64,000 nucleotides of DNA. Source: Mycoplasma sp. (GTDB lineage Bacteria; Bacillota_I; Bacilli_A; Mycoplasmatales; Metamycoplasmataceae). The DNA lies in contig JAAVAX010000001.1 of NCBI GenBank assembly GCA_014803855.1, positions 3,842 to 67,841 on the forward strand. Direction: 5' to 3'. Positions 1 to 64,000 of the stretch are shown here, one piece after another. Both the position numbers and the translations under genes were made by a program. The notes under the pieces are model-generated. The model did not search any database. It was given only the letters and a program-made list of their open reading frames with translations, and was not told the origin of the DNA. The first letter of the stretch is position 1. Each line of letters opens with the position of its first letter.

Positions 1-573
1 AGAACTTAGATATAAAGATAAATCTTCTTTATTTTTAAAATATATACCATTGAAATAATAAGCATCATGGATTGAAAAATAAGATTTTTGAGCATCTAGA
101 CTATTTTCAAAAATGGAATCATTTTTACCTTTGTAAATTGTTTTGGTTTTTAAATTATTATCAGAATATATTTTTGATAAATCAGAGGCTGAAATACCTG
201 ATATATCATTTGAAACTATATTTGGTAATGAAGTTTTACCATTTATTTTCTTAATTTCATTTGCAACATTTTTTCTCAATAATGCTGGATCATTATAATA
301 AAATGTTTTACCATTTTTAGTAATTGATCATTTATCCCTATTTTCAACATTTAGGTTTTCAACAAAATAATTACTTTGAACATAATTTTCTAAATCACCA
401 TAACTACTAAAAACATTATCATCAAAATAAAAACTAGTATTAGAATAATTTCTATTTTTAGACAAAATTGATGATAAAGAAACACTTGTTATACATATTC
501 CTGAAACTAAAAGAAAACCACCTGCATAAAGTACCTGTCTAATTTTAGCCTTTTTCTTATCAATTTTAGGCAT
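1..573 (-). CDS. Membrane-anchored hypothetical protein, C-terminus cut by window edge
   Basis: The first 191 residues are visible; the gene runs off the left edge. A basic N-terminus is followed by a hydrophobic segment (about residues 14-37), with no cysteine in a lipobox position, so it looks like a single-pass anchor with the rest outside the cell. One TGA Trp occurs near residue 82. Three stretches look alike: an aromatic cluster (FYFDDN near 48, FYYNDP near 91, YYFNGI near 172), in two of them followed by an acidic residue, Leu and a Tyr about 10-14 residues later, suggesting a short repeat unit. AAAGGAG lies about 10 bases before the ATG. I do not recognise the family; a surface-exposed protein is an inference from the anchor. 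Confidence 0.75.
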
Positions 574-644
574 AATCCAATTACTCCTTTTAGATTAATT
601 AAATTTTAATAAAAAAAATGCTTACTTTATATAAAACAATTAAA

Positions 645-679
645 TTAATTAGCGCTTACTTATAAAAATCGCTAATTAA
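645..679. repeat. 10-bp perfect inverted repeat with 15-nt spacer
   Basis: TTAATTAGCG at 645-654 and CGCTAATTAA at 670-679 are exact inverted copies. They lie between the MATE gene and the gene starting at 573, both on the minus strand. No T-run follows, so a simple terminator is unlikely; an operator for the downstream gene or an RNA hairpin is possible. Confidence 0.5.
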
Positions 680-744
680 CATAATTTTAAAATAATAAGT
701 TTAAATTTAATATCATTTTTGCAAAAACATCATGATAAAGGCTA

Positions 745-2268
745 TTAATGAATATTTTCAATTGTTACATTTTTAGCTCAGTTTACTTTGTGATAAATTA
801 TTTCATAAGCAATCATTTTAAATATATCTGAGATATAGAAAATAAAATATGATCAAGCAAAAGCAGTATCAAGTTTTGTTAGACCTAATACTATCATTAT
901 TAATCAACAAATTTGAATTAATCCACCAATTGATTCAATTAAAGCAGCAATGTTTGTTAAACCACCAACTGAAATGATTCTATCTCTTGAAACAAATCAT
1001 ACAAACAAAGGAATAAATACAACTATTCCAATTAAAGTATTTCTAATATTATCTAAAAATATAGCTCTACCTTCATTGATAATTTGATTAATATCAGTTC
1101 CTGGTGGAAGTGTATCAATATTTAAACTGTAATAATGCTCTAAATCTTTAATGTATCCTTCAGATAAAAATGTCATATATTTTGTAGTAAAAGCAAATAT
1201 TAGAGCAATTAAACCAATTATTAAACCTATTATAAAATGATACCCCTGTAATTCTTTGGCATTCTTTTTAGCTTTTTCAATATTATTATTACCTAACTCT
1301 TTACCAACATAGACAGCTACAGTTGCACTTAATGCCTCAAATGTAGTTCAAAAAATATTAAAAAACATACCAGTTATACCCAAAATAGTAGCAGCTGATA
1401 TTCTTAAATAATTTTCTCCAATTGATCCAACAGGATAACCTAAATTTCACAATGTAAATCTAAGATTAACTGTTATTGAACCAATTGCAAACAATAAAAA
1501 TGATGGCATTCTTTTACCAAATTGACTAAAAATAATTCTAGATATTTGAAATATTTTAAATATATTAATGAATAGATGTTTTTCATTAAATCAAATTCAA
1601 ATAGTTAAAAATAATATTTCAACAAATAATGAAATAAGTGTTGAATAAGCTAGAAATTCAATATTGTTTTTTAAAACATAAATGAAAATTGAATTTAAAA
1701 CAATATTAACAACTAATGTTAAAGCAGCAGCTAATAATGAAATAAATCCATGATTTTTTTCTCTAATAATCATTTGCAATGTAAAAGCTCAAGCATTTAT
1801 TATTCATGATATTGCTATTATTCTTAAATAATTAATTGAATTCTCTCTAACATTATCTGACATTCCTTCATCAAAACTAGAAATAAGTCTAATCATAAAA
1901 TCAGGAAAAGATATACAAGGGATAGCAAAAAACAATGCTATTCCTAAAGCAAAGAGCATTCTTAAATTAATTACTTCCTTGACCTTATCCCATTCCTTTT
2001 TACCAACATATTGTGAAAACAATGATGTTCCAATGATGGTTGTAGTAGAAACTATTCCAAGTTGAATTTCTGTTCAAGCATTAGCATGAGCTAAAGCTTC
2101 ATTTCCTCCTTGTTGACTAATTGCCATAAAATTATCAACAAATGCATTAAGAGAAAAAATTAAAGATGATAATATAACAGGTAAAGCTGTTTTGGTAAAA
2201 GCCAATCATACCTGTTTATTTTCAGGTAAATTCATCTTAACTCTTGAAAAAAATTTAGATAATGACAT
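745..2268 (-). CDS. MATE family efflux transporter
   Basis: 507 residues, close to the usual MATE length (about 450-500). Multiple hydrophobic segments run throughout and the N-terminal part reads ALPVILSSLIFSLNAFVDNF, a typical first-helix pattern of the MATE/polysaccharide-exporter superfamily, followed by an early loop with GTSLFSQYVGKKE. Members use Na+ or H+ gradients to expel cationic compounds; the substrate here cannot be read. Several TGA Trp codons break the gene in the standard code. The start is the first ATG in frame and has only a weak ribosome site. It lies 49 bases downstream of gpmI on the same strand, so it may be co-transcribed. Confidence 0.85.
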
Positions 2269-2317
2269 TTCTACTTTTTCTATATCTTTATTAATACTTA
2301 TTTTTAATTTTCTTTTA

Positions 2318-3817
2318 CTACTTTACAATTAATGATTCTTCATTCATAGATGCAGGTTTTTTAATACCCATGTAATCTAATATTGTTGGAGCAATGTTAG
2401 CTAATTTTCCATTTTTTAATTTTATTGATTTATCAGTTGATATTAACATAACTGGACTTGAGGTGTGTTTTGTAGCTGGATTACCATCTTTATCTTCAGT
2501 TATTTCAGCATTTCCATGATCAGCTGTTATAAATAAAACACCACCAATTGATTCAACTCAATCTTTAATTCTTTTAATTTGTGAATCTAAGAAAGAAACT
2601 GCTTCAATTGTTGATTTTAGATTTCCTGTATGACCTACCATATCTGGATTTGCAAAGTTCATAATAACAAGGTCATAATTTGCTCCATGTTCTATTAAAT
2701 AATCAGTAATACCTTCAGCTGACATATGTGGAGCATCAGCATATGATTCAATTTTTAATGATTCAATCATTTTCTTGTCCATATTAGGATAAACAATATC
2801 AATTCCTCCATCCATAAAGAAGGTAACATGAGCATATTTTTGTGTTTCAGCTAATCTTAATTGTTTTAAACCAGCTTCTGAAATAACTTTACCAATAGGG
2901 TTTTTAACTTCCATTTCAGAGTAAGCAACAATTGTATCTAAACCTTCATATTTCATCATTGAAACGAATTTATTGATTTTTACTGGTGTAGATGGTTTAG
3001 CATCATAAACATTAGAACCAATAAATAAATGTGTTAATTGTCTTGCACGGTCTGGTCTAAAGTTGAAAAAGATTATTGAATCTCCATCTTTTACAAAATT
3101 TGCACTAGGGTTGATAGCTGGAATGAAAAATTCATCAGTAATATTTTCACTATATTGTGAATTAACATAATCAACACCAGATGTAAAGGTTTTATCAGAT
3201 TTACCTAAAATAGCTTGATATGCTTTTTCATTTCTATCAAACATTTTGTCACGATCCATTGCATAAAATCTTCCTGAAATAGAAGCTAAATTATAGTTAT
3301 ATTTTTTTAATTGTTTTTCTAATTTTTCCATTGAACTTAAAATTGATTTAGGTGCAACATCTCTACCATCACCAAAAACATGAACTGATACATTTTTTAC
3401 GTGATTTTCATGAGCTGCATCTATTAAAAGAAATAAATGCTCTTCTAATGAGTGAACTCCTCCAGGTGATAAAAGACCCATTAAATGTAATGTTGAATTA
3501 TTTTTATTTACATCATCAAATGCCTCTTTGAAATATTTATTAGATTTAAATTTATTATCTTCAATTTCTTTACCTATCAATGATAAACCGGTGTAAACAA
3601 TTTCTCCAGCACCTATATTTAAGTGACCAACTTCTGAATTTCCCATTTGTCCTTCAGGTAATCCTACATATTTACCTGATGCCTCAATAACAGAATTTGG
3701 ATAATTTTTAAATAAATCATCAAATGTTGGTGTATTTGCTTGTTTAAAACCATTACCTTGAATCTCATCTCTTAATCCTAATCCATCAATTACACATAAA
3801 ACTACTGGTTTTTTCAT
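2318..3817 (-). CDS. gpmI: 2,3-bisphosphoglycerate-independent phosphoglycerate mutase
   Basis: 499 residues, near the usual 510. It interconverts 3- and 2-phosphoglycerate in glycolysis in the cytoplasm. Features of the Mn-dependent alkaline-phosphatase-superfamily enzyme are visible: VIDGLG near the N-terminus (metal-binding Asp), MGNSEVGHLNIGAG with the catalytic Ser near residue 62, FGDGRDVAP, FNFRPDRARQL, and the C-terminal metal site ADHGNAE. One TGA Trp lies near the C-terminus. TAGGAG sits just before the ATG. It points away from mraZ, so the spacer 3818-4101 holds divergent promoters. Confidence 0.96.
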
Positions 3818-4063
3818 ACAATTCTCCTATTTTTTTAACTTGAAACACATTATTTTTTATTTTTCAATTTTTATATTTCTAAATTATACATTACATTTAA
3901 TTTATATTTAATATCCTTACTAAATTTAACTTATATACATTCTATATATAAATTTAAATATCATTAGCCAAAACTGGCCTAAATTTAGGTTAAAAACTGC
4001 AAAAAAATCTCTTTAATTTCAGCTAGATTTTGTAAAAAATGTGAACTAAAACCATAAATAATG

Positions 4064-4096
4064 TATAATTTTGGGTGACAGTGGTAGAAAGTGGGT
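4064..4096 (+). promoter_or_regulatory. mraZ promoter -10 and three-box MraZ operator
   Basis: A consensus TATAAT lies at 4064-4069. Immediately downstream come three boxes, TGGGT (4072-4076), TGGTA (4082-4086) and TGGGT (4092-4096), each ten bases apart and each separated by five bases. TGGGN-N5 repeats are the known MraZ binding pattern. Transcription would start at about 4076, so bound MraZ would cover the start site and the ribosome-binding region of its own gene. No good Shine-Dalgarno sequence precedes the ATG at 4102, consistent with a very short leader. Autorepression is inferred. Confidence 0.85.
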
Positions 4097-4101
4097 GAAA
4101 A

Positions 4102-4545
4102 ATGTTTACAGGGCAATTTGAACGTAGTGTCGATTCTAAAAATAGAGTAGTCCTACCTCCAAATATCAAAAATTCTTTAGGAAACATTTTTTACTTAACC
4201 ATTTCTTCTGGAAAAAAATTAGAAATAAGAAGCACTGAAGAATTTGAGAATTTTGTAGATAAAATTGATCAAAACAATCAATTAGATCCATTAATTCAAA
4301 AATATAAAAGATTTATTATGTCTCAAACTGTAAGGATTGAAACAGATAAATTAGGTAGATTCTTAATTCCTGATAATTTTCTAAAAGCTATTGCTGTCAA
4401 AACAACAGTTTCATTTGTTGGTATGGGAAGAATAGTAGAAGTGTGAGCTTCTGAAGTTCTTCAAATGCAACTTGATGAATTGAAGGATGAATCAACTATT
4501 GATGATTTAGCTTCTGAAATGCTTAAAAAAGGATTTAAATTATAA
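4102..4545 (+). CDS. mraZ: Transcriptional regulator MraZ
   Basis: 147 residues, normal family length. Two AbrB-like half-domains are present, each with the diagnostic DxxxR motif: DSKNR near residue 12 and DKLGR near 78. MraZ forms ring oligomers that bind tandem TGGGN boxes and control the division cluster; three such boxes precede this gene. A TGA Trp follows GRIVEV near residue 115. The stop codon overlaps the rsmH start (TAATG), so the two are translationally linked. It heads the cluster mraZ-rsmH-FtsA-like-ftsZ. Confidence 0.97.
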
Positions 4546-5435
4546 TGCATGTGCCTGTTATGCTTAATGAAGTGATTCAATCACTTGATATAAAGCAAGA
4601 TGGGATATATGTTGATTTAACCTTAGGTAGAGCAGGTCACTCAGAAGCTATACTTAAAAATATCAAAAACGGAAAACTAATAGCTTTTGATAAAGACAAA
4701 ATTGCTATCAATGAATCATGAAGCCGTCTTATTAAAGTTAGTGATAATTTTGTACTAATTCATTCGGACTTTAAAAACATTAAGGATGAATTAGGTAAAC
4801 TTGGAATTAAAAAAGTTGATGGTATTATTGCTGATTTAGGAGTTTCAAGTCCTCAACTTGATAATAAGGACCGTGGATTCTCTTATAACAAGGATGGTTA
4901 TCTTGATATGAGGATGGACCAAGATCAATCATTGAAGGCATGAGATATTGTAAATAATTGAAGTGCAGAAGAACTAATAGATATTTTCACTAGTTATGCA
5001 GATGTAAAATTACCAAAAGTAATTGCGAATGCCATTATTGAAAATAGACCTATAAATTCTACATTACAACTTGTTGACATTATTAAATCCTGTTTACCAG
5101 CGAAAATTATTAGGCAAAAAAACCCGGCAAAAACTGTGTTTCAAGCAATAAGAATAGCTGTTAACAATGAACTTGAATCACTTGGTACTGTTCTAAAAGA
5201 TTCAATAGATTTTCTTAATGATGGAGGGGTGTTAGCAATAATAACCTTTCATTCAATTGAGGACAAAATCGTTAAAGAGTTTTTTGGTAAATTAATCAAA
5301 AGTAAAATTGATCCAAAAATTCCAATTCAAGAAGAAAAGAAATTTTTTGTCAAAACTATATATCCAACAAAAGATGAAATTCAATCTAACAAAAGATCAC
5401 GAAGTGCAAAATTAAGAGTTTTAAAAAAAATATAA
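4545..5435 (+). CDS. rsmH: 16S rRNA (cytosine(1402)-N(4))-methyltransferase RsmH
   Basis: 296 residues. It methylates N4 of C1402 in the P site of 16S rRNA using S-adenosylmethionine. The N-terminus [14 protein letters not shown] is typical; the SAM loop reads [10 protein letters not shown] (the usual GGxGHS has Arg in place of one Gly). [31 protein letters not shown] and the C-terminal [16 protein letters not shown] are all diagnostic. The start was chosen because the ATG overlaps the mraZ stop and gives the conserved N-terminus. TGA Trp codons occur at three places. 11 bases separate it from the next gene. Confidence 0.97.
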
Positions 5436-5446
5436 AGGAGTTTTTT

Positions 5447-6736
5447 ATGAATGATATAAATGTTAATGCTTTAATTAGTTATGACAATATAAAAATTATT
5501 GCAGTTGCTGAAAAAAACAATAATATTATTAATATTCATGAAGAATCCATTTCATCAAATAATAGTTTAAGTAAAAGAGACATAAAAGTTTCTATTAAGA
5601 AAGCTATAAATGCTATTGAAGAGAAATTATCAAAAAAAATTAATTCAATAAACATTATATTTGATGATTTTATGAAAAGCTCTGAACATTTAAAATTTTC
5701 TACAAAAATAGTTGAAGAAAAAATTGAATTTAGTAATAATAAATTTCTAAGCATAAATGACTGCAACAAAATCATTGATGATATGTATGAAAAGTCAAAA
5801 AATGCCGAAGTTGACAAAAAGCTAATTTCAATTACACCATTTAAATTTATTTATGTAGAAGATGTTGAAACTTTTGAAAAAGAATCTCCATCTTTTCCAG
5901 TGGATAAAAGGATTAAGAAATTAAAAGTATTGTTTTCAATTAGATACATGGATAAAAGTAGTTATTTAGCTTCTATTGATTTGTTTGATTTATTAAACAT
6001 TAAAATAAAAGACATTATATTGGATTCACAAATTGCAATATATGATAATAATGAAAATGCTATTTTAAATAGTGATAATGAAACAAGTTTTACATTGGCA
6101 ATTGAAAATAACAAAACTATGTTAATAACTAGTGTGAATAATATTGTTATTAAAACTGACAATTTAAACTTTTCATTTTCAAATCTAATTAAAAAAATTG
6201 CTTATGATTTTGGTATCTCAACATATGAGGCAAAAAAAATAATAAATTGTTATGGTAAATTGAATGACAATGGAGATAACAATAAAGAAATTATTTACTT
6301 TTCACATTCATCTAATGGTGAAATCTCAAAATCAATTAAAGTGTTAGATGTTATAAATATAACAAAATCATTTCTAAAATCTATCTGTATACAAGCTAAT
6401 GATTTAATAAAATCAAGAATAAATAAGTCGAATTTATTTTCAAGTGTTGAATTAAAATTTGTAGGACAATTATCAAAAATTAATAATGTTACAAATTATT
6501 GCTCAAAGTATTTTGAAAAAGTTAAAATTGCTTTAGATAATAAAAATGAATCAATTTATGAGTGGAATAAACCATTTATGAGTATTAGAAATTATTTAAT
6601 TTATACTAAAGTTCTAAATAATTTAAAATCAGAAAGTTTTTATTACAATAGTAACTATGTAAATAATAATTACAAAAGAGATCATTTATTTGTTGAATCA
6701 ACAACAAAACAAAGTTCTTCATTATTATTAGTCTAA
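5447..6736 (+). CDS. Divergent FtsA-like / hypothetical division-cluster protein
   Basis: 429 residues, cytoplasmic, Lys/Asn/Ile-rich, no signal peptide or membrane segment. AAAGGAG precedes the ATG. Its place between rsmH and ftsZ is that of ftsA in other bacteria and of an uncharacterised gene in related mycoplasmas. Length is close to FtsA (about 420) and the N-terminus (NVNALISYDNIKIIAV) could be a first actin-like strand pair, but the classical phosphate-loop motifs are not obvious, nor is a C-terminal membrane-binding amphipathic helix. FtsA function is therefore an inference from position and size; it may be a mollicute-specific FtsZ partner. Confidence 0.6.
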   Translation: MNDINVNALISYDNIKIIAVAEKNNNIINIHEESISSNNSLSKRDIKVSIKKAINAIEEKLSKKINSINIIFDDFMKSSEHLKFSTKIVEEKIEFSNNKFLSINDCNKIIDDMYEKSKNAEVDKKLISITPFKFIYVEDVETFEKESPSFPVDKRIKKLKVLFSIRYMDKSSYLASIDLFDLLNIKIKDIILDSQIAIYDNNENAILNSDNETSFTLAIENNKTMLITSVNNIVIKTDNLNFSFSNLIKKIAYDFGISTYEAKKIINCYGKLNDNGDNNKEIIYFSHSSNGEISKSIKVLDVINITKSFLKSICIQANDLIKSRINKSNLFSSVELKFVGQLSKINNVTNYCSKYFEKVKIALDNKNESIYEWNKPFMSIRNYLIYTKVLNNLKSESFYYNSNYVNNNYKRDHLFVESTTKQSSSLLLV

Positions 6737-6754
6737 TTATTTAAGGAGATAAAG

Positions 6755-7930
6755 TTGATACTATCAGATGATTTAATGAATTTATCAGTAATTGGTGTTG
6801 GTGATGCAGGATGTAAAGCAGTTGATTCCATTTCAAAAGATAATATTGATGGAATAAAGTGTATGTATATTAATACTAATAAAAATTCATTAAAAGATTA
6901 TGATGAAAACTACTCAATTTTATTGAATGATGATAATGGTAATAATTTAGGAAATTCAGGTGATCCAATTGTTGGAAAAACTGCTGCCCTTAGTTCTTTA
7001 GATTTAATAAAAAGTAAATTGAAAGATACTAAATCATTAATTTTAACAGCTGGTTTTGGTGGTGGAACTGGAACTGGAGCATTACCAATTATTGCTAAAG
7101 CTGCAAAGGAAATGGGAATTTTAACTATAGCAATAGTTACAACTCCTTTTTCTTATGAAGGTATAGCAAAAGATCTTAATGCTAAAATTGGATTAGAAGA
7201 TTTAAATAAAAATGCTGATGTTATTATCAGAATTTCTAATAATCGTATAATCAACAATTATCCAGACATCATATTATCAGATGTTTTTAAATTAATTAAT
7301 AAAGTTTTAAAAAATTCAATAAATTATTTCATTAATTTATTTTCAAACAACTCCATCAATGTTTCTAAAAGTGATTTAATAAATTCTTTAAAAAACAAAG
7401 GAGAATCATATATCGGATTTGGTTCTGGAGTTGGTAAAAACAAAATTGCTAGAGCTATAAATGAAGTTGTTAATTCAAAAATAATTGAAACACAATTTAA
7501 CAAATCGACAAATGCAGTAATGATGATTGTTGGAGATCCAACAATTACACTAAATCAAATCAATAGTATTGTTGATGAAATTAAGTTGAGATCAAAAAAT
7601 AATAATTTAAATGTTATTTTTTCATTTAAAACTGATGATAGTTTAGTAAATGAAATAAGAATATCATTAATATCAACATTTTTATCAAAACATGATAGTG
7701 AGATCAAATCTGAAAATGAAAAAATCTTACAAGAATCACAAGAATTATTGTTAGAAATTGGAAATACTTTGGATAATGAAATGAATGGTTACATTACTGG
7801 AGAACTTGATTTATCTTTATTTAGTAATGAAAAGATAAACAATCAAATTGATGATAAAGATCAAGATGACTCAATTATTATAAGTGATGAAAACAAAGAT
7901 GATGATGACATTCCGTTCTTTTTAAAATAA
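6755..7930 (+). CDS. ftsZ: Cell division protein FtsZ (TTG start, unusual T7 loop)
   Basis: 391 residues. The tubulin-like GTPase polymerises into the division ring. The nucleotide signature GGGTGTG is intact at residues 102-108, with VIGVGDAGCKA near 12-22. The T7 synergy loop, normally NxDxxD, reads N202-V-S-K-S-D207: the first catalytic Asp is replaced by Ser while the second remains. The extreme C-terminus DIPFFLK matches the conserved partner-binding tail (DIPAFL-type). TTG at 6755 is chosen because AAGGAG (6743-6748) sits six bases before it; the next ATG (6776) would be far from any ribosome site. An acidic linker precedes the tail. A bidirectional terminator follows. Confidence 0.95.
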   Translation: MILSDDLMNLSVIGVGDAGCKAVDSISKDNIDGIKCMYINTNKNSLKDYDENYSILLNDDNGNNLGNSGDPIVGKTAALSSLDLIKSKLKDTKSLILTAGFGGGTGTGALPIIAKAAKEMGILTIAIVTTPFSYEGIAKDLNAKIGLEDLNKNADVIIRISNNRIINNYPDIILSDVFKLINKVLKNSINYFINLFSNNSINVSKSDLINSLKNKGESYIGFGSGVGKNKIARAINEVVNSKIIETQFNKSTNAVMMIVGDPTITLNQINSIVDEIKLRSKNNNLNVIFSFKTDDSLVNEIRISLISTFLSKHDSEIKSENEKILQESQELLLEIGNTLDNEMNGYITGELDLSLFSNEKINNQIDDKDQDDSIIISDENKDDDDIPFFLK

Positions 7931-8008
7931 TGTTCATTGATGTTTCGAAAATTTCATTATTTTTTAAAAAATAAATGTAGTTAAAATCTTAAATTCTTTT
8001 ATTATTAA

Positions 8009-8040
8009 AAACTTGACTAGTGATAGTCAAGTTTTTTTTT
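8009..8040. terminator. Bidirectional terminator between ftsZ and rpoD
   Basis: AACTTGACTA (8010-8019), a four-base loop, and TAGTCAAGTT (8024-8033) form a 10-bp stem followed by a T-run; A residues on the other side let it serve the convergent rpoD as well. Confidence 0.9.
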
Positions 8041-8041
8041 A

Positions 8042-9736
8042 TTAATTTTCGTATTTATAAAATTCTTTAAGTTTTTTAATTTTTTGTGGTTGTTTTAACT
8101 TACGTAATATCTTACCTTCAAGTTGTCTAATTTTTTCTTTATTAGTACCTTGAATTTTAGCTATTTCATCTAATGAGTGAACTTTGATGTTGTTACCTTT
8201 TTTATCTACACCAAAACCAAATCTCATTTGAATTATTTTCTTTTCATCTTCAGTTAAAGTACTATCCATTAGTTCATTAAGTATTTCAGAAAGTTGTTCT
8301 TGAGCAGCATAATCAACAGGATTGATAACATTTTTATCATTAATAAAATCACTTATAGATGAATCTTCACCTTTACCAATTGTTTTATCAAGTGAAATTG
8401 GATCATTATTAATTCTTCTAATATATCTTACTTTTTCAGCAGTAAAATCTCCACCATATCTTTGAGCAATTTGTTCATCAGTAGGTGTGGTACCTAGTTC
8501 TTGTTGTAATTCTCTTTTGATTTTAATAATTTTATTTATTGTTTCAACCATATGAACTGGAACCCTAATTGTTCTAGCTTGATCAGCCACTGCTCTTGTT
8601 ATTGCTTGACGAATTCATCAAGTAGCATATGTTGAAAATTTAAATCCTTTTCTTCAATCATATTTTTGAACAGCTTTCATAATTCCTGAATTACCTTCAG
8701 ATATTAAATCAATAAATGATAAACCTCTATTTTTATATTTTTTAGCATTATTAATTACTAATCTCAAATTACGTTTTATCAATTCATCTCTAGCTTTTTT
8801 ACCTTTACGACCTTTTAGTTCAGCATCTTTAGCTAGTTTTAATTCTTCTTCTGCAGATAGTAAATTACCATATTTACCAATTCATCTCATATATCATTTA
8901 ACAATATCATTGGTTTCTGACAATTTATTTATAAGATCTGAAGATTGTATTTTTCTTTCCTTTTTAGAAAAACTATTTTCACCTAAATTTGAATATTCTT
9001 CAAAAACAAATTCATTTTGATCATTATATTCATCTTCTTCATAATTTTCTTCTTCAGGTTCACTTTCATAATAGTAATACTCTTCATCACCATTTGAATA
9101 ATCTTCTTCAAAATTACTACTTTTATCCTCAGGAATTAATTCACTAATTTCAACTAAATCAGTCTCATCTGTAAAATCCTCTACAAAATCATTTTCAGAT
9201 GTATCAGTATCTAGTTGTTTTGATTTTTTTGATAATTCCTTATAAATTTGTTTTTCATCTACAAAATCATTTAAGTCTGCTTCTATTTCATCACTTATTA
9301 TTTGTTTTGAAATTAAGATACTAAAAATTTCATCAATTTCTTCAGATATATCTATTTTTTTCTTTTCAAATATTTTCATAACCTCATCTTGAGTTAATGA
9401 TTTTTTATTTTTATTTTTCTTTTGTTTATTTTTTAATTCCTTGTAGACTAAATCAATAATTAGAGCAATATTTTTATTTTCAATATCATTAAAGCTCATT
9501 TCTAAATTACCAAAATCTTTTTCATAGTCAATATCCATGGTATCAATATTGATATCATTTTTCTTATTTGATTGTTTAGTTGATTTTTGAGTCTTGCTTT
9601 TTTTAACTTCAGATTTTAGAGTTGATTCACTAGATTTAGTTTTTTTTGTATTTTTAGTTTTTTCAGAACTAACAACTTTAGTTTCACTTTTTTTAGTTTT
9701 TTTTGTAACTTTTTCTTCAGATTTTTTATTTTTCAT
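8042..9736 (-). CDS. rpoD: RNA polymerase primary sigma factor RpoD
   Basis: 564 residues. The C-terminal 330 residues carry sigma70 regions 2-4: region 2 reads [19 protein letters not shown], then [20 protein letters not shown] and [16 protein letters not shown] (the -10 recognition helix, with two TGA Trp), region 3 [15 protein letters not shown], and region 4 with [19 protein letters not shown] (-35 helix-turn-helix). The N-terminal 230 residues are unusual: a Lys/Ser/Thr-rich low-complexity tract then a strongly acidic segment with runs of Glu, Asp and Tyr, in the place of region 1.1. It is the last gene of the rpsB-to-rpoD run, nine bases after dnaG. Confidence 0.96.
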
Positions 9737-9745
9737 TTTAATTTA

Positions 9746-11473
9746 TCACTTTCTAGATTTTATATTTAATTTCATTTTCACTAATTCTTCTTTGTGATTT
9801 TCATCGTTAGATTTATTAATTAAATTATCGATATGATTTAATTTACTTCTTTTAGAATCTTTTTTAGATCTTAAAATAAGTTCTTCAAATGAATCCATGG
9901 TTTTTGGTAAAGATTCATTAGATTTAAACATCTTTGAATAATTATCAATAAACTGTAAAGACCTATCAGACATTGAAGAATGTTGTTGATGATAATTTTT
10001 TATTTCCTCAAATATCTTTTTGTATTCTGCTTTTGGTCAATCAATATTGCCAATATTTTGCGACTTCAAGAATGAAGGATTTTGCCAAATAGATATTAAT
10101 ATTTTATTAATATTTATTGGTTGATTCAATTCAAATTCCAATGTATTTTTGGTGTGTATATTCTTATTATTTAATTCTTTTAATTCTATCACATTTGGTT
10201 TATATTGAAAATAATTAGTGATTATGTCTTTTTCAAGATTAAATTTTTTAGATATTTTTGATATTAAATCTAATTTAACAAATTCATCAAATTTTTCAGA
10301 ATACTTATAAATATCAATTATTACTTTTTTTATATCTTCAAAACTTTCGCTATCAATTTTAGAAGTAAAGTAATTAAATATAAAATCTATCATTTTAACT
10401 TTGTCATTTAAAATGCTTTCTAATTTTTCAATTCCATTATCATCATTTAATATCTCATCTGCATCTTTGGAATCATTGTTGTTTAGTATGTAAGCATTTA
10501 CATTATTTTTAATAAATACCTGTATCAACTTTAGAGTTGCTGATTCACCAGCATTATCATTGTCTAAAAATAATAGTATTTCATTATGTTTCTTTAATTT
10601 CTTTACTATATTTTCAGAAATCGATAAACCCATAAGTGCAATTGCATTATCTTTACCTATCTTAGAAAATGCAATAACATCCATAAATCCTTCAACAATT
10701 ATAATTTGGTCATGAAATCTTGCATTGTTGTAGTTATACATAATAGAAGATTTTTTGAATATTAATGATTCTTTTGAATTTAAGTACTTAGGAGAATTAT
10801 CACTATCATTTATTTTTCTTCCACTAAATGCAACAATTTCATTTTCTTCATTAAAGATAGGAAAAATTAATCTATTACTATAAAAAGGATATTCACCACT
10901 TTCATTTAATAATGAAGCATTAATTAATGTAGATCTAGAATTATCTTTTTTTTCTAAAATACTAATATAATCATTTTCTTCATCAAAATTAGGAGAGTAA
11001 CCTAATTTAAACTTACTAATTATTTCTTTTGTTAAATGTCTATTATTAATAAATTTAGAAATCTCATTATCTTGTTCATCTAAATATATGTTTAGGTAAT
11101 AATTAAAAATATCAGAAGAATCTTTAAATGCTTTTAACAAATTCATTTCATTTGCTGATAATTTTTTTTTATTCATTAATACTTTATAATCTTCAATATT
11201 TTCACCTGATTCTTTGATTAAAAATTCAATTGCGTCATTTCATGAAAATTTTTGAGCTCAAATTAAATAATCTAGTGCATTACCACCATGATCACAAACA
11301 AAACATTTATATATTTGTTTTTTAGGATTAATAGATAAAGATGGAGTTTTATCTCCATGAACATTACATAGTGTTTTTAAAGAAGCTCCTGATTTAGTTA
11401 GTGTAGAAAAATTAGAAATAACATCAACAATATTGACTTTTGAAATTAAATCATTAATGTCGATGTTTTTCAT
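9746..11473 (-). CDS. dnaG: DNA primase DnaG
   Basis: 575 residues. Synthesises RNA primers for replication. The N-terminal CHC2 zinc site is complete: C36, H39, C57 and C60 in CNVHGDKTPS and CFVCDHGG. The TOPRIM domain shows IIIVEGFMDVIA (catalytic Glu), LFLDNDNAGE (metal-binding Asp residues). The C-terminal helicase-interaction part is divergent and ends in a Lys/Ser-rich tail. ATG at 11473 is preceded by AAGGAG overlapping the glyS stop region. The MG249-251-like order glyS-dnaG-rpoD is shared with other mycoplasmas. Confidence 0.96.
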
Positions 11474-11482
11474 TTTATCTCC

Positions 11483-12853
11483 TTATATATTTTTATTTAT
11501 ATATGATATTATTTCATCAATCTTAATTCTTTCTTGTTTCATTGTATCCCTATTTCTAATTGTTATACAATTATCCACTTCAGAATCATAATCATATGTT
11601 AGACATCAATATGTACCAATACTATCTTGACGACGATATCTTTTTCCTATAGAACCTGATTCATCAAAAGTAGCTTCAATGTTATTTTCTAATAAATTTT
11701 TCCAAATAGCTTTTGCTTGTGGAGTTTGTTTTTTAACAAGTGGTAAAACACAAATTTTGTAAGGACAAATTTTATAGTCTAATTTCATAACAATTCTTGT
11801 GTCATTATTATCTATTTTTTCTTCTTCATATGAATCAACAATAATAGCTAACATCAATCTATCAATACCAACTGATGGTTCAATAATATGTGGAATAATT
11901 TTTTGATTACTTTCAGTATCAAAATATTTCAATTCAGTTTCTGAATTTTTATTATGAGATACTAAATCATAATTACCTCTGTTTGCAATTCCCATTAATT
12001 CACCTTGTCCAAATGGAAAAATAAATTCGATATCAGTGGTCCCTTTTGAATAATGAGCTAGTTCACTTTTATCATGAACTCTTAATTTGATTGATTCTTC
12101 CTTAATACCTAAAGAAAGAATAAATTTTTTTGATTTATCAACATAATATTTATATGTTTCTTCATCTTTATCAGGAAATGTAAAGTATTCTAATTCCATT
12201 TGTTCAAATTCTCTAGTTCTAAATATGAAATTACCTGGTGTAACTTCATTTCTAAATGATTTACCTATTTGTCCTATTCCAAATGGTAATTTAAGTCTCA
12301 TTGATCTTTGAACATTATTAAAATTAATAAATATCCCCTGTGCTGTTTCAGGTCTTAAATAAACTGAATTTTTTTTATCTTCAACAACCCCTTGAGATGT
12401 TTGGAACATTAAATTAAAATTTCTTATATTAGTTCAATCAGTTTTTGAATTATCATATTCTTTAACATTTTCTTTAATTCATTTTTCTAATTCTTCTTTA
12501 GTTAATTCAGAAGCATTCTTCTTAGTGATTTCTTCAAAAATATGATCTGCACGATATCTTTTATTATTAATTTTATTTTCAATTAATGGATCAGAGAAAT
12601 TAGACAAATGACCTGATGATTCTCATACTTTTGAATTTAAAATAATTTTAGAATCAATACCTACATTATTTTCTTCAGTTGTAATAAAAGTTTTTCATCA
12701 ATGTCTTTTGATATTATTCATTAATAAAACACCTAGTGGACCATAATCTCATGTATTAGCTAATCCACCATAGATTTCAGATGATTGAAAAACATAACCA
12801 GTTGATTTCAAATGGTTTATTATAGAATTCATATCTTTTTTGTCATTTGTCAT
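11483..12853 (-). CDS. glyS: Glycyl-tRNA synthetase (single-chain class II)
   Basis: 456 residues, the size of the dimeric alpha2-type GlyRS of mycoplasmas and Gram-positive relatives. Charges tRNA-Gly. Visible: [20 protein letters not shown] at the N-terminus, class II motif 2 with [20 protein letters not shown], and motif 3 ending [14 protein letters not shown]; the anticodon-binding domain begins [24 protein letters not shown] precedes motif 2. Start ATG at 12853 gives the conserved beginning and lies seven bases after greA, without a strong ribosome site. A tRNA-Gly gene lies in this same window at 58.8 kb. Confidence 0.96.
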
Positions 12854-12860
12854 ATTTTTT

Positions 12861-13334
12861 TTATTTTATATCAAGAATTTCAACTTCATATTTTGTTGGA
12901 GCTTCAACAATAACAACATCTTTTACTGACTTACCAATTAAAGCAACAGCTAAAGGAGATTTATTAGATATTTTATTTTCAAATGGATCAGATTCATATG
13001 TAGAAACAATTGAATATGTTTCTTTTTCATTTGTAAATTTGTTTTTAATAGTAACAACAGAACCAATTGCAATAATATCTTTTTTATTTGTTTTAACTTC
13101 TTGAGCATTTTCTAATGTTTTTTCTATTTCAGCAATACGATCTTCAATTAAACCTTGCTTTTCTCTAGCTGCTTCATATTCAGCATTTTCAGAAAGGTCA
13201 CCTTGAGCTCTTGCATCTACAATTTCTTGAATAACTTCAGGTCTTTTAACTTCAATTAAAAGTTTTAATTCCTCTTTCAATTCTTTTATGGTGTCTTTTG
13301 TTAATAAAATTTTGGTATTATCAGTTGTAGACAT
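12861..13334 (-). CDS. greA: Transcription elongation factor GreA
   Basis: 157 residues, normal length. Rescues backtracked RNA polymerase by stimulating transcript cleavage. The N-terminal coiled coil contains ARAQGDLSENAEYEAAREKQ, whose acidic tip DLSENAEY is the functional signature; the C-terminal FKBP-like domain has ISNKSPLAVALIGKSVKD. AAGGAG lies close before the ATG. It sits between serS and glyS in the minus-strand run. Confidence 0.97.
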   Translation of the reverse strand: MSTTDNTKILLTKDTIKELKEELKLLIEVKRPEVIQEIVDARAQGDLSENAEYEAAREKQGLIEDRIAEIEKTLENAQEVKTNKKDIIAIGSVVTIKNKFTNEKETYSIVSTYESDPFENKISNKSPLAVALIGKSVKDVVIVEAPTKYEVEILDIK

Positions 13335-13403
13335 AAAAAATCTCCTTTTTAAACTATTAATTTATTATTTTTAATTTTATCAAATTTATATTTTATCAAT
13401 AAC

Positions 13404-14654
13404 TTATATCTTGCTAATTCCAGACATATAAGGTATTAATACATCAGGTATATCTATTGAACCATCATCATTTTGATATTGCTCTAAAATTGCAGCTATT
13501 ATCCTATCAATAGCTAAACCACTACCATTTATTGTATGAGCAAATTCTATTTTTCCATCTTCATTTCTATATCTTATTTTTGCTCTTCTAGCTTGAAAAT
13601 CACCAAAATAAGATATTGAAGATACTTCTCTAAATCTCTGTTCAGATGGCATTCATAATTCTAAATCATAAGTAATTGATGAACTAAAACCTAAATCACC
13701 AGTACATAATAATATTTTTCTATATGGAATTTCTAACAATTCAAGTATTTTTTCAGCATCACTAACACAACTTTCAAATTCTTTTATTGCATCATTTTTT
13801 GAAGTTATTTTAACTAGTTCAACTTTATTAAATTGTCTTGATCTTATTAAACCTTTTGTATCTTTACCACTACTTCCTGCCTCAGATCTAAAGCATAAAG
13901 TATAAGCAGTCATTTTTTTAGGTTTAGTTAAATTAATAATTTCATCATTATAGTAATTAGTTACTGGAACTTCAGCAGTAGGAATTAATCATAAATCTTC
14001 CTCATTAATCTTGAATAAGTCATCTTTAAATTTAGGTAATTGTCCAGTACCAAACATTGTATTAGTATTAACTAATACAGGTGGGAGAATTTCTTCATAA
14101 CCATTTTTAGTATGAACATCAATCATGAAATTCTCTAGAGCTCTAACTAATTTTGCACCTTTATTTTTAAAAATAACAAATCTAGAACCACTCATTTTTA
14201 CAGCTCTTTTAAAATCAAGAATATCATTTTGAACACCTATTTCATAATGAGGTTTTACATTCTTAACTAATCCTCTACCTAGTGAGTCATTTTTAGTAAT
14301 TTCTTTATTATCTTCTTCATCTTGACCAATTGGTACCTGATCAAGAGGAATATTTGGTAAAAATGGTAATATTTCATCTAATTCATTTTGAATTAGTTCT
14401 ACTTTTTTTTCTAATTCTTTAACATCATTTTTTATTATGCTAGCTTTTTTTAATAAATCATCATTTCTATTTTTTGATAACTCTGATGAAATGTTGTTTC
14501 TTTCTTCCTGTTTTTCATTAAGTTGAACAATAAGCTTATTTCTCTTGTTAATATTTTCAGACAATTTATTAAGTAAATTCTTATCAACATTTCTTGACTC
14601 AAGTTTATTTATGATATAGTCAATATTTTTTTGCAAAATTTTTATATCTAGCAT
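13404..14654 (-). CDS. serS: Seryl-tRNA synthetase
   Basis: 416 residues. Charges tRNA-Ser. An N-terminal long antiparallel coiled coil (about residues 30-100) binds the tRNA variable arm. Class II motif 2 reads [17 protein letters not shown], with FNKVELV after it; motif 3 contains [18 protein letters not shown]. The TGA after YDLEL encodes the conserved Trp of the DLELWMP segment, and another lies in the LWLIPTAE stretch. No frameshift is present. Gap to tsf is small (33 bases). Confidence 0.97.
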
Positions 14655-14687
14655 AATGTTTTAATCCAAATATTTTATTAATAATAA

Positions 14688-15557
14688 TTATTTTTTCATT
14701 TGGGCAGCAACTTCAGCAGCAAAATCTACTTCTTGTTTTTCGATTCCTTCACCAACTTCATATCTAATCATTTCTAATTCTTTAGCATTGATTTCTTTTA
14801 GATATTGACCAACAGTCTTTCCAGATTCAATAACATAATCTTGTTCAGTCAAAGTATAGTTTGATAATTCTTTTCTTAACATACCAGCTAAAATTGATTG
14901 TTGTATTTTTTCTGGTTTACCTACTAATGCAGGTGATTTTAAAAATTCTTCTTTTAAAGCTTCAATTTTATTAGCTGGAACTGATTGTTCATTCAAGTAC
15001 TCAGGGTTCATGGCAACAATATGCATAGCAATACCTTTTAATTTGTCATCATCACCACCATCTGCAACAAACAATGCAGCTTTTTTACCATCAAAGTGAG
15101 CATAAGCACCTACATGAATATTGTCTTTAATATCAATTTGTCTAGCTCTTCTTAATACAATTTTTTCTCCAATTTTAGCAGTTGCTTCCATTGTTAATTC
15201 TTCAATGGTTTTTCCAGTGATTTTATCTTTAAGTGATAAAAAATTATTTTCATCAAATTTATTGTTTAAAAGAATTTGACCAATTTCTATAACTAGTTTT
15301 TTAAAATCATCATTCATAGCAACAAAATCAGTTTGAGAATTTACTTCATAAATAACTGCAACTTTATCATTTTTAGCTACAGCAACTAAACCATCAGCTG
15401 CAATATTACCTGATTTTTTTATAGCTTTAGCAGCACCATTTTTTTGTAATCATTCAATGGCACCATTAATATCATTATTAGATGCTTCAAGAGCTTTTTT
15501 ACAATCAACAAACCCTGCACCTGTCATTTCTCTTAATTTTTTAATTAAATCACCCAT
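14688..15557 (-). CDS. tsf: Elongation factor Ts
   Basis: 289 residues, usual length. Nucleotide-exchange factor for EF-Tu. The N-terminal UBA-like part [20 protein letters not shown] and the TDFVA core signature ([13 protein letters not shown]) are seen; the C-terminal half holds the dimer/core repeat with VGQYLKE. One TGA Trp lies in AIEWLQKNG. The start ATG uses GAGGAG embedded in the last codons of rpsB, three bases upstream, so the pair is tightly coupled. Confidence 0.97.
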
Positions 15558-15560
15558 ATA

Positions 15561-16442
15561 TTATTCTCCTCTTTTAATTTTTGTAGCTTCTGGTTTTTCA
15601 GCTTTTTTTACAAAAACTTTTTTTGGTCCAGCTTCACCATTATTAGCATTTCTTGAAACATAGTTGCTTTTGTTTTCTTCTTGAGGTAAAACAATTAACT
15701 CATCAGGTTGATATGCATATTTTGTTTGTCCACCTTTACCATAAACAATAGCATCACCTAGGATTGTAATAATTAAATTTAAAGATTTAACTGAATCATC
15801 ATTACCTGGAATACCTAAATCAACTAATTCAGGATCTGTGTTAGTATCAATAATTCCAATTACTTTTACATTTCTTTTTTTAGCTTCTTTAATTGCTATT
15901 AAATCTTCATTAGGATCAGCAACAATCATAAATTGAGGTGTTCTTTGTAATGGTTTAATACCATTTAAGTTTTTGTGAAGTTTTTCTAATTCTTTTTTCA
16001 TTAGAATTCCTTCTTTTTTAGTGTAACCTTCAAAGTTTCTTTTTTCTAATTCTTCAAGGTCAGCCATAACTCTTAAACGTGAAAAAATAGTTTTTGAGTT
16101 TGTTAATGTACCACCTAATCATCTTTCATTAACATAAGCACTATTTGTTCTAATAGCTTGTTCTTTTATGATATCTCTAGCTTGTTTTTTTGTTCCAACA
16201 AATATAAATGTTGAACCTTTTTCAGCAGCTTTTGATAATAATTTAAATGCTAGTTCTAATGCCTTGTGTGTTTTTGAAACATTAATAATGTGTGTTCCAT
16301 TTTTAACACCATGGATAAATGGTTTCATTTTTGGATTTCATTTATCTTTTTTGTGACCAAAATAAACACCAGCTTCTAATAATTTATTTAACGAAACAAC
16401 TTCTTTTTCTTTTTCATTTTTTTGTTCTTCTATATTAGACAT
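15561..16442 (-). CDS. rpsB: 30S ribosomal protein S2
   Basis: 293 residues, slightly longer than usual because of a basic C-terminal extension ([11 protein letters not shown]...KIKRGE) and a short charged N-terminus. [29 protein letters not shown] and [23 protein letters not shown] are diagnostic of S2. AGGAG lies about a dozen bases before the ATG. First gene of a run that extends to rpoD; its leader (16443-16566) is longer and more GC-rich than the usual spacers here. Confidence 0.97.
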
Positions 16443-16578
16443 AATACAATTAATCTCCTGTTAACTTTTATTACATATTTTATTTTAATTTTAAGTGTTA
16501 TTTACTTCCTTAAACTTCTAACAACCCATCCAACATTATCAGGACACACTCAGTTGAATCCATTTAAGTGCCATTATA
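16443..16578 (-). promoter_or_regulatory. rpsB promoter and possible structured mRNA leader
   Basis: On the minus strand a TATAAT (16573-16578) would start transcription near 16566, giving a leader of about 120 nt before rpsB. The leader has more G and C than neighbouring spacers, and AUUCAAC (16553-16559) can pair with GUUGGAU (16528-16534) across an 18-nt loop (7 pairs, one G-U). Leaders of ribosomal-protein operons often bind the encoded protein; S2 autoregulation here is only a suggestion. Confidence 0.45.
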
Positions 16579-16661
16579 TACTCATTTAATATCTATAACT
16601 TATTACATTTTATATTATTTATGTTATTTTTTAACACTTTAATTAATATAATATTTAACAT

Positions 16662-17453
16662 ATGATAAAAGTAAAGAATTTGAAATTCAAATATCAAGGT
16701 TCTGATAAATTAGCCTTAGATGATGTAAGTGTTGAAATACCACGTGGAAGTTATGTTGCAATTTTAGGACATAATGGTAGTGGAAAATCCACTTTTTCTA
16801 AGTTAATTTCTGCTTTATATAAACCAACAAGTGGACAAATATACATTGATGGAATAATGATAAAAAAAACATCATTAAGAGAAATTAGAAACAAAATAGG
16901 AGTTATTTTTCAAAATCCTGATAATCAATTTATAGGTTCTACTGTAGAAGATGATTTAGCTTTTGGTCTAGAGAACTCAAATATGAATAGAGATGAAATG
17001 AAAAAAATAATACATGAATTGATTAAAAAAGTTGATATGGAAGAATTTTTAGAAAGAGAACCTAACACATTAAGTGGTGGACAAAAACAAAGGGTGGCTA
17101 TAGCTTCTGTCCTAGCACTTAATCCTGAAATAATAATTTTTGATGAAGCAACATCTATGCTTGATCCAAAAGGTAAACATGATGTTCTTAATATAATAAG
17201 TGAGATTAAAAAAACTAGAACTAAAACTCTTATTTCAATAACTCATGATATGGATGAAGCAATTATGGCTGATTATTGTTTAATTTTTTCTAAAGGAAAA
17301 ATTATAGCTTTTGGTGATCCTAAAGATATTCTAAACAATAAAAAAATAATTGAAGAGGCTAAAATTGATTTTCCATTTATATACAAAATATCTTCAAATA
17401 TTAAAAATATTGAACCTACATATGACATTGATGAATTTTTGGAGAACATATGA
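16662..17453 (+). CDS. ecfA1: ECF transporter energy-coupling ATPase EcfA1
   Basis: 263 residues. ATP-binding subunit of the shared energy-coupling module for vitamin/metal uptake. Walker [10 protein letters not shown] near residue 38, Q-loop FQNPDNQF (typical of EcfA1), ABC signature [17 protein letters not shown], Walker [14 protein letters not shown], and switch His [10 protein letters not shown] are intact. Its stop overlaps the ecfA2 start (ATGA). The promoter lies in the divergent spacer shared with rpsB. Confidence 0.96.
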
Positions 17454-18364
17454 AAATAAAATTAATTAATGTTACTCATACATTTGAATCTAATATTACT
17501 GATAAATTTGATGCTGTCTCTAATATAAATTTTAAAATTGACGAAAATGAATATATTGGAATAATAGGTCCAACAGGTAGTGGCAAGACTACACTAATAG
17601 AACATTTAAATGGTCTATTAATTCCTACTAAAGGAATAGTTGAGTTTGACTATGAGATTTCAAAATATGACAAAAAATTAAAAAAAGATGTTATTTTAAA
17701 TAAAACTCGTGTTATTAAAAAAACATGAAGAAAAATAAAGAATGTCAATGAGATAAGAAAATTAGTTGGTATTGTATTTCAATTTTCAGAATATCAACTA
17801 TTTGAAGAGACAGTTGAAAAGGATATTATTTTTGGACCTATAAATATAGGCATATCAAAAGAAGAAGCTAAAAAAATAGCAAAAGAAATGATTGTAAAAG
17901 TAGGTCTTGATGAATCCTTTTTAAATAGAAGTCCTTTTGAACTATCTGGTGGGCAAAAAAGAAGAGTTGCTATTGCTGGAATATTATCAATGAAACCAGA
18001 AGTCTTAATATTTGATGAACCTACTGCAGGATTAGACCCTGAAGGCTGCATTGAAATATTATCATTATTTGATAAGTTATCAAAAGAAGGTACTACTATC
18101 ATTTTAGTAACACATGATTTAGATCATGTTTTAGAACATACAAAAAGAACAATTTTTATAAAAAGTGGAAAAATAATTAAAGATGGAGAAACATTAGATA
18201 TATTATCTAATGAAGCATTCTTATTAGAAAACAAAATGGCAGTACCTAAACTAATTTCTTTAATCAATAAAATAAATAAAAAATATAATATGAATATCCC
18301 TTATTGTAGAACAATAAATCAATTTGTAGATAAAATTAATAAGATAAAGGAAGGTAAGAACTAA
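17450..18364 (+). CDS. ecfA2: ECF transporter energy-coupling ATPase EcfA2
   Basis: 304 residues. Second ATPase of the ECF module. Walker [10 protein letters not shown], the insertion [15 protein letters not shown] before the Q-loop (mollicute EcfA2 often carries it), [10 protein letters not shown], signature [16 protein letters not shown], Walker [15 protein letters not shown] and LVTHDLDHV are all present. The TGA after RVIKKT encodes Trp. Overlaps ecfA1 by four bases and ecfT by one. Confidence 0.96.
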
Positions 18365-19266
18365 TGAAAGTATCCTTAGGTCGTTATTTGCCAGGTAATT
18401 CCTTAATTCATAAAATAGATGCAAGAATTAAATTTTTTGCAAATATTGCTTTCATTGTTTTATTTTTTCTTGCAAATAATTTTATTATTCAAGGAATTAT
18501 TTTATTGCCCTTAATTTTTTCTTTTATTATTTCTACTAAAAAGCCATTATATCTATTAAAAATGATGATAATGCCACTTATAGTTGGTATTTTTATGTGA
18601 ATAATTAATATGTTTGTACTAGATACATCATTAGAAATTAATAATCTTGTTGGTAGCAATGCTCCTGAATGACAAACAACTGAATGATGAAATGTTTTAG
18701 ATATATTGAGAATGAACTATGTAATATTAATTACAACTTGTTCTATTGTAATTAGAATATATGGAATTATGTTGACAATGACAATATTTACATTATCAAC
18801 ACAACCAGTTTTAATCACCAAAGCACTAGATTTCTATTTTTATCCACTTAGATTAATAAAAATACCTACACATATTTTTACTATGATTATTTCTATAGCA
18901 TTTAGGTTTGTTCCTACATTAGTAGATGAAGCATCTAGAATTTTTAAAGCTCAAGCATCTAGAGGTATGGACTTTAAAAATGGTTCACTTAAAACAAAAA
19001 CAAAATCATTAATAGTATTAATTATTCCATTATTTGTCTCTTCATTTTCTAAAGCTGATGATTTATCAAATGCCATGGAAACTAGAGGATACAATCCTTA
19101 TGCTAAAAGAACTTCATATAGATCATGAGAATTTTGATGATTTAACATTGTTGTTTTCATTGTTGTTTTAGCAGCAATTGTTTTATTGTCATTATTGATA
19201 TATAATCCTAATTCAATTTTTTCATTCCCTAGTTGATGAAATGCAGCTAGATGCTCATTTGTATAA
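18364..19266 (+). CDS. ecfT: ECF transporter transmembrane protein EcfT
   Basis: 300 residues with about five membrane segments. Scaffold linking EcfA1/EcfA2 to interchangeable substrate-binding S proteins. The coupling-helix motif ASRGMDF (a variant of the Ala-Arg-Gly signature) near residue 199 and the second one METRGY near residue 239 contact the ATPases. Several TGA Trp codons, including a C-terminal WW. No S component is nearby, as expected for a group II ECF system whose S proteins are scattered. ligA follows after 12 bases. Confidence 0.95.
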
Positions 19267-19278
19267 AGGATATAAAAT

Positions 19279-21273
19279 ATGAATGTAAAAGATGCTGAAA
19301 ATAGAATTAAAGAATTAGTTAAAATAATAAACAAATGAAATGAAGAATACTTTGATAATGATAATCCTTCAGTGAGTGATAGAGTTTATGATTCTCACCT
19401 AAAAGAATTAACTGAATTAGAATCTAAATTTCCTGAATTTATTTTAGATAATTCTCCTACTAAAAAAATAGGTGCTCTTGTTAAGAATAAATTTAAAAAA
19501 ATAAAACATGAAAAACAAATGTTTTCATTAAATAAAGCCTATAGTTTTTCTGATATACAAAAATTCTTTAATGATATATTAGAAATGACAAATGATAAAA
19601 ATATCAAGTTTTTAATTCAACCTAAAATTGATGGATTATCAATATCTTTAAAATATAAAAATGGCGAACTAATTCAAGCTATTACTAGAGGTGATGGAAG
19701 TGTTGGTGAAGATGTAACACAAAATATAAAAAATATTATCAAAGATATACCTGTTCATATTAACTATAAAGGTGAAATGGAAGTAAGAGGTGAAATTTAC
19801 ATAAGTAAATCAAATTTCAAAAAAGTTATAGAAAATGAAAAAATTGATTATGCTAATTCAAGAAATTTGGCTTCTGGTACACTTAGACAACTAAATAATA
19901 AAGTAGTAGAAAAAAGAAATTTATCATCATTTATTTATGAATTAGTAGATCCTGAAAAACACAAAATTTATACTCAGGAAGAAGTTATACCATTTTTGCA
20001 ATCTAATAATTTTTCAGCACTACCAAACTACTTAATAACAAATGTCTCAAATCAAAATGAAATATTTGATTTTATAAAAGATTTTGAAAATAACATAAGA
20101 GATAATTTGGAATATGACATTGATGGAATGGTATTAAAATTAAATGAAAATAAATATTATGAAGAAATTGGATATACATCTAAATTCCCTAAATTTATGA
20201 TTGCATATAAATTTGATGAGGAATTGACTCAAACAATTTTAGAAGATATCTTTATAACAATTGGAAGAACTGGAATTGTTACTTATAATGCAAAATTAAC
20301 AAAAGTATTATTAAAAGGAACAATGGTATCTGCGGCTACATTGCACAATTATAATTACATTGAAGAATTAGGTATAAATATTAATGATGAAGTAACAATA
20401 AAAAAAGCAGGTGAAATCATTCCAAAAGTAGTTTCTTTAAGCAAGAAACTATCAAATGGTATTTTTAATAAAATTTTAATTTGTCCATATTGTCAATCAA
20501 ATTTAATTGATACAAAAACAATGAACAATCAAGTTTGTGCTAATAGCAATTGTCCTGAGATTAATATTAAAAAAATAATTCACTTTGCTTCAAAGGGGGC
20601 AATGGACATTGAAGGTCTTGGTGAAGGAGTAGTTAGAAAATTTTATGAACTAGGTTTTTTAAAGAAAATTGAAGACATTTTTCTATTAGATAAATTTGAA
20701 GACCAAATAATTGAAGAAAAGGGATTTGGAAAGAAATTTTGATCTAATTTAAAAGATGGAATAAACAAATCATATAATGTCAGTTTGGAAAAACTTATTT
20801 TTGCATTAGGAATTCCACAATTAGGTTCAAGGAATGCTAAAAATTTGGCAAAAAAAATTCAGAAGTTTGATAAATTATTTTCAATAAATAATGAAGGTCT
20901 TGCATCAATAAATGATATTGGAGAAATAACAATAAATGAATTTAAGGAATACATTAAAAAAGAAAATAATATTGATTTGTTTAATTTCTTAATTTCAATC
21001 AATATCAATCCTGAATATGAAAAAAATAGTGAAAAATCAATTCCATTTTTTGATGGTAAAACTTTTGTTATCAGTGGAACCTTTGATATTCCTAGGAATC
21101 AATTAACAAAAATTATTGAAGAAAATGGTGGAACTGTTTCATCAAGTGTTTCAAAAAAAATTTATGCACTATTATTAGGTGATAATGGTGGAAGTAAAAA
21201 AGAAAAGGCTAAAAATTTAAAAGTTAAAATAATTACTAAAGATGAGTTGCAACTAATTTTAAACAATTTTTAA
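19279..21273 (+). CDS. ligA: NAD-dependent DNA ligase LigA
   Basis: 664 residues, full length. Seals nicks in replication and repair. Order: domain Ia (residues 1-60), adenylation domain with KIDG (catalytic Lys about 116) and RGDGSVGEDVT, OB fold, a Cys4 zinc site (CPYCQ...CANSNC), helix-hairpin-helix repeats and a C-terminal BRCT domain (GKTFVISGTFDIPRNQL). ATG at 19279 with AAGGA just before; a TGA Trp lies at residue 20. The 3' end overlaps the convergent ruvB by 15 bases. Confidence 0.96.
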
Positions 21274-22230
21274 ATCATGTTTTAACATATATTCAACACC
21301 AAGAGTAGTTATGGATCTTCCTCTAGATGATTTTGTTATTAATTTTTTAGACAATAACAAAGGTTCTATTTCATTTTTAATCATATTTTTATTCTCATTT
21401 AATAGTGAAATTATCACATCTAATGAAACATGTTTTTGATCAAATGTTTCAAACAATATTTTTAAATAATCAATGTGTGTTTCAGTTAAACCTTCCTTAT
21501 ATATTGAAAGTGATTTCGGCGTTTTAAAAATTATTTCATTAGTTATTAAGCCATTATTATAATAATCTGCAAAATCAATAATTCTTTTTATTAATCTATT
21601 TGCAATTCTTGGTGTCTCTTGTGAAAATGATGCTACCATCAGTGCTAAATCATTATCTATTTTATGTTTTAAAGTATTTGCTGATTGCATAATTATTTTT
21701 GCTAATTCTTCATTAGAGTAACTATTTAATTTAAAAACTAAACCAAATCTATCTCTAATAGGTTGAGAAATTTTTGAAAAATTTGTTGTTGAACCTATAA
21801 GTGTAAAAGGTTTTATTTTCATTCTTAAAATTCTCTTCTCTCCTTCTGGGCCAACTTGAATATCTATTACATTATCTTCTAAAGCAGAATATATTAATTC
21901 TTCTAAATTATTATTTATTGAATGTATCTCATCAATAAATATAATGTCATTTTTCTCTATCCCAGTAAAGATAGATAAAATATCTGATTTCTTTTCAATT
22001 AGACCACCTTGAACATAAATTATTTTTCTATTTGAATAATTAGCTATTATAGTTGCTAAGGTAGTTTTTCCTCTACCAGGTGGACCATAGAATATAATAT
22101 GATCTAATGTTTTATTTTGTTTTTTAGATGATTCTATTACAACTTTAATTGTTTTAATTATTTTTTCTTGACCTATAAATGAATCAAAATTGCTAGGTCT
22201 TAATGATATTAGCTTGTTTTTGCTGTTCAT
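21259..22230 (-). CDS. ruvB: Holliday junction branch migration ATPase RuvB
   Basis: 323 residues. AAA+ motor that drives branch migration with RuvA. Walker A GPPGRGKTT at 49-57, Walker B IIFIDEIHS, sensor TTNFSKISQPIRDRFG (the arginine finger region) and a C-terminal winged helix (KKLITKSSRGRSITTLGVEY). The start overlaps the end of ruvA by 38 bases, indicating coupled translation. No ruvC is seen in the window, as is usual in mycoplasmas. Confidence 0.96.
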   Translation of the reverse strand: MNSKNKLISLRPSNFDSFIGQEKIIKTIKVVIESSKKQNKTLDHIIFYGPPGRGKTTLATIIANYSNRKIIYVQGGLIEKKSDILSIFTGIEKNDIIFIDEIHSINNNLEELIYSALEDNVIDIQVGPEGEKRILRMKIKPFTLIGSTTNFSKISQPIRDRFGLVFKLNSYSNEELAKIIMQSANTLKHKIDNDLALMVASFSQETPRIANRLIKRIIDFADYYNNGLITNEIIFKTPKSLSIYKEGLTETHIDYLKILFETFDQKHVSLDVIISLLNENKNMIKNEIEPLLLSKKLITKSSRGRSITTLGVEYMLKHDLKIV

Positions 22231-22777
22231 GGGAAATAAGTTCTATTGCTGATTCAATCATTTGATCAATATTATTGGTATCTATCAATTTAGATGAAAT
22301 TGAATTAATTTGCTTGTCATTGAAACCTAATATTTTTAATGTTTTATATACTTCTATTTTATTTTTACTTTCAGTATTATTCGAAATAATTGAATTATAT
22401 TTCTTTTGAAAATCAAAAACTATTTGTCTTGCTACTCTTGCTCCTACATAAGGTATTTTTGCAATACTTTCATGATCACCATTTGCAATGAAATCAATTA
22501 CTTCTTTTCAATTATTTGAAATTATAGACATTGCAGTTCTTGGTCCTATTCCTTGAACTGACAAAAGATCTTCAAAAAGTATTCTTTCTTTAAACTCTTT
22601 AAATCCATACATTGTTCTTGTGTAGTCATTCTCATATGCATATAAAAATATTTTTTGAAATTTATCTAATTCAAATAAATCTACATTAGATACATTTATT
22701 GTATAACCAGTATAATTTGATTCAAAAATTAGTGATTTTTTTGTTTTAGAAATTACTTTGCCTACTTTGTATAACAA
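22193..22777 (-). CDS. ruvA: Holliday junction DNA-binding protein RuvA
   Basis: 194 residues. Tetrameric junction-binding partner of RuvB. N-terminal OB fold (MLYKVGKVISK..., YTGYTINV), helix-hairpin-helix LLSVQGIGPRTAMSII and a second one IAKIPYVGARVARQIVFD, followed by a divergent C-terminal domain. The first candidate start in frame is TTG at 22777 (ATT/ATA further upstream are possible); there is no ATG that keeps the OB fold. A TGA Trp lies after IISNN. Five bases after the small upstream ORF. Confidence 0.93.
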
Positions 22778-22782
22778 AATAA

Positions 22783-22965
22783 TTATTTAGATTCTTTTTT
22801 AATTCTTATTAAAATATTTTTTTCTAAAACATTTTCACTATTTTCATTTATTTTATATAAGTTGATTTCTTTTGAATTATCTATTTCATAAATCAAATCA
22901 CCAACACTTATTTCATTGTAATAATCAAATTTTATTTCACTATTATTAATGGTTTTATTATTCAT
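22783..22965 (-). CDS. Small hypothetical protein upstream of ruvA
   Basis: 60 residues, charged and Asn/Glu-rich, no signal or membrane segment. It starts with ATG, ends five bases before the ruvA start and is preceded by a promoter-like AT-rich region, so it would be the first gene of the ruvAB unit. I do not recognise it. It may be translated mainly to couple ribosomes onto the TTG-started ruvA, or be chance. Confidence 0.45.
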   Translation of the reverse strand: MNNKTINNSEIKFDYYNEISVGDLIYEIDNSKEINLYKINENSENVLEKNILIRIKKESK

Positions 22966-23100
22966 TTTAATTAATAACCTTTCATATTATTATTTCAATG
23001 AAAGATATAAATTTTAATTACTCAAATCTCATAGTTAATTATATCATTTTTTAATGATATTTCTTTTTTTTATATATAATAAAGTATGCAATAAAAAAAT

Positions 23101-23184
23101 GGAGGGGTAGCAAAGCGGCCAAATGCGGGTGGCTGTAACCCACTTCTTTCGAGTTCGGGGGTTCGAATCCCTCCCCCTCCACCA
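23101..23184 (+). tRNA. tRNA-Tyr (GTA)
   Basis: Acceptor GGAGGGG pairs with CCCCTCC, the anticodon GTA lies in loop CTGTAAC, there is a long variable arm as in bacterial tRNA-Tyr, the T loop GGTTCGAATCC is canonical and the CCA end is encoded (23182-23184). A TATAAT at 23075-23080 is a good -10. tRNA-Gln follows three bases later. Confidence 0.95.
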
Positions 23185-23187
23185 TTT

Positions 23188-23262
23188 TGCCCCTTCGCCA
23201 AGCGGAAAGGCATCGGATTTTGGTTCCGACACGCGTAGGTTCGAATCCTACAGGGGCAGCCA
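23188..23262 (+). tRNA. tRNA-Gln (TTG)
   Basis: Acceptor TGCCCCT pairs with AGGGGCA, the anticodon stem TCGGA/TCCGA encloses the loop TTTTGGT giving anticodon TTG, the T arm is canonical and CCA is encoded. Co-transcribed with tRNA-Tyr. Confidence 0.95.
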
Positions 23263-23334
23263 TATCATCACAGATGCCTTTTACTGTTTAAAAGTGATTT
23301 AAAAAAACATTTTATGTATGTAAATGTAATATAT

Positions 23335-23368
23335 AAAAAAATCAAGTCTTAATATGACTTGTTTTTTT
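23335..23368. terminator. Bidirectional terminator between tRNA-Gln and degV-like gene
   Basis: CAAGTC (23343-23348) and GACTTG (23356-23361) form a stem with a 7-base loop, flanked by A-run and T-run, so it can act for the tRNA pair and for the convergent DegV gene. Confidence 0.8.
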
Positions 23369-23392
23369 ATTTCCTTGTTGATTTTGATTTAA

Positions 23393-24280
23393 TTATTTTT
23401 TCTCTAATAAAGATAATTTAATTTTAGGATTTATACCTAAAAATGAGGCTCCTCACCCAGTGTGAAACATTGTAGCTAAAGAAGATTCATACATATCATC
23501 TATTTTTTTACCTAATTGTTTTTCAACAGCTTCTTTAAAAACATTAGCAATTGTTTTATCAAAAGCATAGATTATTGTAAATTTAAAATCATCAATGTTC
23601 ATTTTTTGTTTTTTAATAAAACTTTCAATTTTTTGAATTACTTTTTGTGCTCCCAGTTTTCTAGATGCAACAATACCAACTGAATTAAGCTCATAATCAA
23701 ATTCAACAATAGTTGATAGTTTTAATGAAGACATAATTGTTTTTTTAATTCCTTTTAATCTCCCAGATTTAATGAATGTTCTTAACTCATGAGGAATAAT
23801 ATAACCGATAGATTTTTGATCATATGATTTTATAATTTCAATTATTTCATTAATAGAATAATTTTTTTCTTCATAAAGTTTTTTAGCTTCTAAAGCTATT
23901 TCTAAAAAAGCATGTCCTACTAATTTATTATTAATAACATGAACATTCTTAAAATTCTTTGATAAATTCAAAATAGTATTATGTGAAGATGATAAATAAG
24001 AATTAATTGGTAGATATATTACTTCATCATACTTAGAAGATAATTCTTTAATTTGTTCTTCTAGAACACCAATTGGTGCTAATGAAGTTTTAAAATCTTC
24101 TGATAATTTAAATTTCTCAACAATTTCATATTTTGTTTTATCATCATAAAAACCCTCTAATCATTGTTCATTTTCAATAAATAACTGTAGTGGAGTTAAG
24201 TAGATATCATCATATTTTTCTATGTCTTTTTCCAATAAAGCAGAAAAAGATGAAATAACAATTGCAAGTTTTTTATTCAT
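23393..24280 (-). CDS. DegV family fatty-acid-binding protein
   Basis: 295 residues, usual DegV length. DegV (FakB-type) proteins bind a fatty acid and present it to a FakA kinase for phospholipid synthesis. Seen: N-terminal KLAIVISSFSALL, LTPLQLFIENEQW, YLPINSYLSSSHNT (the ligand-contacting Ser-rich turn), GYIIPHELRTFIKSGRLKGIK, and C-terminal FHTGWGASFLGINPK. Start ATG at 24280 matches the family N-terminus. It follows the trigger factor gene closely. Which fatty acid it binds cannot be read. Confidence 0.88.
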
Positions 24281-24294
24281 GGTGTTAACTTGTC

Positions 24295-25704
24295 TTATTT
24301 CTCCTCTTCTTTTTTACTTTCAACTTTATCTTTTTTATCTTCATTTTTTTCAATAGGTTTAGGTTTAAAAGTTACTTTTTCTTTTTCTATTTTTATATCA
24401 GGGTTAAGAGTTGTTATTAATTTGTCAATCAATAATTCATTAACTAAAGGAGCTTCAATTTGTTCCTTTTTAACCATTTGATATGCAACTTGCGGATCAA
24501 TATTGTAAAGTTTACCTATTTTTTCATATTGTCTATTGAAATCTTCATCACTAGGTTTGATGTTCAAATCTTTTGATAATTGAGTATAGATAAATGATTT
24601 TTTCACTGATCTATTAGCTTCTTCTGTTAATTCTTTTTTTACTTTCTCATCAGTATAGCCGGTTACATCATAATAATCTTTTTTAGAAAAACCTTGATTT
24701 TTTAAATTCTCATCAAATTTTTTCATTAATGCTTGCATTTCTTTTAAAACAATTGTTCTTGGTGTTGGAATTTCATTGTCTTTTATAACTTCATTAACAA
24801 ATTCATCCATGAATTTCATTCTGTTTTTCTCAGTTATTTCTCTTTTTGTTAAATCATCTAAATAATCATTTAATTCCTTTTCAGTTGTTACATTTTTAAT
24901 ATTTAAAGATTTAATAAAAGCTTCATCTAATTTTTGTTTATCATGGTGTTTAATTTCATGAATTTTTATTTTAAATTTAGCATCCTTATTTCTAAAGTCT
25001 TCTTTATAATAGTTGTCTGGGAATTTAACTGTTATTTCACCATCTCAACCTAATTTTTTACCAACTAATTGTTCTTCAAAACCAGGAATGAATGCATTAG
25101 ATCCTATTTTTAATTCATATTTTTCAGCTTCTCCACCTTCAAAAGCTTCATCACCAATGAAACCTTTAAAATCAAAAATTATAATATCTCCATTTTCAAC
25201 TTTTGCATCTTCTCCTTCTTTTGGTAAAAGCAAAGTACCTCTAGATAAAAGATCATCAATTTGTTTCTTAACAGATTCTTTAATTTCTTTTTCATTTGGA
25301 TATTTAAATTCAATTTTGTATTTTTCTCAATCTTTGATTTTAAATTCAGGGAAAATTGGATAAATAAAAGTTATTTCTAATTCATCATTAGTTACTTTTT
25401 CAACAGCATATGTAGGAGAATCTAAAATAATATCTTTTTTCTCATCAATTTCTTTAGCAGCATCCTTAACAGCAACATTTAATAATTTAGAAATTGCTTC
25501 TTCTCAAATTTGACCAGTAGAAATAGCTTTTTTAGCAACCTCAATAGGAGCTTTACCTGCTCTATATCCTTTTATTTTTACATTTTTTACCAATTTATTA
25601 AATGCTTTTTCTTGTTCTTGTTTTCAAACTTTTTTATCAATTGGAACAATAATTTTTAACTCAGAATTTTTAGCATCATATTTTTTTTCTATTTTTAAAT
25701 CCAT
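24295..25704 (-). CDS. tig: Trigger factor
   Basis: 469 residues. Ribosome-bound chaperone. The N-terminal ribosome-binding domain ends in the docking loop KGYRAGKAP (family GFRxGKxP). The middle PPIase domain has [20 protein letters not shown], then [18 protein letters not shown]. The C-terminal arms are helical and end in a Lys/Glu-rich tail. Several TGA Trp codons. The start ATG gives the conserved beginning MDLKIEKK. It precedes the DegV gene by 14 bases. Confidence 0.95.
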
Positions 25705-25805
25705 TTTGACATCCTTAAGTATTTATAATAAATTTAACACGATAACATAATTCCTAGCAATTAATGTCATCATTTTATATGTTTAATTATAACATTATAG
25801 AAATC

Positions 25806-26510
25806 TTATTTATTATTTATAATTGTAAAAATTTCAGTTTCTTCTTTAGTTAGGTCTTTCTTATCTTTAATTCCTAGCATTACATTAGATATATTAATTA
25901 TTTCTTTAGTTATATCTTTAAATTCAAAGAATAAACAATTTGGGAAACAATTCATTAAATATATAAAAAATATTTTTTGAGAAATAGAAAAAATTGAGGG
26001 ATCTTCATATTTTTGTTTAGATAAATTTGTTAAATTTTGTAAAGCAAATTCAGTTTCAAAAATTGTTTTATTTTTAACTGGATTTATTATTAATTTATCT
26101 ATTGTAAAATCATAATTTATGTTTTGAAGTACCAATGTATTGTAAATTATTGATTTAACTTTCTTATCTAGATCATCATAATTAAATATTTCATTTATTT
26201 CTTTTTCATAACCAATTCAATTGTTTTCATCAAACTTAGATGAGATATCTAATAAAAAATCAATGTTATGTTTCTTATATTCTTTGATTATTTGAATTAA
26301 TTCATCTCTTGAAAAATATGATGTCTTTTTTGATTCATTCTTAATTTCTAATTGTTCAAGAAACACATATAATTTTTCTTCATATTTCTTTGGAACATAT
26401 GGCAATGATAATTCTTCCTTGATTAATTTTAAAGCTCCAATTTTATTATTGTTTTTAATAAAATTTTCTATTTTTTCAATTAATTCATCATAATAATTTT
26501 TTTCACTCAT
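25806..26510 (-). CDS. DUF3196-like mollicute protein
   Basis: 234 residues, cytoplasmic, alpha-helical in appearance. The N-terminal part (KIENFIKNNNKIGALKLIKE, ELSLPYVPKKYEEKLYVFLE) resembles the mollicute-specific DUF3196 family, whose members look like short TPR-type helical repeats of unknown function. One TGA Trp lies after FDENN. It is divergent from secDF. The assignment rests on my recall of the family pattern and no function is implied. Confidence 0.65.
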
Positions 26511-26639
26511 AATAGTTAATATAATATTCTAAAAATTATTCTTAATCACATATTATTATTTCTATATAAACTAATTAAATAATTAGAAAAAGTACTTTTA
26601 TGATTATTATAAAATGTTTTGGTAAAATTTTTAACATAA

Positions 26640-29297
26640 ATGTTAAGTAAATTAAAAAACTTTTTTAAAATAACTACTTGAAAAAGATGATTTATCTTAG
26701 TTTTTATTGTTATCTCATCAATTTTGTTTATTGGATTATCATTTGGTTTAAAATCTAAAGATTCTAAATTCTCTAATGATTATAAAAATGGTGTATCCCT
26801 AACTATTAATCCAACAAATAGTGATGGTAGTCCAATTAATAATGAAACTTATTCTAAACAATTACTTTTTAACTTGCAGAGTAAATTAGAAAATGATTTT
26901 AGTAACTCTATAATATCTACTTCATATGAAAATAATGATGTATGAAATATAAACATAACTAATATTGATTTAAATAAATTAAATGATGTAGTTTCAAATA
27001 TATTTAACAAACAAGCATTAACGTTATTACCAATTAATGCTGAAGTTGATCCTTCTTTTTTTCAATCATCTATAAATAACAATTCATTATTTAATACTTC
27101 ATCATTGTCAAGTGATTCTTTTTCTTTAACAATGAATTCATCAAGTTCAAAAGAATTTTATAGTTGAGCTAATAAGGAAAATTTAGGTGATAAGGTAATA
27201 ATTTGAAAAAATTTTGATATCTTAAATAATATTGTTAGAAAAGCACAAGAGGAAGAGGGATACTCTGGTACTATCTATGAATATCTATTTGTAAATAGAA
27301 GAACACCTGAAAATAGTTCTCAAAATGATGGTGAAAATGGAACAACATTAGATTCATATTTATTTAAAGAAGAATTTAATTTTGAAGGAAAAATATATAA
27401 ACCAAGTGATTTTATTGTTTCAAAAAATGATTTATCTAGTTTTAATGCATCTAATTCATCATCAATTCAAACACTAAGAATTAGCAAAGATTTTGGAGTA
27501 ATTAATTTTAGCATTTCAAACAAGGAACTTCAAAATGAGTATTACAACATTTCTTTCTGAATATCTACATACAAATTTAACAATTATATTATTTCTGAAA
27601 AAAGTGCTTTAAATGGTTCAAATTCATATTTATTCTTAATAATTGCACTGACTTCAATATTCTTATTATTATCTATTTTTGTAGTTATTAATTATGGATA
27701 TTTAGGTATTTTCTCAATCATTATTATGGCTGCCATTATTTTCTTAGCATTGTTAATGATTAGTGTATTCTTTGGTGATTATGACTCCATCTCAATAATT
27801 TCAATATTATTCACATTATTTATTTGTTTAGACTTTGTTGTATTTTTCTTAGAAAGAATCAAACATGAATTTTTTAAAGGAAATAGCATATCTAAATCAA
27901 TAAAAAATGTAACCAAAAATTCAAAAAAAGCAACATATCTAAAAGCTATATTAATGGTATTAGTGGTGAGTGTCTTCTATTCAGTGATTTCAGCAATATT
28001 TAATCAATTCTCACTAATTGCTCTAATATCATGTGCTTCAATATTAATATTATTGATTCCACTATTAATTGGTGTTTCAAATATGTTGATTAATCTACCA
28101 ATGTTTGAATCTAATCCAAAATTAATAGGGTTATGAAAAAAGGAATACAAAGAACTTCACTTCAACACTAATATTTCTAACAATGATAGTGTTATCAATC
28201 AAGAATATGATGAACTTGATAATAACAAAATAGATGTAAAATCTATTTCTCATGATGTAAATCAACATAGAGAAAAAGATTTACACAGATATGGAATATT
28301 TAAAAGAAGTCTAGAATCTAAATCTTGAATTGTTGTTGTATCTACTTACATAATTGTTTTCATAGTTGGTCTAGTTGTATTCTTAGTTAACTTCTTTAAT
28401 AATGGAAAAACACTATTAGGTGGTTTAAACATAAGTAGTTATGATAAAGAGCAAACTGTTTTAAGAATTTCTAAAAATGAAAATGAATATTTTACAAATG
28501 ATGAAGTTTCAAAAATTAAAGAGATTCTTGAAAGTAAAAATATTAATAACAAGGAAATTAGTGTAGAAAATAACAAATTAATTGAAGTTCATGTAAGTAA
28601 AGATTATTCTTCACAATCAATTAATGAAATAACTCAAGAACTAACTAATTTATATGACTTAATAATAATTCCATCAAATCTAATTAGTTCAAATACATAT
28701 AAAGTAATGTTATATACACTTTATGGAATATTAATTGCTATGGTTTTAATGTGTGTATTTGTTCTATTATGAATGAATTGATCACATGCTTTAATTCTAT
28801 TAATTTCTTCAATCATTGTATTCTTAACTTTTATTTTTATGGCTTTATTTGGATTAATTCAATTTGGAGAAATGTTATCAATAGCTGCATTGTTTGTATT
28901 TGTTATCTTCTTTATGTTTATCATAAGTTCATTATCAAGAATTAATTACAAATTAAAAATCACAAGAATTGAACAATTAACTTCAGATAATATTAAAGAA
29001 TTAGTTTACAAACAATTCTATAAAATGATTAAACCTTTTATTATTGTTAATTTATCAATTATTATCTCATTTATAATACTTGCTATTTTACCTGGTTCTA
29101 TTCCATTGGGATTTGCATTATTTATGATCATTGCTACTATAATAAATGCAATATTTACTATGTTGTTATTACCAAAAATAATAATTTGATTAGAAACACT
29201 TAGAGCTAAATTTAAGAGAAAAATAATTCTTGATAATTATTGAGATACTGAAAAAATTAAGGAACAAAATTTTAAAGGTATTAATGATATAAAATAA
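26640..29297 (+). CDS. secDF: Protein translocase SecDF, fused variant type
   Basis: 885 residues. SecD/SecF use the proton gradient to pull secreted proteins through SecYEG. A first membrane helix (about residues 19-37) is followed by a long Ser/Asn-rich extracellular domain, a cluster of hydrophobic segments near residues 325-500 (SecD half), a cytoplasmic charged link, another helix (about 565-590), an external segment GLNISSYDKEQTVLRIS and a second cluster of helices to the end (SecF half). The domain order supports a single-chain SecDF, but the usual catalytic motifs are weak, as in the mollicute variant. No strong ribosome site. Confidence 0.82.
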
Positions 29298-29335
29298 TTC
29301 TTTAAAATGTATAATTTAATTACACTTTAAAGAGC

Positions 29336-29366
29336 AAAGAAACTCTTTATTGAGTTTCTTTTTTTA
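29336..29366 (+). terminator. Terminator after secDF
   Basis: A 10-bp stem, AAAGAAACTC (29336-29345) with GAGTTTCTTT (29352-29361), six-base loop, followed by T residues. Confidence 0.85.
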
Positions 29367-29394
29367 TATGGATTTTTAAAAGGAAGGAGAAATA

Positions 29395-30651
29395 ATGATT
29401 CAAAGACCAAGAGGGACAAAAGACATTTTTGGTTATGATGAAAAGATATATAAATTTATCTTTGATACATTTGAATCATTAGCTCATTCATATAATTTAA
29501 AAAAAATAATTACACCTACATTTGAATCATTAGAATTATTTAGAGATTCAAGTGGAGAAGATAGCGATATTGTATCTAAAGAAATTTATAAATTCACTGA
29601 TTATAGTAATCGAGAATTTGCTCTAAAACCTGAAGGAACAGCATCAATAGGTAGAGCAATAATAGAAAACAAATTATATTCACAGTCTCAATATAATAAA
29701 CTTTTTTATATTGATTCTATGTATAGATATGAAAGACCTCAAAAAGGAAGATTAAGACAGTTTTATCAAATTGGTGTTGAATTTACAAATGAATTATGCA
29801 TTAATTCCATTATTGATGTAATTGTTTTAGCTAATTCATTTTTAAAAAAGTTAGACATTAATGATTTTGTTGTAAATATTAATAATATAGGCACTGTTGA
29901 AGAAAGAAAATTATATGTTGATGAATTAAGAAAATATCTTAAAAAACACAAAGATGAATTATCTGAAAAATCACAACAAAGAATTGAAACAAATCCACTA
30001 AGAATTTTAGATGATAAAAATGATGCTAATTTAGATGCTATTAAAAATGCTCCTAAAATTTGTCAATATTGATCTAGTGAAACAAAAAAAGAATTTGATG
30101 AAGTATTACAGATTTTGGATTCACTAAATATTAATTATGAAATTAATTATTCACTGGTTAGAGGACTAGATTATTATTCTAATATTGTTTTTGAATTTAT
30201 TTCTACTTCTGAATTTTTAGGTTCTAAAACAACAATAATTGGTGGTGGTTGTTATTTAAATTTAATGAAAAATGATGATACTACCAAAATTAATGGTGTT
30301 GGTTTTGGAATAGGAGTGGAAAGAATATTTGAAATATTAAAAAATAGTAAAAAATGTGAATCAATGGAAAATGATATTGATGTTTATTTTTTAATTGAAA
30401 ATGAAAAACAATATGAAACTATTAGACCAATTATATATTCATTAAGATTGCAAAATATTAGTACAGAATATAATTACAAAACTAAAAAATTTAAAAAATT
30501 ATTAGTTGATGCTACCAAAGCAAATGCAAAATTAATTATTTTCCAACAATTAGATCAGCAAGGAACTAATAATTGAACAATTAAAAAAGATAAAAATAAT
30601 AATATATTTAATTTAAATGAACTAAATTATAAAATAAAAGATATGTTGTAG
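29395..30651 (+). CDS. hisS: Histidyl-tRNA synthetase
   Basis: 418 residues. Charges tRNA-His. N-terminal RPRGTKDIFG, class II motif 2 MYRYERPQKGRLRQFYQIGVE, and the HisRS-specific LVRGLDYYSNIVFEF (HisA motif) with motif 3 GFGIGVERIFEIL. AAGGAAGGAG lies just before the ATG. TGA Trp codons occur in CQYWSS and near the C-terminus. aspS follows after eight bases, the standard hisS-aspS pair. Confidence 0.97.
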
Positions 30652-30659
30652 GTGAAGCA

Positions 30660-32348
30660 ATGAAAAAATATGAAAATATCAATATATTAAATTTTAATGA
30701 AAATGACATAGTTACTCTTTATGGTTGAGCTCAAAATATCCGTAAAATGGGTAATTTTAATTTTGTTGATCTAAGAGATAGAAGTGGAGTTGTTCAATTA
30801 ATTTTTAATACTAAAATTGATTTTACAAAAGAATCAGTTTTAAAAGTAACAGGTATTTTGAAAAAGAGAAAGAGCCCAAACAACAATATTGCTACTGGAC
30901 AATATGAAATTGAAGTAACAGAATATGAAATATTATCAAAGTCACAAGAGTTACCATTTGAAATTAAAGATGATATCAATGCTAAAGAAGATACAAGATT
31001 ACAATATCGTTTTTTAGATCTAAGAAGACCAAAAATGTATCAAAATTTATTGTTAAGACACAAAGTTGTAAAAATAGCAAGAGATTGATTTGATAAAAAT
31101 GGATTTTTAGAAATTGAAACACCTATACTTTCTAAATCTACACCTGAAGGAGCTAGAGATTATTTGGTGCCAACAAGAAATAATGGTAAATTTTTTGCAC
31201 TTCCACAATCTCCACAACTATATAAACAGTTGTTAATGATTTCTGGTATTGAAAAATATTTTCAACTATCAAGAGCATTTCGAGATGAGGATATGAGAAA
31301 AGATCGTCAACCAGAATTTACACAATTAGATATTGAAATGTCTTTCATTAGTGAAGAAAGTATATTTTCAATGATGGAAGATTTATATCATGAAATTATG
31401 AAAAAAACTATTGATGTAGAAATAAAAACTCCATTTGAAAAAATGAAATATGATGATGCTATTGATTTATATGGAACAGACAAACCTGATACAAGATATG
31501 AATATAAGCTGATTGAATTAACAAAGTATCTATCTAATTCTGATTCTGAATTATTCAAAAATCAAGAATCAATTAAAGGTTTAATTTTTGATAAAGAAAT
31601 ATCAAATAAAGAAATAAAAATTCTTGAAGAAATTGCTTTAAAAAATAAAACTGATAAATTAATTGCAATCAAAATAACAAATGGAGAATTTAATTCAAAT
31701 AAATTAAATGATTCAATATCTTCTAATTTAAAAAATATAATTAGTGACTTTAAAATAAAAAATGCTACTTTATTTATTACAAGAGGTAAATATAATCAAA
31801 CAACACAATCTTTAGGAGCAGTTAGAGTTAAGTTAAATGAATTATTTAATTTAGCTAATGAGAATGAATATAAATTTATTTGAATTATTGATTGACCAAT
31901 GTTTGAATATGATAATGAATTATTAGTTCCAGCTCATCATCCATTTACAGCACCAACTAATGAAACTATTCAATTTTTAGATTCAAATCCAGAAAAAGTG
32001 AAAGCTTGTTCATATGATTTAGTATTAAATGGTTTTGAATTATCTTCTGGATCAATAAGAATTCATGATAGAGATCTACAAAATAAAATGTTTAAAATTT
32101 TGAATTTATCTCAACAAGAAATTGAAGATAAATTTGGTTTCTTTTTAAATGCATTTCAATATGGGATACCACCACATGGAGGACTAGCATTTGGTATTGA
32201 TCGTTTAATAATGATTTTAGCTAAAGAAAACTCAATTAGAGATGTCATTGCTTTTCCTAAAAATGCAAATGGTATTGATGTTATGTTGGATTCACCATCT
32301 AATGTTAATGATCAACAATTAAAAGAATTAGGTATAAAAAAGATATAA
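30660..32348 (+). CDS. aspS: Aspartyl-tRNA synthetase
   Basis: 562 residues. Charges tRNA-Asp. N-terminal OB-fold anticodon domain ([15 protein letters not shown]), class II motif 1 around [20 protein letters not shown], motif 2 [23 protein letters not shown], the bacterial GAD insertion, and motif 3 [15 protein letters not shown]. An asnS gene is also present in the window, so a discriminating AspRS is likely. Start ATG at 30660 gives the complete OB fold; the first TGA Trp follows at TLYGWAQNIR. Confidence 0.97.
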
Positions 32349-32399
32349 CTATTTAAATTAAATAATTACATCTTTATATATGTTTTGATTAAATTTTAA

Positions 32400-32687
32400 T
32401 TAAAAAATAATCTTTGGAACTACTGAATCACCAGAACTTTTTAATGAATCTCATTTTAGTCTAATTTGACCATCTTTTCCTAGCTCAATTTCACCTTTTT
32501 GGACTTCATCCATTTTATTAACTATTTTGTTTTTGATAACAGTATTTGATATATCATCAGCAATATTTGCTATAGATGATAAACCAGATGTAGCAATTGG
32601 AATTATGTCACTTATACCCATTCCAGCTGAAATTGTTTTTTGCTCTTCTTGCGATACTTTATTAAAACCTTCAAATTCATTCAACAT
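32400..32687 (-). CDS. Small protein with double-glycine type leader (bacteriocin-like precursor)
   Basis: 95 residues. The ATG has TAGGAG seven bases upstream, so it is a well-supported gene. Residues 1-22 look like a leader for a C39-peptidase ABC exporter: VSQEEQKTISAG places hydrophobic V at -12, Ser at -11, Glu at -8, Ile at -4 and Ala-Gly at -2/-1, the classical positions. The mature part would be 73 residues, starting MGISDIIPIATSGLSSIA, a Gly/Ser/Ala/Ile-rich stretch, then a charged helix and KWDSLKSSGD with one TGA Trp. There is no classical signal peptide. No exporter gene is adjacent. Precursor status is inferred from the leader pattern; a plain cytosolic small protein is the alternative. 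Confidence 0.7.
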
Positions 32688-32823
32688 TCAAATTCTCCTA
32701 TATAAATTTAGATATTTTCTATATCAATTCAACAATGAGATGAAGAACAAATTATAAATTTGATAATAAATATTGATTATTTTTTTAGAAAGATTTTTAA
32801 CAATTAGAATTATATCACATTTT

Positions 32824-34167
32824 TTACATTTTAAGATTTCCAAATGTTCTTGGAAAAGGTATTGAATCTCTAATATTTTCAACACCAGTTACAAACATAA
32901 CTAGTCTTTCAAATCCAATCCCAAAACCAGCAGAACCTGCATCTCCAAATTTTCTTAAATCTAAATATCATTGCATTTCACTAATTGAAATATTGTAGTA
33001 TTCCATTCTAGAAATCAATTTATTTATATCAACTTCTCTTTGAGAACCGCCAATCAATTCTCCAATTCCAGGAACTAATAAATCAAATGCTGCAACAGTT
33101 TTTTCATCATCATTTAAATACATATAAAATGCTTTAAATTCTTTTGGATAATTTATTATAGCAATTGGTGATTTAAAATAAATATCAGTTAAATATTTTT
33201 CATGTTCAGTGGCTAAATCTAAACCAAATCTAATATTGTTGTCTTCAAATTTAACATCAGCTTTTTTTAATATTTCAATAGCATCTGAGTATTCAACAAT
33301 TTTAATATCAGAATTTAAGAAATCATTTAATTGAGCTATTAATTTATTATCAGATTTATCATCTAGAAATTGAAATTCTTTTGGATGTTTATCCATAGTT
33401 TTTTTAATTACATATTTTAACATTCTATCTGCTAAACCAATTATGTCATTTAAATTATAGAATGCAACTTCAGGTTCAATCATTCAAAATTCAGCAGCAT
33501 GTCTCTTTGTATTAGATTTTTCAGCTCTGAATGTAGGTCCAAAAGTATATATTTTTTTAAAACCTGTAGCATAAGATTCACCTTGTAATTGACCAGTTAC
33601 AGCTAAAGTGGCTTTTTTAGAAAAAAATGGCTCTTTATTTTCATCATCAACAACAAATTGCTCACCAGCTCCTTCACCATCATTTGAAGTGATTATTGGA
33701 GTATGAACATATAAAAAATCTTCTGAATCAAAGAAATTATGAATTTCTTTTGCAAGAGTAGATCTAATCAACATTACAGCTCTAAAGTAATTTGTTCTAT
33801 GTCTAACATGAGGCATTTCTCTTAATGTTTCAAGATTAATTTCTTGTTTTTGAATTGGAAATGAATCATCAGTTGGACTAATGTTTTGAGCTTCAATTGC
33901 TTCAATTTCACATGATTGTTTAGCATTTGGGGTTGATTTATATATACCTTTAACTTTAATAGCAGAACCTATTTTTCATTTTGATATTTCCTCTAAATCA
34001 AATCTTTCACCATTTAAAACTACTTGAATATTTTCTATTGTAGATCCATCATTTAATGTAATAAATCTAATTTTTGTATTACCTCTATTTGAAACTAATC
34101 AACCATTGATAATAATTTCTTTAAAATTTTCATAATAGCTAATTATTTCTTTAAATGTCTTTCCCAT
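32824..34167 (-). CDS. asnS: Asparaginyl-tRNA synthetase
   Basis: 447 residues. Charges tRNA-Asn directly. N-terminal OB fold ([20 protein letters not shown]), class II motif 1 ([18 protein letters not shown], AsnRS signature), [26 protein letters not shown] (motif 2, TGA Trp at AEFWMIEPE) and motif 3 [15 protein letters not shown]. Divergently arranged with dnaX, spacer 83 bases. Confidence 0.97.
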
Positions 34168-34250
34168 AGATGTTTTCTCCCACTAAATTTAAATACAAAT
34201 CTATCATTATTTATAATATTCTATTATTATAAATGATAAAATAAGTCATT

Positions 34251-36458
34251 ATGAATTATAAAGTGTTTTACCGTACATATAGACCTACCAATTTTGATGA
34301 AGTGGTTGGACAAGATCATATTGTTAGAACTTTAATAAATTTAATAAAAATGGATAAGATATTCCATGGTTATTTATTTTGTGGACCAAAAGGAACAGGT
34401 AAAACATCAATAGCTAAAATTTTTGCAAATGCAATTAATTGTATACACTCTGAAAAAAAAGAAGATATTTGCCAAAGATGCAAAGAAAATTCAAATACAA
34501 CATTAGATATTATTGAAATAGATGCCGCATCTAATAATAGTGTTAATGATGTTAGAATAATTAGGGAACAAGTAGAATTTGCACCAACAAATAGTCCATA
34601 TAAAATATATATTATTGATGAGGTTCACATGTTATCTAAAGGTGCTTTTAATGCCCTACTTATGACTTTAGAAGAACCTCCAAAACATGCTATTTTTATT
34701 TTAGCTACAACTGATCCTGATAAAATTCCTGATACTATTTTATCTAGAGTTCAAAGATATAATTTTAAGAGAATATCTAAAAATCTTCTTGAAGATCAAT
34801 TAAGAAATATTTTTAAAAAAGAAAATATCAAGTATGATGAAGAATCTATTAGTATGATTGCATCTTTAGCAGATGGATCATTGCGTGATGCATTATCAAT
34901 TGCAGATCAAGTAAATGCATATTCAAATTCAAATGTAACCATTGATAAAATTATTGAAATATTTGGTTTAAGTACTTTAGAATCACAAATTCATTTATTA
35001 AACTTAATAGCACAAAAATCAATTTCTGATTCTTTAGAATATGTTGATCTATTAATTAATAATGGTGCTGACATTTCTAAATTAATAATTTCATTAATTA
35101 ATCTTTTAAAGTACTATATCATTTATAAAAATAGTCAAAATAGCAACTTGATTAATATAAAAAATCCAAAAATATTAGAAGATATCATTTTAAAACCTGA
35201 ATGTATTTATAAAATATTAGATATCTTCATTTCTCTATTAAATGAAATCAAATATTCAGATATTCCTTCACAATTATTCCAATTAGCTATTATTAAAATT
35301 TGTTCATTTGATGAATCTTTAATTGATGTAGAAAAAAAAGAATTTGTTAATAAATCAACAATTAATAATAATTCAAAAAATACAAGAGAGATTGATATAA
35401 ACAATAATACAAAAAGTGAATATAGAGATATTACTGATGAATATTTTGCTTCAACAAAAGATCTAGTTGAAGAGCAATCACATCTAAATACACAAGATGT
35501 AATGCCTAATGTTAAATTCCCAGAAGTTCATCACAAAACAGAAACAATTTTAAGTGACTTTTCAAAAACACAAATTCATAATAATTTTAGCAATATGGTT
35601 GATGAATCTTTATCTAATAATGATTTTGATAAAAATAAATTAAATGATAATCAAATCAATGCAAAAACAAGTGAACAAAATATTGATAACTATGACAATG
35701 CAGATCAAAACATAATTGATAGAACTACAGAATTATTAAATATATCTCATGAAGAAGATGGTTCAGGACAAGAATTAAATGAAACATTGTTAAATGATTA
35801 CAATACTGGAAAACAAACTTTTGATACAAATGAAATTTCATTAAATCCTTCAAAACTTGAAAAAACTACTCCTATTGATCATAAAAATGATGTTGAAGAA
35901 AATGAAACAAAAGAATTTAATCTTATTGAAAATCAAAAAAATGATGAATTACCTATGGAACAATCAATCGCTCCTAGAAATGAATTAACTCAACACAAAA
36001 TTGTTAATTTATTTTTATTAGCCAAAAAAGATACATTTGAAATTTTTAAAAATAAATTAGAGAAATCTAGTTGTGATGACACTGGAGAATATGATGTTTA
36101 CTCTGTTTTAATAAAAGAAGTAAAATTTGTTTGTTCTTCAAATGATTTTATATTAGTTTCTTCAAATGAGGATTGAGTTATTAATGATATTAATAGTAAA
36201 TACAATGAACCTAAATTTAAATCATTTATTGTAAAATATTTTGGCAACAATGTTCACTTTTTTGCAATAACAAAAAATGACTATATTTTATCTAGAGAAC
36301 TATTAAATGAATTGAAGAAAAATGATAAATTACCTATCCCTACACCACTAGAACAAATTAATCATTTATCAAGTTCTAAATCAGATAGTGCTATTAATGA
36401 TGTAGAAACTAAATCCAAATTATTATTTGGTAATTTATTTTCAAGAAAGAAAGAATAG
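34251..36458 (+). CDS. dnaX: DNA polymerase III subunit gamma/tau
   Basis: 735 residues. Clamp-loader ATPase. FYRTYRPTNFDEVVGQDHIV, Walker A GPKGTGKTS, a four-ligand zinc region with CIHSEKKEDICQRC, Walker B IYIIDEVHMLS, sensor DPDKIPDTILSRVQRYNFKRI. Residues about 370-590 are an unusually long Asn/Asp/Glu-rich low-complexity linker, followed by a C-terminal domain (residues about 590-735). No ribosome site is obvious. It is followed after nine bases by ebfC, then recR and tmk: the standard dnaX-ybaB-recR order. Confidence 0.96.
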
Positions 36459-36467
36459 GAGTTAAAT

Positions 36468-36755
36468 ATGGATATTAATAAACTAATGCAACAAGCTAAT
36501 AAAATGAAATCAGAATTAGATAAGAAAGAAAAAGAATTTGATTCACAAATTTTTACTTTTGAAAAACAAGGGATAAAACTAACTATTGAAGGATCTTTAA
36601 ATATTAAATCTATTGATATAAATGAAGCATTAATTGATCCAGATGATAAAGAAACTTTACAAGATATGATTATCATCATTATGAATGAAGCTATTGAAGA
36701 AATATCTTCTAAGAAAAAATCTATTACCAATTCAATCACAAAAGGAATGTTTTAA
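36468..36755 (+). CDS. ebfC: YbaB/EbfC family nucleoid-associated protein
   Basis: 95 residues. Small DNA-binding dimer of the YbaB family. DINKLMQQANKMKSELDKKE is the helical N-terminus, followed by the strand region and NEALIDPDDKETLQDMIIIIMNEA, typical of the family. TAGGAG in the dnaX stop region acts as ribosome site. The stop overlaps the recR start (TAATG). Confidence 0.93.
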   Translation: MDINKLMQQANKMKSELDKKEKEFDSQIFTFEKQGIKLTIEGSLNIKSIDINEALIDPDDKETLQDMIIIIMNEAIEEISSKKKSITNSITKGMF

Positions 36756-37348
36756 TGCTCCCTAAGGAGTTTGAAAATTTAATAGATATCTTAAGAGAAT
36801 ATCCTAATGTTTCTAATAAACAGGCAATGAAAATTATTAAATTCATTTTTGAAGAAAAAATAGACAAGTTTGAGAATGATGTGAATATTTTTATTGATAA
36901 CTTAAAAAAAATAAAAAGATGCAAATTATGCTCTTATTTTAGTATAGATGATTTATGTAATATTTGTAATTCTGATGATAGAGAAAAAAAATTAATGATT
37001 GTTGAAAATGTTGACCAAATTCAAAAATATGAAGATTGAGGAATATTTCATGGTAAATACTATTTAGTGCCAATATTGTTTTCTAAAAATTTTGAAAGAA
37101 CTAAAGACGATTATAATTTTTCTTCATTAATAGAATATGTTGATAATTTTAATGAAATAATTATTGGTCTAAGTCCAACTCCTGAAGGAGTATTGACATC
37201 AAATTTAGTTTTTGATAAAATAAAAAAAGAGAAACCAAACATCTTGGTCTCTAAATTAGCAATTGGTATTCCTTTAGGAACATCAGTTGATTATATGGAT
37301 AAATTAACAATGTCATATGCTATACAAAATAGAAAGGACATAAAATAA
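36755..37348 (+). CDS. recR: Recombination mediator RecR
   Basis: 197 residues. Works in gap repair and recombination. N-terminal helix-hairpin-helix region (LREYPNVSNKQAMKII), a Cys4 zinc site C-x2-C...C-x2-C (CKLCSYFSIDDLCNIC), the TOPRIM domain beginning LMIVENVDQIQKYED, then LSPTPEGVLTSNLVFD and the C-terminal LAIGIPLGTSVDYMD. A TGA Trp follows YED. tmk starts on the base after its stop. Confidence 0.96.
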
Positions 37349-37981
37349 ATGTTTATAACATTTGAAGGAATTGATGGTAGTGGGAAATCTACATGTATAA
37401 AAAAATTAAAAGAATTTATTGAAAAAAACTGCAATAAAGATAATTTTGTTTTTACAAGAGAACCAGGTGGATATAATTTAAAAGAATGTGAGCAAATAAG
37501 AGAAATTCTTTTAAATAAAGAAAATAAACTAGATAATATGTCTGAAATGTTATTGTATTTAGCATCTAGGAAAATTCATGTTGATAGATTAATAAAACCA
37601 CGTTTAGATGAGGGAAGAGTTGTATTATCTGATAGATTTTTTGACTCATCTTTTGCTTACCAAGGTGGTGGTAGAAAATTAGGGATTAATTTTGTAGAAG
37701 AATTAAATTTAAAAGTTCTTAATAATTTTATGCCTAATTTTACTTTCTATTTTAAAGTTGATTTTAATACAGCTATGAATAGAATGAAATTAAATAATAA
37801 AAATTTAGATCGTTTAGAAATTGAATCAAAAGAGTTTTTTGAAGAAACAATTAAGGCATATGATTTGTTGTCAAAAAAGTATCCAAATAGATATATTATA
37901 ATTGATGCTTCAAAATCAGAAGATGATGTTTTTGATTTAGTTTTAAATAAATTTAAAAAAATAATTAATTTTTCATGTTAA
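37349..37981 (+). CDS. tmk: Thymidylate kinase
   Basis: 210 residues. Phosphorylates dTMP to dTDP. P-loop FEGIDGSGKST, the DR(Y/H)-like substrate segment FTREPGGYNLKE, LSDRFFDSSFAYQGGGR and lid LDRLEIESKEFFEE are intact. Directly follows recR without spacer; last gene of the dnaX unit. Confidence 0.97.
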   Translation: MFITFEGIDGSGKSTCIKKLKEFIEKNCNKDNFVFTREPGGYNLKECEQIREILLNKENKLDNMSEMLLYLASRKIHVDRLIKPRLDEGRVVLSDRFFDSSFAYQGGGRKLGINFVEELNLKVLNNFMPNFTFYFKVDFNTAMNRMKLNNKNLDRLEIESKEFFEETIKAYDLLSKKYPNRYIIIDASKSEDDVFDLVLNKFKKIINFSC

Positions 37982-37989
37982 AATGTTTA

Positions 37990-38182
37990 TTGCAATTTTA
38001 TGTTGCAGAAAGTAGAATTTTTTCTCACCTGATTGTTATTACTTTGGGTTTTGCTACAACAAAAAATATCTATGTTATTAATTTGTGGTATCAATGAAAA
38101 TTTAAATTGCTTTCTTTAAAAATAATTTAAAAAATATTACACAGATAGAGTGTATAACTGAAATTTACAAAAGGAGAATGTT
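37990..38182 (+). promoter_or_regulatory. Candidate infC-rpmI-rplT leader (L20-leader-like)
   Basis: A 200-base gene-free stretch before infC. It has several complementary segments: AGAAAG near 38007 with CTTTCT near 38112, GCAA/TTGC near the start, and TTTAAATT/AATTTAAA around 38099-38131. L20 leaders control this operon in low-GC Gram-positive bacteria and lie at the same place. A fold was not computed, so the identification rests on position and size. Confidence 0.45.
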
Positions 38183-38185
38183 ATT
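38171..38185 (+). promoter_or_regulatory. Ribosome site deciding the ATT start of infC
   Basis: AAGGAG at 38171-38176 is six bases before ATT at 38183. The ATG at 38179 lies only two bases after it and opens a frame that stops within about 20 codons, so ATT in the IF3 frame is the start. Confidence 0.85.
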
Positions 38186-38767
38186 CAGTCTAATCAAAAT
38201 TTTCAAAAAAGAAAAAAACCAACTAGTGAGCATTTAATTAATGAAAATATTCCTCATCCTAAATTATTTGTAATAGGGCCAGATGGTGAGCAAATTGGTG
38301 TTCTAACAAGAGCTGATGCCCTACAAAGAGCTTCGGATATGAAAATGGACTTAGTTTTAATATCTGTTGATCCTAAACCAATTGCAAAAATTTTAGATTA
38401 TGGAAAATTCAAATACTTAAGAAGCAAACGAAAAAAAGAAGAAAAAGCAAAACAAGCTAGAGTTGAAAATCATCAAATTAGATTAACACCTTTTATTGGT
38501 GATAATGACATTAAAACAAAAGCTAAAAAAGCAAGAGAATTCCTTCTAGATGGTGATATAGTTAAAGTTTCATTAAAATTTAAAGGGAGAGAGGCTCAAA
38601 GACCAGAGTTTGGACATGAAACTTTGATGAAATTTTATAAAGAAGTTGAGGATATATCTTTTATCTCAAAAGAACCAATATTAAATGGTAAGTTTCTAGA
38701 TATGTTTTTACAACAAGATAAAAAGAAAATAATCCAATACAACAAAAAAATTAAAGAACAACAATAG
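38183..38767 (+). CDS. infC: Translation initiation factor IF-3 (ATT start)
   Basis: 194 residues. Keeps ribosomal subunits apart and checks start codons. N-terminal domain with PKLFVIGPDGEQIGVLTRADAL, linker, and C-terminal domain with DNDIKTKAKKAREFLLDGD and VSLKFKGREAQRP. The gene has no usable ATG upstream of the N-domain; a well-spaced ATT follows AAGGAG. Such AUU-type starts are known for infC and let IF-3 limit its own translation. rpmI and rplT follow. Confidence 0.95.
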   Translation: MQSNQNFQKRKKPTSEHLINENIPHPKLFVIGPDGEQIGVLTRADALQRASDMKMDLVLISVDPKPIAKILDYGKFKYLRSKRKKEEKAKQARVENHQIRLTPFIGDNDIKTKAKKAREFLLDGDIVKVSLKFKGREAQRPEFGHETLMKFYKEVEDISFISKEPILNGKFLDMFLQQDKKKIIQYNKKIKEQQ

Positions 38768-38795
38768 ATAAACTATATGTTAATTAAGGAGAATT

Positions 38796-38984
38796 ATGCC
38801 TAAAATGAAAACTAAAAGTGCTTTAACCAAAAGAATTAAAGTTACTGGAACTGGAAAAGTAAAAAGATCTCAAGCATTTAGATCTCATTTAGCTCAAAAT
38901 AAAACTACAAAACAAAAAAGACAATCAAGAAAATCTGAATTAATGCATCCATCAGATTTAAAAAGATTTAAAGGAATGTTCTAA
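38796..38984 (+). CDS. rpmI: 50S ribosomal protein L35
   Basis: 62 residues, very basic. [20 protein letters not shown] and the C-terminal KRFKGMF region are typical of L35. AAGGAG precedes the ATG. Second gene of infC-rpmI-rplT. Confidence 0.97.
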
Positions 38985-38996
38985 AAGAGGTAAATT

Positions 38997-39347
38997 ATGA
39001 GAGTAAAAGGTGGAATAGTAACTCATAAAAGAAGAAAAAAATGATTAAAATTAGCTAAAGGGTACTGAGGTCATAAATCAATTGGATTTAAAGTTGCTAA
39101 ACAGCAAGTTGTTAAATCTTGAACATATGCATTTAGAGACAGAAAACAAGTTAAAAGAAATTTTAGAAAATTATGAATAGCTCGTATCAATGCTGCTGTT
39201 AGAAATGAAGGATTAACATATTCAAGATTTATTAATGGACTTAAAAAATCTAATATTGAAATAAATAGAAAAATGTTATCTGAATTAGCAATTCAAAAAC
39301 CTGAGATCTTCAACAAAATTGTTAAAGAAGTAGAAAAACACATTTAA
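38997..39347 (+). CDS. rplT: 50S ribosomal protein L20
   Basis: 116 residues, basic. [34 protein letters not shown] (three TGA Trp codons in the first half), [17 protein letters not shown] and [19 protein letters not shown] are diagnostic. L20 is the autoregulator of this operon in related Gram-positive bacteria. Starts 12 bases after rpmI; a strong terminator follows. Confidence 0.97.
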
Positions 39348-39367
39348 TAAAACTATTAAAAACAAGA

Positions 39368-39402
39368 AAAAAGCAAGAAGAACAACTTGCTTTTTATTTT
39401 TC
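39368..39402 (+). terminator. Terminator after rplT
   Basis: AAAAAGCAAG (39368-39377) pairs with CTTGCTTTTT (39386-39395) across an 8-base loop, followed by T-rich sequence. Confidence 0.88.
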
Positions 39403-39497
39403 TTTAAAAACCATAATACTAGAAATTATTTAAAAAAAATAATAAATATTAAAATATATAAACAAATTAAATTCAAGATATTAAAATTAAATTTAGT

Positions 39498-39878
39498 ATG
39501 TCTAATATTATGATTTGAAATGAATGAATTAAAACTAAAAAATTAGATAATCAACAAAAAGATTATTTAAATTCAATTTTTAATTTCATTAACGAAGAAT
39601 TCCCTAAATTAATTTTAGAAATAAAATGGAATGAAGCCATGTTTGCTAATAACAAAACTTTTATTATTGCTTTATCTCCATTCAAAAAACACATATCAAT
39701 AGCTCCAGAAAAATATGCAATTGATTTATATAGCCAATTATTTAAAGAAAATAATATTCAATTTAGTAGCAATATTTTTAAATTAAATTATGATGAACCA
39801 ATAAATTTTAATTTATTAAAGGAAATTATTGAATTTAAAATAAAAGATAAAATGAATTATTCCAAATATTTTAAATAA
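39498..39878 (+). CDS. DUF1801 / YdhG-like protein
   Basis: 126 residues, no signal peptide. WNEWIKTKKLDNQQKDYLNSIFNFI, KLILEIKWNEAMFANNKTFIIALSPFKKHISIAPEK and the spacing of later aromatic residues match the small DUF1801 (YdhG-like, SRPBCC-unrelated) family, in which a buried Trp-x-x-Pro/Ala-x-F segment is typical. Function unknown; some relatives have been described as iron-handling proteins. It uses both TGA and TGG for Trp. Monocistronic, between the rplT terminator and rpsP. Confidence 0.65.
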
Positions 39879-39980
39879 ATTTTTATCCATGAATTTGAAC
39901 ATTTATCACAACATTGAATTAATCCATAATTAGGAGTTAATTAAGTGATAATATTGATGAATTTTTTGTAATTTACCTAT

Positions 39981-40021
39981 CAAGCAAAAATGCTTGACAC
40001 TTAATTAAAAAATGATACAAT
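39981..40021 (+). promoter_or_regulatory. rpsP promoter with overlapping inverted repeat
   Basis: TTGACA (39994-39999) and TACAAT (40016-40021) with a 16-base spacer make a near-consensus promoter. CAAGCA (39981-39986), four A's and TGCTTG (39991-39996) form a perfect inverted repeat that overlaps the -35 box. Confidence 0.8.
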
Positions 40022-40059
40022 TAATTACATTAAATAATGATTATTAAGAAGGAGGAAAA

Positions 40060-40425
40060 ATGGTAAAAATTAGACTTAAGCGAATGGGTAGCAAATTCAA
40101 TGCTTTTTACAGAATAGTTGCTGCTGATGCAAAAGCACCTAGAGATGGGCGTTTTATTGAAGAATTAGGTTACTACAATCCACATAGTAAAGAATTAAAA
40201 ATTGACAAAGAGTTGGCATTTAAATGATTATCTAATGGAGCTCAATTAACTGATACTGCAAAGGACCTTTTTACAAAAGAAAAATTATTAGAACAATTTA
40301 ACAAACAAAAACCTAAAAAAGTAGTTAAAAAATCTAAAAATAGAAAATCTAAATCTAAAAATGATGCAAAAACAACTAAACCTAAAAAAGCATCAAAAGT
40401 AAAAGAAAACAAAAAAGAAAAATAG
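40060..40425 (+). CDS. rpsP: 30S ribosomal protein S16
   Basis: 121 residues. [33 protein letters not shown] is the S16 core (its first 80 residues); the last 40 residues are an added Lys/Ser-rich tail ([11 protein letters not shown]... KENKKEK), not needed in most bacteria. One TGA Trp lies in AFKWLSNGA. GGAGG precedes the ATG. trmD follows after 10 bases; rimM, often between them, is absent. Confidence 0.96.
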
Positions 40426-40435
40426 TTAAATATTA

Positions 40436-41113
40436 ATGAAAATTAATTTTTTAACAATATTTCCAAAATACTATGATGCTTTTAAAAGTGAATCAATAAT
40501 AGCAAAAGCTATCAAAAAAAACCTTATTGAAATAAATGTAATTGATTTTCGTGATTTTACATTACACAAACAAAATAAAGTTGATGATGAAATCTATGGT
40601 GGTGGTTCAGGAATGTTATTAATGATTGAACCAATTGATAGAGCACTTAATTCAATTAAAGAAAAAACTAAAGTAATTCTAATGTCACCACAAGGTAAAC
40701 CATTTACTCAAGAAAAAGCTATAGAACTTTCTAAAGAAAAATCAATAACACTAATAGCTGGTAGATATGAAGGTTTTGATGAAAGAATTTCAAGCTTAAT
40801 TGATGAAGAAATTTCAATAGGTGATTATGTATTAACAGGTGGTGAATTACCTTCAATGATTGTAGCTGATTCAGTCATTAGATTAATCCCCAATGTTATT
40901 AAAGAAGAAAGTTATAAAAATGATTCATTTCAAAATAATCTATTAGATTATCCACAATATACTAGACCAGCTGAATATAAAGGAATGAAAGTACCAGAAG
41001 TATTATTAAATGGAAATCATAAAGAAATTGAAAAATGAAGAAAAGAAATGGCTTTACAAAATACTAAAAAGAAAAGACCTGATCTTTTAGAAAGGATAAA
41101 ACATGATAAATAA
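40436..41113 (+). CDS. trmD: tRNA (guanine(37)-N(1))-methyltransferase TrmD
   Basis: 225 residues. Makes m1G37 in tRNAs, preventing frameshifts. [59 protein letters not shown] (the SAM-binding trefoil knot) and [14 protein letters not shown] are conserved. TGA Trp near EIEKW. The last 11 bases overlap rplS. Confidence 0.97.
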
Positions 41114-41459
41114 TTTAATTAGTAAAATTGAAAATAGACAAAAACGTAGTGATTTACCAAAATTCGAAATAGGTGATAATGTTAAAGTCCATGTAAGAAT
41201 AAAAGAAGGAGATAAATCAAGGATTCAAATTTTTGAAGGTCTTGTTATTGCTAAAAAACATTCTGGAACAAAAGAAACTTTTACTGTAAGAAAAATATCT
41301 TATGGTATTGGTGTTGAAAGAACATTCCCTGTTCATAATCCTAATATTTCTTCAATTGAAATCTTAAGAAGAAATAAAATTAGAAGAGCAAAACTATATT
41401 ACATGAGAGATCTAAAAGGTAAATCAGCAAGACTTAAAGAAATTAGAATTAAAAAATAA
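41103..41459 (+). CDS. rplS: 50S ribosomal protein L19
   Basis: 118 residues. [49 protein letters not shown] and [19 protein letters not shown] are the L19 signatures. Starts inside the end of trmD with its own ATG; its stop shares a base with the next ATG. Confidence 0.97.
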
Positions 41460-41875
41460 TGAAAAAATATCTTATAATGTCATCACCATTTCTACTAAGC
41501 ACTTTTACAATTTCATTAGTTACATCATGTGGTGGTTCAGAGTCAGATTTTAAGACAATGTCTTGAACAATTGATATTGAAAAAGTAAATATTCTAATGA
41601 CTAATACTGATTCAATAAATTCATTTAACTCTGAAGCTATTTCAGCTGATAAATTAAAAAAGATCATTAAAATTGCAACTAATGTTCAAGATAATAAATA
41701 TGATCTTGACCGTTATACTTCAAATGCTATAAGTGAAGGTTGATTTGAATCAATAAGTATTAATGAACAAACTAAGAAATTAACAATTAAATTAAAAAGC
41801 TCATTAGAAATTAATGGAAAAACAAAAATATGTCCATATAGACTTCCTAATAATCAACTTGAAATGACTGTTTAA
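41459..41875 (+). CDS. Small predicted lipoprotein
   Basis: 138 residues. A signal peptide with a lipobox ending at C24 (ISLVTSCGG) predicts export and lipid anchoring. The mature part is Ser/Asn/Lys-rich, with two TGA Trp codons, and ends in [16 protein letters not shown]. No family recognised. Its ATG overlaps the rplS stop and tmcAL follows after five bases, so an antigen-type gene is translated as part of a ribosomal-protein/tRNA-modification unit, which is unusual. Confidence 0.8.
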
Positions 41876-41880
41876 TAATT

Positions 41881-42798
41881 ATGAAAAACAAAGAAATTAG
41901 AATTGGTATTATTGCTGAATATAATCCATTTCACAATGGACATATTTATCAAATAAATGAAATTAAAAAGAAATGACCAAATTCTAAAATCATTGTTATC
42001 CTATCAGGTAAATATGTACAAAGAGGTGAAATTGCAATCGCTTCTTTTGATTTAAGAAAAGAAATTGCGTTAAAAAATGGAGTAGATGAAATTTATGAAC
42101 TTCCATTTTTATATGCCACACAAGCAGCACATATATTTGCCCAAGGTGCAATTATGGAATTAGCAAAACATAATGTTGATTACCTTGTATTTGGTTCAGA
42201 AACTAATAATATAGATGATTTTTATTTAGTAGCTAATACCATAAAAGAAAATAAAGAAAATTATTTTAAATTAATAAAACAAGAAATGAAAACTGGAATT
42301 TCATTTCCTAAGGCTAATCAGATTGTTCTTGAAAATCTAATTCAAAAATCGTTTACACTACCAAATGATATATTGGGTTTGGAGTATGTTAAAACAATTA
42401 TTGATAATAACTTAAATATTAAAGCTTTTTGTTTGAAGCGAACAATTGGATTCCATTCTAGTGAAATTAATGATAACATTACAAGTGCTACTAATATTAG
42501 AAAACTAATCTTTAACAATGATCCTTTATACAAAAAATTTACACCTATGACTTTTGATAAAATGCCGGATAGGATTGAAAATTACTATGATAAATTCCAA
42601 GAAATTGTAAAAAGTTCTTCAGTTGAAGAATTAAGAAAAATTAAAATGATGTCTGAGGGAATGGAAAATCTATTTAAAAAAAATATTGATGCTAGAACTT
42701 ATGATGAATTTGTAAATAGAACTAACTCTAAAAGATATACATCAAGCAGAATTAAAAGAGTAATGTTATATGTATTATTAATGATCAAGGAAGAATAA
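41881..42798 (+). CDS. tmcAL: TmcAL (YlbM) family tRNA(Met) cytidine acetate ligase-like nucleotidyltransferase
   Basis: 305 residues; B. subtilis TmcAL is near 415, so a C-terminal part is shorter. TmcAL makes ac4C at the wobble base of elongator tRNA-Met from acetate and ATP. The nucleotidyltransferase motif HNGH occurs in [16 protein letters not shown], followed by [24 protein letters not shown] and [10 protein letters not shown], and GLEYVKTI / [12 protein letters not shown] later, the arrangement of the family. Starts five bases after the lipoprotein gene. Confidence 0.85.
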
Positions 42799-42870
42799 TT
42801 CATATTTATTTTTATAAAAGAGCATTTATAACTTTTAAATTGTCAATTTTTGATTAAATTTTTAACATTT

Positions 42871-42896
42871 TTTATCATGTTTTATCATGATATAAT
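42871..42896 (+). promoter_or_regulatory. Tandem TTTATCATG repeat abutting a -10 box
   Basis: TTTATCATG occurs at 42871-42879 and again at 42881-42889, ten bases apart, and TATAAT lies at 42891-42896. The repeats occupy the place of the -35 element of the promoter for the small membrane protein gene. A dimeric or polymeric activator or repressor binding on one face of the helix is a plausible use. Confidence 0.6.
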
Positions 42897-42933
42897 TTAA
42901 TTGTTTATTTAAAAAACTAAAGGAGATTAATTT

Positions 42934-43152
42934 ATGGCTAAGAAAAGTAAAATTGAGACCAAAAAATTAGTGGCATTAATTTTATGTTTATTCCCTATCA
43001 TATCTATATTAGGTGTTATTATATATGCTATGGATATGCTTAAAGGAAATTGATCATATATGGAATTAATAGTTCTTATTCTAACAATTCCATTTGGATT
43101 TATAGCTGCTATATTCCTATGATTAAATGCTTTAGGATTAATAAGATTATAA
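42934..43152 (+). CDS. Small two-helix membrane protein
   Basis: 72 residues. A basic N-terminus (MAKKSKIETKK) followed by two hydrophobic helices, about residues 12-33 and 46-68, both ends probably inside. Two TGA Trp codons break it in the standard code. AAAGGAG and a good -10 precede it, so it is a well-supported gene. No family recognised. It has its own promoter and terminator. Confidence 0.75.
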
Positions 43153-43189
43153 ATTAATAAATCAAAATATTAATTATGTATATATTGAA

Positions 43190-43221
43190 ATAAAAACAAG
43201 AAAATTGTTTTTATTTTTTTT
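43190..43221 (+). terminator. Terminator after small membrane protein gene
   Basis: AAAAACAA (43192-43199), five-base loop, TTGTTTTT (43205-43212), followed by a T-rich run. Confidence 0.75.
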
Positions 43222-43266
43222 ACTTTTTTTTAACCAAGATATATACATTATTTAATTAATATTAAA

Positions 43267-43317
43267 TTATTCAAAATAATTTAAATTTATTCAACTTTAT
43301 TCAAAAATAAGTATAAT
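43267..43317 (+). promoter_or_regulatory. Three phased TTATTCAA repeats and -10 of the fructose operon
   Basis: TTATTCAA occurs at 43267-43274, 43287-43294 and 43297-43304: offsets of 20 and 10 bases, all on one face of the helix. TATAAT follows at 43312-43317. The gene controlled encodes a DeoR-type regulator; such repeats are the usual operator form of DeoR-family repressors. Autorepression relieved by fructose 1-phosphate is an inference from the family. Confidence 0.65.
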
Positions 43318-43332
43318 TCTTATGGAGTTAAA

Positions 43333-44076
43333 ATGCCCAAAATAATTGAAAACAAAATCTTAGATTACATTAAAAAACATAAAATTGTCAAATCAAGAGA
43401 AATTGAAAAATATTTTAATTTAACTCAATCTTCAGCAAGAAGATATTTAATTAAATTAGAAGAACAAGGTTATATCAATAGAACTTTTGGTGAAATTATT
43501 TTAAAAGACAATCATAGTTTTCAAGATCAAGATTTTGAAAAAAAAATTAACTCCAATTTGAATGTAAAAAAGTCAATAGCTAAATATGCATCCAAATTAT
43601 CTCTAGGGTATAAAACAGTATTTGTTGACTCAGGAAGTCTATGTTACTTTTTGCTTCAATACTTAGATAAAAAAGTAGAGTTATTTACAAATTCATTATC
43701 AAACGCTAAAAGAGCAATTGATTTAGGATTTGAAAATGTTAATATCCTTGGAGGTGTAATAAAACCTGAAACTAAATCAATAGTTGAATTTAATGAAGAA
43801 GAATTAAATAAAATAGTATTTCCAATTTCCTTCTTAGGTGTTAATGCTATTGATGATGAAGGGAATTTATATACACCTGAAAAAAGAGAGGCAAAAGCTA
43901 AAAATAATATAATCAAAAAAACATTAATTACTATTGTTCTTGCCGAAGAAGAAAAATTTAGTTTTAAATCAACATTTAAATTTAATGATGATGATTCAAA
44001 AATTATTATTGTTTCAAATATTAAAAACAAGAAAATAGAAAATGAAAATGTTCAAATAATAAATACAAAGGATTAA
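43333..44076 (+). CDS. DeoR family transcriptional regulator (FruR-like)
   Basis: 247 residues. N-terminal winged helix-turn-helix (residues about 1-55, IVKSREIEKYFNLTQSSARRYLIKLEEQGYI), then the sugar-phosphate sensing domain with KKSIAKYASKL, VFVDSGSLCYFLLQYL, LFTNSLSNAKRAI, VNILGGVIKPETKSIVE and the family-typical FLGVNAIDDEGNLYTP. Position directly before the fructose PTS gene points to a fructose-operon repressor that responds to fructose 1-phosphate. Confidence 0.92.
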   Translation: MPKIIENKILDYIKKHKIVKSREIEKYFNLTQSSARRYLIKLEEQGYINRTFGEIILKDNHSFQDQDFEKKINSNLNVKKSIAKYASKLSLGYKTVFVDSGSLCYFLLQYLDKKVELFTNSLSNAKRAIDLGFENVNILGGVIKPETKSIVEFNEEELNKIVFPISFLGVNAIDDEGNLYTPEKREAKAKNNIIKKTLITIVLAEEEKFSFKSTFKFNDDDSKIIIVSNIKNKKIENENVQIINTKD

Positions 44077-44085
44077 GGATTAAAA

Positions 44086-46245
44086 ATGAATTTTAATGAG
44101 TTTTTTAAGAATGATTTGATTGTCCTAGATAAATCATATAGTTCAAAAGAAAAAGCTCTTGAAAGTTTTGCCAAAATTCTTGTTGACAAAGGTTATGCTT
44201 CTGATAAAAAACGTGTTGTTGAAATGGCAATGAAAAGAGAAGCAGAGAGTTCAACTGGAATAGGTGAAGGTATTGCTATTCCTCACATCAGAGATGATGT
44301 TATGAAAGAATCTGTAATATTTTTTGCAAGAGTTAATTCTATGGATTGAGATTCACTAGATGGTCAACCAGTTAATTATGTATTCTTTATTGCACTAAAT
44401 CCCACCAGTAGTGGATCTCATGTTGAGATATTAGCTGCACTAATGAAATTGTTCATGAATGAACAGTTCAAAAAAGAACTTGAAAAAGTAAAAACAATTC
44501 CTGCATTAGTTAAACTAATGAATAAATTTAATAAAGAAGAAGAAAAAGAAGCTGCAAAAGAAGCTACTTCTTCAAATGATGGTAACTATGATATTGTTGC
44601 TGTAACTGCATGTCCTACTGGAATTGCTCATACATTTATGGCAAGGGACATGCTTGAAAAAGCTGCAAAAGAAATGAATATTAAAATTAAAGTTGAAACA
44701 CAAGGTGCTGATGGTGCTAAAAATGTTTTAACAGATCAAGATATAAAAAATGCTAAAGGTGTTTTAATTGCTTGTGATAGAGTTGTAGAATTATCTAAAT
44801 TCTCAGGTCACCCAAATGTATTAGAAATGGGTACCAAACCTGTTATTAAAGATGCAAAAAAAGAAATTCAAAAACTTTTAGATGGTCAAGGTGTGAAATT
44901 TGAAGGAAATTCAAAACAAAAAGAATCTTCTTCAGATGATAATAATCAAGAAATGTCATTTAATGGATTTGGTAAAAGATTATATAAATCATTAATGACT
45001 GGGGTTTCATATATGCTACCATTTGTGGTATTTGGTGGAATTCTAATTGCTATAGCATTCTTATTTGATATGGCAAATTCAGGTCAAAGTGATTTTGGTT
45101 CAGTTTCTCCTGCTGCTAAATGATTTAAAACATTAGGAGACTTATCATTTGGAATGATGGTTCCTATTATTGGTGCTTACATTACTTTTGCTATTGTTGG
45201 TCGTCAAGGTCTATTACCAGGATTTATAGTTGGATTAATGGCTCAAGGTAAATTTTTATTTAGTTTAAATCCTGAAACTGGTGTAGTTGATTGATTTACA
45301 ACAGCTGAAGCATCTGGGGGGGGTTCATCAGGAATTTTTGGAGCTATTGTTGGTGCATTTTTAGCTGCTGCTATTTTAATTGCACTTGTAAAATATGTTT
45401 TTGTTTACTTACCTGCAGCACTTTCAGGTATAAAAAACATTTTAATTATTCCGCTATTTGGAACATTAGCAATTGCTACTGCATTTTGAATAGTTAATAT
45501 CCCAATGATTTATGTAAACTATGGATTTACAAAATTCTTAGAATTAATGGATGGTAGACCATATTTAGCATGATTATTAGGAATGATTATTGGAGCAATG
45601 ATGGCTGTTGACCTTGGTGGACCAATCAATAAAGCAGCTTATGTATTTTCAATAACATCATTAGAAGCTGCAAAAGGAGAAGGTACAATATCAATGGCTG
45701 CTGCAATGGCTGGTGGTATGACTCCTCCTATTGGAATTGCTCTATGTTGTACATTCTTCAAAAAAATGTGAACTGATGATGAAAGAAAAACAGGAATGTT
45801 AAACTACATTATGGGATTAACATTTATTTCTGAAGGAGCTATTCCATTTACATTGAGTAAACCTAAAGTTATAATTCCTGCTAATGTTATTGGTGGAGCT
45901 ATAACTGGATTATTAATTGGAGCTTTAGGTGTTAGAATTTCTGCACCTCATGGTGGAATATTAACAGTTGCTTTATGTAAAACTGACTACATGCAAGGTG
46001 GAGCTTCAATTGGATTAGGTATATTATTCTTTATTGCTGCTATTGTTGTGGGTTCAGTTGTAGAAATGTTCTTTATTGTTTTATTCAACAAAATATTTTC
46101 AAATAAATCAAACAACAAAAAAGAAAATAATGTTGAAAATAAAACAAGAGTAAGAAAATCTTTTGCAAGAAAATCAGGAGCAGTAAAAGCACAAATTAAA
46201 AATGATAATTTCAACTCAAATTTATTATTATCTAATCAAATATAA
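44086..46245 (+). CDS. fruA: PTS fructose transporter, fused EIIABC
   Basis: 719 residues. Imports fructose and phosphorylates it to fructose 1-phosphate. EIIA domain with phospho-His in [10 protein letters not shown] (H67); EIIB with active Cys in [11 protein letters not shown] (C176) and [10 protein letters not shown] linker; EIIC from about residue 300 with eight or so membrane helices and [40 protein letters not shown] precedes the ATG. A run of eight G bases (45316-45323) encodes three glycines near residue 411; the frame is open as sequenced. The charged C-terminal tail is unusual. fruK follows after three bases. Confidence 0.96.
45316..45323 (+). repeat. Homopolymeric G8 tract inside fruA
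   Basis: Eight consecutive G bases code GGG-GGG-GG(T) in frame. In this AT-rich genome Gly is nearly always GGA or GGT, so the run stands out. A one-base slip would shift the EIIC frame. Confidence 0.9.
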
Positions 46246-46248
46246 ATC

Positions 46249-47160
46249 ATGATCTATACTATAACTTTTTCTCCTTCTATTGATTATGTAATCAATACCA
46301 AGGAAAATTTTGATCAAAATGATTTAAATCGAGTTGATAATTATGAATTCTTACCAGGTGGTAAAGGAATTAATGCTTCTATTGTTTTAAAAAGAATTGG
46401 ATTTGAAAACAAAGCTATTACTTTTTTAGGTGGTAGCACAAAAAATTTATTTCTTGATTTAATGAATAAAGAAAAAGTTGATTTTATTAACTTTGATTCT
46501 ACTAATGATACAAGAATAAATGTAAAAATGTTTGCAAATAACTCTACATTTGAAATCAATGGAACAAGAGCAAAAATATCTAATGATGAATATGAGAAAT
46601 TATTAAACCTTATTGATAAATTAGATAAAAATGATTTTGTTTTCATTATGGGAATATGTGAAGAAGAATTCCTAAAAAAATTAGTAGAAAAAATTCATTC
46701 TAAAGGAATTAAATTTGCACTAGATATAGATTCTAAAGTTGTGCTTGATCTATTAAAATATAATCCATTTATCATTAAGCCAAATAGAAGTGAATTAGAA
46801 TCACTTCTAAATACTAAAATTAATTCTATTGAAGATATGAAAAAAGCTATGATTTCATTAAAATCAAAAGGTTTACAAAATTTAATGGTTTCTGATGGTG
46901 GTAAAGGATCATATTTCATTAGTGAAGATAACAAATGTTATCAAATAACACTTAAAAAGAAATTTGACATTGTTTCTACTGTTGGCGCTGGAGATACATT
47001 AATTTCTTCTTTTACATCAATATATTACAAATCAAATGATGTAATAAGATCATTAAAAGAAGCTACATCATTATCAATCGGGACTTCATGTACAAGATTT
47101 TTAGCTTCAAAAGAAGATCAAACTAAATACATTGATGATGTTGAAGTTAAAGAAATATAA
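46249..47160 (+). CDS. fruK: 1-phosphofructokinase
   Basis: 303 residues. Phosphorylates fructose 1-phosphate to fructose 1,6-bisphosphate. PfkB/ribokinase-type: ITFSPSIDYVI, LPGGKGINASIVLKRIG (substrate Gly-Gly motif), IKPNRSELESLL, and the catalytic VSTVGAGDTLISSF (Asp base) near residue 249. Starts three bases after fruA, completing regulator-transporter-kinase. A terminator follows. Confidence 0.96.
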   Translation: MIYTITFSPSIDYVINTKENFDQNDLNRVDNYEFLPGGKGINASIVLKRIGFENKAITFLGGSTKNLFLDLMNKEKVDFINFDSTNDTRINVKMFANNSTFEINGTRAKISNDEYEKLLNLIDKLDKNDFVFIMGICEEEFLKKLVEKIHSKGIKFALDIDSKVVLDLLKYNPFIIKPNRSELESLLNTKINSIEDMKKAMISLKSKGLQNLMVSDGGKGSYFISEDNKCYQITLKKKFDIVSTVGAGDTLISSFTSIYYKSNDVIRSLKEATSLSIGTSCTRFLASKEDQTKYIDDVEVKEI

Positions 47161-47188
47161 TCTTAAATTAAAAATTAATTATATATGT

Positions 47189-47221
47189 AAAAATTGTCAA
47201 AAAAACTGACAATTTTTATTT
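47189..47221 (+). terminator. Terminator of the fructose operon
   Basis: AAAAATTGTCA (47189-47199), seven-base loop, TGACAATTTTT (47207-47217), an 11-bp stem followed by T-rich sequence. Confidence 0.88.
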
Positions 47222-47261
47222 TGCCAAAATTAAGAAAATATTTAATACAATATTAAATATT

Positions 47262-47582
47262 ATGGTTAAAAACAATAGTAAGAAAACACTAAATAATTCA
47301 AGTGACTTACAAATAAATATGAATATCAATAGACCTACTAATCTTTATCAAAGAAGTATGACTCATACTGAAAAGGCAAATGAAGTTATGAAAGACAGAT
47401 TAAAAACTAATGAATTTATTAAAAATCAAAACAAGTTTAATAAATTATTATTATCTTTTATCAAAGAGCAAAGAAAGCTAAATAAAAAATTAGAACTAAA
47501 AGTAGAAAAAAATGAGAGAAACATTGAAACATTAAAATGTGATGTTTTATTATTAAAAAAACTTTTATTAAAAAGTAGATAA
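47262..47582 (+). CDS. Hypothetical coiled-coil protein
   Basis: 106 residues, basic and soluble. The last 50 residues (KNQNKFNKLLLSFIKEQRKLNKKLELK...) have heptad-like leucine/isoleucine spacing, so a coiled coil or helical oligomer is likely. No ribosome site is visible; a TACAAT at 47247-47252 would start transcription within a few bases of the ATG, suggesting a leaderless message. Function unknown. Confidence 0.6.
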   Translation: MVKNNSKKTLNNSSDLQINMNINRPTNLYQRSMTHTEKANEVMKDRLKTNEFIKNQNKFNKLLLSFIKEQRKLNKKLELKVEKNERNIETLKCDVLLLKKLLLKSR

Positions 47583-47631
47583 TAATAGTTTTAATTTATT
47601 AGCAAAAAATAATTAATAATTAATTAAAAAA

Positions 47632-49230
47632 TTATTTTCAAATTGAATCTAAAGTATCAAATCTATTTTTCAATCATGATTTTAAATAATCAGCTGCTTC
47701 TTTTTGAGTAGTGCAACCTCAATTAGCTTCTGATTTTATAGCATAATATAAATCATCATAATTAGATGTCTCATTTGGGTTTTTATTATTTTCATTTTTC
47801 TTAACTTCTTCTTCAATGTATGGAGCAATGTTTTTTCACTTGTCATAATTAGCTTTATAGTTAGATACATATAAGTTTGATATATCATCAATATATCTTA
47901 ATATTTTATCCTGCACTAAATGTTCTTTCATTTCAGCTCATCTATCTTTAATTAATTTTTTAATTAAATCAGATGAATACAAAATTTTTAACCATGGATT
48001 GGTTGTATATCAATATTCAATAAATGATCCATTATAATCATCTGATAGATTTGCAGGAGGTAAATCTTCACACATACCTAAAGCAAAATCAAAATCTCAT
48101 GGTGCTTGAAAATGTAACTTACCGTTACCAGTTGGACTTAAATCAATACTCATGTAAAAACTAGAATTGTTAACATCATAATCACAAATAATTTCTTGTA
48201 ATATGCACAATGATACAACTGAATTTATATCAACAACATTTTCAAGTGCTTTATTTGGATCACTAATAGTTGTAGATTTAACAATATCAGTTTTATCATT
48301 ATTAAATTCTCAACATTCTTTTTTAACAATAGATCTATAAATGATCTTGTAAATATTTTCTAAATATTTTTCAATGAATGTTCTTTGTGTTTCATTATAT
48401 ATTTTGCTTTTTATTGTGTATGTATTAATTGGAGATATTATACTTTCTCCTTCATAATCAATTTTTATTTGTTCTAATGCTGGTTCAAAACGAGCATAAG
48501 AATCCATTTCTAATAAATATCCAATGTTAGTTCCTTGATAATCAGTAACCGGTTTTTCAATATTTACTCTTTCTGTAGCAACTTCATTTTGCTCACAAAG
48601 TAAATAAACGCCTCAATATTCACCATTTAAATATAGTTCAACATTAACAAAGTCACTTGCATAAAGACCTTGATCTTTATATAAAAATTGACCTAAATAT
48701 AGACCAACATTATTACGTAGCATAGAAACATCTCTTCAATTAGCCAAAAGAACTCAATCTTTAAATGCATATTTATTATTTAAAGACAACATTTCTTGAT
48801 TCTCTGTGAATTTTATTCTAAAAGGTTTTTTGTCATATATTGTGGTAGTGTTTCCACGAACTTTTACTTGTGCTAATAAATCTTTTCTAATTAAATTATC
48901 ATCTAAATTTTCAACTGTGATTGTTGCATTTTGATAAGGGAATTCTTGCTTTACAAAATCATATGAATCATTTCCATCTGAGACATAAATATCTTTTCTT
49001 TCAGTTGCAAAAGTATTGTTTTTATCTTGTGTATCAATTCTTATAATTGGCATCTTCTTATATAAATGTGGTTCATAACTATATGGAGTATTAGGATTGG
49101 TTGGTGTAGGTGGTATTGGATCTATCGGGTTTTGACCATTATCATTTTTTGCACAACTTGTAATAATAAAAGTACTACCAACTAGTAATACTGGTGATCA
49201 TGCACATAATAAACTCTTTTTCAATTTCAT
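47632..49230 (-). CDS. CotH-family kinase-like lipoprotein
   Basis: 532 residues. Signal peptide with lipobox ending at C26 (FIITSCAKN), then a Pro-rich spacer (DPIPPTPTNPNTP), so the protein should sit outside on the membrane. The rest matches the CotH family: KVRGNTTTIYDKKPFRIKF (from residue 125), KDWVLLANWRDVSMLRN, NGEYWGVYLLCEQ, D352 in DYDVNNSSFYM, and PWDFDFALG at 377-385. The Asp residues correspond to the catalytic/metal residues of the atypical kinase fold that in Bacillus phosphorylates spore-coat proteins. Nine or more TGA Trp codons. No spore here, so the substrate would be another surface protein; that is inference. No ribosome site before the ATG; an inverted repeat lies there instead. 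Confidence 0.85.
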
Positions 49231-49242
49231 AAACAAATATTA

Positions 49243-49264
49243 AACATTGATCATAATCAATGTT
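49243..49264. promoter_or_regulatory. 9-bp perfect inverted repeat before the CotH-like gene
   Basis: AACATTGAT (49243-49251), CATA, ATCAATGTT (49256-49264) lie 13 bases upstream of the start codon, just downstream of an AT-rich promoter-like region. It could be an operator or an RNA hairpin limiting translation. Confidence 0.6.
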
Positions 49265-49360
49265 GTAAATTTCCCTTTCCTTATATCATTAATTTTCACT
49301 AAATAAAATTTTACAATATCATTAATTTTTTATAATCAAAGCAAAGTAATCAAATAATAT

Positions 49361-49384
49361 AAAAAAGTCTTGTTTTCTACAAGA
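49361..49384 (-). terminator. Terminator after pyrG
   Basis: On the minus strand TCTTGT, a five-base loop and ACAAGA form a stem (49368-49384) followed by C and six T's. Confidence 0.7.
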
Positions 49385-49464
49385 ATATAAATATTAATAA
49401 ATCTTCTTTTATAAATAAGAAAAAAGAATTTTATTAATTTTGAAAAGCAACAATATTAAAAAAA

Positions 49465-51108
49465 TTAATTCACTTTTAATAAAACACTTTTTATAAATGC
49501 TGTAAATAATTTTGAAGGTCTTAATGGTTTAGCATTAAATTCAGGATGATATTGAACACCTACATAAAATGGATGATTATCTAATTCACAAACTTCAATC
49601 AATTTATTTTCTTCATTAAATCCTGAAAACTTAAATTCTTTATCCTCAATTTTAGGAACATATTTAGGATTTACTTCATATCTATGTCTACTTCTCTCAA
49701 ATATTTTACTTTGACCATAGATTTTTTTTATTAATGAATTTTCTTTTAGTATTACACCATCTGAACCTAGTCTTAATGTTCCACCAATATTTTCTCTATC
49801 TTTTCCTTCAATAATATCTAATATAAATGTACCTTTATCACTTATTTCACTAGAAGTAGCATCTTTTATACCTTTTAACCTAGCCTGATTAATGGTCATT
49901 GCTTGCATTCCAAAACAAATACCTAATGTTGGAATTTTATTTTTTCTTGTATAGTTAACTGTTGCTACTTTCCCTTCAAAACCACGTTTACCAAATCCAG
50001 GTAAAACAACAACACCATCTGCATCTCTAAGTTTTAGTGAGACATTTTTTTCATCTATCCCATCTGAAGAAATTCAATCAAATTTAATATTGGCATTTTC
50101 ATAAACACCACTTATAAATAATGCTTCTTTAATTGATTTATAAGCATCTTCTAATTCTATATATTTTCCAACCATAGCAATATTGATGTTTTTTTTCTCA
50201 TTATTTTCTAGCTTATTAACAAACTCTTCTCATTCTGTTAAATTAGATTTTTTAGGTTTTATTGAAAAATGCTCAAGGATTCTTGTGCAAACACCCTGAG
50301 ATTCTAAATATAATGGAATTTTATATACTGAATCAAAATCATATAAAGAAATTACACAATCTCTTTTAATGTAACTTAAATTAGATATTTTGTCAATAAT
50401 ATCATCATTAATTTGATTTTGAGATCTTAACAAAATCATATTTGGATTGATACCACTAGATGATAATAAAGAAATAGAATTCTGTGTTGGTTTGGTTTTA
50501 AATTCTTTTGATGCATTTATTCAGGGAACATATGTCACATGTACAAAATAAGAAGATTGAGGATTTTTAAATCCATATTCACTAATTGCTTTAATAAATG
50601 GAGAGGATTCAATGTCACCAATTGTTCCTCCAATTTCAACAATTAAAAAATCAGGTTTATTTTTACTTATTGTAGAGTCAATAACATTAATTATTTCATT
50701 AGTAAAGTGTGGGACCATTTGAACAGTTTTTCCATCATATTTACCTTTTCTTTCATTTTCAAAAATTCTTTGATAAATTTTACCAGTTGTATAATTTGAT
50801 TCTTTAGTCAATGTTTCATCAATAAATCTTTCATAGTGACCTAAATCCAAATCAGTTTCTCCACCATCTTCAGTGACATAAACTTCACCATGCTCATATG
50901 GAGATAAAACACCAGGATCAATATTTAAGTAGCAATCTAATTTTTGCATAAATATTTTGTATCCTCTTGCTTTTAATATATTTCCAATTGAAGCAGCAGT
51001 GATACCTTTACCAATTCCTGAAATTACACCACCAGTTACAAATATAACTTTAGTATTATTCTTTTTATTTTTGTTATTCACTTTTTCTTTTTGTTTTTTA
51101 ATTGCCAT
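49465..51108 (-). CDS. pyrG: CTP synthase
   Basis: 547 residues. Converts UTP to CTP with glutamine. Synthase domain: [78 protein letters not shown]. Glutaminase domain: GICFGMQAM nucleophile Cys, and [11 protein letters not shown] with catalytic His/Glu. An N-terminal Lys-rich extension of about 18 residues precedes the usual start; TGA Trp codons occur at VTYVPW and elsewhere. Confidence 0.97.
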
Positions 51109-51159
51109 AATAAAAAATATATTATATAAATAATATTGATAATATGTTATATATAAAAA

Positions 51160-51309
51160 TTATTTATTGTTTTCTTCATTTGAATTGGACGAATTATTTG
51201 AAGATGTAACAGCTGGTTTTATAACATAAACAGATAACAAAATAGTAGTTGCAACATATACAGCTAATATTGAACTAAAAATAATATACAACTTTCTCTT
51301 ACCTTTCAT
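51160..51309 (-). CDS. Tiny single-pass membrane protein
   Basis: 49 residues. MKGKRK, then one hydrophobic helix (about residues 8-32) and a Ser/Asn/Glu tail. AAAGG lies six bases before the ATG and its codon usage matches the neighbours, so it is probably real. It sits upstream of pyrG with a 51-base spacer. It contains no Trp. No family recognised; the tail faces outside if the basic end stays in. Confidence 0.6.
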   Translation of the reverse strand: MKGKRKLYIIFSSILAVYVATTILLSVYVIKPAVTSSNNSSNSNEENNK

Positions 51310-51401
51310 ATAAAACCTTTCTCATTTTATACATTAAAGTTTATCACTTTTTATATTGTTCAAATATACTATTTTAATGTTGTTGTTGATAATTAACATA
51401 C

Positions 51402-52265
51402 TTATTCATTTAAATTAACTTTTCATGAAAGTAATCATTCAACAATTTTAGGATCATCATGTGAAAAATATACTGATTGATTTGTGTTGACTTGTTTTAT
51501 TAAAACTAAATCATCATTATCTAATTTAATTCTTTCAATATCAAAATATTCCTTTATATGTTCTTCACTTGTTGATTTTATAAGAGGAATTATATTTCTA
51601 TCAACCAATCACTTAGTAATAATTTGTGCAATTGAAGCATTATGTTTATTGGCTATTGTTTTTAAAATTTCATTATTAAAAATGTTGTTTTTACCTGTAG
51701 CTAATGGTGATCAAGCCTCAACAATAACATTTTTTGATTTATAAAACTCAACATCATCTTCTCTGTGATAATATGGGTTAACTTCAATTTGATTAATGAC
51801 TGGAGTATTTCCTAATGAATTTGATAAGTTAACAAATTGAGATTTACTAAAATTACTTATTCCAATAGATTTAATTAATCCTTCTTTTTGAGCTTTCATC
51901 ATATCTCTATATGCTGAAAAAATATCATTATAAGGTTGGTGCAACAACATTAAGTCAATGTAATCTAAGTCTAATTTTTTCAATGCTACTTTTATTCCTT
52001 TATATGCATTGTGATATTGGTTGCAAAAAAGCTTAGTAGTGATAAATAAATCTTTTCTTTTACATATTCCATCATTAATAGCTCTCTTTATTGCTCTCCC
52101 AACCGCTTCCTCATTTAAATAAGCTGAAGCTGTATCAATTAATCTAAAACCATTTTTAATTGCTAAATATACAGACTCTTCACAGACACTTAAATCACTA
52201 TTTTGTCATACCCCAAAACCTATATATGGTATATTATTCCCATCATGTAATTTTAAATATTTCAT
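51402..52265 (-). CDS. Aldo/keto reductase
   Basis: 287 residues. NADPH-dependent carbonyl reductase of the 2,5-diketo-gluconate reductase type. Visible catalytic tetrad: Asp and Tyr in LIDTASAYLNEE, Lys in FITTKLF, His in LMLLHQP. SIGISNFSKSQF, INQIEVNPYYH and LIKSTSEEHIKEYFD complete the barrel. An uncommon gene in reduced mollicute genomes. AAGG precedes the ATG; inverted repeats lie between it and metG. Substrate unknown. Confidence 0.9.
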
Positions 52266-52310
52266 AATTAATACCTTTTTCCTTTTGTTTTCATTAATTT
52301 TAAATAGTCA

Positions 52311-52334
52311 ATACATTTTAGCATTAAAATGTAT
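52311..52334. repeat. 10-bp inverted repeat upstream of aldo/keto reductase
   Basis: ATACATTTTA (52311-52320), GCAT, TAAAATGTAT (52325-52334). A second palindrome, AATTAAATAT-AG-ATATTTAATT, lies at 52339-52360, touching the metG stop codon region. Neither has a T-run on the minus strand, so an operator of the reductase is as likely as a weak metG terminator. Confidence 0.5.
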
Positions 52335-52361
52335 TTTTAATTAAATATAGATATTTAATTA

Positions 52362-53918
<1,557 letters not shown>

Positions 53919-53989
53919 CTAAATTATAAAACATATTAAAATATATTTAATACATTAAAAAATGTTACAAAAATGAAAGAGGTTAATCT

Positions 53990-55051
53990 ATGATTGATTC
54001 ATCAAAAAAAATTAAAACAATAGCTTTTGCTATGAAAACAAAAGATAGTAAATTTGAAAAAATAGAAATTGAACGAAGAGCACTAAAACCATCTGATGTA
54101 TTAATTAAAATTAAATATGCTGGAATATGTCACTCAGACATTCATACTGCAAGATCAGAATGAGGTGAATGTATTTATCCTATTGTTCCAGGTCATGAAA
54201 TTGTAGGAGAAGTTGTATCTATTGGTAAAAAAGTGAACAATTTTAAAATAGGTGATATTGCTGGTGTAGGTTGCATGGTTAACAGTTGCCAAAAATGCAC
54301 AAATTGTAAAAAAGGATATGAACAAAACTGTAAAAATGGAACAGTATTTACATATAACTCATTAGACATTTATGACAAAAATGAACCAACATATGGGGGT
54401 TATTCAAACTATATTGTTGTAAATGAAAATTTTGTAATAAATGTACCTAAAAATGCACCTCTTGAATTTGTTGCTCCATTAATGTGTGCTGGTATTACTA
54501 CTTATTCACCATTAGCATTTTCAAAAATAAGCAAAGGTCAAAATGTTGCTGTTGCTGGTTTTGGTGGACTAGGTGTTATGGCTGTTAAATATGCTAAAAA
54601 ATTAGGAGCAAATGTTTATGTGTTCGCTAGAAATAATAAAAAAGAAAAAGATGCTAAAAAATTAGGAGTCAAAAAACTATATACATCATTAAATGATGTA
54701 AAAGAAGAATTTGATTTTATTATTTCAACTATTCCAACAAATTATGATGTAATGAAATATATTAATTTACTAAAATTTGGTGGAGAAATGTGTGTTTTAG
54801 GTGTACCACCACAAGATGTAAATTGAAGTATGAACCCATCACATTTGATATTTGCTAATCATAAAAAAATATATGGTTCTTTAATTGGTGGCATAAAATT
54901 AACTCAAGAAATGTTAGATTTTTCTCTAAAAAACAAAATATATCCTGAAATTGAAATCATTAAACCAAATAAAATTGATGATGCATACAAAAAAATGACC
55001 ACTGGAAAAGGTAAATTTAGATATGTAATTGATATGCAATCTGTAAAATAA
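53990..55051 (+). CDS. Zinc-dependent alcohol dehydrogenase
   Basis: 353 residues, cinnamyl-alcohol-dehydrogenase-like MDR family (YahK/Adh type). Catalytic zinc: C47 in AGICHSDIHTA, His-Glu in VPGHEIVGEV; structural zinc Cys4 in CQKCTNCKKGYEQNC. NAD(P) Rossmann motif AVAGFGGLGVMAVKYAKKLGANV. GAGG lies about seven bases before the ATG at 53990. Ends exactly where cmk ends on the other strand. Oxidises or reduces an alcohol/aldehyde; physiological substrate not readable. Confidence 0.93.
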
Positions 55052-55717
55052 TTAAATTCTATTTTTTGCTAAATCAACAATTTGTTTTACTACTTGTTCA
55101 ATTGTTAAATTAGAAGTATTAATTTCAATTGCTTCTGACACTTTTACTAAAGGTGTTATTTCTCTTTCACTATCTCTTTTATCTCTTTCAATAATGTTTT
55201 TTAGAACTTCTTCTTTATTAATGTTTTCACCTTTTTCTAGAAGTTGTTTTAATCTTCTTTCAACCCTTGTATCATTATTAGCAACTAAAAAAATTTTTAA
55301 TTGAGCATCCTTTAAAACAACTGATCCTATATCCCTACCTTCCATAACAACACCTGGTTTACTTTTAGCAATTTCCTGTTGTTTTTTCACACAAAATTCT
55401 CTAATAGATTTTAATTTTGCAACCTTAGAAGCAGAAATAGATATTTCATCTACTCAAAGATTCTTTGTAATATTTACATCATTTAATTTAATAATTTCAT
55501 TTGGTAATAACTCTAATTTAATATTTAAAATATTTGATAATATTTTTTTCTCATCACCTAAATCAATATTATTTTGTAAACAAAAATATCCAATAGCCCT
55601 ATACATCAGCCCAGTATTAATAAAAATAAGATCTAGCTCTTTAGCTACTAATTTGGCAACTGTACTTTTTCCGACACCAGATGGACCATCAATAGCTATA
55701 TTAATTTTTTTATTCAT
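55052..55717 (-). CDS. cmk: Cytidylate kinase
   Basis: 221 residues. Phosphorylates CMP and dCMP. P-loop [71 protein letters not shown] are diagnostic. One TGA Trp after VNITKNL. Its stop codon abuts the adh stop without spacer. Two bases separate it from the upstream hypothetical gene. Confidence 0.96.
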
Positions 55718-55719
55718 AC

Positions 55720-56157
55720 TTACTTTTCCTTGCTTTCAACAATATTAATTTTACTAATTTTTAAATTTGTAGTCTCTTGATTATTTTGTTCTTCAAGTTC
55801 TTTTTTGTCAATAAATTCTTGAAAATATTTATTAATTATTTCATCATTTTTATGAGAATTTAAATTAATATTATTTTCATAATTTCTTTCATTATTGATT
55901 TCGTTTTTTTCTATTATATTAATTATCTTGTTTATTTCTTGTCTATGAGTTATTTTAGAACTTTTATAATGTTCATTGGATAGTAAACTAACTTTATACC
56001 CAGATTTAATATATGCACTTTCAATATCAAAATTTATAGATGCAAACATATCTTTTAATTCACTATTAGAATTAACTATTGAAAAATCTAAATTTTCACA
56101 TGAATCTATATCCTGACGATATTTTCTTCATTTATTAAATCTTGAGTTTTTGTTCAT
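55720..56157 (-). CDS. Hypothetical protein between dnaJ and cmk
   Basis: 145 residues, charged, Asn/Glu/Lys-rich, no signal or membrane segment. The N-terminus is basic with RFNKWRKYR (TGA Trp). The C-terminal half is low-complexity and probably disordered or helical. Its ATG shares a base with the dnaJ stop and its stop is two bases from the cmk start, so it is translated within the dnaJ-cmk unit. Not recognised. Confidence 0.65.
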
Positions 56158-57278
56158 TATTTATTCTCTTTTACTTTTTTTAATCATTCTTTTGACTCTG
56201 TATCTTTTACATTAGATAAAATATCCATAAGCTTTTCTTTATCTTTTTTATGAATTTTAGGAACATATATTTTTACATGTAATTTAAGATCGCCATATTT
56301 TTTAGTCCCTATTATATTGAACCCTTTACCTTTTAAAGTCAAAACATCACCTGATTTAATATCACTTGTTAAATCTATTAGTTCATTACCATATGGAGTA
56401 GGAACCTCTACTCTTGAAGAATTTAAAATATCTATAAATGATACAAAGAAGTCTAAGTGAATATTATTTTGTTCGCGAACATAATATTTATGTTGCTCAA
56501 CAAAAACAAATATTATTAAATCACCAGAAGGCCCACCATTTACACCAGGACCACCAAAACCAGAAACAACAATTTCTTGTCCATTTTTTATTCCAGCAGG
56601 AATTTTAATACTTGTAACAACATTTTTAGAAATATATTTATGTCCTTTACATAAATGACATTTATTTTTAATTATCTTACCAGCACCATGACACTTATTA
56701 CATGTTGAAAATGAATTTACAATTCCAAAAGGTGTTCTTTTTTGAATGTTAATTTGCCCACTACCATGACAATTGTCACAAATAATTACACTTGAACTAT
56801 CTTCAGCTCCAGTACCATGACAATGTGAACAAATTTCATGTTTAACTAACTTTTCTTCAATTTCTTTACCTAAAACTGAATCAATAAAACTAATACTAAT
56901 TTTTGATTGTATTGTTTGTCCTTTTCTAGGTTGATTGTTATTTCTTCTAGTTGTTCTTTCACCACCAAAAAAGGAACTAAATATATCACCTAAATCTACA
57001 TCACCAAATCCACTAAATCCACCAAATGGATTACCTCCAAATCCAGCACCATTTTGATCAACTCCATTATGTCCATATTGATCATACATCTGTCTTTTTT
57101 CAGGATCAGATAATACTTCATATGCTTCATTAACTTCTTTAAACAACTTCTCAGCATCAGGAGATTTGTTTATATCTGGATGATATTTTTTTGCTAGAAC
57201 ACGATAAGCTTTTTTGATGTCACTAGTAGTTGCGTTTTTGTCAATACCTAATATTTCATAATAATCTCTTTTAGCCAT
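56157..57278 (-). CDS. dnaJ: Chaperone DnaJ
   Basis: 373 residues, type I. J domain with HPD ([16 protein letters not shown]), Gly/Phe region ([16 protein letters not shown]), four zinc repeats CxxCxGxG ([30 protein letters not shown]), then substrate domains. Stimulates DnaK. A TGA Trp lies near the C-terminus. A degenerate CIRCE element lies just upstream. Confidence 0.97.
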
Positions 57279-57310
57279 AGAGTTATTTTAACATAAAAAT
57301 ATCATTTTTA

Positions 57311-57337
57311 TTAGCAAACTAGCTAGTAGATTGATAA
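57311..57337. promoter_or_regulatory. Degenerate CIRCE element (HrcA operator)
   Basis: TTAGCAAAC, nine-base spacer TAGCTAGTA, GATTGATAA. The consensus is TTAGCACTC-N9-GAGTGCTAA: each half matches at 7 of 9 positions and the spacing is exact. It lies 33 bases before the dnaJ start, the expected place for HrcA control of a heat-shock gene. Confidence 0.7.
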
Positions 57338-57390
57338 CTAAAATAAGATTTTTCTACTTTTTTATGATATGTTAAAATTGAATTGTTACT

Positions 57391-57897
57391 ATGGATTTAA
57401 AAAAGTATATAGATGATATAAATGATTTCCCAACAAAAGGTGTTAATTTTAAGGATATTTCACCTTTATTAGCTAATGGAGAGGCATTACATTATGCTGT
57501 AAATAAAATGGTTGAATATGCAAAAGATGCTGATGTTATTGTAGGTCCAGATGCAAGAGGTTTCTTATTTGGAACTCCAGTGGCTGCCATATTAAAGAAA
57601 CCATTTGTTATGGTTAGAAAAGCTAAAAAATTACCTGGAGAAGTAATTAGAAGAGAATATAGTTATGAATATTCATCTAATATTCTAGAAATGCAAAAAA
57701 ATAGAATATTTCCTGGGCAAAAGGTTGTTGTTATTGATGATATTCTAGCAACAGGTGGAACAACTAAAGCTATTATTGATTTAATTGAATCACAGGGTGC
57801 TATTGTAGAAAAAGTTATTTTCTTACTAGAATTAACTGATTTAAAGGGTCTTGATAAATATCATGGAATTGAAGTTGTCTCTTTAATAAAAATGTAA
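57391..57897 (+). CDS. apt: Adenine phosphoribosyltransferase
   Basis: 168 residues, usual length. Salvages adenine to AMP with PRPP. IDDINDFPTKGVNFKDISPLL, VIVGPDARGFLFG, FVMVRKAKKLPGEV, and the PRPP loop VVVIDDILATGGTTKA. A TATGTTAAAAT extended -10 lies upstream. Convergent with rbgA. Confidence 0.97.
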   Translation: MDLKKYIDDINDFPTKGVNFKDISPLLANGEALHYAVNKMVEYAKDADVIVGPDARGFLFGTPVAAILKKPFVMVRKAKKLPGEVIRREYSYEYSSNILEMQKNRIFPGQKVVVIDDILATGGTTKAIIDLIESQGAIVEKVIFLLELTDLKGLDKYHGIEVVSLIKM

Positions 57898-57908
57898 ATT
57901 ATTTTATT

Positions 57909-58742
57909 TTAATCTCAAGTAATATTTTTTAAATTTAAAACTTTGTTTTTAAAAATTGATAATGCTTTATCTATATTTGGTTCTTTATTTTTGGATAAAA
58001 AATTATTTTTTCTAGCATATTTAACTAATTCATTATATTTTTCAATTTCATTATCATAATAAGTAAAACCTATTTCATCAAATTTCGATGGATCAACCTG
58101 ATACAATATATCACTAATTTGATTATAAAATTCTTTATCAGTTATCAAATCTTGTTTTATTAATGAACAAGCAAGCAATTTTAAAGCTGCTTCTTGATTA
58201 ATCAATTTAGGCATTAATATTCCAGGAGTATCTAATAATTGAATATCTCCAGCAGATATTCATTGTATAGCTCTTGTAGTGCCTGCAAAATTTGCAACTT
58301 TTGTTTTTTTTGAATTAGATAAAAGATTGATTAATGTAGACTTACCTACATTAGGCATCCCGATTACAAAACATCTTAATCTTGGTTTTAATAATCCCTT
58401 TTTTTGATCTTTTTGTCTTTTTGATTCTAATATTAAATTTAGACTTTTTAATATCTTTTGTTTTGAACTTGTTTTTTTTAAATTAACAATTACACATTTA
58501 TCATTTTCATTATTAAATTTTTTAACTAATTGATTTAATCTATTAATATTTGAATAATCACTTTTAGAAAAAATAAATAACCTTGGTTTATTAGGAGCAA
58601 TTAAATCAAAATCTTCATTGTATGAACTTAATGGAACACGAGAATCAATTAATACAATAAAGCAATCTACAATTGATTGCTTTTCTTTTATTTCTCTTAA
58701 TGCCTTAGTCATATGACCAGGAAATCAATTGATATAATTCAT
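57909..58742 (-). CDS. rbgA: Ribosome biogenesis GTPase RbgA (YlqF)
   Basis: 277 residues. Circularly permuted GTPase for late 50S assembly. Starts NYINWFPGHMTKA; the permuted G4 motif comes first, in LFIFSKSDYSN (SKSD instead of the usual NKxD), then G1 GMPNVGKSTLINLL, G2 FAGTTRAIQW and G3 LLDTPGIL. The C-terminal ANTAR-like domain follows. The TGA after INKs of the start (INWF) and at IQW and the end encode Trp. Preceded on the opposite strand by tRNA-Gly. Confidence 0.95.
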
Positions 58743-58800
58743 ATAATTATTTTATTTTATATTGTCATATTTTGATATAATTAAAAACATTAAAGTAATT

Positions 58801-58874
58801 GCGAGTGTAGTTTAATGGCAGAACTTCAGCCTTCCAAGCTGACTATGAGGGTTCGATTCCCTTCACTCGCTCCA
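58801..58874 (+). tRNA. tRNA-Gly (TCC)
   Basis: Acceptor GCGAGTG pairs with CACTCGC, the anticodon loop CTTCCAA gives TCC, T arm GGTTCGATTCC is canonical and CCA is encoded. A TATAAT at 58776-58781 is its likely -10. A hairpin terminator follows. Confidence 0.95.
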
Positions 58875-58896
58875 ATCATTATATGACCAATAAAAA

Positions 58897-58927
58897 AAAT
58901 CTCTTGAATTCAAAAAGAGATTTTTTT
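58897..58927. terminator. Terminator after tRNA-Gly
   Basis: AAATCTCTT (58897-58905), nine-base loop, AAGAGATTT (58915-58923) plus T's. An upstream A-run also lets it serve the convergent membrane protein gene. Confidence 0.85.
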
Positions 58928-59387
58928 ATTTATGACCAATAATTTTTTCTTCATTTAAAGAAGTTTGTTGTTTTTTAATCATTTTCTTTATTTCAATTTT
59001 TTTGGTAATAATAGAAATTGGAATTACAAGTAAGAAAAATGGAATTACAATTAAAGCTCTTATTCATGGTTCTAGTCCATCACTAACAAATATCACAACA
59101 AAGCATATAGAAACAGGTAATGAAAATATAAATATTGATAGATCTAGTATTTTGATATACACAAACAAAACAGTAATAAGAAATGTTCCAACAATAAATG
59201 AAATACCTATTAATAGTTTTATCCATCAACTATAATCCAAATTATAGTGTTTTGCAAATGGAAAATCATTTGAAAAAAAGATTCATAATAGTAAACATGG
59301 AATAGCTATTACAAAAAATGTAAAAATAGGATTTTTAAATGATTTTCATCTAGATTTAATTAATGAATTATTATTATTTTTTTTCAT
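58926..59387 (-). CDS. Four-helix membrane protein of unknown function
   Basis: 153 residues. After a basic Asn-rich N-terminus there are four hydrophobic segments (about residues 18-37, 53-75, 82-102, 109-127) and a charged C-terminal tail (KKIEIKKMIKKQQ). Hidden in the standard code by TGA codons, four of them Trp. It starts inside the last 14 bases of thrS, so it is the downstream member of that unit. Family not recognised. Confidence 0.75.
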
Positions 59388-61116
59388 CAGTTAATTTCAA
59401 TAAGTAATCAATTAAATTTTTTGATTCAACTTTAATTACTTCACTTTCTCCATAAAATCTTAGTGACAATGTGTTTGTAGAAATTTCTTCATCACCAATA
59501 ACTATTTGAATTTTTGTTTTAGAAATTTGAGCTTCACGAATCTTCTTACTCATTCTTTCATTTCTATCATCAATTTCTACATAAAAATTATTAGCTTTTA
59601 AATCATTGAACAATTTTTCTGAAAACTCTATATGATTATCATTTACAGGAATGATAACAATTTGTTTAGGTGCTAATCAAAATGGTAAATTACCTTTTGT
59701 TTGTTCAAGAAGAATAGATACAAATCTTTCATAGGTACCTATCAATCCGCGATGAATCATTATAGGACATTCAGGCTGATTTTCAGAGTTAATGTATTCT
59801 AAATTAAATTTTCTAGGTAATAAAAAATCTAATTGAAGTGTTGACATGGTTATTTCATGACCTAAAACTGTTTTAATTTGAATATCTATCTTTGGACCAT
59901 AAAATGCAGCTTCACCAATTTTTTCTTGATATTTTACATTCAATTTATCTAATACACTTCTTAAATCATCTTCAGCTTGTTTTCACATTTCATCATCATC
60001 AAAAAATTTATCCTTATTATTAGGGTCTCTTAGTGATAAAGAAACATAATCAATTTTTACATTAAACATTTTTAAAGTCTCACTAATCATGTTGTAGCAA
60101 TTGGTGAACTCTGTAAAAATTTGATCTTTTCTTACAAACAAATGAGCTTCAGTTAATAACATAGCTCTTACTCTTTCTAGACCAGTTAATGCTCCAGATT
60201 TTTCATATCTAAATAAAGGTGATTGTTCACTTAATTTTATTGGTAATTCACGATATGATCTTCTTTTAGATCTATAAATTAAAACATGATGTGGACAGGT
60301 CATTGGTCTTAAAACTAATTTTTCATTATCACAAATGATAGGTTTAAACATATCATCTTTGTAGTGTTTTCAATGTCCTGATGTTTCATATAATTCTTGT
60401 TCTCCAACAATTGGGGTAGAAACTTCTAAAAAATTATATTTATAATCCATTGCAAGAATTTCTTTCATGATTCTATTTCTAATTTTCATTCCATCTTCTA
60501 ATCAAATTGGAAAACCTTGACCAGATAATTGATCAAACATAAATAGGTTCATTTCTTTACCTATTTTACGATGATCTCTTTCTTTTCTTTCTTGCAATAA
60601 ATTTAAATATTCATCTAATTCTTCTTTTGTTTCTCAAGCAGTTGCATAAATTCTTGTAAGTTGATCATTATTTGAATCACCTCTTCAATATGAACCAGCC
60701 AATGATAATATTTTAAAATGTTTGATGTCTTTTAAATTATGAATATGACCACCAGCACACAAATCAACAAAAAAGTCTTTATTACTTTTTAGATCATGAA
60801 TAGAAAAATATGTAATATCTCTACCTTCTGATTTAAACTCATCATATAGTTCTTTCTTATATGGTTGTTGTGAATAGTCATATTTAAAATCACTGTCCAT
60901 TTTTTTTATGACATAATTATTAGAAACTATTTTTTGCATTTGTTTTTCTATTTTTCTTAAATCTGATTCCAATAGTGGTTCATTAAATTTAAAATCATAA
61001 TAGAAACCTTCTTTAGTAGGTGGACCAAAACCTAATTTTGTATCAGGTCATAATTTTAAAACAGCCATAGCCATTACATGTGATGCAGAATGATTTAAAT
61101 CTTTATTAAATTTCAT
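59374..61116 (-). CDS. thrS: Threonyl-tRNA synthetase without TGS domain
   Basis: 580 residues, shorter than the usual 640 because the N-terminal TGS (ubiquitin-like) domain is missing: the protein begins directly with the editing domain, [26 protein letters not shown]. The editing residues are kept (H9, H13, and C120/H124 in DLCAGGH). Catalytic motif 2 region [23 protein letters not shown] and motif 3 [21 protein letters not shown] are intact, as is the C-terminal anticodon domain. AAGGAAG precedes the ATG. Many TGA Trp codons. Confidence 0.95.
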
Positions 61117-61137
61117 ACACTACTTCCTTTAATAAAA

Positions 61138-63306
61138 TTAACTTTTAATACCTAAATCATCAAATGATTTATTGATTACTTTTTGAACACTAGTTGTTCC
61201 AATTGAGATGCTAATTTCGATGCTTATTGAATTCTTTGTTATTATTTCCTCAATTTTTGCACCATCAAACGTATCAAAATAATCCATGTTTATATTTACA
61301 CTTAATTGAGGCAATAATTCAGGGAATGGAATAGTTTGTTGAATATTATAGATACTTGCTGAAGAAAAAATGCTTGATCAATTTCTTTCTCTAATATATT
61401 GTTCAAATAAATATTTATTAGTTACTGATACATCAATTAATACATTTTTGTCTTCAATGGTGATAGTATTTAAAAGATTTTTAATATAGGTATCTTGTGA
61501 CTCAAAATATTCAACAACATTAATTTCAAGAGGTGCTACATTTGTATAAATCGTTCCATCTTTAGAAGAACCTAAAAAGATATTAAATTTGATGATAGTT
61601 TCCTGAAATGAATTAGATAAAGAATCTAATTGTTTGCTATAACCACCATTATTTGTATCATTTATAGCTGTTAAAATTTCATTAGCTATTTTACTAATAT
61701 CATAACTCTCATTTTCATATACATAATCTGAAGGCAATTCTATTTTACTTGTACCTGAATTATTAATTAATGCAAATTTAAAATCTTTAAATGGAGATGG
61801 ATATTGCTTAGATATTTTGTTTTCACTACTAGAATATTTTTCATATAGAGAAAAAACTAAATTGAATGGAATTGAATATTTACCATTTGCAAAGGTAACA
61901 TTATTATTACCATTATTAGACATAAAATAATCACTTAGTGACAATGGATTATTTTCTGTCATATCAAAACCAAAAATATCTTCAAATCCTAAATTTTCTG
62001 AAGAAAGATATTCAGAAAAAGCACTCATTTTTTTCTCTTCTTGAGATTGAGCAAAATCATTTTCTTGAGCAATACCTTCAATTAATACAGATTCAGTTGT
62101 AGCTAATGGTGTATTAGCATATGAAGTAAAAAATAAACGATAAATAGGTGTGGTAGAATCAAATTCATAATTAAAAGCATTTAAATTTTGAGGATCTTCA
62201 TTTTCTGGTCCTCTAAATTCTAATGTAATACCTGCTGATTCTAATTTAGATCTTATTGAATAATTTGTAACTAATGAAATATAACCTGCTTTGTAGGCAT
62301 CACGAACTGTATAAACTTTTTTATTATTTTCATCTTCTTCTTTTGGTGGATTAAATTCAAAATATTGATTTAAATTGTTGATTCAATCAGTATTAGAATT
62401 AATAAAATTATTTAATTTAGATTGCGGATCATCAACACCCTGTTCAACATCAAAAGAACCTAAATAAACTTCCTGTGTTCTAGAAGTAGAAGTAATATTA
62501 CCATCATAATAAATAATTTTATAAGTAACTTTTAATTTAGAGGGATCAACATTATCAGGAGAAGTTGATTCAATTGAAACTAAAAAATTTTTATTTCTTA
62601 ATTCCTTTAATTTATCATTATTTAAATTAAAACTTGATGTTGAAATATTTTTAGCATATAATCCAATTTGTCCAACTTTTCCAATTTCTTCTTTTAATTG
62701 AAAATAATCATAGGGGTTAGCATTTATTAATCTTGAATAATAATCTAATAAAGTTTGTTCAATGGATACTTTAAAACCATGCAAGCTTGTATCTTGATAT
62801 TCATATATTGTTTCATAATAATTTGAACCTTCACCATAAAATAATCTTATTCCAACCATAGCATATGATGAGTCAGTTTCATATGGTCTAACATATGCCA
62901 ATTCACTTCTTACATTATATTGTCTCATTTGGTAATAGATAGAAGATTTTAATTCCAAACTAAACATACCTTCTTCATAAGCTTCATTAATTGTGATCAA
63001 TGATCTTTGACTTGAAGTAAGTTCAACACCATCTTCACCTAATATTGAAGATTTGCCATAAACTTTTAGTGAACCAGATAGTTCATAATAATTAGGATTA
63101 AGAATTTGATTAATATAATAGTTAATTCTATTTTCATTACCTTCTCTAGTTGAGGTGGAATGATTAAGAGTCAAACTATAATTTTTATTATTATTTTGAA
63201 TAATAGGAAATGCTATTGCTGATGATAGAGCAATAGAAAATAATGAACCAAATCCAATTCATTTTAATACTCTACTTTTTTTATTAGATTTATTATTAAT
63301 TTCCAT
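61138..63306 (-). CDS. Large membrane-anchored surface protein, unknown function
   Basis: 722 residues. A basic start and one hydrophobic helix (about residues 15-36) with no lipobox Cys suggest an uncleaved anchor, leaving a large Ser/Asn/Tyr/Glu-rich external part. Internal similarity is hinted by LITINEAYEEGMFSLELKSSI and YTVRDAYKAGYISLVTNYSI, each an AYxxGxxSL unit, about 230 residues apart. Three TGA Trp codons. The stop is 21 bases before thrS. I do not recognise the family; adhesin or surface antigen is an inference. Confidence 0.75.
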
Positions 63307-63343
63307 ATGTTTAAAATTATATTAAAAATATAATTAATTTAAA

Positions 63344-64000
63344 TTAATATGAATTATCTTTTTTAACATTACCATTGAATATTGCAACAGATGATGAAGT
63401 ACCAAATCTTTCAACACCCATTTTGACATATTCTTTAATATCTTCCATTGATTTTATACCACCAGCAGCTTTTATTTTTAAAGGTTTATCACCAATAACT
63501 TTTTTAAAAATTTCAATATCTTTTTTATCTGCTCCACGATATGAAAATCCAGTAGATGTCTTAATAAAATCAGCACCAGAAGCCAATACAATCTCAGTTG
63601 CTTTTTCTATTTCTCAATCTTTTAACAAAGCAGTTTCAATAATTACTTTTAATATTTTATTTCCACATGCATCTTTTACTTTTTTAATTTCATTTAATAC
63701 ATAATCATATTGACCATCTTTAAAACGACCAATATTAATAACCATATCTATTTCATCAGCTCCATGATCTATAGATAATTTTGCTTCTTGAACTTTAACT
63801 TGTGTAATGCAAGCACCTAGTGGAAAGCCTGCCACAGCAACAATTTTGATATCATTATTTTTTAAATTTGATTTTACATGTTTAACTCATGATGAATTAA
63901 CACATACACCACCAAAGCCATATTCAATAGCTTCATTAACTAATTTATCAATATCCTTTGAAGTAGCTTCTGGTTTTAAATATGTATGATCAACCATTTT
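63344..64000 (-). CDS. deoC: Deoxyribose-phosphate aldolase, N-terminus cut by window edge
   Basis: At least 218 residues. Cleaves 2-deoxyribose 5-phosphate to glyceraldehyde 3-phosphate and acetaldehyde in nucleoside catabolism. [11 protein letters not shown] near the start, [44 protein letters not shown], and [13 protein letters not shown] with the Schiff-base Lys; then [27 protein letters not shown]. The ATG at 63997 would leave almost nothing before the conserved DHT, so the real start is probably just beyond 64000. Acetaldehyde it releases could feed the alcohol dehydrogenase at 54.0 kb, which is speculation. Confidence 0.93.

What the first reader, a model, noticed from the sequence alone, without database searches (positions are those of the whole stretch)
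32400..32687. Secreted-peptide precursor candidate with a double-glycine type leader in a mollicute
The 95-residue protein has a strong ribosome site and a 22-residue N-terminus that fits the classical leader of class II bacteriocins and quorum peptides at every key position: V(-12), S(-11), E(-8), I(-4), A-G(-2/-1). The predicted mature part begins with a glycine/serine/isoleucine-rich hydrophobic stretch and contains no Cys. Such leaders are cut and exported by C39-peptidase ABC transporters. A wall-less bacterium making such a peptide would be unusual and could be a competition or signalling system; the exporter is not in the window. Leader positions are seen; export is inferred.
Basis: partly seen in the sequence, partly recalled or inferred. 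Interest (0 to 1): 0.8.

Follow-up and report, generated by a model that had tools for sequence, protein, structure and literature searches.

The report
Mollicutes' missing double-glycine export peptide
This small gene encodes the precursor of a secreted peptide, and relatives of it occur as one copy per genome in most wall-less bacteria examined that keep a particular cut-and-export pump whose natural cargo was reported as unknown, so it is the best candidate for that missing cargo.

Summary
The 95-aa ORF (32687-32400, minus) is a real double-glycine-type precursor. The genome does contain the C39-peptidase ABC exporter: 678 aa, NCBIfam NF045998 "Mbov_0121 family", catalytic Cys/His and ATPase motifs intact, with its small membrane partner NF045999. 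A leader profile trained without the window's own subfamily ranks this ORF first of 9,188 start codons in the genome (21.3 bits; next ORF 10.3). Homologues occur, usually one per genome, in 131 of 135 genomes of its family and 51 of 60 of the Spiroplasma/Mesoplasma-type family. A third family has peptides of the unexplained NCBIfam family MPN313 that share only the leader. The peptide tracks the exporter (49/50 exporter-positive versus 2/10 exporter-negative genomes in one family), and several lineages have lost or broken both. Published work stated that mycoplasmal C39 exporters, including the minimal cell's, have no known double-glycine substrate. The "bacteriocin" part is weak: single-copy, lineage-wide, no adjacent immunity gene, strictly conserved mature tail (GE...KW). 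A core secreted, probably membrane-associated peptide fits better. No wet-lab data.

The parts
32400..32687 (-). Double-glycine-type precursor peptide gene, 95 aa (TGA = Trp at codon 79)
   Evidence: homologues
32622..32687 (-). Predicted 22-residue leader MLNEFEGFNKVSQEEQKTISAG, cut after AG
   Evidence: Top-ranked leader in the genome with a profile trained outside the window's subfamily; ISAG invariant in the close congeneric homologues
32403..32621 (-). Predicted mature peptide, 73 aa, no Cys, net charge about -1; hydrophobic Gly/Ser/Ile segment, then a polar tail
   Evidence: single-sequence AlphaFold model (low confidence) gives helix 33-63 and two short strands 67-69, 75-77
32445..32498 (-). 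Conserved tail motif KGEIELGKDGQIRLKWDS (family pattern GE...KW)
   Evidence: E, K, W invariant in 36 aligned members; GE...KW in 40/40
32695..32699 (-). Ribosome-binding site AGGAG, 7 bases before the ATG
   Evidence: Sequence read directly

Best explanation
The gene encodes the precursor, probably the only one in this genome, of a peptide that the cell's single C39-peptidase ABC exporter (Mbov_0121 family, elsewhere in the genome) binds by its leader, cuts after Ala-Gly at residue 22, and exports. The product is a 73-residue peptide with a hydrophobic, Gly/Ser-rich N-terminal segment and a polar conserved tail, probably lodged in or on the outer face of the membrane, perhaps helped by the small single-pass protein (MAG1140 family) encoded next to the exporter. 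It is a member of a Mycoplasmatales-wide precursor family that is the natural cargo of this exporter. Shown: exporter and peptide in one genome, leader conservation, matching distribution, parallel decay. Inferred: cleavage, export, membrane location. Not known: what the mature peptide does; I think a constitutive core role (envelope or cell-cell function) more likely than a variable bacteriocin.
For: Exporter: G000 contig C6, 678 aa, NF045998 511.7 bits (cut-off 500), with NF045999 partner at 39.2 bits (cut-off 35); Asp-Cys-Gly and the HYVIV His of the C39 domain, Walker A and LSSGQ present; aligns over its full length with PCAT1 (4ry2, E 3.8e-34) and ComA (8hf4, E 1.8e-30). Only one C39 match in the genome and one strong leader ORF. 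Family in 131/135 genomes of the window's family and 51/60 of family f6, homologous by profile-profile comparison, E 2.7e-13. In family f3, MPN313-type peptides share only the leader region: hhalign with A5, 21 columns, E 1e-8. Exporter-peptide association in f6: 49/50 versus 2/10, Fisher p 1.5e-7, not corrected for relatedness. Decay in parallel: G347 no C39 and GG changed to GV; G225 C39 in two fragments and GG lost; G283 exporter with an in-frame TAA and peptide frame-split; G567 exporter pseudogene and peptide remnant with a TAA. Ten f11 genomes: no C39, no leader match.
Against: No expression, cleavage or export data. The gene is not next to the exporter. Position -7 is not hydrophobic as in classical leaders. 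G086 has a C39 domain but no peptide found; G570 has a pseudogene exporter but an intact-looking peptide; G523 keeps a short peptide with exporter remnants; G525 has an in-frame stop in the exporter and an intact peptide. In some Mesoplasma/Williamsoniiplasma-type genomes the exporter lacks Walker A yet the peptide is kept, so ATP-driven export cannot be assumed there. The association test ignores phylogeny.
Confidence: 0.85

Rival explanations
1. It is a class II bacteriocin (or one half of a two-peptide bacteriocin) used against competing bacteria, exported by the same transporter.
For: Double-glycine-type leader, Gly-rich hydrophobic mature N-terminus; a few family members weakly match PF10439 (5 of 36, best E 0.00088) and TIGR03949/TIGR01847; a class IIb bacteriocin was proposed in Ca. 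M. girerdii (PMC10557491).
Against: Usually single copy and lineage-wide, no adjacent immunity-like gene, tail motif strictly conserved, net charge about -1, no Pfam/NCBIfam match for the window protein itself.
Confidence: 0.25
2. It is a signalling peptide (pheromone) sensed by neighbouring cells of the same species.
For: Leader type is shared with ComC-like pheromones; the exporter aligns with ComA, the competence pheromone exporter.
Against: The mature peptide is large (56-126 aa across the family) compared with pheromones; no receptor or histidine kinase gene lies beside it; mollicutes are generally held to lack two-component systems (own knowledge, not tested).
Confidence: 0.12
3. The peptide is a cytoplasmic or membrane protein unrelated to the exporter, and the leader resemblance is coincidental.
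For: Gene not linked to the exporter; no experimental data; -7 atypical.
Against: Best leader in the genome by a profile from outside its subfamily; the leader is the only part shared with MPN313-type peptides; co-distribution and parallel decay with the exporter.
Confidence: 0.07

Closest known systems
Double-glycine (class II type) leader precursors with C39 PCAT exporters (ComC/ComA, PCAT1 system, class II bacteriocins)
   Same: Leader with hydrophobic -15, -12, -4 and small -2/-1; C39-ABC exporter in the genome
   Different: -7 mostly Lys/Gln instead of Leu/Met; exporter gene unlinked; long mature part with an invariant tail motif; lineage-wide, usually single copy
NCBIfam NF045747, MPN313 family protein (function not stated)
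   Same: Same kind of leader (hhalign E 1e-8 over the leader); one member lies in a 580,076-base genome inferred to be Mycoplasma genitalium
   Different: Mature part does not align: no GE...KW tail, instead a Ser/Asn-rich tail, often ending in an SPxPxRS-type stretch
NCBIfam NF045998 Mbov_0121 family peptidase domain-containing ABC transporter, with NF045999 MAG1140 family
   Same: The window genome's exporter and partner meet both cut-offs
   Different: This is the machine, not the cargo; its cargo was not named in the models or in the papers found
JCVI-syn3A gene 0401 (C39 exporter, PMC6609329)
   Same: Same type of orphan exporter in a mollicute
   Different: The authors found no double-glycine substrate and proposed lipoyl-peptide import instead; I could not test the M. 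mycoides genome here

Membership tests
Double-glycine leader precursor | Short N-terminal leader ending in GG/GA/AG with hydrophobic -4 and -12 | tested here: met
   I(-4), V(-12), AG(-2/-1); profile from outside the subfamily scores 21.3 bits, rank 1 of 9,188 starts
Double-glycine leader precursor | Hydrophobic residue at -7 (classical ELxxI pattern; common but not universal) | tested here: not met
   Q(-7) here; Lys/Gln commonest across 112 family leaders. The family is therefore filed as a variant of the classical leader, not as a typical member
Double-glycine leader precursor | Cognate C39-peptidase ABC exporter in the genome | tested here: met
   One C39 match; exporter at 511.7 bits to NF045998, catalytic and ATPase motifs present
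Double-glycine leader precursor | Cleavage after the small-residue pair and export | not testable with these tools
   Needs biochemistry or mass spectrometry
Class II bacteriocin | Antimicrobial activity | not testable with these tools
   No assay
Class II bacteriocin | Linked immunity gene | tested here: not met
   Neighbours on both sides are aminoacyl-tRNA synthetase genes with no small ORF of that kind between (annotation by eye)
Class II bacteriocin | Match to bacteriocin family models | tested here: not met
   Window protein: no Pfam/NCBIfam family; a few relatives weakly match PF10439
MPN313 family (NF045747) | Score above the 100-bit cut-off | tested here: not met
   Window protein not matched; only the leader aligns between the profiles

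The most novel reading that the evidence does not exclude
A core, vertically inherited secreted peptide of Mycoplasmatales: one dedicated cargo per genome for the Mbov_0121-type C39 exporter, performing a conserved envelope or cell-cell function, with the leader kept while the mature part was replaced at least once (MPN313 branch).
Probability: 0.6. Interest if true: 0.88.

Novelty: new variant of a known kind. Interest (0 to 1): 0.8.

Why it matters
C39 exporters are present in most mollicutes, yet the minimal-cell metabolic model states that no double-glycine substrate had been found for syn3A gene 0401 or, citing Dirix 2004, for other mycoplasmas, and assigned a different function for that reason (PMC6609329). 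A conserved precursor family that tracks the exporter reopens that assignment and gives a directly testable substrate in organisms with very small genomes. Conserved, probably extracellular peptides of wall-less bacteria would also bear on how these cells interact with each other and with hosts.

Tried and rejected
Genome-contig scan with the window protein: no relative. A second scan with four relatives named only Williamsoniiplasma lucivorax; this corrected my guess that that genus (g33) was the M. mycoides group, which therefore stays untested. Weak matches (E 0.01-1, long frames or no leader) were set aside, including the G011 match, a lipoprotein-like ORF. Peptide genes next to the exporter: none in 30 exporter loci. 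FliL match in PDB (E 0.01) judged chance. Outside the order, the only match at E <= 0.001 was a frame with two TAA stops. Single-sequence AlphaFold gave mean pLDDT 56.4, so no fold search was run. PADLOC: nothing.

Full report
What is there. Read with TGA as Trp, the minus-strand ORF 32687-32400 encodes 95 residues, MLNEFEGFNKVSQEEQKTISAG|MGISDIIPIATSGLSSIANIADDISNTVIKNKIVNKMDEVQKGEIELGKDGQIRLKWDSLKSSGDSVVPKIIF, with AGGAG 7 bases upstream of the ATG. It lies between an aspartyl-type tRNA synthetase gene (30660-32348, plus) and an asparaginyl-type one (34167-32824, minus) (names from reading the sequences). No sigma-70-like promoter stands out above chance and no terminator was found.

The exporter. 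A C39 peptidase is there: one match, over Pfam's cut-off. The gene encodes 678 aa and scores 511.7 bits to NCBIfam NF045998, Mbov_0121 family peptidase domain-containing ABC transporter (cut-off 500); the next gene meets NF045999, MAG1140 family (39.2, cut-off 35). Catalytic Cys and His, Walker A and the LSSGQ signature are present. It aligns end to end with solved C39 exporters PCAT1 and ComA. So the stated refutation, no C39 peptidase, is not met.

Is the leader more than chance? I collected family members from other genomes, trained a 15-position leader profile without the window's own four-member subfamily, and scored all 9,188 candidate starts of the genome. This ORF is first at 21.3 bits; the next ORF scores 10.3. 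An earlier pattern scan gave the same single convincing candidate with a good ribosome site. The genome therefore appears to have one exporter and one precursor. Family leaders keep -15 (M/F/I/L), -12 (L/M/I/V), -4 (mostly I/V/L), -2 (G/A) and -1 (G), but -7 is mostly Lys/Gln, unlike the classical ELxxI leader. That may be why earlier motif screens missed them (inference).

How far it goes. Three congeneric genomes carry close homologues: GF, ISAG and KGExExxKxGxxRLKWDS are conserved, with indels just after the cut site. Other congeners carry a shorter form of the family ending the leader in YGG. A profile search widened this step by step. With the final profiles, 131 of 135 genomes of the window's family and 51 of 60 of family f6 have a match, usually one each. 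The two profiles are homologous over 65 columns, including the tail (hhalign E 2.7e-13). In family f3, peptides of NCBIfam MPN313 have the same kind of leader (35 of 95 genomes at E <= 1e-3), and the profile comparison with the window's family aligns just the 21 leader columns (E 1e-8): same leader, different mature part. That is what a shared export signal predicts. By exact genome length and published coordinates, members include genomes I infer to be Mycoplasma genitalium (580,076 bases; peptide next to mraZ; C39 match at 493,130-493,516, where PMC5745988 places MG_390), M. hominis (665,445) and M. bovis PG45 (1,003,404); the reference lengths are from memory. The Williamsoniiplasma lucivorax record is named by the tool.

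Link to the exporter. C39 domains occur in 282 of 320 order genomes. In f6, 49 of 50 C39-positive genomes have the peptide and 2 of 10 C39-negative ones do (Fisher p 1.5e-7; relatedness not corrected). Decay runs in parallel: G347 has no C39 and its leader ends GV; G225 has C39 in two fragments and its leader lost GG; G283 has a stop in the exporter and a frame-split peptide; G567 has an exporter pseudogene and a stopped peptide remnant; G520 has an exporter pseudogene and no peptide. Exceptions: G086, G570, G523, G525. The ten f11 genomes have neither.

What it does. The mature part of family members has a hydrophobic segment (mean best 19-residue hydropathy 1.99 in the window's family, 1.23 in this peptide) and a tail with GE...KW in 40 of 40. 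A low-confidence single-sequence model gives a long helix and two short strands in the tail. This, single copy, lineage-wide presence and lack of an immunity gene argue for a core secreted or membrane-associated peptide over a variable bacteriocin, but no function is shown.

Known or new. PMC6609329 says no double-glycine candidate was identified for syn3A 0401 and cites Dirix 2004 for other mycoplasmas. Full-text searches found no paper describing these peptides; subscription papers are mostly not in the library. The parts (leader, C39 exporter) are known; a lineage-wide cargo family with this tail is not described in what I could search. The M. mycoides/syn3A genome itself was not tested.

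Noticed in passing
L291, L292 (exporter loci of G063 and G443): C39 exporters of about 600 aa in which no Walker A, signature or Walker B motif was found, yet the genomes keep the double-glycine peptide.
   Followed up: partly
L002 6960-9834 and L289, L290, L300: Exporter, a small single-pass protein of about 125-132 aa, and a YbeY-like gene follow each other in distant mollicutes.
   Followed up: partly
L137 2765-3053 (minus): Two different double-glycine-leader ORFs side by side downstream of a greA-like gene in G460; possible second cargo in some Spiroplasma-type genomes.
   Followed up: no
L133-L136: In Spiroplasma-type genomes (g26) the peptide gene sits after a greA-like gene and an rRNA-methyltransferase-like gene and before an rplU-like gene in the four loci read.
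   Followed up: partly
G622 contig C56 5993-6444: Two MPN313-type frames in tandem in one genome.
   Followed up: no

Follow-up and report, generated by a model that had tools for sequence, protein, structure and literature searches.

A CotH-family lipoprotein with a kinase-like fold and retained catalytic positions in a mycoplasma genome

The CotH gene and its surroundings

The window, the whole stretch of 64,000 nucleotides of Mycoplasma sp. DNA analysed here, contains on its minus strand an intact gene for a CotH-family lipoprotein, read as a single open reading frame of 532 codons in genetic code 4 (Table 1). Residue numbers are counted from the ATG at 49230; an alternative TTG lies two codons 5′ of it. 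The gene is read in the mycoplasma code because TGA accounts for 12 of its 13 Trp codons, and its G+C content is 26%, as compared with 24% for the window. It is located inside a 112-kb contig, with mycoplasma housekeeping genes on both sides, in a draft genome of 11 contigs.

Table 1. Features of the CotH gene and its product, in window coordinates
Feature	Position	Strand	Details
CotH-family lipoprotein gene	47632..49230	-	532 aa, ATG start at 49230, TAA stop at 47632-47634, code 4
Predicted lipoprotein signal peptide, lipobox ITSC, putative lipidated Cys26 at 49153-49155	49153..49230	-	Read from translation
CotH kinase-fold domain (PF08757), residues 122-523	47662..48867	-	Profile match, model, structure comparison
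RGN motif, residues 125-127	48850..48858	-	R and G invariant in 38/38
Tyr238, adenine-sandwich position, aligned to Tyr142 of Bacillus CotH	48517..48519	-	Alignment
Asp352, catalytic Asp, PKA D166 position	48175..48177	-	Alignment
Ser357, PKA N171 position; Asn in B. cereus CotH	48160..48162	-	Ser in 38/38
WDFD, residues 378-381: Trp378 (adenine sandwich), Asp379 (PKA D184 position)	48088..48099	-	Alignment

The neighbours of the CotH gene are fruRAK, a 106-aa open reading frame, and pyrG. The fructose operon, of the fruR-fruA-fruK type (window 43333-47160), adjoins the CotH gene and converges on it. No Ser/Lys/Arg-rich partner gene like cotB or cotG is located next to the CotH gene, and no conserved gene order is present around pyrG in the genus, where the order is scrambled. 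Since the neighbourhoods of the CotH genes are different in every mycoplasma carrier, no partner is readable from gene order. Promoter-like sites are no more numerous than in shuffled sequence, and no Rfam RNA was found in the 42-56 kb interval of the window. Elsewhere in the window (4075-7930), a cluster of mraZ, rsmH, ftsA-like, and ftsZ-like genes is retained in a wall-less organism.

The translation indicates that the protein begins with a signal peptide and lipobox Cys as in mycoplasma surface lipoproteins. In particular, the N-terminus, MKLKKSLLCAWSPVLLVGSTFIITSC, has, as judged by eye, basic residues at its start, followed by a hydrophobic core and by a lipobox extending to Cys26. In the six other mycoplasma CotH copies, too, a hydrophobic leader that runs up to a lipobox-like Cys is discernible by eye.

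Fold and active-site residues of the CotH domain

The sole Pfam match of the window protein is PF08757 (CotH; E = 8.6e-34), which covers profile positions 1-318 of 322 with a score of 117.9 bits, versus a curated cut-off of 23.8; NCBIfam yielded no usable match. An alignment-profile search of PDB sequences identified 5jd9 and 5jda alone with confidence (E = 2.2e-15). The profile was needed for this result, phmmer with the single window sequence giving no match in the PDB. An AlphaFold2 model was computed from a 38-sequence CotH alignment with a mean column identity of 26%, and has a mean pLDDT of 83.5 and a pTM of 0.86. The model is poor solely at residues 1-40, corresponding to the leader and linker, and in a short loop at residues 394-398. 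A Foldseek search of the PDB with the model as query returned the B. cereus CotH structures 5jd9 (E = 1.5e-12) and 5jda (E = 4.2e-12), and no other entry below 0.001. VIA-align superimposed the model on 5jd9 with a Z-score of 26.2 (338 residues, 3.5 Å); the best non-CotH fold was PI4K II (Z 12.1), with CtkA and HipA, both kinases, at about 10. The profile match and the model indicate that the window protein carries a full-length CotH domain, with a predicted CotH-type atypical kinase fold.

The alignment places the expected active-site residues in two motifs: DYDVNN, which includes D352, and PWDFDFALG, which includes W378, D379, and D381. Across the 38 CotH sequences, R125, G126, D167, G207, D352, S357, W378, and D379 are invariant. 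Position 238 is occupied by Tyr in every mycoplasma copy and by Tyr or Phe in the remaining sequences; the seven mycoplasma copies thus keep D352, D379, Y238, and W378 throughout. In the profile alignment to 5jd9, D352 stands opposite the Asp in TQNFDG, and W378-D379 opposite the WD in PWDYD. With 5jd9 numbering taken as the PDB sequence index minus one, the offset that places Trp at 245, Tyr142 and Trp245 fall on Y238 and W378, a correspondence of aligned positions rather than of geometry. From what is known of the family, we take D352 to be the counterpart of Asp228 of B. subtilis CotH. Substitution of Asp228 by Gln abolishes kinase activity (PMC7821199), and CotH is reviewed as retaining residues that match PKA D166, N171, and D184, with Tyr142 and Trp245 sandwiching the adenine (PMC12189002). 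The Asn at the PKA N171 position is absent from the window protein, as from all 38 aligned sequences, and because S357 replaces it the protein was not classed as a spore-coat CotH.

A preliminary description of the locus had recognized a CotH-family lipoprotein with intact catalytic Asp residues, and had proposed as checks a structure prediction and a comparison of mollicute homologues. The family assignment is borne out by the full-length PF08757 match, the leader with its lipobox agrees with the proposed lipoprotein signal, and the invariance of D352 and D379 in 38 of 38 sequences upholds the catalytic pair. Both checks were run: the model returned CotH, with no different fold, and both Asp residues are kept in every mycoplasma copy.

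The window protein is thus like the Bacillus CotH spore-coat kinase (5jd9/5jda, PF08757) in fold, in the catalytic Asp pair, and in the positions of the Tyr/Trp sandwich. It differs in sequence (about 14% identity), in being a predicted exported lipoprotein rather than a spore-coat protein, in the Ser for Asn at PKA-N171, in standing without cotB/cotG neighbours, and in its mycoplasma host. Fam20C, a secretory-pathway kinase, also has a kinase-like fold acting on exported proteins; its Z-score of 7.4 is within the background range, and according to published work it is no more than a distant relative.

Distribution, descent, and stalk architecture

CotH is common in the class and very rare in mycoplasmas. 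Specifically, 112 of the 395 genomes in a sample of the class encode CotH-domain proteins, several of which have lipoprotein-like N-termini; the corresponding figures are 2 of 135 genomes for the window's family and 5 of 320 for its order. The other carrier of the same genus, G500, is an uncultured Mycoplasma sp. (record CASDWL010000055.1). Judged by the part of the literature covered, in which no report of CotH from mycoplasmas or Spiroplasma was found, the protein belongs to a known enzyme family that is new to mycoplasmas.

A maximum-likelihood tree of the 38 CotH domains unites all seven mycoplasma copies in a single clade (100/99), which is nested among code-11 Bacilli; members of families f8, f17, and f21 of these Bacilli fall outside it. 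The nearest relatives in the tree are lipoprotein-like CotH proteins of non-Mycoplasmatales Bacilli (L038-L043), which are 34-40% identical and likewise have a lipoprotein-type leader followed by CotH. These proteins differ in using code 11, in having linkers that are often Ser-rich, and in being without the mycoplasma stalk repeats; some of their genomes have VTC. A phylum-wide sample contained no closer outside relative among the matches listed, all of which are of the same class, and a donor from elsewhere is conceivable.

The tree supports a single entry from another Bacilli lineage, followed by spread or patchy loss among mycoplasmas. Within the clade, copies from families f1 and f3 are intermixed: that of G500 (f1) pairs with that of G640 (f3; 100/96), which points to transfer between mycoplasmas. 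One entry with subsequent transfer between mycoplasmas fits best, because so few genomes of the order carry the gene and the neighbourhood is different each time; an ancient gene lost nearly everywhere is possible and would need many losses. The dN/dS between the two copies of this genome is 0.40 at about 70% identity, indicating that selection maintains both. Other CotH pairs give values of 0.45-0.82, inflated by saturated synonymous sites in A+T-rich DNA.

Carriage by a phage or plasmid was considered and rejected: viral contigs contained no relative, and the CotH proteins of plasmids and phages are distant (at most about 27% identity). Mycobacteriophages of 110-114 kb (MK524516.1, MZ622169.1, and about 20 others) encode a CotH-like protein near 36 kb, annotated as hypothetical, kinase, or minor tail protein. 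A connection to polyphosphate by way of VTC was also rejected, VTC being missing from all five CotH-bearing mycoplasmas. The VTC polyphosphate polymerase gene is located a few genes from CotH in one code-11 relative (L079:2062-7645, G178:C5); the control genomes of C. glutamicum and M. acetivorans also match both families.

The mycoplasma copies differ in architecture. Linkers are short in the window copy and in that of G572. The second copy of this genome (G000:C3:12508-13977), 69% identical to the window copy, forms the C-terminal part of an 824-aa lipoprotein with three repeats of about 95 residues, and related repeats are present in a 560-aa lipoprotein without CotH in the same genome (L088:1144-2826, G000:C1:110 kb). 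Near this paralogue (L034:4614-18559, G000:C3) are a type I restriction HsdR-like gene, an HNH-like open reading frame, and two more lipoprotein genes; its surroundings are likely a variable region. The G500 copy has four repeats; their relatives form stalks of several further surface proteins, spread over three of these genomes. Its gene (L035:3574-6389, G500:C55) is split near the 3′ end by a frameshift, at which no long homopolymer is present, and is either a pseudogene or the product of an assembly error. G631 has two CotH lipoproteins in tandem, one of which (L072:4059-7205) contains PF04200 Lipoprotein_17 repeats (E = 4.9e-10, four stretches), repeats that Pfam did not find in the window protein, and G640 encodes a 1354-aa CotH protein with several repeats. 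These copies show the CotH head joined in several cases to native mycoplasma stalk modules, which constitutes a new architecture.

A putative ecto-kinase and its alternatives

The observed fold and residues suggest, at about even odds (probability about 0.5), that the window protein acts as a surface-anchored CotH-family ecto-kinase or a closely related phosphotransferase. In particular, the retention of nucleotide and metal positions in the CotH domain argues for catalysis. The pre-protein would be exported and lipidated at Cys26, as its signal predicts, leaving the CotH domain outside the membrane, where it would fold, as profile and model indicate, as an atypical protein kinase like Bacillus CotH. 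Nucleotide would be held between Tyr238 and Trp378, and Asp352 and Asp379, both present in the protein, would be positioned to support phosphoryl transfer. ATP would come from the host or from lysed neighbours. The acceptors, the weakest part of the proposal, may be Ser/Thr residues of the cell's own lipoproteins or of host proteins, with a possible effect on adhesion or antigenicity.

A precedent for the use of host ATP on the outside of a mycoplasma is the M. hominis surface lipoprotein OppA, which uses extracellular ATP. This ecto-ATPase causes HeLa cells to release ATP, and adhesion is supported by its ATPase activity (PMC2323007, PMC3179953); it differs from the window protein in being an unrelated Walker-type protein that hydrolyses ATP and is not known to act as a kinase. 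Phosphorylation of adhesins occurs in M. pneumoniae, but PrkC carries it out (PMC12689956), and the same review does not describe the mycoplasma kinases PrkC and HPr kinase as secreted. Points against an ecto-kinase are the Ser at the PKA-N171 position, the lack of an adjacent CotB/CotG-like partner, and the fact that extracellular ATP is assumed. A wider proposal, a horizontally spread ecto-kinase system in which CotH heads on interchangeable lipoprotein stalks (including Lipoprotein_17) act on host or self surface substrates with host ATP, is offered tentatively.

The CotH domain might instead be an adhesin, a ligand of host receptors whose catalytic residues persist because they stabilize the fold or support some minor activity. 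The Mucorales proteins CotH2, CotH3, and CotH7 are also extracellular and have PF08757 and a signal peptide, and differ in being known as GRP78 and integrin ligands: the binding partner of Rhizopus CotH2 and CotH3 is host GRP78, and that of CotH7 is integrin alpha3beta1 (PMC9973265). Moreover, heads on variable stalks, with repeats common to other surface lipoproteins, resemble mycoplasma adhesins and variable antigens. However, the two Asp residues and the two adenine-contact positions are retained in copies that share 47-71% identity with the window protein, even as their stalks turn over; a pure ligand would have no need of these residues, and we consider an adhesin doubtful. The same fold could also serve other transferase chemistry, namely lipid or glycan phosphorylation or AMP transfer at the cell surface, in keeping with PI4K II, CtkA, and HipA as the closest non-CotH folds, with the Ser at the PKA-N171 position, and with the occurrence of VTC in some code-11 relatives, in one of them near CotH. 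This chemistry is rather unlikely, given a match to the proven protein kinase CotH that is far stronger than that to PI4K and the absence of VTC from the CotH-bearing mycoplasmas.

Decay and contamination are both unlikely. The patchy presence of CotH and the G500 frameshift would be compatible with a neutral, recently gained gene heading for loss, but six of the seven mycoplasma copies, including both copies of this genome, are intact, and both the dN/dS between the two copies here and the TGA-rich Trp codons make such a fate improbable. Contamination of the assembly by a gene of another bacterium, conceivable in a draft of 11 contigs, is hardly credible for a gene with mycoplasma housekeeping flanks in a 112-kb contig, TGA as Trp, a G+C content close to that of the window, and relatives in four other mycoplasma genomes.

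The fold, together with the mounting of the domain on stalks, suggests, short of proof, phosphorylation of proteins outside the cell, in line with the surface protein phosphorylation that the preliminary description had proposed. The family, signal, Asp residues, fold, and mycoplasma host on which that proposal drew have all stood; its contrast with spore formers is weaker than implied, since more than a quarter of the sampled genomes of the class carry CotH. That description did not cover the second copy of this genome, the stalked copies, or the indications of horizontal transfer. If the ecto-kinase reading is true, a minimal, wall-less cell would have, in an intact kinase-fold enzyme on its outside, a new means of modifying its own or the host surface, and extracellular protein phosphorylation by bacteria would become testable in a very small system. 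If the protein is inactive, it would be another case of CotH reused as a surface module. The joining of a foreign catalytic head to native antigen stalks is noteworthy in its own right.
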